NCBI GenBank assembly: GCA_029834535.1
Contig: JAQMWT010000109.1
Location: 124,001 to 188,000 of the forward strand
Length of the DNA stretch: 64,000 bases
DNA from: Chrysophaeum taylorii
Lineage: Eukaryota > Sar > Pelagophyceae > Pelagomonadales > Pelagomonadaceae
Direction of reading: 5' to 3'
Both the position numbers and the translations under genes were made by a program. Below the pieces are notes generated by a model. It had not been told where the DNA came from, searched no databases, and saw nothing but the letters and a program-made list of their open reading frames with translations. Shown piece by piece: positions 1 to 64,000 of the stretch (position 1 is its first letter; each line of letters opens with the position of its first letter).

Positions 1-657
1 TTTGAACCTGGTGGACCCCAAAGCATGGGCCGCGAGACTCAATGCGAGCTCCCTTCGACGGCCGGACATCCCCCCAAAAAACGCTGCCCCTTCTTCTTGC
101 TTGTTTATTTATTTATTTATTTAAACCATATGGGGGAGCGACCTCCTCGTGAGAGGGGGGTGGCGTACTATACTCCGGAATGTCGATGCCCTGCGAATGC
201 ATGGGTCTCCCGACCAATTATTTCACCCCCACAGCAAGCGTAACAGAAGCCCCCACACGCACGACGTGAGGTGAGCAGCACATATGGATGATTCATCATA
301 TTAACACGCAGTAGCCGGCTGCGAGGAGGGCTCCGCGAGCCGCCGCCACGGGAAAAAAAAAAGAAGCGGCGAAGAAGCACTTTCGGTGGTGGCCAAAGGG
401 GACGGCCCGGGAGATCAGGTCGCGTGTAAGCCACGGACGTGGTGGTGGTGGTGGTGGTGGTCGGTCAAGTGGCCCGCACAAAATTAATAAGTGGCCCGCA
501 CAAAATTAATAAGTCGCACTAAAAAAAAATAACAAAGAAAGGAAGATCGGTCGATCGAGCAGTCGGGGGTCGGCGGTCGGTTTTTATCATCGTAAGATTG
601 CTATAGTCCAAAACGAGCGCAAGAAGGAGTTGTTGTTGTTGTGGTTTACGAATACAT
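1..657. other. Gene-free left edge with simple repeats
   Basis: I see no convincing gene. The stretch holds a (TTTA)n run near 105-123, an A-run near 351-362, a (GGT)n run near 438-461, and a perfect tandem duplication near 474-512 of a unit of about 23 bp containing AGTGGCCCGCACAAAATTAA. The short open frames on both strands have no recognisable domain and look like chance. The 3' end of the SNF2 gene begins at 658. Confidence 0.5.
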
Positions 658-3600
658 TTATTTAAGGGCGCGGCGATGCTGGTCGACGAGAAGGTCGAAG
701 ACCTGGGCGCGGGTGACTTTGTTGTCGCTGGAGGATCTGAGTTGCCATATGGCGGCCTCGATGGAAGAGGCGGTGATGAATCGGTAGACGGTGGTGGCGT
801 GTCGCGAGTCGAGGCGCTGAACGCGGGCAACGGCCTGGGTCTCGAGGCTGGTGTCGAGAGTGGTGTCCAACAAAATGACCGACGAGGCTTCGGAGATGTT
901 GAGACCGGCGTTGGAAGTGCGGAGCGAGAGGAGGAGGGCGGTGCAGTCTCGGGCGGTGCGGAAGTCGCGGAGGACCTCGGGGGCCTGGGCGGGAGTGCCG
1001 CGCAAGGCGAGGCTCTTGACGCGACGGTGGTCGAGGGCAGTGGCGACGAGGTCGAGGGCGTCGGCCCACGAGGAGAAGACGAGGCATTTTTCATTTCTGG
1101 CGGCAATGCCCTGGACGAGGTCGCAGACGCTGTCGATTTTGGCGCCGTAGTCGCAGGCGGCTCGCTTGCTGGCGGCGCTGCGCGCGTCGACCAGGGGCTG
1201 GCGCGCCATGGGTTGGCCGTGGAGGACGCCGCAGGCCGGGCAGTCCGTCCGGTCGGTCGCGCAGGCGGAACACAAGACGTGGGCGCAATTGCGCGCGACG
1301 CGGAGGTCGTCGTCGGCGATCGCGGCGCAGGCGGCGCAGGCCGCGCGGCCCCGGCGCTGGTCGGCGCGCGCGACCTCGACGGCGCGGGCAAAGGCGGCCG
1401 AGCGCGTCGCGTCGTCGAAGGAGACGCGCGTCGACGAGGCCTCGTCGTCGAGCACGCAGCTCGCGAGCGCGACGCGCGCAACGAGAGAGAAGCGCTCGTC
1501 GCCGACGCGGGCTAGCAGAGCGCCCGTCGTCGCGACGGCGCCGAGATGGTTTTCGAAGGAAGAGCAATCGATTTTATTGATTTCGGCGGAAGAAGAAGGA
1601 AAAGGAGGAATGGCGCCGCGGCGGCGGCGGGCCGTTGGGTTGTGGTTCGCAACCCAGGAGCTCCAGGCCTCGGACGGCGTAGCTTTGGCGTAATTACTAC
1701 CGTCGTCGCGCGACCGTTTGGAGGACGAGGCGCGCGGGAAGACGAGACGGGCGATGCTGTCGATCGACGCGTGGTTGACGGCGCGCGGGTATGAGGACCA
1801 GAGGAGGGTCGAGGCGCCGTAGTGGGTCGCGGCCGGAACGAAGGCGGCGCGGCGGAAGCAGGCGGCCATGGTCGCTGTAGCGTCGGCGTCGCGGACGACG
1901 GCGAAGGCGGCGTCGGCGTCGTCGCGGCAGCGGTCGAGCTCTTCGACGGCCGCGCGGTCGATTTGCGTCGCCGCCGCCGAGTTGGGCTTGCCGGCGAGCG
2001 CGCGGACGAGCCTCACGAGCGCCGAGTCGCCGTCGGATCTGGCCGAGCAGACGTAGGCGCGGAAGACGCGGACGCGCTTGCGCGCCGCGCACAGCGCGCA
2101 GAGCGACCGGCCCCAGTTGCTCATAGCGCGCCGAGACTCGAAGGTGCGCCAGGCCCCGCTCGCGCAGGCGCCGCAGGCGGCGTGTTGTTCGAGGCGCGCG
2201 GGCGCGGGCGCGACCGCGCGCCGGCCGCTCGCCGAGGAGGGCTCTCGCCGGAGCGCGAGGTCGGCGTCGATCGGATCGTAGCCGCCGAGGGCGAGGTCGA
2301 CGCCGACGCGCCGCGCGGCCGCGAGGGCCCGGACGCGCGCGGAAACGCACTGGCTCGCGAGCCAGTCGGCCTCGCGCGAGATCGCGCGCGCGAGAGCCTC
2401 GATCGTGCCTTCGGGAGCGGCGGCGGCCGCGGAAGCGTCGTCGCCGCCGCCGCCGCGCTGGCGTTGCGAGGCGTAGACCCACTGGCGGCACTTGGCGACG
2501 AGTTGCTCTTCGTGCGCGCCGACCGTGTTGTGGCGCCGCGGGTCGGCGATCCACTCGACCACGTCCCGCACGCGCTGGCCCGGGCCGCGCGAGCTCGAAG
2601 AAGGATCGAGGAGCGCGGTCCCGAGCCGCCGCGCGACGGCGCGCGTTGCTTCGAGGCCGTCGGCCGTTGCCATCTCGCCGCCGCCGCCAAGGCCGCCGCC
2701 CCCTATCATAACGCGCCGCATCAAGTCGATGCGCCGATCGTCGGCGGCGCGGGCGGCGCGGTCGAGGTCGAGCCGCCGCTGTCGCGAGGCGAGCTCGGCC
2801 GAGTCGTCCTCTTCCTCTTCCTCTTCTCGGGCGCGCCGCAACGAGTCGACGTGGTCGGCGCGTCGCTGGCGAAAGCTGGCGTCGAGGAGCGGGTCGTCGT
2901 CGTCGTCGAAGTCCGGGGGGCTGTCGCGGGCGCCCGCGACGAGCCGCAGGCGCTCGTCGATATCGAGGACGGCGAGCCGCGCGCGTCGCGCGCCGCCGCC
3001 GCCGCACGCGTCGCGGCCGCGGTCGACGAGCTCGGCGACGAAGTCGCCCGCGCCGCCGTCGACGAAGAGCCATACGTGATCCTGCCAGACTTGCTGGGGT
3101 ACCACGCGCGCGGGCGACCGCGCGCCGAGGCGGGCGTGCGAGGCCATGGCCGTCGCGAGCCGGCGGCCCGCGCGCTCGGCGAAGAGCGCCGATCTCGCGG
3201 CCGCCAGCAAAGCGGCGCGCTCCTCGGCGCGCTGGCCGCCGTCGTCGCCGCGGGCCGCGACGTCGGCAAACACCTTGAGGCGCCGCGCCTCGGTCTCGAG
3301 CTTCTCGAGGGTCATGGCCGCGACGCTCGGCGGGAGCGTCGCCCGCACGGCGGCCGTCGCCTCGACGGGCGCCTCGCCCTCGCGCCCTCGCGCCTCGAGC
3401 TCGTCGGGCGGGCACCCGTGCCGCGCGACGCACAGCGCCGCGAGCAGGAGGGCGATCACCTCGGCGCACGGCCGCACGAGGCCCGTCTGCCTCGCCTTGT
3501 TCACGAGGACGGTCGCGAGCGTCGCGGCCGTCGCGCCCACGCGAGCCGCGCACCGATTCGAGCACCGCGCGAGCGCGCCGTCCAGCGACGGCCGGTCGCG

Positions 3601-5049
3601 CGCCGCTCCGTTACTATTACCACCCTCCTCCTCCTCCTCCTCCTCGGGGCCAGAGGCGTCTTCCTCCTCCTGCGGGACCGCGCACGACGCGTCCGTCACG
3701 CCCCAGTTCCGCGCGTCGGCGCAACGCCAAGGCCTGGCTTTGTCGACCGTCGCCGTCCGCGGGACGCGCCGCCACTTCTCGCACGCGTCGCAACACACCC
3801 ACGACGCGACCTCCTCCTCGTCGTCCTCCTCCTTGCGAGCGCGCTTCGACGACGACGCCCGGGGCTTTCGGGCACCGGTGTTGTCGAGGAGCGACACGGC
3901 CGTGGCGGCGCGGCAGAGCGCGGCGAACGAGCCGCCCGACGACTTGGCCTTGGACGACGACGACCCCGCCGAAAGCAGCGCGCGCGCGTCTCGCGACGAG
4001 AGCTCGCGCGCGTCGCCCTCGAAACCCGCGGCCCGCGCCGTCCTCACGGCGCTCTGGAGCAGGTGCTCGAGCGCAGGCCGCGTCGCCGCCACCTCGGCCG
4101 CGCCCGGCTCGACGACGACGACGGGCGCGCGACGCTGCGCCTTGACCTCGAGCGCGCCCGCGCCGACCTCGCGCTTGTGCGTGCGCCACATGTGCTCGGC
4201 CGCGGCGGCGCGCGCGACCTCCAGCGCGGCAGCGCGCGCCCCGGCGTCCCCCGACGACAGCGGCCTCGCGATCTGCGCCGACCAAAACGACGCGTCGCAG
4301 TACGGCAACGCCCCCGCGAGCTCGTACAGCCCCCGCATCGCCTCGAGAGAACCCCTCGCGATCGGCGTGCCCGAGATGCCCCACCGTCGCTCGCACGGCA
4401 GGGCCTTCGCCGCGCTCGCGGAGATCGACGCCCGCGCCTCGACATCCTGCACCTCGTCCACGACCACGCGGGACCACCCCACCGCGAACAGAGGCGCGAC
4501 CACGTCCTTCGTCCGACCGCCCACCTCCGCCTCGCGCAGGTGGTGCTCGCGCCGGAGCGTCGCGAGGTCGCACAAAGCGATCCGACACGTCCGCAACGAC
4601 GCGATCGCCGCGTCGGCAGAGGACCGCGCATACGGCTTCCCCACGCCCTCGTACCTGACCACCGACCCCGACGACCCCAGGAACCGATGCGCCTCGCTCG
4701 CCCACTGCTCGCGGATCGCCGTCGTCGGCGTCACCACCAACGTCCCCTTGCGCCGCCCGCGCCAGTCACACGCGATCAGACACAGGCTCGTCAACGTCTT
4801 CCCAAGCCCGGGCTCGTCGGCGAGGATCCCACCCTGGCCCGCGCGCTCGCGCTCGAGCATCCACGCCAAAGCGCGCTCCTGGTGCGCGAGCAGCGCCACG
4901 CCCCGACCCAGCACGCGCTCGAGGTACGCCCGCGTCCCTTCGTCCAGCTCCGACGCGCCGGCGCTGCTTCGAGCGGCCCCGTAGATCTCCCCGATCTCAC
5001 CGCTCGTTAGCTCCCCCGCACCTCCTTTGCTGCTGGTGCTTGAGGCCAT
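658..5049 (-). CDS. SNF2-family ATPase with CW zinc finger and RING finger (SHPRH/RAD5-like)
   Basis: A large nuclear chromatin remodeller or ubiquitin-ligase ATPase of 1,463 residues. The N-terminal lobe has Walker A (DEPGLGKTLT, about 4790-4830) and a DEVQ box (about 4440-4475). A CW-type zinc finger (CCDACEKWRRVP, then a W and two Cys) lies at about 3670-3815. A C3HC4-type RING (CAACAA...CAHVLCSACA...CPAC) sits at about 1225-1345, followed by a helicase-C lobe (LVFSSW, then NISEAS, ending ARVQRLDS). A RING between the two helicase lobes is the RAD5/SHPRH layout, which in that family modifies PCNA; the CW finger (an H3K4me reader elsewhere) is an extra module. I chose the ATG at 5049 (MASSTSSKG), because the 34 codons upstream are low-complexity and the next gene's 3' side is far away. 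Acidic and polyE stretches lie in the middle. The family is sure; the substrate is inferred. Confidence 0.9.
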   Translation of the reverse strand: MASSTSSKGGAGELTSGEIGEIYGAARSSAGASELDEGTRAYLERVLGRGVALLAHQERALAWMLERERAGQGGILADEPGLGKTLTSLCLIACDWRGRRKGTLVVTPTTAIREQWASEAHRFLGSSGSVVRYEGVGKPYARSSADAAIASLRTCRIALCDLATLRREHHLREAEVGGRTKDVVAPLFAVGWSRVVVDEVQDVEARASISASAAKALPCERRWGISGTPIARGSLEAMRGLYELAGALPYCDASFWSAQIARPLSSGDAGARAAALEVARAAAAEHMWRTHKREVGAGALEVKAQRRAPVVVVEPGAAEVAATRPALEHLLQSAVRTARAAGFEGDARELSSRDARALLSAGSSSSKAKSSGGSFAALCRAATAVSLLDNTGARKPRASSSKRARKEEDDEEEVASWVCCDACEKWRRVPRTATVDKARPWRCADARNWGVTDASCAVPQEEEDASGPEEEEEEEGGNSNGAARDRPSLDGALARCSNRCAARVGATAATLATVLVNKARQTGLVRPCAEVIALLLAALCVARHGCPPDELEARGREGEAPVEATAAVRATLPPSVAAMTLEKLETEARRLKVFADVAARGDDGGQRAEERAALLAAARSALFAERAGRRLATAMASHARLGARSPARVVPQQVWQDHVWLFVDGGAGDFVAELVDRGRDACGGGGARRARLAVLDIDERLRLVAGARDSPPDFDDDDDPLLDASFRQRRADHVDSLRRAREEEEEEDDSAELASRQRRLDLDRAARAADDRRIDLMRRVMIGGGGLGGGGEMATADGLEATRAVARRLGTALLDPSSSSRGPGQRVRDVVEWIADPRRHNTVGAHEEQLVAKCRQWVYASQRQRGGGGDDASAAAAAPEGTIEALARAISREADWLASQCVSARVRALAAARRVGVDLALGGYDPIDADLALRREPSSASGRRAVAPAPARLEQHAACGACASGAWRTFESRRAMSNWGRSLCALCAARKRVRVFRAYVCSARSDGDSALVRLVRALAGKPNSAAATQIDRAAVEELDRCRDDADAAFAVVRDADATATMAACFRRAAFVPAATHYGASTLLWSSYPRAVNHASIDSIARLVFPRASSSKRSRDDGSNYAKATPSEAWSSWVANHNPTARRRRGAIPPFPSSSAEINKIDCSSFENHLGAVATTGALLARVGDERFSLVARVALASCVLDDEASSTRVSFDDATRSAAFARAVEVARADQRRGRAACAACAAIADDDLRVARNCAHVLCSACATDRTDCPACGVLHGQPMARQPLVDARSAASKRAACDYGAKIDSVCDLVQGIAARNEKCLVFSSWADALDLVATALDHRRVKSLALRGTPAQAPEVLRDFRTARDCTALLLSLRTSNAGLNISEASSVILLDTTLDTSLETQAVARVQRLDSRHATTVYRFITASSIEAAIWQLRSSSDNKVTRAQVFDLLVDQHRRALK

Positions 5050-5329
5050 GCGCCACAGCAACCAACGATCCGTTGACTCCAATCCTTCTTGCTTCTCATA
5101 AGAGGGAGTGAGTGAGTGAGTGGGTGAGTGGGTGGGGGGTCGCCAACGCATTGGCGTGCTGTGACCTCACCGCCCTCACCCATGTCGCCGCCTCGGGGAG
5201 CCCCACCGTGGCCGCCCGATCCCAGCAGGACGTCAACCCTTCGTTCGTCGCACATACGCCCGGCGGCAGCACGCGTGCGACCTACGGGCGGGGCCCGCCC
5301 TCTCTTCGCCTGCCCCACGACTCGGCGAT

Positions 5330-5428
5330 GACCCCGACTAGGTCCCGCATACCTATCTACGCCCGTCAGGCACCCCACGAAACCACACACATCCTTCATC
5401 CACTCTTATCAGTCGACCTTTAAAGGCA
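5330..5428. repeat. Dispersed composite repeat, copy 1
   Basis: This piece of the 700-bp gap between two minus-strand genes is related to two other places. Its left part (about 5333-5378, GACCCCGACTAGGTCCCGC and onward) matches 48342-48384 with scattered mismatches. Its right part (CACATCCTTCAT, then CTTATCAGTCGACCTTTAAAG at 5388-5426) matches 24787-24838. The rest of the gap shows no gene. Confidence 0.6.
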
Positions 5429-5747
5429 CTACTGTGGTTTAAAGGCTCAAAACAAGGGCCGGTCAGCAGACGGGCGACTGGCGCCACAACAACAACGTAG
5501 GCGGCCCTTTCGAGGTGGGCCCGTAGATCGCCGTACCTGGATCGCCCGGTTTTATTACTCGAGCCGACGCCGTGCTGATGGGCACAGATGATCAAGGCGA
5601 CAAGAGAGTCGAAAAAAAGAAAAGGCCGCGACCTGGGCGCGCAGAAAGAGGGGGCACTCTGAGAAACGAACGAATGAACGAAACATGCTCGCGCCCTGAT
5701 CTTTTTGGGGGGATCACAGCGAGTTTCACTTCCGGCGATGTTGTCGT

Positions 5748-8450
5748 TCATTTGGGCGAGACAGCGGCTCGGGAGTTTGCCCGCGTTGTGCCGCCGCCGC
5801 CGCCGTTTTTGGAGAGTTCAGAGATTTCACGGTCGTATGTCCTTGGCTGCTTGAGAATCGTCGAGTCCTGCGGAAGCCGCAGAATGTTGGTCCGGAGGAG
5901 ATCGAGGAACGGGTCGCGAAGGACCTCGGAAAGGCGGAGAAGGAGCGCCTTGGTTGGCTTGGCGTCCGGAAATTCCTTGTATGTGACACAAATGACCTGC
6001 TTGCTCGAGGGACTCGCGCGAACATCGAGGAGGCACTGGGCCGTGATGACGTGGGTATCGCCGTGGCGGCTCGTGTAGGACAGGTTGAATTTTTTGTCGG
6101 TGCTCGAGCGCATCACGTTTTGCTGCGAGAGTTTGGCGGGCTTGGCGACGAGCGATGTCTGGTGCGCCCATAACTTTGGCGACGTCAACGCGGTCTTGGT
6201 GCTTGGAAGCTTGATGCACTTCATGCCGGCCTCGCTCTTGATCTGGCGGTTGAGCTCGTCTTGGATGAGAACTTCCGCTGTTCCAGTCTTTGCGACGATC
6301 TCCGCGAACTCGCTAAAGTCGATTTCGCCGTCGCCGTTGACGTCGTACTTGTCGACGAGTCGCGAAACGCGACGCTCGACGGTCGCCTCGTCCCCACCCA
6401 GCTGTTCGCGAACGCGGGGCGTCGCGGAGGGCATGGCTTGGAGCACGAACGAGCACAGTTCGTGACTGTCGATCGTGCCCGAGCCGTCGACATCGAGGCG
6501 AGAGAAGATGCTGTGGACGACCGCCTTGTAGGCCTTGGTGCTGACGGACGAGCCGAAAATCGGGCCCGTGGCAATCTGCTGCAGAATCGGCCGCATCTTT
6601 GGCTCGAGGATCTTGTTAGGCTCGCCCTTGTGCCGTCTGAGATGAAATTGGTACCGCGCGACTGCCTTGGCGCCGCGGTCGACGAAGATCTCGAGCATTT
6701 TCCGTTTCTCGCTCATCGCGAAGAACGCTCCCAGCACCGCGGGCACGGCGAAGACCGCGAGTGGAAGCATGTAGTGCGCGGCCGCCATGGCGACGTTGGC
6801 GACGACGCACGTCGCCGAGACTTTTGGATCATCCCATTGGAATATCGCTCGCACCAGTTCCATCGCTTTGACTGCGTCACCGAGCTGCTTCATGCCGTCG
6901 TCCGCCGCAGGACCACCTACCTTGCGGGCGACCATGTTCACGATTTTCGCAGTCATGCCTTTGATGACCACCCCTTTCTGCTGTTGCTTGTCGTCGTCGT
7001 CGTTCGCCGCCGCCGGAGTGCGAGAAACCTGAGAGTCTTCGGTGTCGTTGGTGCGCCTGCTTCGCATCATGCGTGCAAACGCCGAGGTGCTCGCGCGCTT
7101 TTGACGTTGCTGTTGTTGTCGTTGGTGTGGTTGCCGCTCGTCGACCGGCTCGTCGTCGCCATCGTCGTCGTCGTCGTCTACGTCGCCTTGCAACGCCGCC
7201 GCGGCTTCTTCAGCGGAGGAGATCCGATGGTGTAGGACCTTGTTCACCCCCATGATTGAGGGAGACTCGAGAAGCATCTGCGTGAACTCCTCAAGGCATA
7301 GCTCGCCGCCGCCGTCGACGTCGGCTCTCGAGAAGAGCTCGTCGGTCTCGGCTTCCGAAGGCGGCTTGCGACTGGTGCGCATCGCGAGCTCCCGCACGGC
7401 CATCCCGATCTCGCTGCGATCGAGAGACTTGGAGCCGTCTCGGTCGATCTTCTCGAAGATGTCGGCCGCCTGCTTCTTGATTCGCTCGACGTGCCGTTTC
7501 TCGAGATAATTTCGCAGCAACGCGATGGCGATGCCGACGTGGACGATTTCGAACAGGCGGTGGATGAAGCACGCGAGAAAGAGGAGCGCGGCCAGCCAGC
7601 GTCTCGACTGTTCGCAGTCGACCCAGCGCGTCGAGCGCTCGCCAGCGTTGGCGAAGTCCAAGTACGGCTGCATCTCGTCTTTGAGCTTCAAACCGTTCGT
7701 GATCATCGCGTTGATGTCGAACTTTGGTTTTTCGACTTTGTTCCTTTGCTCGCACCACACCATCGATACCGCCTCGCCGAGCGGGGAGACGTCGTAGTGA
7801 AGGTGGACGTGCACGGCCGCCGACGGCGCGGTGAACCCCGTCTCGATCTTGAGCGAGAACCAGTTCTTCACGAGGCCGCGCCCGGCCAACTCTTTTAAAG
7901 GCACCTCACAGGAACCCAACAAATCGTCCGCGCTCTGGACGTCGCTGTCGTAGACCTCGACGCGTAGGACAGCGTCGAAGCGCGGTACGCCGAACGTCGT
8001 TTCCGCGTGAAATCGCGGGCACAGGTCCTTCTTGACAGTTTTTGTTCGCCACGTTTGCTTGTGGTCCCACTCTTGGTCCCACTTGTTGCGCCCCGTCAGA
8101 ATTAGCTTGACGTACGGATCGGACGTGCCCCCGAGGTCCGCCGCGGGCAAATTAGCCGCCTCGATCACCTTGACCGACAACCGGCCGATCATGAGCCGTT
8201 GCTGGTACGCAGGCCCGAGGAACGGCGATTTGAGGAAACGCCACACCGCTTCGTCGCTGCGAAAGTCCTCGTAACAATCCTCCTTCTCGACGGACCTCGC
8301 CTCGGTACCGAGGATCCCCAACGAACCCGCGCGCTTCTTGGTCGCGTCGCCCAACCGCTTCATCGGCTTGAGCTTGCCGAGCGCCCTCGCAAACTTGATC
8401 GACGATTTGGTCTTGCCCTCGCTCTCCGTGGTGGTGCCCCCCTTCTCCAT
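5748..8450 (-). CDS. C2-domain, EF-hand, multi-pass membrane protein (MCTP-like)
   Basis: A 900-residue predicted calcium-responsive membrane tether. In order: a C2 domain (GRLSVKVIEAANLPAADLGG..SDPYVKL, about 8190-7840); a hydrophobic hairpin (ALLFLACFIHRLFEIVHVGI, about 7600-7500); an EF-hand pair (DRDGSKSLDRSE near 7440 and DVDGGGELCLEE near 7310); a second hydrophobic region after the motif WDDPK (about 6840-6710); a second EF-hand pair (DVDGSGTIDSHE near 6480 and DVNGDGEIDFSE near 6330); and a beta-rich tail possibly PH-like. The WxDP-then-hydrophobic-hairpin pattern recalls the C-terminal region of plant MCTPs at ER contact sites. The loops keep the Asp/Gly/Glu calcium ligands. Start at 8450 (MEKGGTTTES). 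No intron is needed. The exact role is not known. Confidence 0.8.
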   Translation of the reverse strand: MEKGGTTTESEGKTKSSIKFARALGKLKPMKRLGDATKKRAGSLGILGTEARSVEKEDCYEDFRSDEAVWRFLKSPFLGPAYQQRLMIGRLSVKVIEAANLPAADLGGTSDPYVKLILTGRNKWDQEWDHKQTWRTKTVKKDLCPRFHAETTFGVPRFDAVLRVEVYDSDVQSADDLLGSCEVPLKELAGRGLVKNWFSLKIETGFTAPSAAVHVHLHYDVSPLGEAVSMVWCEQRNKVEKPKFDINAMITNGLKLKDEMQPYLDFANAGERSTRWVDCEQSRRWLAALLFLACFIHRLFEIVHVGIAIALLRNYLEKRHVERIKKQAADIFEKIDRDGSKSLDRSEIGMAVRELAMRTSRKPPSEAETDELFSRADVDGGGELCLEEFTQMLLESPSIMGVNKVLHHRISSAEEAAAALQGDVDDDDDDGDDEPVDERQPHQRQQQQRQKRASTSAFARMMRSRRTNDTEDSQVSRTPAAANDDDDKQQQKGVVIKGMTAKIVNMVARKVGGPAADDGMKQLGDAVKAMELVRAIFQWDDPKVSATCVVANVAMAAAHYMLPLAVFAVPAVLGAFFAMSEKRKMLEIFVDRGAKAVARYQFHLRRHKGEPNKILEPKMRPILQQIATGPIFGSSVSTKAYKAVVHSIFSRLDVDGSGTIDSHELCSFVLQAMPSATPRVREQLGGDEATVERRVSRLVDKYDVNGDGEIDFSEFAEIVAKTGTAEVLIQDELNRQIKSEAGMKCIKLPSTKTALTSPKLWAHQTSLVAKPAKLSQQNVMRSSTDKKFNLSYTSRHGDTHVITAQCLLDVRASPSSKQVICVTYKEFPDAKPTKALLLRLSEVLRDPFLDLLRTNILRLPQDSTILKQPRTYDREISELSKNGGGGGTTRANSRAAVSPK

Positions 8451-8755
8451 CTATGATGTGCTCGTGTTCTCCTTCTTCTTCTTCTTCTTCTTCTTCGAGC
8501 GATATCGCTCAAGATATTTTCTTGGGAGCAACGGCGGCAGATATATATATAGAGATTTAATGTTTTATATCTTTATAACCCAGTTACAGCCAATGTTGTA
8601 TGGCCGAAATGGATACCCATCATTAGGAGTTTTTTTTTTTAACATCCAGCATAAAAGAAGGCCACCCCGCCGCAAAGACGACGTCGTCGTCGTCCGCTCA
8701 AACTCGACGATCGTGCTAGTCGCTCATCCTCTGAGCTTCCGAGTGAAGGTTCTGT
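8451..8755. other. Intergenic stretch between C2 protein and DPY-30 gene
   Basis: It holds a (TTC)n tract at about 8481-8505, an AT-rich patch with ATATATATA near 8541-8552, and a T-run near 8629-8640. No gene is seen. It must contain the promoter of the minus-strand C2 gene and the 3' flank of the DPY-30 gene. Confidence 0.45.
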
Positions 8756-9084
8756 CTAGTCGTCGCGAAGTTCCTTCCCTTGAAGGCGTCCTAGACGCTC
8801 CTTGAGCTCATCAATCTCGAGTTTGATCTGTACGGCAACGACTCTGCATATGCGCCACACACAAAGCCTACCGTCGCATTCTCAGCTTGGAGCTGTTTTC
8901 GCTCGGCACTTTCGAGGTAAGTCGCGATCCACGCCCGAGCGTCGGCCGGACGTCGGACGACGCCGTCCGCCCCCAACTCGACGGCGCATTCGAGGTTTTC
9001 GAGCATTCCAGCGAGGACAGGCTGGACGGTCCCATCGACGTAGGCTTGATAGGAACTACTTTTCGCTTGATAAACGTCCTCCAT
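8756..9084 (-). CDS. DPY-30-domain small coiled-coil protein
   Basis: A short protein with a DPY-30/RIIa-type dimerisation motif: YVDGTVQPVLAGMLENLE, a loop, then RPADARAWIATYLE, which follows the family pattern Y..xTV.P.L..GL......RP..P...LA.YL. Such domains occur in Set1/COMPASS and in ciliary radial-spoke proteins; which applies here is unknown. The ATG at 9084 (MEDVYQAK) sits directly after a likely 34-nt 5' UTR intron (GTAAGG...CCGCAG, 9087-9120). A heptad-like tail (IKLEIDELKERLGRL, ending at the stop at 8756) lies in a different frame. A 28-nt GT...AG stretch at about 8839-8866 is a candidate intron, but splicing it does not bring the two frames into register, so the join is unresolved (other splice, frameshift or assembly error). 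Confidence 0.5.
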
Positions 9085-9377
9085 ATCTGCGGGCGTTGGG
9101 CCAGTTTTCTTAACCCTTACCCTATAGCGTATGATCTCGCGGCAGGCATGAGCTTTAAGAGCTTTAGTGCCCGACTCCAACGAGATGGGCCGCCTTCGAC
9201 GGGTGTCTCCGCGCGCGAACTGTGGTGAGGCTCATTAAAGGCCTGCTTGACAAACTTCCACAGGGACAACCCGACCGACTCAGCAGATGCTAGTGCATTT
9301 TCCTCGCCCAAGGGCTTAAGCAAGGAGGAAGCCGAAACGATCGTGCCGAGATCGCGGGTTAAGGAGCTCACGGACCA

Positions 9378-9666
9378 ATGGGAAACTGGAAGATGCTCAT
9401 CGAGTGCGCTTCTTCTCATGCGAGCTCCGTGTCAACCCCATCAGGTGACGACGTGGGGGCAAGCGCGCCGACGACGGTCGACCTGACTGGTCCTCCGGAA
9501 AAAGGTAGAGCCTCGTGTCGCTCCTAATCCCCAACACCTTTGCGCAGGGCCCATCTTCGTGACTAGGTCCTACTCGGAACACAACGATGGCAAAAAGTCG
9601 AAAAAAATCGTAGCAGTCGACGACGACCTCACTACCGGCTGTTTTTGCTTCAATCTCACCGAGTAG
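9378..9666 (+). CDS. Possible small spliced gene, function unknown
   Basis: Two exons (9378-9504 and 9548-9666) give an 81-residue protein. The 43-nt intron (9505-9547) has GTAGAG at the donor, CTAAT as a branch-like site and GCGCAG at the acceptor, and removing it keeps the frame open to the stop. The start ATG (MGNWKMLIE) is fixed by an in-frame TAA 18 nt upstream. The second exon reads GPIFVTRSYSEH and on. I recognise no family. It is divergent from the DPY-30 gene. Support is only the splice pattern and plausible composition. Confidence 0.35.
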
Positions 9667-9874
9667 GAGTAGCCGTCTGTGACAGACCGCCCTGCTTCTA
9701 GATACCACCAGCTCGCACCCACCCTACGTCGCCTCATCACTGGGATGTGTTTGTCGCCACGGGATTTTTTTTCACCGGTTATGCGCGGGCTGCTGCTCCC
9801 GTTGATGTTGTTTGTTGTTGCCCGTCCTAAGTATGTCATATAACAACATACTGTCCGCCCCGCTACGCATCTTG

Positions 9875-11955
9875 TCACATCGCTCCCGCGAGGTTGTGGT
9901 TCGACCGCTTCGGGGAAAGGATACTCTTGATGAACTTCGCCTGGGGCGTTGAGTAGAGTTCCTCGCGGACGATAGGCACAAAGTCGAAGGGCCGTTCCCT
10001 GTGGGCGACACGCCGCGATGTGTGACTGGCAGCCGGCAAAGGACAAGAACACACCATTGAGTTTCGCCGGTTTTGGAGTGCGTGTAGTAGACGGCGCCAC
10101 TGGTGGGATCGATCTCGTCGACCCACTCGGGCGGCTCCCACATGCTGACGCCCGTGTATGTGTTGAAATAGTAGAGGCGGTTGTCCTCGTCTCGGAGCTC
10201 GTAGATGACCTCGTCCTCGGGATCGTCCGAGTTGCGGCGACTCGGGTAGGCGTACGAATCCTTGATGATATACTGGTGCTCGTCGTCGTACTTGAGACAC
10301 CAGCCTTCGCCTCCTCCGACAGCCCCTGTCGTCTGCGCCTTGTACGGTCGATGGAATTTGCACTTTATCCAGTTGCCCGTCTCCGCGAGGATCTGAATCT
10401 CCGTGTCGGCGACGAGGTGACCGACGATCGGACTATTTTTTATTGGCTCCTGGCGGACGTTGTGGAGGCACGTTACTGCCGGGTTGAGCCAGTGCGTAGT
10501 AACTGCATCCTTGCGTACCGGCGATGTCGGCTCGTCCATCCACTGATCGATGTCGTCGTAGGCGTTGTACCGCTCTGGGACGTCCTTTTCCGAAAAAGTC
10601 CACGTGCCGCCAAGGGGATCGGCGCCGTCGATCCCGTAATCGTCGTCGTCCTTTTCTGGCTGGGCCCTCGTGCTGGATCGGTCTGCCCCCGTGCTGCGTC
10701 GTCTCGTCTCGGTCGCCTCCTTATTGCTGTTGCTGCTGGTGGTTTTATTGTTAGTGCCGGTGCTGTTAACATTCTGCCAACCGTAGTCCTTTCGCGTGCC
10801 GCAGACAGAACACTTAGTCGTGATCGCCGCGTTCGACCGCTTACAAACGACGCACTGCCACGGCTCAGTCTTTGTCTCGGTAGTAGGCTTGACCTTGGGC
10901 AGTTCGACGCCTTTGTTGTTGTTGGTTTTGCCATTGCTGTTGGTGGGTGATTTGCTAGTGTGTCTGTGGCTCGGGCCGTCGCTTGATCTATTATTACACC
11001 TTCGGTCGGCGGGAGAGCGCTGCGAATCGTCGGTCGCGGCGCCGGCTACTGGCTCAGAGAGCGTGACGACCACGAGGGAGTCGCTGTGGGGACTCCACCC
11101 GGAGATGCTGGCCGCGCGCACGCGGAATTCGTAGCAGTTCCCGGGGCGGAGGTTGCGTTTGCGACACGTCGAGCGCAGAATGAGCTGCTGGCTCGTCTCC
11201 CACTTGTTTGGTCTGCCGCTCTCAGCGCGGACGCGCCACTGAAGCTCGAAGGCTTTTGATGCCGCGCACTGATCGTTGTGGCCACCCCGCCACTCGAGCG
11301 TGACGGTCGTGTCGGACTTGCTCGTCATCCTGAGTCCGACGGGCTTGGGTGGCGGTGGCAACGCGTGCTCGCCTGGCGCCGGGCCCGGCGGCGGCGGCGG
11401 CTTGTGCTGCGCGTTCCGATACTCGTTGTAGAACTTGCGATTGAAGTCGCGCTGTTTGGCGTCTGCAGTCGACTGCGGCGGCACGTGAAAACTGTTGGTC
11501 GAAGGCGTCCGCTTCGTCGTTGGTTTGTGGTTATCTTCCCTTCGTTTGCGCAACCGGTCGGTCTGCTGCTCGCGTCGCTCCTTCCGTAAGTCGTAGGTCT
11601 TGCGCTTGGATTCGTCGTTGAGTAAGACGTAGGCGCCCTGGATTGCCGCGAAAAGCACGCTTGTTTTGTTAGCGTTCTTGTCGGGGTGGTATTTGAGCGC
11701 GAGCTGGCGGTACGCGCGCTTGATCTCCTTGCCGTCGGCCTTTGATGGAATCCCGAGGCAGGCGTACGGATCGTCATTCAGCTTCTGCAAGATCTTGTTC
11801 AACACCGGCGCGCAATTCTCGGAGGACGCCGTCTTGGTCACCCCTCTGTTGACGAGCAACGACAATGCGGCAGAGCGAAGGGAGTCTCCATCCCCCTTCC
11901 CGAGCAACCGCTCGGCTTCCCGCAGCTTCTCTGCGGCGACGAATTCGATGTTCAT
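9875..11955 (-). CDS. J-domain / FN3 / RanBP2 zinc finger / SH3-like / WW protein
   Basis: A 674-residue multidomain protein from two exons, 11955-10055 and 9998-9875. In order: a DnaJ N-terminal helix region (MNIEFVAAEKLREAERLL), a J-domain with the HPD motif (LALKYHPDKN, about 11775-11580), a fibronectin III domain (about 11340-11040), a RanBP2-type zinc finger (WQCVVCKRSN...CSVCG, about 10870-10780), an SH3-like segment (GHLVADTEIQILAETGNWIKC, about 10440-10270) and two WW domains. The second WW is split by a 56-nt intron (9999-10054): splicing restores W-E-R-P after GETQ, the canonical WW ending, which also sets the true C terminus (PFDFVPIVREELYSTP...). I start at 11955, where the DnaJ-associated helix begins. 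The J-domain recruits Hsp70; the other modules suggest a scaffold, perhaps in RNA metabolism (inference). Confidence 0.8.
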
Positions 11956-12122
11956 AAAAGTGTGTCCACCAAAGTCTGAGGGCGTCCTCTTGAAAGAATA
12001 ATGGTCCGTCCAATCCACGTACGCGGAGGAGGAGGAGGAGGAGGAGGAGGTAGGGATGTCGGAGGAGGAGGTGTAGGGAAGTCTACGGCATCGTCTCAAA
12101 CGTCTTGGAGTAGGGACAAGGA

Positions 12123-12130
12123 TGACGTCA
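12123..12130. promoter_or_regulatory. TGACGTCA palindrome in a divergent promoter
   Basis: A full CRE/bZIP palindrome in the 243-bp gap between the J-domain gene (start 11955, minus) and the basic-protein gene (start 12199, plus). Function is inferred from the motif only. Confidence 0.45.
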
Positions 12131-12198
12131 CGATTGTTGGACGCATTAAGGGTAAGCGTCGTGGCATCATCCTCGCCCCGGAGCAAACAGACAGACAG

Positions 12199-12546
12199 AT
12201 GGTGCAGGGAGCATCGAAGCAGAAGACGTCGAGCAAGAAGGTCGCGAAGAAGCAAGTCCACTCGAAAAAAGTGCGATCACGCGCCCTGGCCAAGCGAACG
12301 CCAAAGCGCGTCGAGCGCACCTTGTCGACGAAGCAAATTAACAGCAAGATCGAGCGACTCACCGCCGGCCGCGCTGCCGCTGCGGGGGCGACACTGGAAA
12401 TGACCACCCTCAACGCCGTCGCCAAGGAATCGTGTCGCGACCTTAGAAGGAAGGCGCTCGACGGCAAGAAAAAGAAAAAGAAGACACAAGCAGCCAATGA
12501 TCACCACGCTAATGACAACAGCAGCAGCAGCAGCAGCCCGTCATAG
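12199..12546 (+). CDS. Small lysine-rich protein, UPF0390-like
   Basis: A 115-residue, very basic protein beginning MVQGASKQKTSSKKVAKKQ. The MxQG start followed by K/Q-rich sequence, a central TKQINSKIERLTAG helix and a KKKKKK tail resemble the UPF0390 (Lyd10/C19orf53) family, thought to be nucleolar. The open frame extends upstream to 12001, but that part is low-complexity glycine coding opposite the neighbour's promoter. A GTAAGC...CAGACAG stretch just before 12199 looks like a short 5' UTR intron ending at the ATG. A polyS tail comes from (AGC)n. Confidence 0.5.
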   Translation: MVQGASKQKTSSKKVAKKQVHSKKVRSRALAKRTPKRVERTLSTKQINSKIERLTAGRAAAAGATLEMTTLNAVAKESCRDLRRKALDGKKKKKKTQAANDHHANDNSSSSSSPS

Positions 12547-12778
12547 TAATTAATGTCTGTCGTATGATGGCTCTAAACCTCTCGCCACACGGTCGTCGGT
12601 CCTCCTACGTCCGTAGAAAAAAGCCCACTCCTCTTCTACAGCGCGCGCGAGAGAGGGAGAGAGAGGAGCAGGCATTGAGCGCACACGCGCGCGAGGCGGC
12701 GTCTGGTCAACGAGGAGAGACGCGGCATCGTCGACGACCGGATGAGACAGCGTGAGAGCGACCTCGGAGGTCGCGCGA

Positions 12779-14257
12779 CTAGCGATGGGGGGAATAGTAT
12801 GAGCGAGGGCGGTGGTGCGAAGACGCGTTCTGACGCGGCGGCCGCGTCGAGCGGACGTCGTCGACGTCGTCCCTGCGGTGGTGGTATTGGCTGTTGTTTT
12901 GGTGGCGGCGCGCGGGATTCTTGGCGTAGGCATTGGATCGGAGGTAGTTCGGGGGCATCGGGGTAAAGCCGCCGATAGGCACGGAAAGGCAGAGGAAATC
13001 ATGCGCGGCGATGACGCTGTCCGAACGAAAGGCGCGCCTCGCTTGGGAGACGAGGCCGTCGACGGTAACCGAAGGCGGAGCGCCTTCTTCGCGGTCCCTG
13101 GCGGCAGAAGATCGCGGTTGGACGAAGCGGCCGGAGAAGTGCGTCAAGACGAGGAGGCCGGCGTCGATATCGCGAGCGACTTTCCCCGCCATAGATGGCG
13201 TCGAGTGGCCCCTAGCGAGCGCCCTTTCGCGGTCCTCGTCGGCCATAGTGGCTTCGTGGACCACGACGTCAGCGCCGTTGGCGATGGCGCAAAATTCCTT
13301 GGAGGGCCTGCAGGTGTCGCCGACGACGGCGACACGCCGCGCCGGAACCGGCGGGAGCGTCACGTCGGCCGCGCGGACGATGGTGCCGTCGTCGAGCGCG
13401 ACGTCGTTGCCGGCCTGGAGGCGACGGTAGTCCTTGCCCGGCGGCAGGCCGGCCTCGGTCGCGCGCTTGGCGTCGATGCGGAGTTTCCGCGGCTTTTCGT
13501 CGACGACGAACCCAAAGCAAGGCGCCGTGTGCCGCACCCGCGCCGCGCGCACTTGGAAGTGCGCGTCCTCGTAAAGGTGCCAGACGCCGTCGTCGTCCGG
13601 GTCGAGCTGTTCTCGGGTCACCGTGGGCTGTTCCTGCTCCGACACAAAGTAGGGGACCTCCGCTACCTTCTCGTCGTCGCCGTCGACGAGCTCGTGCACG
13701 ACCACCTCCGAGGCCCCGAGCTTGCAGCGCGCGCACGCGAGCATCGAGACGAGAAGCGAATGAAGGCCGACGGGGCCGTAAACGTGGAGCGATCGCGGGG
13801 TGTCGTTGCCCTGTTCGAGGAGCGTGGATATGGCGACCGACGCGAGGCCCCAGACGTGGTCGCCGTGCATGTGCGACACGAAGACGCGGTCGATGCCCGC
13901 GTGCGAGAGCGTCGAGCTCAAGAGCTGTCGCTGCGTACCCTCGCCGCAGTCGAAGAGCCACGTGTGGCCGCCGACTTGCGAGTGGCCCGCGAGCCGCATC
14001 GCGATGGCCGTCGTGCCCCGCGTCGCCTGTGGGCCTCCGGCAGAGGTCCCCAGGAACACGACCTCCATGCCGCTAAATCCGTCTGCGCGCGTCCGGCTCA
14101 GTCTGTGGACGTTCCACGTGTGCTCCTGCCGCTGGAAGTGGGCCCATCGCATGATAACGGTCACTCGCGGACGCATCGCCGACCCCACCCTGCGCGCTGC
14201 GCCACGACGCGCGCGTCCGAACACCGACGACGACGACGACTCAATCCATCGCCGCAT
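12779..14257 (-). CDS. tRNase Z (short ELAC1 type), metallo-beta-lactamase fold
   Basis: The endonuclease that removes tRNA 3' trailers. The core starts MEVVFLGTSAGGPQATRGTTA (short tRNase Z opening), then FDCGEGTQRQLL and the zinc motif SHMHGDHVWGL (HxHxDH), followed by VVHEATMADED, TPSMAG and THFSGRF motifs. The full frame is 492 residues; the ELAC1 family is nearer 360. The extra is an N-terminal extension of about 63 residues rich in Arg, possibly an organelle transit peptide, and a low-complexity tail of roughly 55 residues. An internal start at the MEVVFLG methionine would give a cytosolic or nuclear form. It starts 65 bp from the divergent small gene at 14323. Confidence 0.88.
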   Translation of the reverse strand: MRRWIESSSSSVFGRARRGAARRVGSAMRPRVTVIMRWAHFQRQEHTWNVHRLSRTRADGFSGMEVVFLGTSAGGPQATRGTTAIAMRLAGHSQVGGHTWLFDCGEGTQRQLLSSTLSHAGIDRVFVSHMHGDHVWGLASVAISTLLEQGNDTPRSLHVYGPVGLHSLLVSMLACARCKLGASEVVVHELVDGDDEKVAEVPYFVSEQEQPTVTREQLDPDDDGVWHLYEDAHFQVRAARVRHTAPCFGFVVDEKPRKLRIDAKRATEAGLPPGKDYRRLQAGNDVALDDGTIVRAADVTLPPVPARRVAVVGDTCRPSKEFCAIANGADVVVHEATMADEDRERALARGHSTPSMAGKVARDIDAGLLVLTHFSGRFVQPRSSAARDREEGAPPSVTVDGLVSQARRAFRSDSVIAAHDFLCLSVPIGGFTPMPPNYLRSNAYAKNPARRHQNNSQYHHRRDDVDDVRSTRPPRQNASSHHRPRSYYSPHR

Positions 14258-14322
14258 CGTCTTCTCGCTATTACAGATGAGCGAGGGTAAGCAAGATTTT
14301 CGTGGTTTTGTGCAGGATAAAG

Positions 14323-14556
14323 ATGCTGATGGAAATGGGGCTCGGCCTCGCCGTCACGTCAGCCGGGGTTGTCGCCTACAGAAAAATCCGCGACTCCCGC
14401 AACGCGACGATGGTGCGGACGATGCCATCGCAGCAGCTCTACGTCCTTATCCGCCAGCTCACCAACAAGGGGTCTTCTCGCACCTCAAGCGACCAGTTTG
14501 TGTTGAGACGCGCCAAACGCGAGATCGAGCGCCGCCTCGAAAAGGAAGACGACTAA
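14323..14556 (+). CDS. Small membrane-anchored protein, unknown
   Basis: A 77-residue protein beginning MLMEMGLGLAVTSAGVVAYRK: a single N-terminal hydrophobic segment followed by a basic, helical tail ending AKREIERRLEKEDD. A stretch at 14287-14313 (GTAAGC...TGTGCAG) just upstream looks like a short 5' UTR intron, so I use the methionine after it. It might be an organelle inner-membrane subunit, but I do not recognise a family. Convergent with the KDM2-like gene, 12 bp away. Confidence 0.5.
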   Translation: MLMEMGLGLAVTSAGVVAYRKIRDSRNATMVRTMPSQQLYVLIRQLTNKGSSRTSSDQFVLRRAKREIERRLEKEDD

Positions 14557-14568
14557 AAAACTAAAGAA

Positions 14569-16752
14569 TTACGACGCCTCCACCTCGTGAGGAGCGGGTC
14601 GTCTTGGCGGCCGCCGCCGCCGCGGCGGCGGCGGCGGCGTCTTTGGGAGTAGTCCCCAAAACTCCTCCGGGCGGTGGTGCTTGTCGTCCGTCGCTTCATC
14701 GTCGTCGTCTTCTTCTTCTTCTTCTTCTTCTTCTGATGGTTCGATCGGGTTGAGGCACCGTCGCTGTTCGCACGCGCCCTTCATGGTGCCTGCACCGCCA
14801 AACTTGCGCATATTGAGACAGTAGCGGCACTTGCCGCACTCTAGTCGAAGGCAGGCGGCGCATGCCTTGCAGCGGACGCGGCGCCTGCGGATGGGCAAAG
14901 CGGGGGGCGTCTTCTTCTTTAGTTGCTGCTTGGGTCGGTCGGACGGGGCCACCCAGGTGCGGAGGCGGCGGAGAGCGGCGGCAGGGTCGGTCGCGGCCGC
15001 GTCTTCGTCGTTGGCCCAGGCCTCGCGGTCGGCCTCGTCGGGCAGCCACCACCAATACGCAGTTGCTTGGAGCGGGCGTTTCGCGCCGGCGCGCTTGACG
15101 CGGAGCTTGTGCTGGCACTGGTGGCACGCCCAGAGCCTGGCCGCGTCGTCCGCGTCGTCGCCGATTGGCTCGCTTTCGGGAAATCGCGCGCACGCAACGT
15201 GCTCCGTGTTGGAGCAGAAGTCGCAGCAAATTAGGCGACCGGTCTCGCCGCAGACGCAGCACACGTCGTCGTGCGCGCCCCAGTAGAGGTCCGGGACGGG
15301 GGCGTCGCGTCCCGGCACGAACGCGAGAGACGAGGCCTCGGAAGGATCGAGCCACCACCAATCCGGGGGTTGGTCGTGGTCTTCCTCGACCCCGTCGAGG
15401 AGGGCGTCGAGGCCGTCGAGAAAGCGCCTGGGCGCCCTCAAACTCGAAGGAATGTGGTCGTCGACCACTACGCGCTTGGTCTCGAGCTCGCGTCGGAGGT
15501 GGGCCGACAAGACTTTGGCCGCGCGGAATCCCGCGTCGCCACCGAGCACGTATTGCCGCGCCGCCGCAGGGTCGTTCTCGTGGTGCGCGATGCGGCGGAG
15601 GCGGGCGAGCTTGTGCGCGACGCGCACGGCGACGAACCACAAGGTGGCATCGAAGAAGGGCATGCGGGCCTCGCCCGAGACGCCGAGTCTGTCCTCGAGC
15701 GCAGAAATTTCCAGCTGGCGACTCGCGGCGAGGTGGTGGAGCCAGTTTCCCCCAAATACCACCGAGTCCGTGGGAGTTGCCACGGCGTGGATCCAGCCGC
15801 TCGGCAGCAACAGCGTATCGCCCGCGGCGAGCTCGATCCTCGAAATTTCGCGTCGCGGCAGGAACCGCTCGGGTAGAAGCTCGGTCGTTTGCGAGGGCGA
15901 GCGCGACCACTGCTCAAAATCGTAGAGGTTCTGGGGCGTCGGCGGAGCGACGTAAAACACCTTGGCACCGCGAGACACGTGATACCAGACGCTCGTCCCG
16001 CCAAAGTCGACGTGAAAGTCCGTATAGCACCCCGCGACGCTCATCAGGCAGTACTTCTGGACCGTCGGCCTTCCCCGCCGCAGCGACTCGTCCATGATCT
16101 TTCGCTTTTTCGCCCGCGCGAGACGCCGCTTCTTGGGGGTCGTCGTCGTCGACTCGGGGTCCTCCTCCGCCTCCTCGGCGACCTCGACCGGCCGAACGGG
16201 CACCCACGCGCCGCGCTCGGGCCCGACGGTCGTCGTCCAGTCGAGCTCCCGCACGGCGTCGGGCGCTCGCACGCGCGCTCCCAGCCGCGTGTTCGAAATT
16301 TCGAGCGTGATCACGTTGTAGGCGCGCGCACGGTCGCTCTTCCAGTATGTCGCCCAGTCCTCCAGTCGCCATTTTCCGGCCGTGTCCTGCTCGGCGACGT
16401 CCAGGACCTCCACCGTGGCGTCCTTGCCGACCCCGCGGCACACGTCTGCTACCGTGCACTGGGGCGGCACCTCGAGTCCGGGGGGGCGGCCCCGCATCAC
16501 GATCGGCGCCTCGAACCCCTCGCTTCGAAGCGCTTCTGCTGTCAGCCACGCGGCCTCCTTCTCGACGACACCCGAACGCGGGGCGGCGTACCTCTCCAAG
16601 TCTACCTCGAGCGCGTTGCTCCACTTTTCGCCCAGCTGCTCATCCACCTCCATCACGAACTCGTCGTCGAGGGTAACCCGGGACCGTGACCGGCACGCGC
16701 GACTGGGCCGCTTCTCCCCGCGTCCCGTCATGCTCTCCTCGAACCGATTCAA
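14569..16752 (-). CDS. JmjC histone demethylase, KDM2/JHDM1 type, with PHD and CXXC fingers
   Basis: A 727-residue nuclear Fe(II)/2-oxoglutarate demethylase, expected substrate H3K36me. The JmjC core (about 16060-15740) reads MSVAGCYTDFHVDFGGTSVWYH, with the iron ligands H-x-D, and later PSGWIHAVATPTDS with the third His and the FGGNWLH motif, close to animal KDM2. A PHD finger follows (CCVCGETGRLICCDFCSNTEH...CHQCQHK, about 15270-15110) and then a CXXC finger (CKACAACLRLECGKCRYCLNM...C, about 14905-14755) that in this family binds unmethylated CpG. Animal KDM2 has CXXC before PHD; here PHD precedes CXXC. The tail is acidic and proline-rich. Its promoter side abuts the helicase-repeat array. 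Confidence 0.92.
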   Translation of the reverse strand: MNRFEESMTGRGEKRPSRACRSRSRVTLDDEFVMEVDEQLGEKWSNALEVDLERYAAPRSGVVEKEAAWLTAEALRSEGFEAPIVMRGRPPGLEVPPQCTVADVCRGVGKDATVEVLDVAEQDTAGKWRLEDWATYWKSDRARAYNVITLEISNTRLGARVRAPDAVRELDWTTTVGPERGAWVPVRPVEVAEEAEEDPESTTTTPKKRRLARAKKRKIMDESLRRGRPTVQKYCLMSVAGCYTDFHVDFGGTSVWYHVSRGAKVFYVAPPTPQNLYDFEQWSRSPSQTTELLPERFLPRREISRIELAAGDTLLLPSGWIHAVATPTDSVVFGGNWLHHLAASRQLEISALEDRLGVSGEARMPFFDATLWFVAVRVAHKLARLRRIAHHENDPAAARQYVLGGDAGFRAAKVLSAHLRRELETKRVVVDDHIPSSLRAPRRFLDGLDALLDGVEEDHDQPPDWWWLDPSEASSLAFVPGRDAPVPDLYWGAHDDVCCVCGETGRLICCDFCSNTEHVACARFPESEPIGDDADDAARLWACHQCQHKLRVKRAGAKRPLQATAYWWWLPDEADREAWANDEDAAATDPAAALRRLRTWVAPSDRPKQQLKKKTPPALPIRRRRVRCKACAACLRLECGKCRYCLNMRKFGGAGTMKGACEQRRCLNPIEPSEEEEEEEEDDDDEATDDKHHRPEEFWGLLPKTPPPPPRRRRPPRRPAPHEVEAS

Positions 16753-16858
16753 CGGTCAACTAATCTTCATGCTTTTGGTCTTCTGATGCAAGAAGGCTGT
16801 TGTTCTCACTGCCGACCATACTCGGCTCTTGTATTATGATGAAGCAATTAATTAATCC

Positions 16859-17901
16859 TAACTACTAATCGACAGATGTTTGTCTTGTTTGTTTGTTTGT
16901 TTGTCCCTCGATTTAGGGTAAGGATCAGGTAGGCGCGAGAATAAGGCTCAGGTAGGCGCGAGAACCAGACAGTAGTGATCCACCAAGCCGTCTACGGCGA
17001 CCTCGCAGACTATTTCCACGACCCGCGGCGGCTCTTTTAGCCAGCGCGCCATTCTCACGCCCCGTCGAAACGATGTTGTCGATGCTGACAACGCGCGCAT
17101 GACCGCGGCCTTTTTTTCCCGAAGACGAGGCGTCGGAGTTCTTTTCGGCCGACTAGGTTGGGTCGGAAGCCGACGCCTCGCTCTTTACAGTCGAGTTTTC
17201 AACTCCCTGACAACGGCATGCTGACTTTGATCGCGAGCTTAAAGTCTTCGCAACCTCGACCCGTCGCACGGCGACTGCAACGGTACCAGATACATCATCG
17301 ATAGTGTCGTGTCACCGAGGCTCCTCCAACCTGTATCCCTCAAGCCCCACCGACGCCAAACGATCAACAAGAGCCAGGGCCAGACGCCCCGCGAGGTCGG
17401 CGTCCTCTTGCCCACAAGCCCGTCTTCTGTCACGTCCAGCTCTACGTGGCTCTCTGTCGATCGGCAACCCCGAGGATATCCTCTTCTGAGTCGACGACTC
17501 CACCCTACCCCACACGTGCTGCGCAATACCGATAAGCCCCCTCCCGGCGTCTACACGCGCACGGTAGGTGAACTTACTGGGACCAGGTGAACTTACTGGG
17601 GTTTGAGATTGGGACTAGGTGAACTTAGTGACCAGGTGAACTTACTGAGACCAAGTGAACATACTGGGGTTTTTAGAGTGAACGCAAAGGCGAGCGGCGT
17701 GTACGGATCAAAGCAGCTTAGATTGGCGGAGGTGAGAGCGACGAGCTCGAAGGAGAGTGGGGTGAGTGGATGTGAGCACGAGTGGGCTTACGCCGAATTT
17801 ACTGGGGTTAGAGATTGGGACTATGTGAACTTACTGGGACCAGGTGAACTTACTGGGGTTAGAGATAGGTGAACTTACTGGCCTGCACTTGTCTCTTATC
17901 T
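16859..17901 (+). mobile_element. Helitron/Pif1-helicase-derived tandem unit 1
   Basis: The first of five head-to-tail units. Each starts TAACTACTAATCGACAGATG plus a (TTTG/TCTG)n tract, then TCGATTTAGGGTAAGGATCA. A decayed helicase C terminus follows, in pieces over several frames: a LQAVYGDLADYF...AILTPRRNDVVD-type piece, then HCNGTRYM, then QTINKSQGQTPREVGV..PKPVFCHVQLYVALCRS. These match Helitron/Pif1 motifs (AILTPTNxxVD, LCNGTR, INKSQGQT, GQLYVALSR). The unit ends in a GGTGAACTTACTGG minisatellite. No intact helicase frame remains. The array begins about 105 bp upstream of the KDM2-like start codon. Confidence 0.75.
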
Positions 17902-18937
17902 TAACTACTAATCGACAGATGTTTGTCTGTCTGTCTGTTTGTTTGTTTGTCTGTTTGTCCCTCGATTTAGGGTAAGGATCATGTAGGCGCGAGAGTAAGC
18001 ATCAGGTAGGCGCGAGAGCCAGAAAGTGATCCTCCAAGCCGTCTACGGCGACCTCGCAGACTATTTCCACGACCCGCGGCGGCTCTTTCAGCGCGCCATT
18101 CTCACGCCCCGTCGAAACGATGTTGTCGATGCGGACAACGCGCGCATGACCGCGGCCTTTTTTTCCCGGAGACGAGGCGTCGGAGTTCTTTTCGGCCGAC
18201 TAGGTTGGATCGGAAGACGACGCCTCGCTCTTTACAGTAGAGATTTCAACTCCCTGACAACCAACGGCATGCTGACTTTGATCGCGAGCTTAATGTCTTC
18301 GCAACCTCGACCCGTCGCACGGCCACTGCAACGGTACCAGATACATGATCGATAGTGTCGTTGTCACCGAGGCTCCTCCAACCTGTATCCCTGGCCCGCC
18401 GACGCCAAACGATCAACAAGAGCCAGGGCAGACGCCCCGCGAGGTCGGCGTCCTCTTGCCCAAGCCCGTCTTCTGCCACGTCCAGCTCTACGTGGCTCTC
18501 TGTCGATCGGCAACCCCGAGGATATCGTCTTCTGAGTCGACGACTCCACCCTACCCCACACGTGCTGCGCAATACCGATAAGCCCCTCCCGGCGTCTACA
18601 CGCGCACGGTAGGTGAACTTACTGGGACCAGGTGAACTTACTGGGTTTGAGATTGGGACTAGGTGAACTTAGTGACCAGGTGAACTTACTGAGACCAAGT
18701 GAACTTACAGGGATTTTAGAGTGAACGCAAAGGCGAGCGGCGTGTACGGATCAAAGCAGCTTAGATTGGCGGAGGTGAGAGCGACGAGCTCGAAGGAGAG
18801 TGGGGTGAGTGGATGTGAGCACGAGTGGGCTTACGCCGAATTTACTGGGGTTAGAGATTGGGACTATGTGAACTTACTGGGACCAGGTGAACTTACTGGG
18901 GTTAGAGATAGGTGAACTTACTGGCCTGCACTTGTCT
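17902..18937 (+). mobile_element. Helitron/Pif1-helicase-derived tandem unit 2
   Basis: Same layout as unit 1, 1,036 bp. The first helicase piece is open for 109 codons from 18026 (MILQAVYGDLADYFHDPRRL). The CNGTR and INKSQGQ pieces lie in other frames. The minisatellite tail is nearly the same as in unit 1, including the shared block with GAACGCAAAGGCGAGCGGCG, so units 1 and 2 are the closest pair. Confidence 0.75.
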
Positions 18938-19987
18938 TAACTACTAATCGACAGATGTTTGTCTGTCTGTCTGTTTGTTTGTTTGTCTGTTTGTCCCTCG
19001 ATTTAGGGTAAGGATCATGTAGGCGCGAGAGTAAGCATCAGGTAGGCGCGAGAGCCAGACAGTGATCCTCCAAGCCGTCTACGGCGACCTCGCAGACTAT
19101 TTCCACGACCCGCGGCGGCTCTTTCAGCGCGCCATTCTCACGCCCCGTCGAAACGATGTTGTCGATGCGGACAACGCGCGCATGACCGCGGCCTTTTTTT
19201 CCCGGAGACGAGGCGTCGGAGTTCTTTTCGGCTGACTAGGCTGGGTCGGAAGACGACGCCTCGCTCTTTACAGTAGAGTTTTCAACTCCCTGACAACCAA
19301 CGGCATGCTGACTTTGATCGCGAGCTTAATGTCTTCGCAACCTCGACCCGTCGCACGGCCACTGCAACGGTACCAGATACATGATCGATCGTGTCGTTGT
19401 CACCGAGGCTCCTCCAACCTGTATCGCTTAAGGCCCGCCTACGCCAAACGATCAACAAGAGCCAGGGCCAGACGCCCCGCGAGGTCGGCGTCCTCTTTCC
19501 CAAGCCCGTCTTCTGCCACGTCCAGCTCTACGTGGCTCTCTGTCGATCGGCAACCCCGAGGATATCGTCTTCTGAGTCGACGACTCCACCCTACCCCACA
19601 CGTGCTGCGCAATACCGATAAGCCCCCTCCCGGCGTCTACACGCGCACTGTAGGTGAACTTACTGGGACCAGGTGAACTTACTGGGGTTGGAGATTGGGA
19701 CTAGGTGAGCGAGTGACCAGGTGAAACTGGGACCAGGTGAACATACTGGGGTTTTTAGAGTAAAGGGTTTTTAGAGTAAACTCAAAGGTTGGCGGCGCGT
19801 GCGGATCAAAGCAGCTTAGATTGGCGGAGGCGAGAGCGACGAGCTCAAAGGAGTTGGTGTGAGCTAGGTGAACTTACTGTCAATAATAATACTGACCAGG
19901 TGAACTTATATGAAACTTACTGGGACCAGGTGAACTTACTGGGGTTAGAGATTGGGACTAGGTGAACTTACTGGCCTGCACTTGTCC
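18938..19987 (+). mobile_element. Helitron/Pif1-helicase-derived tandem unit 3
   Basis: Same layout, 1,050 bp. The INKSQGQTPREVGVLFPKPVF piece runs from 19391 to 19621. The tail differs from units 1-2: it has a duplicated GGGTTTTTAGAGTAAA segment, TTGGCGGCGCGTGC in place of CGAGCGGCGTGTAC, and an inserted AATAATAATACTGACC. It is most like unit 5. Confidence 0.75.
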
Positions 19988-21043
19988 TAACTACTAATCG
20001 ACAGATGTTTGTCTGTTTGTTTGTTTGTTTGTCCCTCGATTTAGGGTAAGGATCAGGTAGGCGCGAGAGTAAGGATCAGGTAGGCGCGAGAGTAAGGATC
20101 AGGTAGGCGCGAGAGCCAGACAGTGATCCTCCAAGCCGTCTACGGCGACCTCGCAGACTATTTCCACGACCCGCGGCGGCTCTTTCAGCGCGCCATTCTC
20201 ACGCCCCGTCGAAACGATGTTGTCGATGCTGACAACGCGCGCATGACCGCGGCCTTTTTTTCCCGGAGACGAGGCGTCGGAGTTCTTTTCGGCCGACTAG
20301 GTTGGGTCGGAAGACGACGCCTCGCTCTTTACAGTAGAGTTTTCAACTCCCTGACAACCAACGGCATGCTGACTTTGATCGCGAGCTTAATGTCTTCGCA
20401 ACCTCGACCCGTCGCACGGCCACTGCAACGGTACCAGATACATGATCGATCGTGTCGTTGTCACCGAGGCTCCTCCAACCTGTATCGCTTAAGGCCCGCC
20501 TACGCCAAACGATCAACAAGAGCCAGGGCCAGACGCCCCGCGAGGTCGGCGTCCTCTTGCCCAAGCCCGTCTTCTGCCACGTCCAGCTCTACGTGGCTCT
20601 CTGTCGATCGGCAACCCCGAGGATATCCTCTTCTGGGTCGACGACTCCACCCTACCCCACACGTGCTGCGCAATACCGATAAGCCCCCTCCCGGCGTCTA
20701 CACGCGCACTATAGGTGAACTTGGGACCACGTGAACTTACTGGGGTTAGAGATTGGGACTAGGTGGATTGAGTGACCAGGTGAACTTACTGAGACCAAGT
20801 GTGAACATACTGGGGGTTATAGAGTAAACTCAAAGGTTAGCGGCGCGTGCGGATCAAAGCAGCTTAGATTGGCGGAGGCGAGAGCGACGAGCTCGAAGGA
20901 GTTGGTGTGAGCACGAGTGGGTTTACGCCGAACTTACTGCGGTCACAGATTTGGACTAAGGTGAACTAACTGAGACCAGACCTGAACTTCCTGGGGTTAG
21001 AGATTGGGACTAGGTGAACTTACTGGCCTGCACTTGTTAATCC
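19988..21043 (+). mobile_element. Helitron/Pif1-helicase-derived tandem unit 4
   Basis: Same layout, 1,056 bp. The AAGGATCAGGTAGGCGCGAG module is present three times rather than twice. The longest open piece of the array is here: 203 codons from 20123, covering the first helicase segment but then running out of the motif frame. So even this copy cannot encode a full C terminus. Confidence 0.75.
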
Positions 21044-22070
21044 TAACTACTAATCGACAGATGTTTGTTTGTTTGTTTGTCTGTTTGTTTGTCCCTCGAT
21101 TTAGGGTAAGGATCATGTAGGCGCGAGAGTAAGGATCAGGTAGGCGCGAGAGCCAGACAGTGATCCTCCAAGCCGTCTACGGCGACCTCGCAGACTATTT
21201 CCACGACCCGCGGCGGCTCTTTCAGCGCGCCATTCTCACGCCCCGTCGAAACGATGTTGTCGATGCTGACAACGCGCGCATGACCGCGGCCTTTTTTTCC
21301 CGGAGACGAGGCGTCGGAGTTCTTTTCGGCTGACTAGGCTGGGTCGGAAGACGACGCCTCGCTCTTTACAGTAGAGTTTTCAACTCCCTGACAACCAACG
21401 GCATGCTGACTTTGATCGCGAGCTTAATGTCTTCGCAACCTCGACCCGTCGCACGGCCACTGCAACGGTACCAGATACATGATCGATCGTGTCGTTGTCA
21501 CCGAGGCTCCTCCAACCTGTATCGCTTAAGGCCCGCCTACGCCAAACGATCAACAAGAGCCAGGGCCAGACGCCCCGCGAGGTCGGCGTCCTCTTTCCCA
21601 AGCCCGTCTTCTGCCACGTCCAGCTCTACGCGGCTCTCTGTCGATCGGCATCCCCGAGGATATACTCATCTGGGTCGACGACTCCACCCTACCCCACACG
21701 TGCCGCGCAGTACCGATAAGCCCTCTCACGGCGTCTACACGCGCACTGTAGGTGAACTTACTGGGACCAGGTGAACTTACTGGGGTTGGAGATTGGGACT
21801 AGGTGAGCTGAGTGACCAGGTGAAACTGGAACCAGGTGAACATACTGGGGTTTTTAGAGTAAAAGGTTTTAGAGTAAACTCAAAGGTTGGCGGCGCGTGC
21901 GGATCAAAGCAGCTTAGATTGGCGGTGGCGAGAGCGACGAGCTCAAAGGAGTTGGTGTGAGCTAGGTGAACTTACTGAACTTACTGACCAGGTGAACTTA
22001 TATGAAACTTACTGGGACCAGGTGAACTTACTGGGGTTAGAGATAGGTGAACTTACTGGCCTGCACTTGT
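21044..22070 (+). mobile_element. Helitron/Pif1-helicase-derived tandem unit 5
   Basis: Last unit, about 1,027 bp, ending CTGGCCTGCACTTG directly against TTAATTAATTAATTA. The stop codon of the GlcNAc-transferase gene lies inside that AT run (22078), so the array ends at or within that gene's 3' end. The left edge of unit 1 is also preceded by TTAATTAAT, which may be a target duplication or chance. Confidence 0.75.
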
Positions 22071-22077
22071 TAATTAA

Positions 22078-23862
22078 TTAATTATCGGGAGGGGTCCTCC
22101 TCTCGAGCTCCGATGATGGCGCGAATCGGAAGGCGTCGCGGTAAGCGGCGTAGTCGTTGTGGGAGCCTGGGGCGTCGACGGGGAATGGGGTGAGGCCGGT
22201 GGTTTCGAAAAGAGCGCAGCGGTGCGGCGACCACTCGGGGCCGTGGCGATGGGGAGAAATGCCGGCGTAGGTCCAGTAGTCCTGGACGCGGCGGCGGGTG
22301 CCGAGGCCGTACTTATCGAGATCCCGGGTGTCGACGAGGGAGGCGTTAACCCAAAAATCCAAGAGGTCGTGGAGACCGAGGGCGTAGTTGATCCGGAGCA
22401 TCGTCCAGAATTGGAGGCGGGAGCGCTTTTCCCAGTCGGTGGTCCAGAAGACGGGTCTGAGCGGGGACTTGTTGGGGATGTAGAGGTGGCTGACGACGTC
22501 GCGGTCGGGGTGATAAAAGTCGTAGCCGTGGGTCCAGGCCCGGACGGCGAGCGAGGTTTCCTCGCCGTCGAAGAGAAAGTAGCTGTGCGCGTCGTAAGGG
22601 ACGTCTCTTATTCTCTCGCCGCGAGCGAAATTAAATCCGGCGGCGAGGAAGGGAACGAGCGTCGGGCGCGGGGGTCTCCTCATGCGGTTGACGTCGTGCT
22701 TGAAGGACAGCGTCCGTCCCACCTGGACGCGGCGCGTACGGCAGATGGCCATCTGCGTTTCGGGAGTTGGATCGAACTTGGCGTCGCGTTGATCGTCTAT
22801 CGTCCGACACTCGCGACAGGGGCCGTTCGCGTCGACGTTGGCCCAGAGCTCCGAGTGATTGGTCGCAGCATACGAGGCCGGGTAGGTCGTGACGATTGCG
22901 CGCGGGTTTCCGATGCGCTTGAACATGTCGATAGCGACCGTGTCCCAGCCGCGCGCGAAGTTCGTGTGAGCGTCGAACGACATGACGTAGGTCTCGTTCC
23001 GGTAGAGCCGCTCGGAGAGGTGCCTCGCGATCGTCGGTCCGAGGGTCTCGGTCCACGGGACGCGGTACGCGCGGATCTGGCCGCGCCGCACGCGCCCGCA
23101 CGCCGCATGCGACGGACACCGCACGAGGTCCGCGAGTCCGCCGACGCAGTCGACGTCGGCGGCGGCATTTTGCTGAAAGATTCCGAACGATACGCGCTCC
23201 GGGACGGCGGCGCGCTCGAAGGCCCGCGACACCGTCTTGGCACACTCGGGATCGCGATAGCTCGCGATCGATACGAAGACGCTTTCGCCCGGCCAGTGCT
23301 CCTCGCGACCGACCACCCGCGCGGCCTCGCGCCGGTTCCGGGCCGTCGCGGGCCGTTCGCGTTCGCCCGCGGCGGTGTCGTCGATCGAGGCGTACTCGGG
23401 CCTCTCGGGGGCGAGACCAGCGCCGGACCCGAGGTTCTGCGGGAGACGAGGCCGCGCCGGAGGTTTCCCGACGACCGGTCGCGCCGGCGGCTCCCACACG
23501 TCTTTGATTCCCGGGTGCTGCTTCTTAAGAGGTGGTGGGCCCTTTATCGCGGGCGGTGGTGGTGGTGATGCCGCGACCGGCGGCTTCTGCCTCTTTTGAA
23601 TCACCGCAGCTGCTGCTGGTGGTGGTGGTGGTGGTGGTGGTGCCACGACCGGCGGCTTCTGCTTCTTTTGAATCACCGCAGCTGGTGGCGGCGGTGGGGC
23701 CGCTCGAAAAGCTTCTCCGGTGGTGCCGCCGCGCAACGAGCCTGGCGGGTGCCAAAGGCCCTGCAACACGATGGTCGCACCGCCCTGCAGCACGATGACC
23801 GTCGCGACGACGCAGAGCGCCGACACTGTGGTCTCGGTAGACTTTGTCATCGCAGCATCCAA
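22078..23862 (-). CDS. Type II membrane GlcNAc-transferase (PF11397 family)
   Basis: A 594-residue predicted Golgi or cytosolic glycosyltransferase of the family that includes Dictyostelium Skp1 GlcNAc-transferase. One N-terminal membrane segment (ALCVVATVIVLQGGATIVLQG) is followed by a proline-rich stem with a duplicated block (IQKKQKPPV... and IQKRQKPPV...). The catalytic region has ESVFVSIASYRDPECAKTV, a central SFDAHTNFARGWD (DxH-type metal site), TTYPASYA, and later AAGFNFARGE, FDGEETSLAVRAWTHGYD and FWTTDWEKRSRLQ, all typical of PF11397. Acceptor unknown. Its 3' end touches the helicase array. Confidence 0.85.
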   Translation of the reverse strand: MDAAMTKSTETTVSALCVVATVIVLQGGATIVLQGLWHPPGSLRGGTTGEAFRAAPPPPPAAVIQKKQKPPVVAPPPPPPPPAAAAVIQKRQKPPVAASPPPPPAIKGPPPLKKQHPGIKDVWEPPARPVVGKPPARPRLPQNLGSGAGLAPERPEYASIDDTAAGERERPATARNRREAARVVGREEHWPGESVFVSIASYRDPECAKTVSRAFERAAVPERVSFGIFQQNAAADVDCVGGLADLVRCPSHAACGRVRRGQIRAYRVPWTETLGPTIARHLSERLYRNETYVMSFDAHTNFARGWDTVAIDMFKRIGNPRAIVTTYPASYAATNHSELWANVDANGPCRECRTIDDQRDAKFDPTPETQMAICRTRRVQVGRTLSFKHDVNRMRRPPRPTLVPFLAAGFNFARGERIRDVPYDAHSYFLFDGEETSLAVRAWTHGYDFYHPDRDVVSHLYIPNKSPLRPVFWTTDWEKRSRLQFWTMLRINYALGLHDLLDFWVNASLVDTRDLDKYGLGTRRRVQDYWTYAGISPHRHGPEWSPHRCALFETTGLTPFPVDAPGSHNDYAAYRDAFRFAPSSELERRTPPDN

Positions 23863-23900
23863 AATAACAAAAAATAGGTCCGTTGCTTGAACACCCCCCC

Positions 23901-23930
23901 TCTTATTATCAGTCGTCGACCTTAAAAAAC
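23901..23930. repeat. 3'-flank motif CTTATTATCAGTCGTCGACCTTAAA
   Basis: A short motif about 30 nt beyond the stop of the 23956 gene, related to the ones at 5406-5428, 24812-24838 and (inverted) 42055-42085. It could be a 3'-end signal or the end of a dispersed repeat. Confidence 0.4.
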
Positions 23931-23955
23931 CCCTCTTAGGGCTTATTATTATCAG

Positions 23956-24696
23956 TCAGAAGGGCGCCTTGATCCCCGCGCGCTGGCAGATAAGGTGCAT
24001 CGAGGCCGAGGTCGAGTGGAGGACGACGGGGTCGTTCATATGAGCGACGAGAGCCGCCTGGAGCTGGACCCAGCCGTCATCGCCCTCGAAGCCGAACTCG
24101 GGCGCGAGGGCGCGCTGGATCTCGAAGACAGTCTTTTGGATTTTTTGCAGGGCCATGACCTGGCCTTCGGGGGTCTTGGAAAGGTCGGCGAATTCAGCGA
24201 CCTGGTCGGGCGTAAGCGCGTCGAGGCGCGAGACGTCGGCTGAGACCCTGGCCGCGAAGGCCCGGGCCTCGTCGACCGAAAGCTCGCGCGGCGCGAGCGC
24301 GAAGCCACGCAGCAAGATCTCGGCCCAGGCCTCGATCTCGAGGGCCTTGAGCTGAGCGAGGGTGTCGGGCGAGGCGTTGCGGGCCGTCTCGGCGAGATGG
24401 GTCCGGAAGGCCATGACGCCCTCGTTCGTACCCTCGTACCCAAAGGCGTGCGCGCAGTGGGCCTGGGCCGCGACTAAGACCTGGAGCGCCCCGGTCCATT
24501 TCTCGTGGACGTCGAGGCTATCGTTCGTGCCGATGTTCTCGAGGCGCGTTCCCGACGCCCCGTGCCGCAGAAAGTCGACGACGATCCGCGACGACGCGAC
24601 GGCCTGCGCCGCGCTCAGGCTATTCGGCCGAGGGATATCCGGATACGCCCGCTGACTCGACAGCACTCGCCGACATCGCCGCAGCACGTGCCGCAT
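23956..24696 (-). CDS. Conserved-looking hypothetical, probably mitochondrial
   Basis: A 246-residue, mostly helical protein. The N terminus MRHVLRRCRRVLSSQRAYP looks like a mitochondrial presequence (Arg, Ser, no acid), followed by IVVDFLRHGASGTRLENIG and an alpha-rich body (ETARNASPDTLAQLKALEIEA and others) with no motif I can place. It lies in a run of minus-strand genes with gaps of about 100-170 bp. Confidence 0.6.
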   Translation of the reverse strand: MRHVLRRCRRVLSSQRAYPDIPRPNSLSAAQAVASSRIVVDFLRHGASGTRLENIGTNDSLDVHEKWTGALQVLVAAQAHCAHAFGYEGTNEGVMAFRTHLAETARNASPDTLAQLKALEIEAWAEILLRGFALAPRELSVDEARAFAARVSADVSRLDALTPDQVAEFADLSKTPEGQVMALQKIQKTVFEIQRALAPEFGFEGDDGWVQLQAALVAHMNDPVVLHSTSASMHLICQRAGIKAPF

Positions 24697-24786
24697 AATT
24701 CTTTGGACTGCACTTGTATACTACTTATAATAAACCCCTCTACACCCGACCTTGAGTATCCCTCATACCCAACAAACCCACCCACA

Positions 24787-24838
24787 TCCTTCATGCTCCC
24801 CACACACACCCCCCTCTTAGTAGTCGACATTTAAAGAC
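24787..24838. repeat. Dispersed composite repeat, copy 2
   Basis: CATCCTTCATG, a CA-rich spacer, then CTCTTAGTAGTCGACATTTAAAG. It matches the right part of the 5330-5428 copy in order and orientation. It begins 24 bp past the stop of the plastid protein at 24862, on the 3' side. Confidence 0.5.
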
Positions 24839-24861
24839 CTTGAGTAAAAACCTCGTCGTCG

Positions 24862-25335
24862 TCAGTCGACGCTTAGGGGGGGGGGGATGAAGGACGGCGG
24901 CGGTGGGGCGTTGGAGGGGATGAGGTAGAACGTCTCCTCCTCCGGCGGGGCCGTGCCGGCGGGCGTTGTATTCTTCAAGGGGCTGTTGAAGCCGGCGAGG
25001 TAGAGGCCGAGGCCAACGGCCGCGAGCGCGGCGGCGATGGCGACAAAACTCCCGGCGACGGAGGAAGCGCCGAGGGCTGCCGTCTCCAAGAGGTCGGGTT
25101 TCTCGTCGTCCTGGGCTTGTTGCGAGATCTTTTCTACGCGCGCGCGGAAGGCGTCGACGCTAAAATCGTCGTCGTCGTCGTCGAGCGCTCGTCTGACCAC
25201 GAGGAGCCTGGCGCTCCAGCTCCTCGAAGAAAAAGAAGAAAGCACCGGGGAGTGGGATCGAGGCGCCAACAGGAAGGCCTCCGCGAGGCGAGCGAGCAGC
25301 GCGAAAAGGAGTCGTCCTTGTCGTGGTTGAAGCAT
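24862..25335 (-). CDS. Plastid-targeted single-span membrane protein, unknown
   Basis: 157 residues. The N terminus has a hydrophobic signal (LLFALLARLAEAFLLAP) ending in AEAF, similar to the ASAFAP cleavage motif of heterokont bipartite plastid signals, and then a Ser/Arg-rich transit region. The mature part is acidic (DDDDDDFSVDAFRARVEKIS) with one membrane helix (ASSVAGSFVAIAAALAAVGLGLYLAG) and a proline-rich tail. Function not recognised. Divergent, 102 bp from the gene at 25438. Confidence 0.65.
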   Translation of the reverse strand: MLQPRQGRLLFALLARLAEAFLLAPRSHSPVLSSFSSRSWSARLLVVRRALDDDDDDFSVDAFRARVEKISQQAQDDEKPDLLETAALGASSVAGSFVAIAAALAAVGLGLYLAGFNSPLKNTTPAGTAPPEEETFYLIPSNAPPPPSFIPPPLSVD

Positions 25336-25437
25336 GTAGGAGTGAAAGGGTTTAGGATTAGACTCAAAGTTCAGGGCACAAGGGGGTTAGTAGTCGTGTC
25401 GCGCGAGAAGCACCACCACCAGATAGAATAGAATCAG

Positions 25438-26880
25438 ATGCTGCGCGGGCTTTTTCGGTCTCGAATCGCAGGAGTCGCAGTCCGGCGCGGGGTGAGGAGT
25501 TGGCCCCCTCCTCCACCAAAGTCGACAGGGGAGATCCCGTGGGCGTTCGTATGCGTCGCCGGGTACGCGGTGGGCGGGCTGGTGTCGTCGACGTACTGGC
25601 TCCTGACCCTCGACAGGAGCGTTGCCGAGTCGTGCTACAAGTGCTCGACCGACGCCTGGGGGCGCGACCGGCAGCTGGAGGGACTCGACGAGCTCGCGGG
25701 GTGGATCGAGTGGTCCTCGCGGAACGCGGGGGTGGACGTGTGCCCGAAACTGGTGCGGAAGTTTGACGCGGACAAGTGCATCGGCGTCGGGCTGGAGAGC
25801 GAACACGCCGAGGTTCGGGGAGTCGCGTTCGAGGCCCTCGCCGCGCTGACGCGGAACGATGCGCTGGCGCGGCGCGTCGCGGGGACGCCGGCGCGCGAGG
25901 CCCTCGTCCGCGAGCTCGAGAGACTGAGCTCGTCGCAGTCTCGGGATAAGCGTTCGGCGAACGAATGGTCCGATCTGTACGCGGGACGGCTCAACGTGCT
26001 GCTGGGGCTCGGGAACCTGACGAGAGATCCGACATTCTGGGCCGACGAGGAGCTTTTGGAGTCGATGGTTTCTTCGATTTTCGCGCTTCTCGAGGAACTC
26101 CGAGACGCGGCGGCGGAGGCGGCGAACGCGGCCTCGCAGCAGTATCGCGGCGGACGACCGCCCCAGTCCTCGCGCCTCGGGACGTGGATGGCCGAGCTCC
26201 AGGAGAGCGTGCTCCGCGACATGATTTCCGAGCTCCTGGCGGCCTCGCTCGCGGTGGCCCAGAACCTAACCCAAATGCCCGCGGCCGCGCGCCTCGTCGC
26301 CGAAGACGATCGCGCTCTCGACGTGCTCGCCGACCTGGCCTGGTCCGAGGACCCCGACTGCGCGCTCCACGCCAACTTCGCGCTCCACAACACCTTGTCG
26401 CGCCTCGATCACACCGATCCCAGGACGATCGCGCGCTTGTCGGCCCTCGACGCCCCCGATCCAGAGATTGGCCAGCCCTCGGGCCTCGATCCTCGCGCCG
26501 CGCTCGCCTTGAACCGCGGCCTCGACGCCTTCGCGCCCCTTCCCGTCGCGATCGCCATGCTCTGGGGAGCCGCGAGGCGCATCTTCAGGTTCCACGCTAC
26601 GGGGGAGACCTTCTCGCGCCACGGCCCAAGTGTATTGCCCCGAGCCGCGGTCGGCGCCGCGGTCGCGACCGCCTTGACGACCAGCCTCCTCGCCGCGCTC
26701 TACGGTCCCCGCGGGGCGAGGTACGAGTTTAGACGCGGCCTCAACTGGTCGGACGATGACGCCTCGCAAATCACCCTCGCGACCCTCGTCACCGCGGCCG
26801 ACCTCACCTTCATCTTCTTCGCCCTCCGCGCGGCCCCCTTTTGCGTCACGCCCTTCGTCCTCGTCACCACCTTCTTTTAA
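25438..26880 (+). CDS. Multi-pass membrane protein with helical-repeat body, unknown
   Basis: 480 residues. One N-terminal membrane segment (AFVCVAGYAVGGLVSSTYWLL), an ARM-like alpha-helical middle (EHAEVRGVAFEALAALTRND, RLNVLLGLGNLTRD, LAASLAVAQNLTQMPAAARL), then two to three C-terminal membrane segments (AAVGAAVATALTTSLLAALY and ATLVTAADLTFIFFALRAAP). I do not recognise a named family. It ends at 26880, 17 bp from the convergent gene's stop. Confidence 0.65.
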   Translation: MLRGLFRSRIAGVAVRRGVRSWPPPPPKSTGEIPWAFVCVAGYAVGGLVSSTYWLLTLDRSVAESCYKCSTDAWGRDRQLEGLDELAGWIEWSSRNAGVDVCPKLVRKFDADKCIGVGLESEHAEVRGVAFEALAALTRNDALARRVAGTPAREALVRELERLSSSQSRDKRSANEWSDLYAGRLNVLLGLGNLTRDPTFWADEELLESMVSSIFALLEELRDAAAEAANAASQQYRGGRPPQSSRLGTWMAELQESVLRDMISELLAASLAVAQNLTQMPAAARLVAEDDRALDVLADLAWSEDPDCALHANFALHNTLSRLDHTDPRTIARLSALDAPDPEIGQPSGLDPRAALALNRGLDAFAPLPVAIAMLWGAARRIFRFHATGETFSRHGPSVLPRAAVGAAVATALTTSLLAALYGPRGARYEFRRGLNWSDDDASQITLATLVTAADLTFIFFALRAAPFCVTPFVLVTTFF

Positions 26881-26897
26881 GCGACCGAGTCCCCTTA

Positions 26898-28146
26898 TTA
26901 GGAATCGACCTCGCTGACCTGCGGTTTGTTGTTGTTGTTGTTGCTGTTGTTGTTCGAGGGAGGAAAGGCGGCCGGGTGCTTTTTCCGCAGGCGGTCGACT
27001 TCGGTTTTGAGATTGGCGATGGTGGCGCGGTCGTCGCGCGCTTGGTCCGCGAGAAGTTCCTTTTCCTGGGCGACCTTGGAAAGGTCGCGGGAGAGGGCCT
27101 CAGCACGGTCGGCGGCGTGACGGGAACGGTCGAGTTCGGCCTGGAGCTCGCGGGTGAGGTCGACCCAGTGGGCGATTTCCTTGGAATACTCTTGCGTGAG
27201 GTCCTTTTCGGCCGCGAGGCTGGCTTGTGCGGCCTTGAGGCGGTCGGAAAGCTCCCAGACGAGCTCGTCCTTGAGGTCGAGGGCTTCTGCCCAGCCTCGG
27301 GCGGCAGCGAGAGCCTCGAGGCGCTCGGCGAGCTCGCGCGGAAGGAGGGCGTCGGGATCGACGTCGGGAACGTGGGGCGTCGGCCTCGCCGACGCTACGT
27401 CCACCTCGTGGCAGAGCTCCGAATACCGATGGATGAAGCCGAGCATCGAGGCGGCGCCGTCGCCGGCGTTGGTCGCCTCGAGCGACAGCCGGTCGATCTG
27501 CTCGATGTCCACGCGGATCTGGTCGGCCGACCGCCGGAGCTCGCCCGAGCGCGCCGCGCGAACGTCGCGCAATCTCGATAACACGTCGTCCGCGTCTCGT
27601 CGCGTCGCGTCGTCGATGTCGGCGTGGATGCGGTCGAAGTCGTCGAGGCGGTCCGATATCCAGCGCGCCGCAGAGACGAGTCGTTCGCGCCGCGGGAGGA
27701 GCTTGGCCATCAGCAGTTGCCGCAGCTTTTCTCGCCGCGTTCCGAACGCCTCGACGAGCGACGAGACGCTGTGGCCCTCGGCTCGCGCGCGACGCGCGCC
27801 CTCCTCCGTCAGCGGCGCGCCGCAGCTCTCGCTGAAAAACGCGTACCGGTCCGCCGTCCCAAACGACGCGGCCGGCGGCGGCGGCGGCTCCCACGCGGGC
27901 GCGCGACGCGCCGGAAATATCGCCTCCGTCGGCGCCGTCCATCGATGAGGCTCAACGGCGGGGTATGGCGGCTGCGCGTCGGGCGGGGAATGGACCTCGT
28001 ACGCTCCCTCGGGCCGCCGCCGGTGCGTGCGCTCGGCCGCCTCCTCCGCCGCGGCCTTGTTGGTCGAAGCCACCTCCTTCGCCTCGGCCGACTTGCGGCC
28101 CTCCTCGAACATCTTGACGACCATCGACGCCGGCACGACATCCTCG

Positions 28147-28188
<42 letters not shown>

Positions 28189-28409
28189 GGAGGGGGGGGG
28201 GACTCGCGCTGCTGGCCCACATCGCGCTGGTGACTCGAATCGAAGTGCTGCCACTGCGCCTGCGCCGTCGCCAGCAGGTCCTTCTGGGCCTCGGCGATCT
28301 TCATTGTCGCCTGTGCCGCCTCCGATATCTTCTGCAGCTCGTCGGCCACGCGCGGGTCCATGCCGCTCGCCTTCTTCTTGCTCGTCTTCTTCTCCTTCTT
28401 GGGAGCCAT
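26898..28409 (-). CDS. Coiled-coil protein with polyQ tract, unknown
   Basis: 503 residues from the ATG at 28409 (MAPKKEKKTSKKKAS). After a Lys-rich start comes a polyglutamine run of 13 encoded by a pure CAG tract (about 28148-28186, CTG on the plus strand), an Ala/Pro-rich linker, and a long heptad coiled coil (ARGWAEALDLKDELVWELSD, SLAAEKDLTQEYSKEIAHWV, EALSRDLSKVAQEKELLADQ) to a polyN tail. No enzymatic motif. It could be cytoskeletal or basal-body related, but that is a guess. The frame upstream of 28409 runs opposite the neighbour gene and is ignored. Confidence 0.7.
28148..28186. repeat. (CAG/CTG)n microsatellite
   Basis: An uninterrupted triplet run encoding polyQ in the coiled-coil gene; likely length-variable between strains. 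A G-run (GGGGAGGGGGGGGG) follows directly at 28187-28200. Confidence 0.85.
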
Positions 28410-28448
28410 CTCCCTCAACCGGCGAACTGACAACGAATAGGGACCACG

Positions 28449-28456
28449 TGACGTCA
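28449..28456. promoter_or_regulatory. TGACGTCA palindrome in a divergent promoter
   Basis: A second full CRE/bZIP palindrome, in the 81-bp gap between the coiled-coil gene (start 28409, minus) and the basic coiled-coil gene (start 28491, plus). It overlaps CACGTG, an E-box, at 28446-28451. Confidence 0.5.
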
Positions 28457-28490
28457 CATCAATACGAGGGTAAGTAAGCCTTCGTTCACG

Positions 28491-29327
28491 ATGAAGAGAC
28501 TCGCCGCGCCATGTCGTCGGCTGCTCAGCAGCAGCAGCAGCAGCGAGTCGCAGAAGTTCACCGTTTCGCGGGCCGAGGTGAAGAGCTACAAGGCCAAGCT
28601 GCGCGAGCTTCGGCGGCAGTGGCGCGCCGAAGAGGCGGAACGGCGCGCGTCGACGAGCCTCGAGAAGTCTGCCGAGCGCGAGCGCGTCAAGATCGCCAAG
28701 GCGGCGCGCAAGGCGGCCAAGCGCGAGCGTGCGCTTGCCAACCTCGAAAAGCAGAAGGAGGTCCAGGCGGAGGCGAAGCTGGCGACCGAGGCGAGGGTCA
28801 AGGCGGCCGTCGGCTTCGTCCAGAACGACCGCCGAAAGCGCGTCGATCGCCAGCGACGCCTCGTCGCTGCCCTCGAGGCCGAGAGCGCGACCTGGCTCAC
28901 GACCGACGACCTCGTCGACGAAAAAATAACGGACGTCCTCTGGGAAGCCCCCGCCAGCACGGGCCTCGTCACCGACCACAGCCATTACTTCTGGCGCTAC
29001 ATCGCAGAGTGCGTTCCACCAACATCTCTTTGGTTTCCACGATTATCATCGCTATTGCCGCCGCGCAGGGTCGAACGGTTCGATTTCAACCCGCCCGACC
29101 TCTCCGTCCTGACTCCGACCGCCGCCTCGAGGGAACGCCAGCGCGTCGCGACCCTGACCGAGCGTTTGATCCGGACCCACAGCGTCGACCTCAACGAGTA
29201 CCACAAGGTCCTCGACGACGCGAGCGAGATCGCCGAGGCGATCAAAGACCTCAAGCCTCAACACCAGGAGCCCCGTACTACTTCTTCTTCAAGTGTTGCT
29301 GCCCAGGAACCGACGACGACGTCATAA
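28491..29327 (+). CDS. Mitochondrial-type basic coiled-coil protein (mS26-like architecture)
   Basis: 278 residues as read. The start MKRLAAPCRRLLSSSSSSES looks like a mitochondrial presequence. A long Lys/Arg/Ala/Glu helix follows (KAKLRELRRQWRAEEAERR ... ERVKIAKAARKAAKRERALA), then LVTDHSHYFWRYIAE. The layout recalls mitoribosomal protein mS26, with low confidence. A stretch at 29009-29068 (GTGCGT...CGCGCAG, 60 nt, no in-frame stop) is probably an intron: splicing gives YIAE-VERFDFNPPD and removes an unlikely hydrophobic insert. It starts 81 bp from its divergent neighbour and ends 27 bp before the MFS gene. Confidence 0.55.
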   Translation: MKRLAAPCRRLLSSSSSSESQKFTVSRAEVKSYKAKLRELRRQWRAEEAERRASTSLEKSAERERVKIAKAARKAAKRERALANLEKQKEVQAEAKLATEARVKAAVGFVQNDRRKRVDRQRRLVAALEAESATWLTTDDLVDEKITDVLWEAPASTGLVTDHSHYFWRYIAECVPPTSLWFPRLSSLLPPRRVERFDFNPPDLSVLTPTAASRERQRVATLTERLIRTHSVDLNEYHKVLDDASEIAEAIKDLKPQHQEPRTTSSSSVAAQEPTTTS

Positions 29328-29354
29328 TACCGAGTTTAAGGTTTTTTCGGGACG

Positions 29355-30761
29355 ATGCGGTTGCCTTTCTTCGATGACGCGAGCGAAGAGGCACTGCTGA
29401 GGTCCAAGGCCGTCGCGAAGCGACGGCCGCTCATCCTCGGCAAGCTGCTGATGTTTGCGACATGGGCGCAGTCCGCGTCGGTCCTCGCTTACATCGCCAT
29501 CGCCCTCTGGCGCCAGCGGTTCTCGGTGTGGAGTATCGGCGTGCTCCTGAGCCTCTGCATGAGCGCGCAGACGGTGTGCAGCATGGCGGCGACGACGGTC
29601 GCCGACGCCATAGGGGCACACAAGGCTTTGGCCGTCGGTTCGCACGCCCTAAGCGTCGCGGCGATCGGCGCCGCCGTGTTGTTGTCCGACGAGAGGACGA
29701 TGGCCGAGCGGTGTTTGTTGGTCGCCGCGTTCTCGTTCGCTTCCATGACGCGGCCCATCGTCGACGCGGCGATCCTGTGCGTCATCGAGAACCTCGAGTC
29801 CTTTGGGGAGCAGCGCGCGTGGGGGAACGTTGGCTCGGGCGTCGGCGCGCTGTGTTACGGAGCTACGTTGAGCGGCCTCGCGTCGCGCGGCGTGCGGCAA
29901 ATCGTTGGGGGCTCGAGAGCCCCACTGGGCGCCTACGTCCTGCTCGCACCCGTGACGCTCGCCCTCATAGCCGCGCTCCCGATGAACGGGCTGCGGCGCC
30001 GCTCGCCGAGCTTCTCGGCGGGCGCGGCGACTGCTCTTTTCAACGACCCCGCGGTCATCGGCGTCCTCGGGGTCGTGTTTTTGATGGGTATCTTGTTCGC
30101 GGTGCTCGTGCAGTACGTTTTTCTCTGGGCCTGGCAACAGAGACTCGCTGGTTCTTGGACTACGATCGTCGTCGGCGCCGCCGCCGCCGCCACTAATCTC
30201 TGCGAGATTCCTATTGTGTTCTACGCTTCGACAATCGCCGAGCGCGTCGGCGTCCACGGTGTTCTCCGTATCTCTGGCGCGGCCTACCTCGCGCGCATCG
30301 CCGTCTACGTGGCGATGGCGGCGCGCTACGAGGCCTCTGGCCGCGTCTCGGCGTGGTGGCTCTTGGTCGCCGAGCCCGCGCAGGCGCTCACCTTCTCGCT
30401 CACCGTCTCGATCACGGCGGCACACATGCGCAACCTCGCTGCCGCAATTCTGCCGCCTGACGTCCAAGGTTCCGCGTTGGCTCAAGGCCTCACGCAAGGA
30501 ACATCGGCACTCGGCCGAGCGATCGGCTTCCTCGCCGGCGCGGCCCTCCTCGAAACCCAAGGCGCGCTCCCAATGTTCGTCGCGACCGAGGCCGTCGCCC
30601 TTTTCCTCGTTTTTGTGGGGCTCCCGCTCTTCGAATCCCTTCATCATACGACCGGCGGCCGCCGCCACCTCCTCGATGTCGACAACCTCGACCGCCCCCC
30701 CGTGCATCCCCCTCCTCGTGGTGCTGACCAGCCCCACCGCACCCCCTCGATCTACTTTTGA
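29355..30761 (+). CDS. MFS transporter (MFS_1-like)
   Basis: 468 residues with about 12 membrane helices, e.g. LGKLLMFATWAQSASVLAYI, WSIGVLLSLCMSAQTVCSMA, IGVLGVVFLMGILFAVLVQY, AAILPPDVQGSALAQGLTQG and FLAGAALLETQGALPMFVAT. The pattern (two halves, ALRNLAAAxLPPxxQGxAQGL-type motif in helix 10) fits the MFS_1-like group related to LacY/NupG permeases. The substrate cannot be told. It starts 27 bp after the previous stop, so the two genes share almost no intergenic DNA. Confidence 0.8.
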   Translation: MRLPFFDDASEEALLRSKAVAKRRPLILGKLLMFATWAQSASVLAYIAIALWRQRFSVWSIGVLLSLCMSAQTVCSMAATTVADAIGAHKALAVGSHALSVAAIGAAVLLSDERTMAERCLLVAAFSFASMTRPIVDAAILCVIENLESFGEQRAWGNVGSGVGALCYGATLSGLASRGVRQIVGGSRAPLGAYVLLAPVTLALIAALPMNGLRRRSPSFSAGAATALFNDPAVIGVLGVVFLMGILFAVLVQYVFLWAWQQRLAGSWTTIVVGAAAAATNLCEIPIVFYASTIAERVGVHGVLRISGAAYLARIAVYVAMAARYEASGRVSAWWLLVAEPAQALTFSLTVSITAAHMRNLAAAILPPDVQGSALAQGLTQGTSALGRAIGFLAGAALLETQGALPMFVATEAVALFLVFVGLPLFESLHHTTGGRRHLLDVDNLDRPPVHPPPRGADQPHRTPSIYF

Positions 30762-31049
30762 CACCACAAGCAAGCAGCAAGTATGCTTCTCTGTTCAAAC
30801 ACACACACTTGCTCCGTTTTTGAGCCAAAAACCCCATATCCAAGTGGTAGGTAAAATAGAATACGAAATGCTGTGGGCGCGCGACGACCACCACAAGACG
30901 TGCGCGCTGGGTTCGTGGTTTTTTTTTTTTTTTTTTTGGTCTTTCCTGCGCGGACAGACGTCCACTCATCAGTCTCACTCTCGCGTCGAGAAGGGGCTTG
31001 GCGTCGAATATTGTAGTCCGGCGGAGTAAGTAGGAAAGGAGGTATTTAT

Positions 31050-31673
31050 TTAGATGAGCTTGGTGTAAGCCTCGAGGGTGGTCATCATCTCCTTGTAGGC
31101 GTCAAGAGCGGCGTCCTGGTTCTTGCGCTTGGAGAGCAAGTTGACGGCCTCCATTTCTTGGTAGAACTTTTTGGCGGTCGCCGTTGCCTCGGGCTTGCCC
31201 GAGGCGAGGTAGTTCATCGTCGCGCGCATGTCGTAGACCTGGCGGGCGAGCTCGGAGCGGACCTCCTCCCACTCCTTGCCCGCGATGTACTTGTCGATGC
31301 CCTTGACCCGTTTGGTCGACTCGGCGAGAAGCTTCTTTTTGAACGCGACCTCTTCCGGGTTATACTTCTTGTAGGCGCCTTCGCCGACCTTGGAGTAGGG
31401 CGAGTAGGGGGAGTACTCGGACTTGTCCGAGTCGATGCCGTAGGCCGCGCCCTCAGAGTACGTGTCGGCGTTCCCGCCGATTCCAAAGAAGGAGAACTTG
31501 GGCGAGTCGCCCGCCGCGGCGTAGGCCGCCTGTGATGACAACGCCGCTCCGATCGCGCCGAGGCTCGCGCCGAATGCCCGGCGGTCCACCATGGTGCTCG
31601 TCTCGGCCTTCATCTGCGGCACGAGGCCGGCCACGGCGCCAAAGGTCGTCGCGAGGATCGAGGCGCGGAACAT
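31050..31673 (-). CDS. PsbQ-like oxygen-evolving enhancer protein (thylakoid lumen)
   Basis: 207 residues from the ATG at 31673 (MFRASILATTFGAVAGLVPQ). The leader is tripartite: an ER-type signal, a short transit part, then a thylakoid twin-Arg leader (DRRAFGASLGAIGAALSSQAAYAAAG). The mature part is a four-helix-bundle type typical of PsbQ/PsbQ' or Psb31 of red-lineage algae (KKKLLAESTKRVKGIDKYI, WEEVRSELARQVYDMRATMN, AKKFYQEMEAVNLLSKRKN, AYKEMMTTLEAYTKLI). It would stabilise the manganese cluster of photosystem II. PsbQ' and Psb31 cannot be separated without alignment. It shares an 81-bp promoter with the LRR gene. Confidence 0.72.
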   Translation of the reverse strand: MFRASILATTFGAVAGLVPQMKAETSTMVDRRAFGASLGAIGAALSSQAAYAAAGDSPKFSFFGIGGNADTYSEGAAYGIDSDKSEYSPYSPYSKVGEGAYKKYNPEEVAFKKKLLAESTKRVKGIDKYIAGKEWEEVRSELARQVYDMRATMNYLASGKPEATATAKKFYQEMEAVNLLSKRKNQDAALDAYKEMMTTLEAYTKLI

Positions 31674-31742
31674 GTTTGTAGTGCAAGTACTCACAGATCG
31701 CGGGTTGCGCAAGGTTCAAGGAGAGCCAAGGTACGTCACGCC

Positions 31743-31752
31743 TGACTCAGCA
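31743..31752. promoter_or_regulatory. TGACTCAGCA bZIP-type site
   Basis: An AP-1/MARE-like site 3 bp before the LRR start codon and about 70 bp upstream of the PsbQ-like start, in their 81-bp shared promoter. A half-site ACGTCA occurs just before it (31733-31738). Confidence 0.35.
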
Positions 31753-31754
31753 GT

Positions 31755-32546
31755 ATGAGTAGCGCCATGACGATAACCGAAGAGAAGATTAAGTACGCGA
31801 CGGGCGAGTATGACGTCGAGCTAGTGCGACGGCTCGCGCTGCCGAATGCGGGCATCGACCGCATCAGCGGCTTGGAGCGATGCAAAAATCTCCTAAGTCT
31901 CGCGCTTCCTCACAATCGCATCCGGGAAATCCAAGGACTCAGTTTGCTGGCGGTACTGCAGCGACTCGACCTGGCGCGCAACAAAATTTCCCGACTCTCG
32001 GGACTCGAAGACCTCGGGGCACTCGAGTTCCTCGACCTCCAAGGTAACGACGTGGCTGACGTCCGCGAACTCGAGAGACTACGCGAGAATTGCAAACTGG
32101 TTCGCGTCCATTTCAAGAGCTACGAAGGCCGCCACAAGAACCCGTGCTGCGACCTGCCCGAGTACACCGACATCCTTCTTGGGGCCCTCCCCAAGCTCCA
32201 GGTCCTCGATGGCGAGAGGTTGTTGCTGCGGTCGGAGCGCCAGACGCTCGACGCGCTCTTCGACGAGATTAAACCTGATCCCGAGTTCGAGACCCAGCTC
32301 GCGGTTCGGAGTTGGTTCGAGAGGGAGACCGATCAGTCGTCGTCGCCGCCGCCGCCGCCGACTAAGGAGACGAGTGCCCACAAAAATAACAACCACGATC
32401 GGGGGGCTCTCTGCGCGGGGCGCGACCGAGCAGTCCGCGAGGCCCGAGAAACCCTGGAGGCATTCCATTCCGAATGCGCGGACCTCGCCGCCAAGATCGA
32501 CGCCCACGTCGCCCAGTGCCGCCGCCAGGAATGTAATTCCACATAG
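31755..32546 (+). CDS. Leucine-rich repeat protein (LRRC61 / SDS22-like)
   Basis: 263 residues. About four LRRs at residues 30-120: LALPNAGIDRISGLERCKNL, LSLALPHNRIREIQGLSLLA, LQRLDLARNKISRLSGLEDL, LEFLDLQGNDVADVRELERL. They are capped by an LRRcap-like region (CDLPEYTDILLGALPKLQVLDGERL), as in LRRC61, ANP32 or U2A'. The tail is Pro-rich then coiled-coil. Likely a protein-interaction adaptor, often ciliary or nuclear in this group. Confidence 0.78.
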   Translation: MSSAMTITEEKIKYATGEYDVELVRRLALPNAGIDRISGLERCKNLLSLALPHNRIREIQGLSLLAVLQRLDLARNKISRLSGLEDLGALEFLDLQGNDVADVRELERLRENCKLVRVHFKSYEGRHKNPCCDLPEYTDILLGALPKLQVLDGERLLLRSERQTLDALFDEIKPDPEFETQLAVRSWFERETDQSSSPPPPPTKETSAHKNNNHDRGALCAGRDRAVREARETLEAFHSECADLAAKIDAHVAQCRRQECNST

Positions 32547-32658
32547 AAGTTCCTAGCTATATAGTATATTATACTGAGTCATCCGGCGAATTTATTTATT
32601 TTTGATGCGTCGCAGTTCCGACGGCCAGAAAAGACAACAACAACAACAACAACGAAAG

Positions 32659-34209
32659 ATGGCGACGGAGCCAAAAAGGTTTTTCATGAGGGTGTGCTTG
32701 GCATTTTGGTGGGTCGTGGACGGCGGCCGGGAGCTGACGCGCGTGCATCTCGCAACCCATTTGAGCTCGGCGACCCATTTTACCATCCCCAAGCCCGAAC
32801 TACACCATCGGGGACGGCACCAACACCACGACAACGACGACGAGCAACGCAGACCACCCATCGGCGCCGACGAGTTGGCATGGCTCGACAAGCTCGCGGC
32901 GGTGGGTACGGGCTGGGTCGACTTGGCGGCCTGGCAGGCCATTCCGAACGACGTCAACCGCACCAACGTCGTCTCGCGCTCGGGCTGCTGCCCGCTGGCG
33001 TACGACATGGACGTCAACACGGGGAACCTGCGGCTCTTTCGGTTTGGGTTTGGCGCCGCGCGCTTTCCGTGCTGCGTCGGCGACCTCGAGTGGTACTGGA
33101 GCGAGGGCGAGTGGCGGACGCGGCCGCGGTCCCCGCCAGCGAGCCTCCTACGCGACGAGGACCACGACGAGGAGCCAGATTTGGCGAAGATATTCAAGGG
33201 ACGGACTGTGGTCGTAGCTGGTGACTCGGTCGCGCGTCAGGTTCTCCTGGCGATGATCTGCGCGATCGACGAACGGCCACTCAGAATCTCGCGGCCGTCT
33301 TCGGGCTGGGCCCGCGGAAGCGACCTCCTCGCCACGTACCGGCGGTTCTCCATCGTCCGCGCCGGCGATCGCGGCCGCAACGCGCTGACCGAAACGGCGC
33401 GCATCGCCGAGGCAGCGCCGCGACCCGTCGAACTCGTTTTGGTAGGCGGCGGGAGCGCTGGACTCGGCCACCGCTGGCTCGCGGGAAAGTGCGCCAACCA
33501 CAGCCTCGCCGACGACCTCGACCGTTCCTCGGACCGCAACTGCGAGGACGAATACCGTCGCGCCGCCAACGCGAGTCTCGCGCGCGCCGTTCGTGCCGTC
33601 GGCGGCAATCCCGACGCCGTTCACCTCGTGTCGACGACGCCTCAGCACAACCCGACGCGCACGGGCGAATGGTACGCGAGCCGCGTTAAGGAAGACAAGG
33701 CGACCGTCGAAATGGCTCTCCTGGAGCTCCGCCTCGTGACGTCGGCGCCCTCGTTCGCCAACGACGTCACGGAATCTACGAACGAGCGGCCGCCCGCGAC
33801 GACGCCCGGAACAGACAAGTGCGTCCCTCTCTCGTTCCCCGCGAGTCGCACCGACCACTGGCGCAACGATGCTCTCCGCGAGGCGGCCGCGTACTGGCGC
33901 GTTAATTTCTACGACGCGTTCGACATGTTTAAAGGATATTGGGACGCGCACGTCGAGCACGTCGTCAAGTTCTCCAATTCGAGAGGTGCCGCCGGCCACC
34001 GCACCGAGGACTTCCCCAACAACCCCAGCTCCTCGCGCGACTGCGCCCACTACTGCCAGCACCGCACCGTCTGGCGACGGCTTCTCGTCCACATCGCCCA
34101 GCGCGTCGTCCTCAACAGAGCCATCGAAAACCAGACGAGTACCCTCACGTTTGACGCAATTGCGGCCCGCGTAGCAAATGCCACCGCGATGCGGCGCTTC
34201 CCATCCTAG
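32659..34209 (+). CDS. PC-esterase / trichome-birefringence-like polysaccharide O-acyltransferase
   Basis: 516 residues from the ATG at 32659 (MATEPKRFFMRVCLAFWW), with an N-terminal hydrophobic signal-anchor. The GDS block is VVVAGDSVARQVLLAM and the C-terminal block is SSRDCAHYCQHRTVWRRLL, which matches the DCxHWC motif of TBL/PC-esterases; together they supply Ser, Asp and His. The family acetylates or deacetylates cell-surface glycans in the Golgi. The middle part has several paired Cys. The open frame extends 19 codons upstream through a (CAA)n run; I prefer the second methionine. Confidence 0.72.
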   Translation: MATEPKRFFMRVCLAFWWVVDGGRELTRVHLATHLSSATHFTIPKPELHHRGRHQHHDNDDEQRRPPIGADELAWLDKLAAVGTGWVDLAAWQAIPNDVNRTNVVSRSGCCPLAYDMDVNTGNLRLFRFGFGAARFPCCVGDLEWYWSEGEWRTRPRSPPASLLRDEDHDEEPDLAKIFKGRTVVVAGDSVARQVLLAMICAIDERPLRISRPSSGWARGSDLLATYRRFSIVRAGDRGRNALTETARIAEAAPRPVELVLVGGGSAGLGHRWLAGKCANHSLADDLDRSSDRNCEDEYRRAANASLARAVRAVGGNPDAVHLVSTTPQHNPTRTGEWYASRVKEDKATVEMALLELRLVTSAPSFANDVTESTNERPPATTPGTDKCVPLSFPASRTDHWRNDALREAAAYWRVNFYDAFDMFKGYWDAHVEHVVKFSNSRGAAGHRTEDFPNNPSSSRDCAHYCQHRTVWRRLLVHIAQRVVLNRAIENQTSTLTFDAIAARVANATAMRRFPS

Positions 34210-34476
34210 TGCACAGAGACATCGGCGATGCTGCTGCTGCGGCCGGCGTCTCCATCCATCCATTGATCCATCTATCCGTCCGACGGGTAGGCGGAGGTAG
34301 GTCTCGCCACGCCACCCCACCCTTTCCGGCAGGCAACCGAAGAAGATCTCGGAAGCTGAGGGTTCGGTTCGTTTTCTGGCGAATTGTGCAGCAAGATTGC
34401 GACGACGACGACGATTCGGGGCCGGTTGTTGCTGCAGGCCCAGACGCTGCTCCTGATCGGGAGCCGGTGCCTAGCA

Positions 34477-35412
34477 ATGAGCGCGTTGGTGTCTGCGTCC
34501 AAGGTGCTAGACGGCGCGGCGACGGCCAAGGCGATCCGCCAGGAGCTGCGCGAGGAAATTTCGCGGCTACGATTGTCCCACGGGGTATCTCCGGGGTTGG
34601 GGGTCGTGCTTGTGGGGAACCGGCCCGACTCGGCGTCGTACGTGCGCATGAAAACCAAGGTCGCGGAGGAAATCGGCGTGCACGTCGTCGACGCGCGGCT
34701 CGACGAGTCGGCAGACCAGGAAGCGATCGTCGCGGCGGTAAGACGACTCAACGACGACCCCGACGTCCACGGGATTCTCGTCCAACTCCCGCTGCCGGCA
34801 CACGTCGACGAGAGCATCGTCCTCGGCGCAATCCTCGACGACAAAGACGCCGACGGCTTCTCGGCGACCAACATGGGACGCCTCGTTCTTCGAGGCGGTC
34901 CTCGTCCGCTCGCGCGTCCCTGCACGCCCGCGGGCTGCATCGAGCTCTTGCAGCGCTACAACGTCACCATCGCCGGCAAGCACGCCGTTGTGCTTGGCCG
35001 CTCCAACATCGTCGGCACACCCGTGGCTGCGCTTCTCCAAGCGTGCGACGCGACCGTTACCGTTTGCCACTCCAGGACGCCGAACGTCGAGGGTCACGTC
35101 AAGCAGGCAGACATCCTCGTCGCCGCGATCGGCAAGCCCCACTACGTCCAGGCCGGCTGGATTAAACCGGGTGCCGTCGTCGTCGATGTTGGTATCAATT
35201 CCGTCGACGACCCGACAGCCAAGCGCGGCTACCGTCTCGTCGGAGATGTCGACCTTAACGCCAAGGACGTCGCCTCATATATCACCCCAGTCCCCGGGGG
35301 GGTCGGACCGATGACCATCGCCATGCTCATGTCCAATATCCTCAACCTCACGCGCCACGCCCTCGGCATTGTCGACGTCGAAGACGCTGCTGCTGGACGT
35401 GGCGCCTCCTGA
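34477..35412 (+). CDS. folD: Methylenetetrahydrofolate dehydrogenase / cyclohydrolase (FolD)
   Basis: 311 residues from the ATG at 34477 (MSALVSASKVLDGAATAKAI). The bifunctional one-carbon enzyme interconverts methylene-, methenyl- and formyl-tetrahydrofolate. It shows the substrate motif SASYVRMKTKVAEEIG with the catalytic Lys, the DVHGILVQLPLP block, ARPCTPAGCIELL, the NADP loop VLGRSNIVGTP, and PVPGGVGPMTIAML at the C terminus. No clear targeting peptide follows this start; the open frame continues upstream to 34384 without an ATG, so an upstream exon is possible. Confidence 0.93.
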   Translation: MSALVSASKVLDGAATAKAIRQELREEISRLRLSHGVSPGLGVVLVGNRPDSASYVRMKTKVAEEIGVHVVDARLDESADQEAIVAAVRRLNDDPDVHGILVQLPLPAHVDESIVLGAILDDKDADGFSATNMGRLVLRGGPRPLARPCTPAGCIELLQRYNVTIAGKHAVVLGRSNIVGTPVAALLQACDATVTVCHSRTPNVEGHVKQADILVAAIGKPHYVQAGWIKPGAVVVDVGINSVDDPTAKRGYRLVGDVDLNAKDVASYITPVPGGVGPMTIAMLMSNILNLTRHALGIVDVEDAAAGRGAS

Positions 35413-36055
35413 CAACGACGCCGCCGCCGCCGCCGCCGCCAATGGCGTCGTCGTCTTTGCGAGACAATGCGAACTAGATTGAGCGCCCTACTACTATTAA
35501 TCTTAGGAGGGTTTGTACTTCTAGTCTTTGCTTCTTCTTGCAGATAATAATTGCCCACCATCATCATTACTACATCGTTGTCCTCGAACCACTTACTTTA
35601 AGATTTTTGACCAACAGTGCATTCGAGCACATTCCTACTATTGTTATTATAAGGCACTGGTTATAGAAGTAATCATCTCTTCGTCATCGGTAAAGTCGCC
35701 GCCGCTTTGTTGTCGTGCTGCCGTCGTCGTTGCCGACGCGCGCATTATATGCAGTTGTGGAGACAGACAGACGGACGGACAGAGAGTGCCTTTTTTTTAT
35801 TGTGTCGCTTTCTTTCCAAAGCAACGGCGGCGCCGACAACGGGCTTTCGTTGAGGCAAACAGGGAAACAACGCATCTTCGACGGTTGGTGCCTAGGTGGG
35901 CACAAGATTGGAGTAGGAGGAGGAGAAAAAATCCTAGCGCGGGGCGGGAATCATAAAACGCCGAGGCTTTTCGGGTTGTTTGTTGTCGTAGTAGTGTCGT
36001 CCGCCAGGAAAAATAGTCGTCAACGCGGGTGATGGATGGGACAATCTAATCTCGC
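35413..36055. other. Convergent 3' intergenic region
   Basis: 643 bp between the stops of folD (plus) and the ABC transporter (minus). It holds (GCC)n near 35419-35442, AT-rich text, a (GACA/GACG) run near 35761-35785, and a T-run. No gene is seen. Both 3' UTRs and poly(A) sites must lie here. Confidence 0.5.
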
Positions 36056-39000
36056 TTAGTTTTCCTGGCCCTTGATCTTGGCCTTGGCGACGAAGTAGCC
36101 GGCGAAAATCCAAAAGAAAACCATGCATGAGAGGACGGCGTAATCAAAGTGGCGGTTGCTGGCATGAAGGTTGTAGTAGGACAAGACCTCCTTGCCGTCG
36201 TCGCCCTTGTGCTCGAGAGTGGCAGTCACAGCAATTTCGAACGCGTAGGAGATGGGGAGCGCATAATAGAAGGGACGCGCGTAGACCTTGATGAAGTGCT
36301 TGGTGATGATTTGGCCCGAGAAAAGGATCATGGCGTTGCCGAAGGGCTCCGAAATTTGGGCAGACGCTAGAGGAGTTTTGCAAACAAGACCGAGGACGTT
36401 GCCGAACAACCCAAAAATGGTTGCGTTGAGCGTTGAGGCTACCCACACTTGGAAAATAGCCGTGAAGCGCGGCGTCAGCCCGACGAGCGAGTACCAAATC
36501 GCCACCATTGGGAATCCGTGGAAAAAGGAGATCAAGATCGAAAGAGTCGCGCGGGCGAACCAATACGCGGCAACAGAGTAGGTGCCATTGCGGAACTCGC
36601 GCAAAATGAGCTCGCGCTCGGTCGGGATTGCGAGGATGATGCCATTCAAGATAGTCATGCCGTGGCTCAAAGTTCCGCACAACAGCGACCCGGAGAGGAA
36701 GAGGTTGACACCAAAGTTGTGGAACGAAATCCCGACGAACGTGGATATGATGAGGGAAGGAATCAAGACTTCCGGGAATTGGTCCTCGTCGACGAGGTAG
36801 ATGTAGGCGAGACGGCGAAGAAGGATCTTGTATTGCTGTAGTTCCGGGATGACGTAGCTCTCACCCTCGAGCATCGCCGAGAGGTCCTGTTGAGACAACG
36901 ACTTGGTCATAAGTTTCCGAGGGTCGTGGCCGGCTTTGGACTTTGAGGAATCGCGGAGCATGACCCATTTTTCAACCCCTTCGCTCACGAGCACGACCAT
37001 CGCAAAGTCGCACGGGTTTTCGTTGGATGGCGGCGGGGAACCGCCCGACAAAAGAAACTCGGGCAATCCGGCGGGGGGTCCGTCGAAAACGAGATTACCG
37101 AGCGCGAGAAGCACGAGCTGGTCAAACTGAAGGACCATAGACCACGGCGGTTGGTGGATCGTGCAAATGATCGTGCGATGTTGGTCGGACGCGAGCGCGA
37201 TGAGCGTCTGGATAACGTTGAGGGCGGCCGACGCGTCGAGACCGGTCGTCGGCTCGTCGACCAGCATAACCGGGAGCTCGGCGAGGAGATCCATTCCGAT
37301 CGACAGCCGTTTCTTTTGGCCTCCCGAGATACCCACGCGAAGCGGGCTCCCGACAACGTTGTGTGCCTTCTCCCTCAAACCGAGCTTTTCGACAATCGCG
37401 TCGACGCGCGCGACCTTCTGATCGTACGTCCACGTTGGCGGAGACCTTAGTTCGGCGGTGTACAAGAGCGTCTGGCGCACGGTCAAAATTTCCGTGAGGA
37501 TCTCGTCCTGCGGCGTAAGGGTCCCAATTTTTTTAAATGCCGAGAAGTCAGCGGGGTACCCGTCAACGATGACTTCGCCCTGGAGGCACGGTTGAGTGCG
37601 GCCGTCGATGGTCGTGAATGTACCGCCTGGAAGGCGTCCACTCAGAAGATTGAGGAGCGTCGTTTTGCCGGCGCCACTAGGGCCCATCAAACACGTGATT
37701 GACCCAGCGTCGAAGTGCGCGGTGACGCCGTTGATCGCGATCTTTTCGGGAGACTTCTTGTGGCGATACGTAACGTCGCGCAGCTCGATCGGCACCGACT
37801 TGGTCATTCCAGTGGGAGCCTCGATGTCGTCGGTGGCTCCATAGCCGCTGTTGGTGGACATGGCCGGGGTACACCCGAGGTCCTCATCGTCGCACGCGAC
37901 GAGCGGAGTCTTCGTGCCCTTGGTCGCGGGTTCGGCGACGACGACCGGCGGCATCGTCGCGCGCGATCCACCGTGGTTTTTCACGGTTGCTTTTGCGACG
38001 GGGGATCGCTGGCCGGCCGTCGAGTCGGCGCGGTTGAGAGACCGATGGACGGCGCCAAGGCCGACGAAAAATAGAACCACAAAACAGATAGCGAGGGCCA
38101 TGTAACACGAGTCGGCGTTGCCCGGGTGGATGCCGAGTTCCTCGGTAATGGTGTCGTAGGCCTTGCCGCCATTGTGCGTGAACCCAATGGTGAGCGCGAG
38201 CTTGGCACCCCACGAGTAGAGGTTGGGATAGTGGAACGGAAACACGGCAGGGCGAATCATCGAGAGCGGCGGCAGGATGCCCGAAGACACGAGCCACGGA
38301 ATTTGAATCGAAACGACCATTTTGATCCCGGTGAGCGCGCTCGACGAAAAGACGCCGACCGTCAGGCCGAGCATCATGACGCACCCAATGTACATGAATT
38401 CGAACAGCCACCATCGCAGCATCTTTGACGGAAATGGCGTGAGCGGGAGCCCGATGAGAGGGTACGTGAACAGCGTCGTGAACGTCGCCACGAGCGTCGC
38501 GTGGCACATGCCGAGAGTGAAGCGCGCGAGCCAGTAGGTTGTCGCTGAAAAGACCCCGTTCCGATATTCACGCAGCACGATCGACTTTTCTTCGGGCATG
38601 ATGACGACGAGCGGCGTGACCGTCATCGTGAGCTGGACCATGACGAGGTAGAACACCGTGTTCGCTTTAGAGAGGTTGTTCGGCATGCCGTAGAGCAGCA
38701 GTGCGATGACGATGTTGATGGCAACCAACATCTTTGCGATCAACGGGCCCTGCTGGGGGTCGGCGACCCAGATGTGGAGCGTGCGCACGAAGAGCGCCCG
38801 GTATTGCTCCCAGTAAGAGATCGGGTAAATTGGCTCGTCGTCGTCCTCTTCGTCGTCGTCGACGTGCTCGCCCGTTCGCACAGCGAGCTCGGTGCGCGCG
38901 GACGAATCTTTCCACACTGTCGCCCACTTGTCGCCGCCTTCGTCCTTCAGCACGTACATTAAATGATCGGCTGGATTCTCGCCCTTGGGCACCGGACTGC

Positions 39001-39808
39001 CGCCCGCCGCAAAGTACGAGGTAATGTCGCCGGGCGGCGCGTCGTACACGACCGTGCCGCCGATCTCGCCGCGCGCCGCCAATAAAACGACTCGGTCAAA
39101 CTTGGTGATGAGGTCCCACGACGGCTGGTGGATGGTGCAGATGACGGTGCGGTTCTCGTCGTGCGCCGCGCGGCTAAGACGCTCGACGAGGGCCTTGGCC
39201 GTCGCGGAGTCTAGCCCGCTCGTAGGTTCGTCCATGAACAACAGCGGACGACCCGACATGAACTCGATGGCGGCCGAAGCGCGCTTGCGTTGCCCGCCGC
39301 TCACGGCGCCCATGAAGTTGTCGGCGACGTGCATCATGCCGAGCGACAACATGATGTTGTCGGCGCGCTCGCGCTTCTTCTCGTAATCCCACTCCCGAGG
39401 ACACCGCATGATCGCCGCGTAGTACAGCAGCTGGCGCACGGTAAGCTGCATGTACAGGATGTCGTCCTGCGGCATGTACGACAGCTGCCGCCGCATGCGC
39501 GCGCGAGACATCGGCATCCCGTTGACGAGAATGTCTCCCGTCCGCTCGCCGGACGACCGGAGAGCGAGCGTGTTGAGCATCGTCGTCTTGCCCGCGCCGC
39601 TCGGTCCTGCACGCGCGCTGGTTATTTCGCGCCCTTCAACAACACACACACACGTACCCATGAGCGCCGTCAGCTTGCATGGCTCGAAAGTCGCGTTGAC
39701 ATCCTTGAGAATCGTCTTCCCGCCCACCATGTATCTCAGATTCACTGCCTGGAGCATCGTCGGCTTGCATCGGCCCTTCTCGTTTTCAGCTTGCGGAGCG
39801 ACAGCCAT
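36056..39808 (-). CDS. Full-size ABCG-type transporter (NBD-TMD twice)
   Basis: 1,233 residues from two exons (39808-39658 and 39606-36056). NBD1: the 51-nt intron (39607-39657, GTACGT...GTGCAG) splits the Walker A; splicing restores LMG-PSGAGKTTML. Signature SGGQRKRASAA and Walker B LLFMDEPTSGLDS follow, then six membrane segments. NBD2 has GPSGAGKTTLLNLLSG, SGGQKKRLSIGM and VMLVDEPTTGLDA, then the second membrane domain. NBD before TMD is the ABCG/PDR order. The first NBD has the PDR-like QRKR signature. It probably exports lipids or xenobiotics (inference). The intron length is a multiple of three and has no in-frame stop. Confidence 0.9.
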   Translation of the reverse strand: MAVAPQAENEKGRCKPTMLQAVNLRYMVGGKTILKDVNATFEPCKLTALMGTCVCVVEGREITSARAGPSGAGKTTMLNTLALRSSGERTGDILVNGMPMSRARMRRQLSYMPQDDILYMQLTVRQLLYYAAIMRCPREWDYEKKRERADNIMLSLGMMHVADNFMGAVSGGQRKRASAAIEFMSGRPLLFMDEPTSGLDSATAKALVERLSRAAHDENRTVICTIHQPSWDLITKFDRVVLLAARGEIGGTVVYDAPPGDITSYFAAGGSPVPKGENPADHLMYVLKDEGGDKWATVWKDSSARTELAVRTGEHVDDDEEDDDEPIYPISYWEQYRALFVRTLHIWVADPQQGPLIAKMLVAINIVIALLLYGMPNNLSKANTVFYLVMVQLTMTVTPLVVIMPEEKSIVLREYRNGVFSATTYWLARFTLGMCHATLVATFTTLFTYPLIGLPLTPFPSKMLRWWLFEFMYIGCVMMLGLTVGVFSSSALTGIKMVVSIQIPWLVSSGILPPLSMIRPAVFPFHYPNLYSWGAKLALTIGFTHNGGKAYDTITEELGIHPGNADSCYMALAICFVVLFFVGLGAVHRSLNRADSTAGQRSPVAKATVKNHGGSRATMPPVVVAEPATKGTKTPLVACDDEDLGCTPAMSTNSGYGATDDIEAPTGMTKSVPIELRDVTYRHKKSPEKIAINGVTAHFDAGSITCLMGPSGAGKTTLLNLLSGRLPGGTFTTIDGRTQPCLQGEVIVDGYPADFSAFKKIGTLTPQDEILTEILTVRQTLLYTAELRSPPTWTYDQKVARVDAIVEKLGLREKAHNVVGSPLRVGISGGQKKRLSIGMDLLAELPVMLVDEPTTGLDASAALNVIQTLIALASDQHRTIICTIHQPPWSMVLQFDQLVLLALGNLVFDGPPAGLPEFLLSGGSPPPSNENPCDFAMVVLVSEGVEKWVMLRDSSKSKAGHDPRKLMTKSLSQQDLSAMLEGESYVIPELQQYKILLRRLAYIYLVDEDQFPEVLIPSLIISTFVGISFHNFGVNLFLSGSLLCGTLSHGMTILNGIILAIPTERELILREFRNGTYSVAAYWFARATLSILISFFHGFPMVAIWYSLVGLTPRFTAIFQVWVASTLNATIFGLFGNVLGLVCKTPLASAQISEPFGNAMILFSGQIITKHFIKVYARPFYYALPISYAFEIAVTATLEHKGDDGKEVLSYYNLHASNRHFDYAVLSCMVFFWIFAGYFVAKAKIKGQEN

Positions 39809-40379
39809 TGTTGATTGTGGTTGGACGATGTGAAGACGTCGATGAAACAGAACAGGTTGTGGTGAGCGATCGCGTACGCGGATTTGGTTGCGACTTGAAG
39901 CGACACTTGGCTGGCACAGGTGGTCACCGTGGCTTGTACTGGACCCTATACTTATTGATACGTTGCCTTTTGTTTAGGTTTCTATTGTGGTCGACGTGGA
40001 AGACCTGGTCGACGTGTGCCACCTACGCGTTTTTGCCACCAGAAAGACCTTTTTGCCACTACTTGCAGAAAAAAGTCAAGGAACACAAAGTCGCCAATTT
40101 ATTCCGTGACGCCAAGTTTGCGTCACGGTACTTCAGAAAACAACGGACCTGTAGGTTGCACCCACCTGTGGATTTTTTTTCCGTTAATAACTTGGTGATG
40201 CAAGCCCGACGTGCGGCGGGGCCTAGGCGCCCCTCGATCCCCGAAGAAGAAAAACTCACTCATGCCGCGTAGCGCACCCGTGCCCTCCATTTTTTCACGC
40301 GTCGATAGAAACACCGACCGACCTCGAAGGACAGCAGCGGTCATCATACGTTGTCGTTGCTCGATACTACTGTAGGACT

Positions 40380-40414
<35 letters not shown>

Positions 40415-40884
40415 CGAACTCCTGTAGGCCTCGTCGTCGTCGTCGAGGGTATTATCTAGGGGGGGGGACACAGCTCGAGCTTATTCTTCATCTTCTTCGC
40501 AGGCATGATGTACCCCCCTCCCCATTACTCTCGCGGTGCCCGGGGCTTGCTTGCTTGCATGCATGCATGCATGCATGCAAAAATGATTGAATGGCCCGAT
40601 GTCTTAGAACGAACTCCTGGCACCACCTACCTTCCTTACATTACAAACTCCAAGACAACGACGACCAAAAAAAAAACGGCGGGCGCTATCATATGGTGGG
40701 GTTGTCCCAGTGGTGCGCGAGATTCCGCGCGGCCTGTGAAATGGTGCAAGTCGGGAGTCGCGAAAAAAAAAGCGGTCTCGAGACTCGCCTCGCGCAGCGC
40801 CGCCGCGTCGTCGGGGGGCCACGCGAGGCCGCGTCGCTCGACGAAGTCGCCTGGAATAGTCGCCTCAAGAAAGTAGCCGAGAGA
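39809..40884. other. Gap between ABC transporter start and cysteine-synthase-like stop
   Basis: About 1,075 bp holding the ABC promoter and no gene I can support. Features: GTCGACGTG repeated near 39991-40016, a (TCGTCG)n run at 40381-40411 and a second at 40431-40445 (with related CTCCTGTAGG/ACTGTAGG flanks), a G-run at 40460-40468, and a palindromic (GCATGCAT)n at 40550-40579. Confidence 0.45.
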
Positions 40885-42047
40885 CTACTCACGGTTCCAA
40901 AAGCGCGAAAAGTAGCGGTGGCCCGAGTCGCACAAGATCGTGACGACGCGGACTCTCCTGGTGGTAGTTTCGCGGATGCGGTTGGCGACTCTGACGGCGG
41001 CGAGACAGTTGAGCGCCGAGCTCGAGCCGAGGAACAGGCCCTCGAAGCGCAGGAGGTAGTGAGCCATGACGAGGGCGTCAGCGTCGGAGACGGTGAGGGC
41101 GTCGTCGATGATGGCGCGCGAAAAGTTGGCGGTGACGCGGTCGAGGCCGACGCCGTCGACGATCGTGTCGTAGCGGTGGCGTCGGACGACGCGTTCGCGC
41201 TGCTGCGTCGCGTAGCAGACGCCATACCGAACGCGCGAAAAGAGGCTCGAGCCCTGGGGATCGGCGAGGTAGACTTTGATGCCGGGGTCGCGGGCTTTGA
41301 AGAAGTGCGAGGCGCCGGCGATGGTCCCGCCCGTTCCGGCCGAAGCGACGAACGCCGAAAATCGACCGCGCGTTTCGTCCCAGATCTCGCGCGCCGTGCC
41401 GTCGTGGTGCGCTCGCCAGTTGGCGTCGTTCTCGAACTGGTCGGTGCAGACGGCGCGCTCGCCCGCCGCGCGCAGGTCCCTGGCGATACGCCGCGCTTCG
41501 TTCGCGTAGTGCGTCGGCGAAGAAATCGAACTCGCGCGAGCGAGGCGCGCGTCCACGTTCGGGAACGCCCGCAGCTCCGCGACCTTCTCGTCCGAGACGT
41601 CGTCGGGCAGTACGGCGACCACGCGGTGGCCGGCCGCGAGCGCGAGCGGCGCGAGCGCGATGGCCGTCGATCCGCTCGAACCCTCGACCACGACGCCGCC
41701 GCCCCCGTACGGCAACGACCCCTCGGCCTCGGCCGCCGCGAGCATCGCGAGCGCGATCTGCGCGGCGGTCAACACCATCTTCCACAACCACTCACGCGAT
41801 CCTTCCCAGTCCCGCTCGGGTTGAGGTGCTCGGCCTTGGCCCACACCTCGCACCCCGGACACAGAGCGCTCAGCGACTCGAGCGCGATGAAAGCCGTGCC
41901 GCCGATCAGCGCCGCCTGCGCCCCCATTCGAGGACGACGTCGTCGTTCCTTTCGTCGTCCTCGCAGGGCGAGCGCGAGGGCGACACCGCCGAGGCTCCAT
42001 GCGACGGCAGCCAAAAAGCGCCGCCGCCACATCATCGAATCAGACAT
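40885..42047 (-). CDS. Membrane-anchored cysteine-synthase-like PLP enzyme
   Basis: 374 residues from two exons (42047-41796 and 41757-40885) around a 38-nt intron (GTGAGT...GCGCAG, 41758-41795). Splicing gives HLNPSGTGKDR-IALAMLAAAE, the conserved motif with the PLP-binding Lys. Further motifs: VVEGSSGSTAIALA (Asn-loop equivalent GSSGST), FVASAGTGGTIAGA (phosphate-binding glycines) and VRVVTILCDSGHRYFSRFW at the end. The N terminus has one membrane segment (FLAAVAWSLGGVALALAL) and a basic patch, as in the outer-mitochondrial-membrane cysteine synthase-like proteins of fungi (YGR012W type). Substrate unproved. Confidence 0.85.
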
Positions 42048-42054
42048 TGAGAGG

Positions 42055-42085
42055 GTTTTATTAAAGGTCGAGACTGTAGTCAGTC
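42055..42085. repeat. Inverted 3'-flank motif plus (GTCA)n
   Basis: TTATTAAAGGTCGAGACTGTAGTCAGTCAGTCAG is related in reverse complement to the CTTATCAGTCGACCTTTAAAG motif seen at 5406, 23901 and 24812. It lies in the 142-bp divergent promoter between the starts at 42047 and 42190. Confidence 0.35.
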
Positions 42086-42189
42086 AGTCAGTCAGGGTTT
42101 TATAGTAGGGCTGGCGTCAGGGGTTATCATTAGAACAACGCTTAAAAAAGAAAAGGGTCTCGTCCTCCCTGTAGGTGGTTCAAAACTTG

Positions 42190-44235
42190 ATGATGGAAGC
42201 CTCGCAGTTCCACTTCGACGAGGAGGTGCTGGCGAACCAGACGTGGCTCGCCGACCCGCAGCTCCTCGGCCAGTCCTCGAGCCCGCTCAACTGGACGCGA
42301 GGCGGCGCAACGCCCGTCAAGGGTAACAACGAGGACGACGCGAGCTTGAGCTCCCTCTTCCACGCGGCGCTCTCCCCCCTCGCCAAGTCGCCAGTTCGGA
42401 GCCTGGGCTCGCGCCGCGCGAGCCTCGAGGAGGAGGCAGCGGCCGAGGCCATGGCGAGCATTCAGCGCACGCCGACGCGCAAGCCGAGCGGACATAGGGA
42501 CGCGTTCCGGCGAGAACCGCCGCGGCGGCTCTCGCCCGCCCGCGAGCCGCCGCCGCGGCTCTCGCCCGCGCGATCCCCCAAGAACCTCACCTTCTTCCAG
42601 CAGGCACTATCGCAGAGTGCCTCGCACTCGGCGAGACTCCGCGGCGCCCCGCCGCCCGAGCGAGCGCCTCCTCCCAGAGATTCGCCGCCGCGGGTAGTGG
42701 TCCCGCCGCGCGAGCGAGCGCCTCCTCCCAGAGATTCGCCGCCGCGGGTAGCGGTCCCGCCGCCACCCCCGGCGGACGAACCCCCTGCGCCCCCGCTCGA
42801 CGACGCCGAGCCGCCGCCGCCGCCGAGAGAGGAACCTCCCGCGCCGCCCAACCTCCTGTCTTTTGACGACGCCGAGCCGCCTCCGGTAGAGGAGCCCGCC
42901 CGACCGCCCGACCTCCCGTCGCTAAACGAGGATGCCGAGCCGCCAGCAGCAGCGGCCGCTGCGCCGAAGAAAACCAAGTGCCCACGCCTTAGCCTGTATC
43001 TCGCGCCCTTCGACCAAGATACGACCGAACGCATGATCAAGGCGGGGTATCCGCTCTACCTCGAGGTGAAGATCCCCGTCTCGCGGAAGAAGAACCGGCT
43101 CGCCTCGCTCTACCGGCGGCTCAACGCGCGCTGGAGCGAGATCACCGACGCCAAGCTCCTTCTCGGCACCAGCGACCTCAAGCCCGGCGTCATGGTCTAC
43201 CTCTGGGACCCAATTCGCAAGCGACCCCACGACGCCGACAGCCCAACAAAGCGCGCGAGCGACAAAGTCGCCCGCCTCGAGGAGGAGCTCCAACAGGCGC
43301 GCCACGAGCTCGCCGAGGCCAAGCAGCGCCGCCAGCAGCAGGAGGACGACCGCCAGGTGGTTACCAAAAGGCAGCCGGCTCCTCGGGTCATCGAGAGACC
43401 TCCCAAAACGCAACGAAGAGCGCAGCGATACGACGACGACGAGCTGCTCTCGACGCGCGACGTCTTCGTCCAACTCGAGCAGCAGAATGCCGGAGGGCCA
43501 CCACGCTGGCCGAGTCGCCAACCCTCCGAACGCCTCGCTCCCGTGCCCGAGGAACTCTCGGTTGAGCCTGCTGCCCTCTCCCGCGCGATGACGCCCGGGC
43601 CAACAGCTGTGCTGGATCTGACGAGCCAACCAGCTCGTCGAGCGCTGCGGCACGACGACGACGCCCCCGCCGCCGTTGCGGAGCCGCCGGCCGCAGAGCA
43701 CCTGCCGCGCCACGACGACCCCACTGCCGCCGTTGCGGAGCCGCCGGCCGCAGAGCACCTGCCGCGCCACGACGCCCCCACTGCCGCCGTTGCGGAGCCG
43801 CGAGCACCTGAGTACCTGCCGCGCCACGACGCCCCCGCCGCCGTTGCGGAGCCGCCAGCACCTGAGCACCTGCCGCGCCACGACGCCCCCACCGCCGCCG
43901 TTGCGGAGCCGCCGGCCACTGAGCACCTTCCGCGCCACGACGCCCCCACCGCCGCCGTTGCGGAGCCGCCAGCACCTGAGCACCTGCCGCGCCACGACGC
44001 CCCCACCGCCGCCGTTGCGGAGCCGCCGGCCACTGAGCACCTTCCGCGCCACGACGCCCCCACCGCCGCCGTTGCGGAGCCGCTGGCCACTGAGCACCTT
44101 CCGCGCCACGACGCCCCCACCGCCGCCGTTGCGGAGCCGCCGGCCCCTTCGCTGGATCAACTCGACCCTGCACTCTTCAACTCCAACCTCAGCAACTTGC
44201 CCTGGCTCGAAGACCCCAGCAATCTGCCGGGGTGA
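42190..44235 (+). CDS. Proline-rich protein with nine 19-residue repeats, unknown
   Basis: 681 residues from MMEASQFHFDEEVLANQTWL. In order: an acidic/aromatic start with TWLADPQLLG, a long Pro/Arg-rich region (PPPRLSPAR, APPPRDSPPRV repeated), a small folded segment (LSLYLAPFDQDTTERMIKAGYPLYLEVKIP ... ARWSEITDAKLLLG), a coiled coil (ARLEEELQQARHELAEAKQ), nine EHLPRHDAPTAAVAEPPA-type repeats, and a C terminus with LPWLEDPSNLPG. The WLxDPxxLxG motif therefore occurs at both ends. Such short acidic motifs could be interaction sites; function unknown. The start is the first ATG after the divergent promoter. Confidence 0.6.
   Translation: MMEASQFHFDEEVLANQTWLADPQLLGQSSSPLNWTRGGATPVKGNNEDDASLSSLFHAALSPLAKSPVRSLGSRRASLEEEAAAEAMASIQRTPTRKPSGHRDAFRREPPRRLSPAREPPPRLSPARSPKNLTFFQQALSQSASHSARLRGAPPPERAPPPRDSPPRVVVPPRERAPPPRDSPPRVAVPPPPPADEPPAPPLDDAEPPPPPREEPPAPPNLLSFDDAEPPPVEEPARPPDLPSLNEDAEPPAAAAAAPKKTKCPRLSLYLAPFDQDTTERMIKAGYPLYLEVKIPVSRKKNRLASLYRRLNARWSEITDAKLLLGTSDLKPGVMVYLWDPIRKRPHDADSPTKRASDKVARLEEELQQARHELAEAKQRRQQQEDDRQVVTKRQPAPRVIERPPKTQRRAQRYDDDELLSTRDVFVQLEQQNAGGPPRWPSRQPSERLAPVPEELSVEPAALSRAMTPGPTAVLDLTSQPARRALRHDDDAPAAVAEPPAAEHLPRHDDPTAAVAEPPAAEHLPRHDAPTAAVAEPRAPEYLPRHDAPAAVAEPPAPEHLPRHDAPTAAVAEPPATEHLPRHDAPTAAVAEPPAPEHLPRHDAPTAAVAEPPATEHLPRHDAPTAAVAEPLATEHLPRHDAPTAAVAEPPAPSLDQLDPALFNSNLSNLPWLEDPSNLPG
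43639..44148. repeat. 57-bp coding minisatellite, nine copies
   Basis: The units encode EHLPRHDAPTAAVAEPPA plus one variable residue (T, P or A). One unit is three bases shorter and the first is degenerate. Late units alternate between ...PPAT and ...PPAP forms, suggesting duplication of two-unit blocks. All length changes are multiples of three. Confidence 0.85.
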
Positions 44236-44759
44236 TGACTGTACTTATCCGATAGGGTGCCATCAGAAGCGGAAATGGACGCATTCCGAAGCATAAAACG
44301 ACACAAGCCAACGAGTATGCGAGGCAGCCCTCGTTTTGCCGTTTCGGGGTCCTTCGAAAGTACAGACACCTATATCGCGGTTTGAGATGGTGCCCAGAAC
44401 GCATTATGATAAATACGAGATTCAGCGCAATGAGAGGACGCACAATCCGAGACTCTCCCTGGCGGATAGGGGGGGGGGTGTGTTCCTTCTGGCAAGACAA
44501 GGCAAGACAGCAACTACGGCAACAGAAGGGGGGGGATAAAGACCACGACGAGTCGACGCTTGTTGCACGCGTAAAAAAATAAATAAAATGCCAGAAGAAG
44601 AGGAGGAAGAAGAAGATGAAGAAGAAGATGAAGAAGAAGATGAAGAAGAAGATGAAGAAGAAGATGAAGAAGAAGATGAAGATGCAGAGAGAGACAGCGG
44701 TTATATGGACACGGCGAGATAAAACGAGCGCTTTTATAAAGAAAAAAAAAAGGAATAGG
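44236..44759. other. Convergent gap with 12-bp purine repeat
   Basis: It lies between the stops of the repeat-protein gene and the ammonium transporter. A purine-only GAAGAAGATGAA tandem (about 44594-44690) makes long open frames on both strands that I treat as spurious. G-runs at 44470-44478 and 44530-44536. No gene is seen. Confidence 0.55.
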
Positions 44760-46362
44760 TTAAGCTTCCATTTCTTTCTCGTAATCCTTGGTCTGAAGTT
44801 CGACGTGGTCATTTGTGGCACCCGGAGGTGGCATGGGGACGTCGCAGTGGCCGCCGTGCTTGGAATCATCCATGCCGACATCCTCGACGGATTCATCGAC
44901 GCGGATACCATAGGGATAGACGTACTTACAGACCAGGAAGAGGAGGAAAATGTTCGCGCCGGTCCATCCAATGTCGGCAAAGATGAAGCAGACGGCGGCG
45001 CCTAACGAGCCACCGTCGCCGCCATAAAATATGCCCGCGCAATCATCCTTGCGATCAGAGTAGTAGGCGTTCGCGTAATAGAACTCCGAGGCAAAGAGCG
45101 CGGCCGCGATGACGCCCCAGCACCCACAGGCACCATGAACCGGAAAGGCGTCGACGACGTCGTCAATCTCGAGCTTGACGAGGAGCTTGGAGGCGCACAT
45201 GTAGACCGGGCACGCAACCAGGCCCGTGAAGAAAGCCCCCCAGTTGTTGGAGGTCGAGCATCCCGCCGTAATAGCGACCAAGCCAGCTAGGATGCCGTTA
45301 TTTGCCATCGAGGGATCGATGATGTGTGTGAGAAGATACGAAACCAGGACGCACGAGATGCACGAAGTGGCCGCTGCGATCGTCGTCGTCATGAAAACGT
45401 GAGCCGCAACGCCCCCGTACCCCTGGATCGCGAGGGTCGAGGCGCCGTTGAAGCCGTACCATCCGACCCACAGGATCAGAGTGCCCAGCGACTGGAAGAC
45501 GACGGATTGCTGTTCGAGGTGCTTCGCGTCGGGCCCGAAGCGGCCCTTGCGGGGGCCAACGAAGGTCGATGCGATGACGGCCGAGACGCCGCCCGTCATG
45601 TGAACGACACCCGAACCGGCGAAGTCGATCATGCCGCACCCGCCGAACAAACGCTTCTCGCGCCACGGGCTGAACTTGCCGTCGCTCGACCAGCCCATGT
45701 GAACGACGGCTGGGTAAATGTAGCCGACGAGCAGGCACGAATACGCGACGTAGGCCCCAAAGGTCGCGCGCTCGGCGATGGCCCCCGACACGATGGTCGC
45801 CGTGGTTCCCGCGAAGGCCCACTGGAACATCCACGAAGCCTTGCCGTAGGTCTTGGCCGACGGCGTATTCGTCAACGGACTCGCGTCGTCGCCGCTCCCG
45901 ATCCCCTCGTAGAAGAATCCCGAGCCCCCGTAGAACCCGTTCTCCCCACTCCCCTTGTTCCGCCGCACGAACCCATCGGCCCCGAACGCGAGACCATATC
46001 CGGTAGCCCACCAAAACAGCGCCGCGATCACGGCATCGAAGATGTTCTTGATTAAGATGTTCTTCGTGTTCTTCACCGCGACCTGCCCCACCTCGAGCAT
46101 CGCGAAACCCGCCTGCATGAAGAACACCAGCACCGTCCCGAACCTGGGACGCCGTATCAACGAATTAATGAAAAGAACACACGCACAGCAGCCAGAACGT
46201 GTCGGCGTCGACAGCATCCAACTTGGAGTCCACTGTATCCGCCATGCCGGCGACGGTCGACTCGAGCGCCGCGATGCGCGCCTCGAGGTCGTCGTCGGCG
46301 GCCGAACACATCGGGACCAGAAAGGCCGCCGCGCCCAAGATGGCGAGCATTTCTACCCGCAT
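44760..46362 (-). CDS. Ammonium transporter (AMT/Mep/Rh)
   Basis: 519 residues from two exons (46362-46187 and 46143-44760). The 43-nt intron (46144-46186, GTGCGT...TCCCAG) joins DTFWLL to FGTVLVFFMQAGFAMLEVG, the canonical first AMT helix. Further motifs: FWWATGYGLAFG, WMFQWAFAGTTATIVSGAIAER, DFAGSGVVHMTGGVSA (pore region), LGTLILWVGWYGFNGAST, and HGACGCWGVIAAALF with the second pore His. There is an N-terminal signal peptide (MLAILGAAAFLVPMCSA) followed by a short coiled coil before helix 1. About 11 membrane helices; plasma-membrane ammonium uptake is expected. The cytosolic tail is short and acidic. Confidence 0.93.
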
Positions 46363-46809
46363 CTTGTTACAAGTGGTGACTGTTTAGGAAAGAGACACCA
46401 GAAGACCGTTTTTTCTCCACTCCTTTGAAAAAAAGGATCGATTTTTTGACACCTGCGTACGAGGACTTGGGACCATTTCCACACTTTTATTGAGGAAAAT
46501 CGCCAACTTCAGCGAAAAGAAACGTTCACAGAAACCACAAGATCTAACTTACTAAGACTACTACAGTAGAGGCCAGCCCAATGCACGCGGCACAGCGCCA
46601 TGGCGAAAGTGACGTCAACTCTTTATACCAGGAAGTTGACCCGAGAAGGAAAAGGATTGGGTGTCCACGGGGTCGACTTGACTTGACTTGACTTGACGAC
46701 GCGTGGGTGCGTCGCTGGTCGACTTGACGTAGTCGTGCACCTGAGAGCGTGATAATGTATTGAAGAGGGGGGCGAGCGCGGCTTGAGGAACCACGGGTGT
46801 TGTTTTTGC
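46363..46809. other. Ammonium transporter promoter region
   Basis: It holds TGACGTCA at 46610-46617, about 250 bp upstream of the AMT start, and a (GACTT)n tandem at about 46676-46698. No gene seen. The 3' end of the 46810 gene is at the right edge. Confidence 0.4.
46610..46617. promoter_or_regulatory. TGACGTCA palindrome upstream of ammonium transporter
   Basis: The third full CRE/bZIP palindrome of the window, again in a promoter region. Motif-based only. Confidence 0.45.
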
Positions 46810-47286
46810 TTAGGCTCCGGCCCGGGTGGGTCGTCGGGCGGCTCTGGCAGCCTCCGTCAAGCCCTGCTTGACTGACTTTTTGCGCTCATTGGCAAGCTTG
46901 CGGCGCCTGGTCGATAAGTATTTGCCATAGCCCTTGTTCTCCGTCACCTCGGCGTGTGCTTCATCGCCGTCGCCGAGAGGCGCGTAGTCGTTGTCGTGGG
47001 TTAGCGGTCGCTGGGTGTTCGACCAGCGTCGTTGGATACCCGTCGCGAGAGCTGTCTGCGCCAGGGTCCGAGATGCGAGCACGTCGCGCCGGGGTTTGGC
47101 GCGCCACGACGTGCACTAGGAAGTGCCGTGTGCCTTCCACGACCCGTGGACGTGCTGTTTCACAACACCCCCACAATAACAGCAGGTCCAGTTGGACCGG
47201 CACTCGTCGGTGTATGCCGACGAGTCGTTGTCGCGCTTGGTGATCTCCGCGGCGACCTCCTTCTCAAAAAAGCGAATGATAGCATC
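46810..47286 (-). CDS. Small basic protein of two probable exons, unknown
   Basis: One reading frame holds two coding-looking parts: DAIIRFFEKEVAAEITKRDN ... SNWTCCYCGG (about 47286-47150) and DVLASRTLAQTALATGIQRR ... KSVKQGLTEAARAARR (to the stop at 46810). An in-frame TAG lies between them; a GTGAAACAG...CTTCCTAG stretch of 48 nt covers it and would be an in-frame intron. The right part has no ATG of its own, so it is not a complete gene alone. The 5' end is unresolved. The first part could include a small zinc-binding site (CCYC). I do not recognise a family. Confidence 0.35.
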
Positions 47287-47384
47287 CCCACACCAAAAAA
47301 ATGTGACTGATAACCGTTTGGAGGAAAAAGTGATACTAAATGGTGAAACTTAAAATAATTAAATAGATACTCTTTGACACATAC

Positions 47385-48318
47385 AAGTGCAGGCCAGTAA
47401 GTTCACCTAGTCCCAATCTCTAACCCCAGTAAGTTCACCTGGTCCCGTTACGTTCACCTGGTCAGTAAGTTCACCTAGTCCCAATCTCTAACCCCAGTAA
47501 GTTCGACACCCACTCTCCTTTGAGCTCGTCGCTCTCACCCCCGCCAATCTAAGCTGCTTTGGTCCGCACACGCCGCTAAGCTTTGAGTCTCTAAAAACCC
47601 CAGTAAGTTCACTTGGTCCCAGTAAGTTCACCTGGTCACTAAGTTCACCTAGCCCCAATCTCAAACCCCAGTAAGTTCACCAGGTCCCAGTAAGTTCACC
47701 TACAGTGCGCGTGTAGACGCCGGGAGGGGGATTATCGGTATTGCGCAGCACGTGTGGGGTAGGGTGGAGTCGTCGACTCAGAAGAGCATATCCTCGAGGT
47801 TGCCGATCGACAGAGAGCCACGTAGAGCTGGACGTGACAGAAGACGGGCTTGGGCGAGAGGACGCCGACCTCGCGGGGCGTCTGGCCCTGGCTCTTGTTG
47901 ATCGTTTGGCGTCGGCGGGCCTTAAGGGATACAGGTTGGAGGACCCTCGGTGACACGACACGATCGATCATGTATCTGGTACCGTTGCAGTGGCCGTGCG
48001 ACGGGTCGAGGTTGCGAAGACTATAAGCTCGCGATCAAAGTCAGCATGCCGTTGGTTGTCAGGGAGTTGAAAACTCGACTGTTAAGAGCGAGGCGTCGGC
48101 TTCCGACCCAACCTAGTCGGCCGAAAAGAACTCCGACGCCTCGTCTCCGGGGAGAAAAAGGCCGCGGTCATGCGCGCGTTGTCAGCATCGACAACATCGT
48201 TTCGACGGGGCGTGAGAATGGCGCGCTGAAAGAGCCGCCGCGGGTCGTGGAAATAGTCTGCGAAGTCGCCGTAGAGGGCTTGGAGGATCAATGTCTGGCT
48301 CGCAGGCCTACATAATCC
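47385..48318 (-). mobile_element. Helitron/Pif1-helicase-derived unit, inverted single copy
   Basis: A sixth copy of the 16.86-22.07 kb unit in the opposite orientation. Reading the plus strand it begins ACAAGTGCAGGCCAGTAAGTTCACC (the reverse of the unit tail), passes the minisatellite, then helicase pieces (INKSQGQTPREVGVLSPKPVF at about 47732-47971; ALYGDFADYF...AILTPRRNDVVD at 48291-48082), and ends near CCTTACCCTGAATCGG. It differs from all array units by scattered changes, so it is not a very recent copy of any of them. Confidence 0.7.
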
Positions 48319-48337
48319 TTACCCTGAATCGGTGGAC

Positions 48338-48391
48338 AAGACCCCGGCTGGGTCCCGCGTACTTATCTCCGCCTGTCAGGCACATCCCTCC
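48338..48391. repeat. Dispersed composite repeat, copy 3 (cut by the gypsy LTR)
   Basis: GACCCCGGCTGGGTCCCGCG and onward to GTCAGGCACATCC matches the left part of the 5330-5428 copy. It stops at the LTR boundary at 48392, as if the retroelement had inserted into it. Confidence 0.55.
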
Positions 48392-48730
48392 TGTGGCGCA
48401 AGGAGAATTTTAGGGGCTACCTGGCGCGCCTTCGAATCCTGGCTCGCCGCTCGCGTCCGTGCCCTTGGTGGGGTCACTGGACGAGGATGGCCGTTCTCCC
48501 GCCACACGACCACAAACAACTTCCGTGCCTGGTCCTCACAACTTGAGGATCGGCTGTTGCTTTATGATCAAGGATATATCGAAAAACAGAAATCAGGGTG
48601 ACGCATGTCACGGAAAAAGGAAGATGATGTCATAGAGAACACTGACATCATCAGAACGGAGTAGGGTGCCGCTGATAAGGGGGGGGGCTAGAAGAGGGGT
48701 AAGCCTTAGGAGGCGGGAGTTGCCGCCACA
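48392..48730 (-). repeat. Gypsy 3' LTR (left copy)
   Basis: 339 bp, bounded by TGTGGCG and CGCCACA inverted termini. It contains GTGACGCATGTCAC (a perfect palindrome, 48598-48611) and TGATGTCA (48625-48632). Slightly longer than the right copy through small indels. Confidence 0.85.
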
Positions 48731-51700
48731 GGACTCCCCTGGTAAGAATTCGAGCTGCCCCAGCGAGGTGCTAGCGCGAGGAGCGCGGCTTCGCCTTACG
48801 AGCATCTTGTGAACGAATCTTCTGGTAAACGCGGGTGATGACCGGTTCAGGAACTCGGCCACTGCGTAAAGTAAACTTGGGTATCAACACATCAATCTCG
48901 TGCGGAGCGAAATCCGTGACACAAGGAGTTGTGTTGGAGGAAATTCGGGACTTGTCGGTGAAACTTCGACCTTCAACGTCCTTGAACTCGGGCTTGAGCT
49001 TGCGGTGCGAAAGGTGAGAGGTCGGCTTGAAATAAGCGACATCATCGTTCGGACCCAAATCGGAATAGAAATGTAGAGCAACACGATCATTTTGGTAATC
49101 TTAAGGCTCGTAAACTTCAGCAACATAAATCTTCTTGCGCCAATCAGAGCGCTTCCGGTCAGGAATCCGGAAAACAACAAACTTACCGTGCTGATAATCA
49201 TCACGGAAGGTTTCTTCGGGTTTGCGGATGGCTTGATCAACGATCGGAGGTACCATCACCGGCGTGATCTGACTAACATGAACACGTCGTTCATCGGGCG
49301 GAGAGTCGAGAGACTCAATCCTATAGGTGACCGGCGAAAGGCGCTCCTTGATAATAAACGGCCCTCGCCATTCCGGTCGAAGTTTATTCTGAAGGAAAGG
49401 AATGTAGAGCAAAACGTGCGATCCTTCCTTGTATTCAACATCAACATGATCAGCATTGCAAGCCAATCGTTGTTTCTTCAAAGCTTTATCACGAGCCTCG
49501 CGGACGATCTTCGTATAATACTTCAATCGTTCACGAGTTTCGGCGACTGCATCAGAGCGAGTCTTCGGCAATAATCGTGTATCAAGGTCCATGAGCGTGT
49601 AGTCAGTCGGTAGCCTCGGCTGACGGTTCAGGCGCAGCATAAAGGGAGAAATCTGCGTGCCTGGAATAAACTTGCGGTTGTAGCAAAACGCAATGTAATG
49701 AGCAAAGTCAGGCCAATCCGTGATGTTCCGGCCCTGAAGGCAAGCACGTAGGAAGGCCTTGATAAATCGGTTGACACGCTCGGCCGGGTTCGACTGGGCA
49801 TGATAAGGAATCGTAGTTTAGTATCGTGTGTTAAAGAGATGGCAAAACTCGCGCATCAACTTGTTCACGAACTCTTTACCGTTGTCGGTACGAATCATCT
49901 GGGGCAAGTAGCCCTTGAGGAGGATGTTAATGACAAAAGACTCGAGGACAGACTCAGCAGTCTTATCGTTCAAAACATCCAGAATCAAGAAATGCGAGAA
50001 CGGATCAAAAAATACTAGAAGATACGTCTCGGGACCAGCGCTGGGCAAGGGTCCAAATAAATCCATGCAAAGAACAGCACCATCACCATCGTAGACGGAA
50101 TGCTGCAAGAGCCCAGCTCGTTTCGGCTCAGGCGTACGAGCTTTCTTGCAAACTAAACATTCAGAAATGAGACTCCAACTTCGTTCGACATGTGAGGCCA
50201 CCAAAATCGCTCTTGGATAGCCTGGACAGTACTGTGACGTCCCATATGACCACCGTTAACCGGAGTGTCATGGTAGAGTCGAATAATGCGCTTGCGCAAC
50301 GTAGCAGGTGCAACAATCATCGGGTGCAAATCAGCAGAAATGCGGTAAAGAACGTCTTTAACGACTTCGAATCGTTCGTTAGCTCGGGAACGTCGCGGCG
50401 TCTGACCTTGGGCCATTCGGTAGCGAATATCCTCGCAAATAGCATCAGATTCTTGCTCACGTGCGATCTCAGCGAGCGTCATATTATCGGGTATCTTATC
50501 GATATAATCTTTGTAAGCGGCTGCGTCCTTGAAGATCTGTGGCTCATCGCGCGCACGGTTCTTCCGACGTTGTCTCGTAGCGTGAGACGTAGCCAATTTC
50601 ATCGGATCCTTTTCAGGATTTTCTTCCTCATCTTCCAGCAGTTCGGTCGTAATAAACGACATTATGAAGTGGCAGCCGGAGGCGGGAATTCCTCGGTCAT
50701 CAACAGGTCGGGGAAGCTCTTGGAACACTACATATGCGTGGTTCAAAGGTTCTCCAAACTCGTCAGTCTCGATGACATGATCTATCGGGTTGCGGGAGAG
50801 ACAGTCAGGGATACTCATTCCCGGTGACTTTCCCGGCTTGTAACCAAATTCAGGGTCAAAATTGGCGAGGCGCATCGCCCAACGAGCAAGCTGCCCAGAC
50901 GAGTGCGTCGCCTTACGTAAAAACGTCAAATTTCGGTGATCGGTCTCCAAAACAGTACGGTGCCCTTCGATGTAGGCTCGAAAGTGCTCTAGAGAAAGTA
51001 TAACTGCCAGCAGCTCTAGTCGACGGGGCTCATAATTGCGCATCTCTCGGCTCCAATATTCAATCACTCGTTCTTCTCGAGTCACTCTTCCGGCATCGTC
51101 CTTGACTTCGACAATCTGGAAGAGATATGCTCCAAGTCCATCCTTGGAAGCATCGGATCGGATCTGAAAAGGCAGATCATAATCGGGGTGGTAGACTCCA
51201 CGGGAATCAACCAAAGCTTCAATAATGGTATCCCAAGCTTTCTGACACTCGGGCGTCCACTCAAACTTTACACCTTCGAGGCATAATCGTCTCAGCGGTT
51301 CCACAATCTTCGAGTAGCCCTTCACATATTGCCGGCAATAATTACTCATGCCGATGAAAGAGCGTATCTGGGTCTTCGGGGATGTATTCGGTAAAGTACC
51401 TGGAATCGGCATCTTCTGCAGTGCTTCCAGCGTCTTCGGATTCGGCTTCAAGCCTTCTGGGGTAGAAATGTGTCCCAGAAATTCTATATCATCCTTGAGA
51501 AGGTGGAACTTCGCGGTTCGACCGCTGTACCCTCTCTGTGCCAAATGACACATCACTTCGATCAAAACTTGTAAATGTCGATGAAGATCGTCGGATCCCA
51601 TCATAGTATCGTCAACAAACGCAACCAAGTCTTGATACATCCATTTCGAAAGGTCGCTCGCCATTTGCTTGCAGAAAAGAGCTCCGGTCGTCTTCACACC

Positions 51701-52799
51701 TAGAGGTAATCGCAAGAAACTATGAGCGCCAAGTGGGCTAACCATCGTGACAGCGTCCTGCGCTGCCGGATCCAGAGGAAGGTTGTGGTATCCCCATCTA
51801 ATATCAATGCATGTCCGCCATCGTCTCATGGCGAGAAAAGCTAAAGCATCATCTTGTCGAATGTTCGGCCAACTGTCATTGACCAATTGATCGTTGAGCT
51901 GACGTAAGTCAACTGCAGCACGGAACGCGTTTGACGTTCCAATCTCAGCTCCTTTCTTCGGAAGCATCAACACAGGAAAGCCCCAAGGTGAGTTGGCCGG
52001 ACGAATGACTCCATCCCGGCACCACTCGCTGATCTGCTTGCGGAGACAATCGAGCTTCGCAGGCGTCAATCGGTAGGGCGTCATCTTTATCGGTCGCGGA
52101 TTCGCGTCTTTGAATCGTAGAGACACAGGAGGCGAGTCCACAGGTCTCATAATCGGGTCGAAAAAGGCCCAAGAATATTGCACACAGTGACGGAGCATCA
52201 GTTTCGCCTCGTCATCTAAGTGCGGATTGTCAGGAATTCCCAGCTCCTGAACAACCTTGTCAACTTCTTCCTTCGTAGGAACTTGAACTTTCATAGCTTC
52301 ATTATCCTTGACATGCTCGGGAGTTTGCGGCAGCGGTGCCCCCTCAGCATCGCGCGGCGCATCTTTCCATGGCACATCGAACTTTTTCTCGTATTTTAGT
52401 CTCACTTCCGGGTGGCTTTTGTTGATCCTCTCGCCTTTGACACGAACAATCGGCTCGCTCTTAATCTTCGGTTCCCGATCTCGCTCAGGATCTGGCGGAA
52501 CGTCTAAATTTGGTTGTCGGGGGGGGGGCAGCAGAAGAAGCATGAGACGTCCCCGGCTCATCTGTTGCAGGCGGAATCAACGGTACCTCTGGAGGTTTCC
52601 ATTTGGTGCGATCTTGGAGATCATCAGTCGACACCCATCTTACGACACGTGTGCGCGTGTTTAACAGCGGAACTTGTACGTGACGAAGGGTGGTTTCATC
52701 AATTCGCAAATAATAATCAAACGGTCGGTCTGCAGGACTCAACGCTGACGGCAAAGCTTCGCCGATCAGGTGAAAATCCTTGGTCGCAGAGTTGTGCAG

Positions 52800-53640
52800 A
52801 TCGAGTACTAATAAGGTCATCGTGTCTGGTGGCACGACGGACGCCGAGTGTTTCAACGAGGTCGTCCTGGAGAAGCCGGCCCAATCAAAATCAGGGGGCA
52901 TCGTCAGCAACTCCGAAGTCATTTTCAGATTCAGAGATCTGTAATCGGAACGGTGCGGTCCTCCGCGAAGCGGGACTCGCGTAACGGTGTAAGCTGCGTC
53001 TGTCGCGGCTCGTGATGATCCTAAATTGTTCATCTGAAGTAAATGTCGTTCGTCGGCGTAGCCAAGTGCTGTGGCGAACTCTTGCTGCATATTCTTGCAT
53101 GTCTTTGGAACTGCGCGCAAATGGGGCGGATGGCTGGAAACCAACAATCGCACGCGGCAGCTCATCAAACTGGGAGTTTTGTCGTAAAAATTGACGACGT
53201 ACACGTAAGGGTGCAAGCGCGCAACGTTAGAAATAATCGAAGCCTCCTGCTCTATCAACCACATGAAGAAACCAGCCATCTTGCATAATTTCATCGTCCA
53301 GTGGGTAGCGGTGACTCCTTTCCCAACATCTCTGGAGGTCAAGTTGCACAGAGCGGAGTGTACGCAGGGTGGCGACGCGATACACATCGACGACGACCAT
53401 CCCGCGTAGGGTAAATAAGATTCGATCAACCGTAAGGTTGTAACATAGCGACCACACAGTGTGTGCTGCACCACAGGAATGTTCGGAAAATTCTTATGGT
53501 GGATCTGGTTGGCGGTGTCCGACGCATCGAGTGCTAGCACGACACGAAACGACGCCCCAAACATTTCGTTGGCTCGTTGGAGACCTAAAGTACTGCCTCC
53601 GGCTCCACTGAACAGCATCACCACCTTGCGATAAGTGATT
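52800..53640 (-). other. C5-cytosine DNA methyltransferase domain within the gypsy element
   Basis: Motifs in the usual order: I (VVMLFSGAGGSTLGLQRA), II (LALDASDTANQIHHKNFPN), IV with the catalytic Cys (ASPPCVHSAL), VIII (SLMSCRVRLLVSSHP), IX-like (KMTSELLTMPPDFDWAG) and X (SASVVPPDTMTLLVLDL). The domain lies in the same open frame as gag and the protease-like region, just before reverse transcriptase. Known families: such domains in retrotransposons have been described in a few algae and dinoflagellates. Whether it is active cannot be told from sequence alone. Confidence 0.8.
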
Positions 53641-56600
53641 GGAAGCCATTGAACCTTTTCGTATCGGCGGCGGATCTCCGCTTCGGTGATCTCGCGGCAT
53701 TTCTTTTCATCTTCTTCTGACCTTCGAGCGAAATCGTCGCTGCCTTCAGGTCGTTTGAGGGTGGACTTGTCAGCCATAGCGGTCGTAGCGTCCTTCTGCA
53801 CCGTGCTCAGCAGCATCGGCGGGGGAGATTCGTCGCATCGCGTCAAGTGACTAGCGACAGAAACGGTGAAAGAAAGGTTCCCCTTGTCGTATCCTTCTTC
53901 ACATTCTTTCGTAAGTTCGTTGATCGTAGAGACGTTCAACTCGTCTTCGTACCTAACGATACCGCCAATCGCAAGGACTTCGCCTTGAGTGACGACCGTC
54001 GGTACTTCTTCCGTGGCAGTAACCGCCACCCGAGCAGCGGGCCGGTCGTGCTCTTCGCAAGAAGAACACATTCCTTCGACAACTCCCAACTGCTCGTTCT
54101 CAGCAAACGTAGCGACGAAAACCTGTCCCATTTCCATAGGCTTCGACAAAATAACCGGTAGATTGTAAGTTCGACCGGGCTCGATTTGAAACGAGCGCGC
54201 AGCGTAAGCAACTACTTCCTGCGCGGCTTCTCCCGGAGCTGGGGAGAATTTGGTCGTAGCATGTCCCCGCGTAGCCAAGACTACCGTACGTTCCGGCGGC
54301 GGGCTTCGGAGATCTTTAATCGTGCTCAAACGAGCGTAAATTCGAGTCTTGATCAGGTCGAGACTCTTCCGAAAGGCATCGTGTTGATGATTGTAAATCG
54401 GTACGGTTATCGGATCTCGATCGTAAATAGATCGAAAGGTCACGATGGGTGCATCGACTCGTTCATCCTCAACTTTAATCTTCTTGCGCCCGTAGACGAC
54501 TTGGGTTCGATAAAAACAGATCCGATCGTGTGGATAGTCCACGATGGCTCCTAAAACTCGTATATCGCGCCCTCCCAACAGGAACAGATAGTTCGTATCG
54601 GCTACAATAGCGACAATGGGGGCAGCGAAGTCGTCGGCGAGGGCGACCCGAATGGCGATCCAACGATAGATCGTCGTCGTATTCAACCCTGATCCGTACA
54701 GCTTGCGCTTAATCGGAAGTTCGCCTTCATCGAAAATCAACTGATCTTTGGCCAACTTTGTGACCATTTCTCGGCAAATATAAGAAACATCTGCCATTCC
54801 ATCGACACCGATGGTCGTCGAGAATTTCGGTCCGTCACGATTCCTGTAGATGTGACAGGCTATAAACGTAAGAGTACCCGTGTCTAAACAACTGAGGGTA
54901 ACCAAATCATCTTCGATCGTCTTGCCGTCTCGCGGCGTCAACGAAGTGTGAGCACATCGGGCTCTGACTCGCTCATCTCCGGGGTTGGGCATCGATACCG
55001 CGGCTTGAGCTTTCGTATCATCTGTTGTTGGCGTCATCGACATAACGCTCGCGTCAGCCTCTTTATCTGGCAGCTTCCGCTCTTCCTCCAAGACAATCTC
55101 GGAGGGAATCAGTGCTGGTAGGGGATCCTGGTTTTCGTAGATCTTGGAAGCAAAGGACCCCTCCCATAAATCTTTCATTTCGTCGTTCCAGAGTGCATCT
55201 GTGAATTCATTCGTCGCCGGTTGATCCTCACCATCATCGGCGATCGGTTCCGTGTCGGCTGCGGCTTCGAGTCCGTAGCTGCGCGGTTGTTCTGGTGGCT
55301 TCTTTAGCAAGAAATTCTGAGTTCTCGCCCACCAATCCTGCAGGTTCCACGTCGGCTCGTCTTCGTCCCACTTGAGAACGCTGCTAATCTTCTTCTTAAA
55401 TCTATCCTTTTCTTCCGGCGGCGTATCCGTGGCTCGATCCGTAGTAACCGAAACCGTTTCGGGGGGGTCCGCAGGTAAAGATGGCGTCGTCCCCGACGTC
55501 AACTCTATCGTAAGATCGTCGTCTGCATTACTCGCGCTGGTCATCGTCTCGTCAGTCCAATGAGCGCACAAGCTATCACTGCAGAAATCCATGTCTGGCT
55601 CACAGCCATTTCGGTCGCCAACGGTCGTCTCTGGAGAGTCCAAAGATAAGGCGATGGCATCGAGGGCTTCCTCGTCAAAAATAAACGGTGGGTCGTCCGT
55701 GGACGACTCGTCAAATAACGTTATCGCGGACACTGGTTCACAAGCTGTAGCTTCTTCATCTTCCAAATCTGAATCGCCTTCCCAGTATCGTGGAGCTTCG
55801 AGTTCCTCGCTCAAATCTTCGAGCTCATCGCTCGACATCTGCTCATAAATCTGTGCCAAAGACCGACGATTGGTCAGCACGTCGTTGGGTGGCTCGTCCA
55901 TCGGTGGGCGAGCAAGATCTTCAAATGCGGCCGCGGCAAGGGCGTCGGCTGCGTCGTCGGTGCGGGTGTCCGTGTTCGGGTACACCATCACGCCTAATGT
56001 TAACTGTTGACCGCAATGGGTCGTAAACGCGAACGTTGCAGACGAATGTCCCGAGTCTTCCCGGTAACGACCATCGTCCGAATTTCGATCGCGAGATCTT
56101 CGTCGCCGGCGGCGGCGTGAATGTCTGCTAGAGCTCCTGCTATCTTTCCGTCGGCGCTGGCGCGAGCTGCTACGGCTCTTGTCGCGGTGTCGGGGGCTTC
56201 GGCTATCTCGACGGCCCGGTCGTGTCGAAGACGATCGGCCGTGTCCATCTGTTAAGTGCTTCACGGACCCCATGACCGTGGTCAGCTGCGTGCCCATATC
56301 ATTGAGTCTGCTCTGAATATCTTGAGCAGTGCTCGAACCGAGGGTGGCATTAGAACTGCCGTCGTCACGCGAATGATTATCTTTCCTTTGTCGGCTCTCC
56401 CATCGTCCTCGCGAAGTGGGCTTTCTGCCGTATTCGATGTATTTGCACATCGCTACATAATAGTCGTCGGGCTCACGGTTACAAATGACTCGGTTCCCGT
56501 GTTCATCCTTGTCGTGGGTCGCTAAGAAAAACCCACAATCCTTGCATGTCCTCTCGAACCACTTTTTCGGATTCTCTTCGAGGCGTAATGCTTCATATTT

Positions 56601-58520
56601 CGTCGTTTTATCTTTCGTTCCCGAGGCGAGAGCCCGTCCTCCGCGTCCAGACGGTGGCTTCTGCGGCTTCCCGCTCGATGGGTTCATTGAGTTTCGGCTG
56701 TTCTTCTCCGCCATGGCTGTTGCGAAGTCGTTCTCGAGCCGTGTAATCAACGACAACGTAGGCGTAAACGTCTTATACGTCGTCGGGTGTCCGCTGCGCA
56801 TCGTTCGCACGCGGGATTTCAATTCGCTGGACTCCAGTCCGCATATCAAGTAAGATGTGATCTCCACATCGTTGAGATCTCGGTTGGCCACGGAACAGTA
56901 TGCCATGGCCTCTTTCTGAAATTTAGTGCAATACGCATGCACGTGACGTTCTCCAGAACGTTTCGGAACGGTCGCCTGGGTCGTGCATTGTAACTTTCGT
57001 AATGATTCCTCTGCCGTCACCGGCAGCGGACAACTCTCTCGGAAATATTTCAAAATCTTGAGGCAATACTTCTCGTTCAATCGTCGTATCCGTCGTACCA
57101 CGGAACCGTACTCCTCATCGTCGATATCCCGACGTAAATAGAAAGACGCTGGGTGATCGAGGTCTTTACGCAGGTCTTCATACTTCTTTAAGTGTTCTCG
57201 AAAAATCGGTGCGACTGTGTCGCGCAGGGTCGCGGGAAGCAGATATCGGAGTTTCTCCAAGCTGAAATGGTCTTCGGCAAACGTACTCATCACCGCGCCC
57301 GCATCTAAATCGAACTGGTCCTGATCGCGTCCATCGAGAGCCAGTTTAAAAGTTTCGGTTTTTAATCCAGAGGTTGATCGCCGCTCCTTGTTGCGATCGT
57401 GTTTAGCTAACGCGCTGGCGAATCGATCCGTAAAACCCATCAAGAACTCTTGGGTGTCGATCCTTCCGTCGCCACGCGTCTCCTCCTTTTCTTCTTCATC
57501 ATCGTCTTCATAGCGCGGCTTCCTAGCTTTCGCGCGTGATCGTGTAGTTGGCGGCTCTTCCTCAGCTCGGGACTCCGGGCTGCTCGCTCGCCTTGATCGA
57601 CTCGGCGTACGCAACTCGTCTCTTTCACGTGTCAACGAGCTTACTTGATCTTGGAAGGCGTCTGCTCGAGCGTTGGCCCTACGCAGTTGCTCTTTTAATT
57701 CTTCTTTCTCCTTCCGTTGTAGCCGTTCTTTTCGTTCGTTCTCTTCCCCTATTTGTTTTAAAAGTCGTTCTTGCGCGCGATCACTCTCTTCGCGCAATGC
57801 CCGCAAGTGAGCCTCGTAGAACTCATTCATTTTCGTTGCATCCGGGGGTTCTGCACGCGTTGACGGAGCTGTCGATCGTCCTCCCGTCGGTCTCTCCGTG
57901 GGCTTGCCGTCGTTGTAGTCTAGCTCTTCTTCCTCGTCGTCAACTTCTGTGTCGTGCTCTTCTTCATCGTCGTCATTATCATCGTCGTCATTCCGCTCGT
58001 TCGTCTCATCCTGACGGCTTGGCGGTTCCTCATATCGTAGCTGCTCTACGGCAGCATCATCGTCTTCCATATCGGCTCTGGCTCGTTCTAGTCGGCCGAG
58101 ATCAGAGCGGGTCAAAAATGGTTGAATCGTCGTCGTTCTCGAGCTCCTTCGACTCTGGAACTTCTAATCGTTCACGACACGCGTAATATCGTCGTTGCGT
58201 GCGTCTTCCACCGACAAATCTATCAGTCCGGTGGGCGGCAGAACTCGTCTCTGCCCGGCAATCAATGCCTTATCCGTGAGTTGCGATCTCACTCCGCTCG
58301 CCTGCGGCAGCGGTACCCGGGTTGCGCGTCGGCTAGCACCGAATCGCGCGTCGTCACTTCCAACGACTAACGTATCCGGCCGGGGAACTTCCCCACAACA
58401 GTGGTCCTTCTGGAATTCCTTGTCGGCGCGCTTGATCAGGGCGCGCACGGCTTGTCCGGACCGTGTAGAGAATGCAAGATGCACTAGTTCGCTGCGACCG
58501 ATATAGTCGCTCGAATCTCG

Positions 58521-58535
58521 TATTCCTCCACCACC
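58521..58535 (-). other. Candidate primer-binding site of the gypsy element
   Basis: Directly inside the 5' LTR, reading on the minus strand, is GGTGGTGGAGGAATA. The TGGTGGAG part would pair with a tRNA ending CUCCACCA. Which tRNA is unknown. Confidence 0.35.
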
Positions 58536-58851
58536 TGTGGCGTAAGGAGAATTTTAGGGGCTACCTGGCGTGCCTTCGAATCCTGGCTCGCCGCTCGCGT
58601 CCGTGCCCTTGGTGGAGTCACTGGACGAGGATGGCCGTTCTCCCGCCACACGACCACAAACAACTTCCGTGCCTGGTCCTCACAACTTGAGGACCGGCTG
58701 TTGCTTATGATCAAGGAGAAAAACAGAAATCAGGGTGACGCATGTCACGGAAAAGGAAGATGATGTCATAGAGAACACTGAGTAGGGTGCCCCTGATAAG
58801 GGGGGGCGATAGAAGAGGGGTAAGCCTTAGGAGGCGGGAGTTGCCGCCACA
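58536..58851 (-). repeat. Gypsy 5' LTR (right copy)
   Basis: 316 bp, same termini and the same palindrome (GTGACGCATGTCAC, 58735-58748) as the left LTR. The five bases outside the two LTRs do not match, so no target-site duplication is seen. Confidence 0.85.
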
Positions 58852-59307
58852 AGACTGCTTAGGACGTCTTCCGGTTTTTCTCGCGGTTAACCGCGTCGTG
58901 GCTCGCCCCTTCGTGGAGAGCGACGGCGGACCGCCGCGCGGCTCGGGATGACAAGACAAACCGTCCGGCGCTCGGCGAGGCGGGAGATCGTGCAAGAAAA
59001 CGAAAGAGGCGCAAGTTCCTTTGAAACAAGGCGCGACAAACGTATAGAAGAAGCGCACGACGGCGACGAGGACGCGATGCGCGCGCTCGAGGACGAACGC
59101 GAGAGTGATCGTCTGCGCCACGCCGTATGCCGCAAGACTCGCAGGGAAGCTAAACGAGCTCGTCGTAGTCACCAGCAGCGCTCCTCGCCCCCCCCCCCTC
59201 TAACTTTTTTTTTTTTCAACCAAAGCCCTGCCGCGCCGGCCCTGTATAGTTACGTTGCTGTGAGGGTTAGTTTAATGTCATTGCGGACATAAAGAGGAGG
59301 GTAAGGT
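58852..59307. other. Island of host-like sequence between two retroelements
   Basis: GC-rich text unlike its neighbours. A plus-strand frame from 58948 (MTRQTVRRSARREIVQENER ... RESDRLRHAVCRKTRREAKR) is strongly charged and could be part of a broken or split host gene, cut on the left by the gypsy LTR. It is also followed by a C-run and T-run near 59187-59217. No domain recognised. Confidence 0.3.
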
Positions 59308-62300
59308 TTAAGTGTCTTGCTGAACGATGGGTTGCTGTAAACCAAGCAGAGTGCGAGACGTTGAAAAGAGGGGAGCACCAAGGGGCTTTGTGAAACCACC
59401 GGCAACATTATGTGTACCAGAAATATGGTGCAACCGGATGCGTTTGAGCTGACCGTAGTCTCTTCTACGAAACCAGCGCGTGCTGATGGCTTTAGCTTTG
59501 GTAGCACTATCGGGGTTGTTTGACAGATGAATAGCAGACGCAGAATCTCCAAGGATAGGGCTATTGCGGATGAACGACATGTCCGACGGCAGTGGGTTGT
59601 CGTGTGCATCATAGTCCAGCAGCAGATCTTTTCCTGGAGGTTGACTAAGATAATATCGAGGATTTATCGCAAAGGCCATCTCCGTCATTAGCTTACGTAA
59701 CCAAACCACATCATCAGCGCAAGTATTGAGAGCAATAAGCTCACTCTCATGTGTGGAAGTAGCCGTTAAGGGCTGTAGTTTTGACTTCCACATAACAAGG
59801 GAACCATATAAATAGATGGCATATCCTGTGGTACTTTTGCGGTCATGTTCGTATGATGGCGCATTGTCAGCATCTACAAATGCAACAAGAGGATCAAAAT
59901 TACCAGAATCCACCTGCTCTGCGGTATAGTCTAACACGGTGGCCATATCTGAGCGGCTGCCAATAATAGACCGTAGATGATCCATTATAGCAGGTGACTT
60001 AAAATGATACCATAGGCGAAGATTGCGATTCCCAGGTTTGCGAAGATAACGAAAGGTACCGGCCGATAGCTGGACGTGCAAGAAAGATGGATTATGCCTC
60101 CCTCGTGAACATCTGCTGAGGCTTTGAGGAAGATCGGGCCGGCGAGCTACTTGAACAAAAGTCAATTTACCAAGGAGGGTCGAGAAAGTATTATGAATGT
60201 ACTTGTCCGTCTCAGATGACGGTTCTCCAGTTTTATAAGTGGCTGAGGGCGACATCGGAGTCAAAGAAGTTTTTAACTTCATTAACGTAGAGTGCTCCTC
60301 AAAAAATAGCGTCGATCTTTGCTTGACAATCCAGTGAGATGGAACCATCAGAAGTTCTCGTAATACGCATACCCAAGAGGGTGTGTACTTCCTCAAAAGC
60401 TTCAACTGAATACTGTTTTTTCATGGCGCTTTGAAACTCATGACGGAGTGCTTCTGAAGTGCAAATGACGACAACATCGTCTACAAATAAAGCACACAAG
60501 CAAAAAGTAGCATCCTCTCGAACCTTGGCGTAAATACACGTATCAGTGCGAAAGCGATGATATCCAAGGGAGTCGAAGAAATTATTGATTGTTTGGTTCC
60601 AAAGAGCGGGGCTCTGCCTTAATCCATATAGTGACTTCGGTAGCTTAGGAAGGCGACGTCCCTAGCATTTAGCATCATCGGGATCCATTAAGTAAATGCC
60701 TTGCGGAAGCTTGACGTGCACATGAGAATCAATGGGGGCTTGGACAAAGGCGTTAGGCACGTCCATATGATAGACGGGAAGCCGGAGGTGCGCCGCTATG
60801 GCTAATACGCAACGAATACCTGTAAGCTGCGCCATTGGGCTGAACGTGTTGAAGAAATCGGTGCCAAGAGAAGCTAGAAACCCCCTCAGCGCCAATCGCG
60901 CCTTGTGCTTAATGTGCTCGCCGGCCGCGTTGGTCTTGATACGCAGAACGAGTCGAGTATTGATGGGCTTTGAATTAGCCATCGGCAGCGATAACTTGAA
61001 GCAGCCGAACTTGACGATATCGAAGATCTCCTTGGAAATCGCGGAGATGTAGGCCTTGCGATCAGCATATGAGAGACCTTTTAGCCAGGTCAGCTTATAC
61101 TCATCGATCTTGATGTCCTTGGCCTCAATCTTGTACTCATCAGGGCCAACTGTGCTAGGATATTGATCTTGAGTCAAATAGGGGATGGCATAAGAATCGG
61201 CATCAGAATGAGCGGGAGCAAGTTCGGGAGTTTCGACTAGTTGAACAACGAGTAGCGGATCAGCCTGTAGATAAGACTCAATATAGTGAGCTTGCACGGT
61301 GATGTAGTCCTCGATGTCAGAGAGGTGTGCGTCAGAATCACCATAGGAGTCATCATTATGTCCCATAATAGCGTGGGGCGTCAGAAGTGCATAAGCATAT
61401 TGAGCGGTAGGCACTTGGAATGCCTGCGCATGCTCGGAGATTAGGTGAACAAGAGCACGAGGTAGATGGAGATCCGTGAGGCTAGAAGTGTCAAGAAAGT
61501 GAACAGGAAGGGCAGACGGTGGACGTATATGGCTGCTCTGGTCCACATCTGAATATGCACGTAAGCGGGAGGAAAGAAGGTAGTGAGCGTGATGATGAAG
61601 ACATGTGGTCAAGTCCCCCTCAGGAGGCATAGCCGTCCAGTGGATGCCATTAGCAGCGTGAAGGGAGTGGAGGGTGGGGTCCAAGAAGGTGATGTAGCGT
61701 TTGGACAAATCATATTTAAAGTCGGCCAAGGCGCCACCTGCTTGCTTGTAATCGCCTATAGTGGGCGAAGCAAGGCGAGCTTGTACATCTTGGAGATTTG
61801 TTTTACGTCGAGGTTGAGGTTTATTAGGACCTTGGGTGGGACGTAGAGCATCTTGTGAGAAAAGTTCACGAATGTTTGCATTATAGGCAATGCATCTTGT
61901 GGGAGGTCAGATGTCGTAGATGTATCGACTGGGACAGCAGAAGCGGGAGCCGTGGCCGAAGGAGCTGGAGCTGGTAAAGGAGTGGAGGTAGTCCCCCTCT
62001 CGTGTTCAGTTTCAGTGGACAGACCAATCCCCCTCTGCAGCGCATCTAGGGAGAAGATTATACGACTAAACAGCATGAATTACAGCCCACGGATAGTGTG
62101 GAGCAGGGTCAGTTATAGGGCGACCCTTGTATGACACATTCAGCAGGTTCCCAAGTCTAGTGGACGCAGCAGTTGCTATATGACCAACAGCAGCTTCTAC
62201 CTCTGGATTAAAGACATGTAGGTAAGGCGGGAAAGTAGACATATTGATACCATGTTCAACACGATAGGGTGTTGTGACATACCAGGACAAATAGGGTTTA

Positions 62301-63560
62301 AAGGAGTCACAGCAGATTTGTTTCAATTGAACATGGACATACGTAGAACAGAAATTGCTAACAAATTCAAGTGCTTTACAGAGTTCGCTAGCATTCGTAG
62401 TGCGACAAAAATACACTAACAGAAATTTCGAATTAAGACGGTTGAAAACCAATAGACGTCGGAATTGACCCCACTCGGAAAGTATGGAAATGTATCCACC
62501 ATCACATGCCCATGCTTCGCCAGGTTGGAATGTCCTTTCGAAGGATGGCTGTTTCTATAAAACATGTGGATGAGGGAATTTCTTCTTGTGTAGGGCGCAG
62601 CCAACACAAATTTTCCGACAAGGAACATCGGAAGGGTGATGACCTGGATTCGAAATGACCTGAACAGCCTTTATGGCCTAAGAATCACTCGAATGATGAG
62701 TGTCGTGAAAGATCGTAGCGCGTCGTTGTGCATCGCGAAAAGCGAGTGTACCACGAGAATGTACTTTCCTGTCGAATGAAGCGTGTTTTTCATGTTGATG
62801 CCGTGGTGTTATTAGTATCATCTAAAGACGAGATGTTAGACATAAACACACCTGCAACAGAGTCGACATCAAAGTGAAGTGGATCGGAATTTGTGTACGA
62901 GCTGTCACAACACATGAAGGTTTTAGATGACAAATGTTGCATGATAAGGATACTTTGGGAAAGTTGTTGTGTGTGATCTGTGGGAAAGATGTTGGTGAAG
63001 AAAGTCGACCTGAATGTTTTGGTTAGTTTGGCATGATCGGGATCGAAAGATGGAGATAAGGTTAATTTGCGTATATCATAGACGATCTGGCACAAATGTG
63101 TATACAACACATGATAGGTGCCGGCTGGAATAGCATTTGCAATCATGTCACAACACAAATCAGGGGGTAAAGACAAAAGAAAATTAGAATGGTGCGCTGT
63201 GAAATTATTGGCGCGTGCCAATTCACCAACTCGTGGGTCGTACAACAACATGTTTGCATATCCACGGATAGTGGGAGTGGGGGTATAAGTGGAGTGGACT
63301 TTAGCACCCATTTTCCTATCACTAGAAGTGATGAAGCCCAGATACCTGCTTTGAGACAAATGCATATCACTTAGAGCAAAAGACCTGTCGACAATCTCGA
63401 GAAGGTTAGTCTTCGAATAGAAGATTAATGAGTCCTGAAACACGTGGGAGCTGTGCGAGACAAGAGTGTTTATTAGGCGACGTGTGTCCCGCAGTTCGCT
63501 GACGTGATGATAGGCTTGGCAAAGCCATATAAAGGTGGTTGCAGGTTCTAAAAAAGTCAT
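59308..63560 (-). mobile_element. Ty1/copia LTR retrotransposon, broken
   Basis: Minus strand, AT-richer than the host genes. Parts in element order from the right: gag-like (63560-62790), gag-pre-integrase and integrase pieces (about 62630-62070), reverse transcriptase (about 61730-60300; recognisable by LDVKQ..ISKM-type lead, RLVLRIKTNAAGEHIKHKARL, MDVPNAFVQAPIDSHVHVKL and LFVDDVVV), and copia-type RNase H (FVDADNAPSYEHDRKSTTGY and ATSTHESELIALNTCADD, about 59900-59700). It is broken in several places. I could not delimit its LTRs; the right one may lie beyond or near the window end. Confidence 0.8.
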
Positions 63561-64000
63561 TTTCTCGACTCCACTCTCATGCGATTGTAGCGTATATGTC
63601 TCACCAAATGTGTTGATAGTAGCTTGATGCTTGAATGGCGGGTTGGTGACAGTGATGTCATCACCTGTGTGTCTTCCACCTGTGATGTAGATGATGGGTG
63701 TAGTTGAGGATTTGTTTAAGGTTGGTTAGTTTCGAGCGTGGTAATACGAAAAGACTCCGGTAAAGTGGTTTATTTTGGGAATAAGCGTCCCATAATGTTG
63801 TATAAGATGACGAAAGCTTTAAGTTCTATAGGCGACGTCATACAAGGCAAACGGTGGCTTTGAATTCGTTAGGAATCCAAGGCGAAAATTGCTACATTCT
63901 CAATGTTATCCTGTGATGGGTGTTCTGTCGTTTTCTGTCAGTGAAGACGTAGAAAAAGCATCGTTTATGTCTCAAGTTATACTACAGTCAAGCGAACAGA
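63561..64000. other. Right edge, probable 5' part of the copia element
   Basis: AT-rich, no gene seen. Its composition matches the copia element, and it may hold the leader and part of an LTR, but no partner repeat was found inside the window. Confidence 0.35.

Follow-up and report, generated by a model that had tools for sequence, protein, structure and literature searches.

Layout of the gypsy element

The window, a 64,000-nucleotide stretch of the Chrysophaeum taylorii genome (assembly GCA_029834535.1, contig JAQMWT010000109.1, positions 124,001 to 188,000), contains a Ty3/gypsy LTR retrotransposon on its minus strand. RVT_1, RNase H, and then integrase follow one another, with LTRs on both sides, the order that defines Ty3/gypsy. 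Just upstream of the RT-RNase H-integrase region, and in frame with gag-like and protease-like sequence, lies a divergent domain of the methyltransferase type. This arrangement, and the position 52800-53640 for the domain, had been proposed in an earlier note on the window and agreed with the open reading frames, the Pfam matches, and the comparison of the LTRs. The features are as follows.

48387..58856, minus strand: Ty3/gypsy LTR retrotransposon, 10.47 kb (LTR pair plus RT, RNase H, and integrase domains in gypsy order)
58531..58856, minus strand: 5′ LTR (comparison with the other LTR; ends approximate)
48387..48735, minus strand: 3′ LTR (comparison with the other LTR; ends approximate)
52485..58163, minus strand: 1892-aa open frame with gag-like, protease-like, and DNMT-type regions (ORF reading)
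54561..54809, minus strand: retropepsin-like stretch, VDGMADVSY ... LFLLGGRDIRVLGAIVDY (motif reading by eye; no profile match)
52764..53696, minus strand: predicted divergent C5-cytosine methyltransferase domain, frame residues 1490-1800 (profiles, alignments, model)
50153..52576, minus strand: RT (RVT_1, 1.4e-11), RNase H (4.1e-23), and integrase zinc domain (5.3e-12) (Pfam)
49101..49817, minus strand: integrase C-terminal domain (PF22938, 8.4e-7) (Pfam)

Because a Pfam scan of the 1892-aa frame gave neither a gag nor a protease match, the gag-like and protease-like names rest on layout and motifs. The window copy is broken into three reading pieces, with the RT in a neighboring frame and the integrase C terminus in a third piece. 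Other copies have the domain and RT in one open frame, which in two of them is 3063 and 3067 aa long. Aligned over 326 bases, the LTRs of the window copy show 9 substitutions, plus 23 gap columns. The short purine run AGGGGAG directly precedes the 3′ LTR and a stretch starting TGG follows the 5′ LTR; by eye, we recognized no target-site duplication around the element.

Elsewhere in the window, an open frame on the minus strand (44760-46352) resembles an ammonium transporter by eye, a 57-base GC-rich tandem repeat of 8.7 copies lies inside an open frame (43655-44145), and short repeats built on CCAGTAAGTTCACCTAGTCC occur near the gypsy 3′ LTR (47354-47678). A minus-strand Ty1/copia remnant with RVT_2 (59308-61906) adjoins the gypsy element.

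Identity and motifs of the methyltransferase domain

Profile matches and motif order indicate that the domain is, in all likelihood, of the C5-methyltransferase type. The earlier note had assigned it to this family, and profile comparisons bore this out. PF00145 matched with E 2.4e-5 and 24.4 bits against a curated cut-off of 22, covering only residues 1513-1568 (motifs I-II); all four sister domains scanned also exceeded the cut-off. Thirteen PADLOC families scored at E <= 1, the best at 1.2e-8: four named "DNA cytosine methylase," seven "Type II methyltransferase," DrmMII, and PbeC. The PHROGs "DNA methyltransferase" profile scored 1.6e-6, and NCBIfam dcm, at 0.021, fell far under its cut-off. 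In a profile-profile comparison, 89 viral C5-methyltransferases (two DNA patterns located the loci, whose 109 candidate frames were thinned at 75% identity) gave a match of 97.1% (E 5.5e-11) to the alignment of the gypsy family, with the confident stretch spanning columns 23-118 (motifs I-IV). Control comparisons with the viral profile (the reversed profile, five of five column-shuffled profiles, and an RT profile) reached at most 0.4%. An hmmsearch gave a weak second stretch containing motifs IX and X.

Since the confident sequence matches cover mainly motifs I-IV, a Rossmann methyltransferase of a kind other than C5 has to be considered. We judge this highly improbable: no other methyltransferase family in Pfam scored at E <= 1, and PPC and motifs IX-X are in register.

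Searches of the PDB gave nothing significant. With the single window sequence, the top chain was GGA1 at 0.083, and DNMT2 scored 0.22; with the gypsy family profile, DNMT2 was the best methyltransferase, at a non-significant 0.13, and no DNMT3 chain appeared at E <= 10. As DNMT2 is a tRNA enzyme, its place among these weak matches fits a reading in which the element encodes an RNA m5C methyltransferase that would act on genomic RNA or primer tRNA, stabilizing the RNA or hiding it from surveillance. We consider this unlikely: the bacterial models with the strongest scores describe DNA cytosine and type II methylases, and the profile of the host DNMT2 matched the domain only loosely and over motifs I-IV (50%, E 1.6e-4, one comparison).

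The gypsy domain contains motifs I, II, IV, VIII, IX, and X in order on the minus strand, within the 1892-aa frame; all of these but motif IX had been named in the earlier note. We assigned the names I-X by the conventions of the DNMT family.

53595..53624, minus strand: motif I, SAM binding, VVMLFSGAGG (motif reading, profile)
53517..53534, minus strand: motif II (motif reading)
53352..53378, minus strand: motif IV with PPC and the nucleophile Cys, ASPPCVHSA (motif reading, copies)
53232..53252, minus strand: putative motif VI, EQEASII, Glu at Cys+38 (spacing and a low-confidence alignment)
53142..53162, minus strand: motif VIII, SCRVRLL, RxR (motif reading, copies)
52887..52907, minus strand: motif IX (weak second hmmsearch stretch, alignment register, model block pLDDT 84-93)
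52833..52856, minus strand: motif X (weak second hmmsearch stretch, alignment register, model block pLDDT 84-93)

All 48 gypsy copies examined (40/40 plus 8/8 lower-ranked copies) retain the nucleophile Cys and the two arginines of motif VIII. Glu at the motif VI spacing is present in 47 of 48 (40/40 and 7/8), with Asp in the remaining one. Several features depart from the canonical enzyme. Motif VI would be EQE, not ENV; motif VIII keeps the arginines of QxRxR and lacks the Gln; motif X has LAS (SAS in the window copy) where GN is usual; and the Glu-to-Arg stretch is 32 residues long versus a viral mode of 44.

The Cys+38 spacing favors EQE as motif VI, a motif absent from the list in the earlier note, but not decisively. 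Of the 89 viral DNMTs, 55 have a Cys-to-Glu spacing of 37 and 11 a spacing of 38, a comparison limited to canonical enzymes as the viral set was pre-selected for PPC and ENV or EVV. In one of the four settings used, a forced-extension alignment paired EQE with ENV and RVR with motif VIII, at low confidence, and the MAFFT alignment A3 sets the ENV column elsewhere than EQE. Because of the low-confidence alignment, the canonical-only spacing control, and the differing MAFFT placement, this motif stays putative. We also considered SYV/SNV at Cys+45 as a form of ENV that has lost its Glu, and rejected it, since only 1 of the 89 viral enzymes has that spacing.

AlphaFold2, run on alignment A3 (the window domain with 88 viral DNMTs), returned a model with pLDDT 70.6 and pTM 0.72; folding of the window domain without an alignment gave pLDDT 31.5. 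Mean block pLDDT in the AlphaFold2 model was 90-96 at residues 21-80 and 84-93 at residues 251-300, falling to 48-53 at residues 111-140 and 31-64 at residues 171-250. With this model, Foldseek returned 88 PDB chains at E <= 0.001 (best 1.0e-7; TM-scores by query 0.25-0.48), and the 50 of these that were listed are all C5-cytosine methyltransferases, DNMT2, or relatives by entry title. As the model was built on a DNMT alignment, its likeness to DNMTs is partly circular and serves as support rather than proof. One predicted helix runs across residues 132-161, where the Glu of EQE is not at a strand end, and this helix does not look like the canonical strand before motif VI.

These departures would suit a DNMT fold with little or no catalytic activity, retained in Pol to bind nucleic acid or as a structural element, perhaps in packaging or in the targeting of integration. 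EQE at motif VI, the loss of GN at motif X, the shortened VI-VIII stretch, and the lack of a canonical motif VI in the model all point in this direction, but the near-complete retention of the Cys, both arginines, and the Glu across copies argues against it, and we regard a dead or weak fold as rather unlikely.

The earlier note had also suggested that the position of the domain may mark a separate capture event. A tblastn search of the window domain against phages gave three records (E 0.2-0.7), and when one of these phage proteins was itself used to scan viruses, three loci came up; the gypsy family profile found no encoded relative in viral contigs and prokaryote genomes. Separate capture is plausible, as the domain has no specific similarity to the copia domain described below, but the search for a donor in those two sets came up empty.

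A domain inherited with the RT and under purifying selection

The domain is a standing part of the gypsy family, is inherited with the RT, and is under purifying selection. Searching the genome by DNA, we found that all 40 scored places (of 435 candidates) were at least 96% identical; by protein, all 127 scored places (of 1022 candidates) matched at 78-100% identity. Both counts include the window copy, both are lower bounds, and broken copies are among them. Twenty of the 127 protein-matched places are at 78-81% identity.

The domain is therefore not a one-off insertion in the window copy, an outcome the earlier note had allowed for. Of the 118 RT places, 60 were preceded on their own strand by a listed domain and 58 were not. 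When 12 of these 58 were checked (two end at a contig end), 11 held a whole or broken domain, which ruled out for those 11 the idea that such copies truly lack it. The other (L225) holds no domain sequence and looks like an internal deletion. Distances between copies for the domain and RT were correlated (Mantel r 0.97 for 39 copies and 0.48 for the 29 main copies, p 0.001 each).

We estimated selection by the Nei-Gojobori method, in which pairs are non-independent. Among the main copies, the domain had a dN/dS of 0.172 over 435 pairs from 30 copies, and the RT core one of 0.148 over 406 pairs from 29 copies; the 30 copies were the best-scoring of the 127 by protein, so their dN is biased down. 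Eight lower-ranked copies (90-93% identity) gave 0.270 for the domain (28 pairs), and 0.225 against the 30 main copies. Within an eight-copy subfamily near 79% identity, values were 0.112 for the domain and 0.202 for RT (56 ordered pairs); against two copies at about 85%, they were 0.249 and 0.172. Between the main copies and the subfamily, dS was near saturation and dN was 0.111 for the domain versus 0.042 for RT, indicating that the domain changes faster than the RT over that span. Stops were present in the domain of 2 of 40 copies and the RT of 2 of 39, and in 3 of 8 domains among the lower-ranked copies.

These values bear on whether the domain is a neutral passenger, captured recently, whose decay is yet to come. 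Many copies are young: the LTRs of the window copy are 2.8% apart and the median divergence of 30 gypsy copies is 4.2%. However, the dN/dS values of the main and lower-ranked copies, together with the low dN against the subfamily at near-saturated synonymous sites, argue against a passenger, and the selection tests would mislead only if the copies stemmed from a few masters converted by one another. We consider a passenger extremely unlikely, and the domain very probably has a selected function.

Constraint is uneven along the domain. In 30-codon blocks among the main copies, pN/pS was lowest, 0.03-0.05, at frame residues 1610-1669 and reached 0.83 at residues 1760-1800, the motif X end. Thus, the catalytic middle is tightly held and the motif X end is relaxed. 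Relaxation around motif X within the main copies would fit a dead or weak fold, but constraint is strongest around the catalytic stretch, which speaks against one.

A second DNMT-bearing family, host DNMT genes, and possible functions

A PF00145 search of the genome, in which 123 of 474 candidates were scored and intron-bearing genes match exon by exon, gave 57 matches, none of them at the gypsy window domain. We examined 20 of the 57: one DNMT2 (L001), one DNMT5-like gene (L002), and 18 members of one copia-type family. L001 matched PDB 1g55 at 3.9e-39. L002 matched PDB chain 7r76, titled "DNA repair protein Rad8," at 3e-143; we take this chain to be Cryptococcus Dnmt5. With L227, L002 makes up a 2086-aa single frame (G000:C621:16467-22725) in the order DNMT, a non-significant RING-type match, and SNF2 (8.8e-14). 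Excerpts of PMC11185503 and PMC12344493 give a DNMT5 layout that agrees with L002, with SNF2 downstream of the DNMT.

A DNMT family in copia elements of the same genome, also under purifying selection, is new here. All 18 loci (L003-L008 and L051-L062) belong to one family, with domains 63-94% identical to that of the C120 locus; the copia label comes from C120, which was read at length, and extends to the other 17 loci by domain identity. C120 (G000:C120:30800-43500; L049, L004, and L050) has, in order, a gag-like 718-aa frame, a DNMT frame, and a copia-type RT (RVT_2, 1.2e-40). LTR-like repeats flank it, and a further insertion lies at its end; no integrase profile matched in the one piece scanned. 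The domain has LPC where PPC is usual and mostly ENV (ENA in L007), and its dN/dS was 0.153 (121 unsaturated of 153 pairs; 18 copies, four with stops). A protein search of the genome with the copia domain (107 of 608 candidates scored) gave 116 matches, some being pieces of one copy; tblastn found no copia DNMT domain in the 64-kb window at E <= 1.

Against the alignment of the copia family, the viral C5-methyltransferase profile scored 96.5% (E 8.2e-10), with controls (the reversed profile, five column-shuffled profiles, and an RT profile) at or below 0.8%. Neither the copia profile nor the host DNMT2 found an encoded relative in viral contigs. Profiles of the gypsy and copia domains, both thin, had no specific similarity to each other, and the two domains are apparently unrelated. 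This suggests, but does not prove, that they were captured separately.

DNMT-bearing retrotransposons have precedent, and the gypsy family described here is a further variant. The work that the earlier note cited exists: de Mendoza et al. (2018; PMC5890265) described DNMTs under purifying selection in LINE and DIRS elements of Symbiodinium and in a gypsy element of Klebsormidium. Like the window element, KnitGypsy-Dnmt3 of Klebsormidium nitens carries a cytosine DNMT inside the gypsy Pol polyprotein, in several copies and under purifying selection (Ka/Ks < 0.2; PMC5890265). The KnitGypsy domain falls in Dnmt3 and its element has, by the figure legend, DIRS-like repeats, whereas the window element has plain LTRs; moreover, at least 127 places hold the domain here and a second DNMT family occurs in copia elements of the same genome. 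SymbioDIRS-Dnmt3 and SymbioLINE-Dnmt are likewise high-copy DNMT-bearing retroelements (PMC5890265), but on DIRS and LINE backbones instead of the LTR gypsy and copia backbones found here. Symbiodinium copia elements are without DNMTs (PMC5890265), whereas a copia family carries one here. An excerpt of PMC12344493, citing de Mendoza et al., places DNMT3 in LTR Copia and DIRS elements, which differs from PMC5890265 itself, where the charophyte element is a Gypsy. Excerpts of two further papers describe an orchid Ty3/gypsy element with an AlkB-type m6A RNA demethylase, likewise a captured methyl-mark enzyme, which, unlike the window domain, takes m6A off RNA and is encoded by an extra ORF (PMC9289625), and Ectocarpus Sola1 DNA transposons with another kind of methyltransferase (PMC12477816). 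Among titles and abstract openings, in a search that covered subscription papers and bioRxiv thinly, we found no report of a single genome whose gypsy and copia elements both carry DNMTs.

The earlier note envisaged an element that methylates its own copies. For CpG, this is so far unsupported. The CpG observed/expected ratio was 1.30 in the gypsy element versus 1.34 in window positions 1-44000; means were 1.29 for 30 gypsy loci, 1.17 for 10 subfamily or related loci, and 1.03 for 18 copia loci, and the DNMT-free copia remnant of the window gave 0.91. Rare transitions among 30 gypsy copies numbered 69 at 503 CpG sites (0.137 per site), compared to 0.141 at CHH, 0.169 at CHG, and 0.184 at A/T sites. 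With neither CpG depletion nor an excess of CpG transitions, there is no deamination mark of CpG methylation. SymbioLINE is CpG-depleted (PMC5890265), unlike the gypsy family here. Coding constraint and efficient repair could cover such a mark, and the CpG data leave room for methylation in other contexts or of RNA. An enzyme that methylates RNA would leave no CpG mutation signature, as observed, and RNA methylation was proposed for SymbioLINE by de Mendoza et al. (PMC5890265). As for DNA, SymbioDIRS domains methylate CG in yeast; KnitGypsy-Dnmt3 produced no DNA methylation there, a result that the authors called inconclusive (PMC5890265).

We tentatively favor an explanation in which the gypsy-borne DNMT acts on the element's own nucleic acid and the host DNMT5 copies the mark; as a whole, we place it somewhat short of an even chance. 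The coding order of the family is gag-like, protease-like, C5-methyltransferase, RT, RNase H, and integrase, and the enzyme would be made with Pol and stay with the particle. Its targets would be cytosines in nucleic acid of the element itself, with new cDNA, before integration, as the most likely substrate; that methylating cDNA is the selected function is possible. The element would be the setter of the mark and the host DNMT5-type enzyme its copier. According to excerpts of PMC9246332, and similarly of PMC11185503, Cryptococcus DNMT5 performs maintenance and has no de novo activity, which would allow the host enzyme to propagate a mark that the element had set. The likely benefit would be a disguise of element DNA as host DNA, or tolerance of new insertions because they are kept quiet. 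Among the 123 of 474 candidates scored in the PF00145 search, the maintenance-type DNMT5 was the only DNA-methylating gene of the host that we found. A wider proposal is doubtful: that the separately captured gypsy and copia enzymes, both kept under selection, supply the de novo methylation of this organism, with the host enzyme restricted to copying it.

DNMT-bearing retrotransposons are known from two lineages in PMC5890265. C. taylorii offers a 70.8-Mb genome in which young copies of two DNMT-bearing LTR families, apparently unrelated to each other, are numerous and a host DNMT5-type gene is present. Such a genome could serve to distinguish between self-silencing, self-disguise, and RNA methylation. 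If confirmed, the two families would mean that such captures are possible twice in one host, in different superfamilies.
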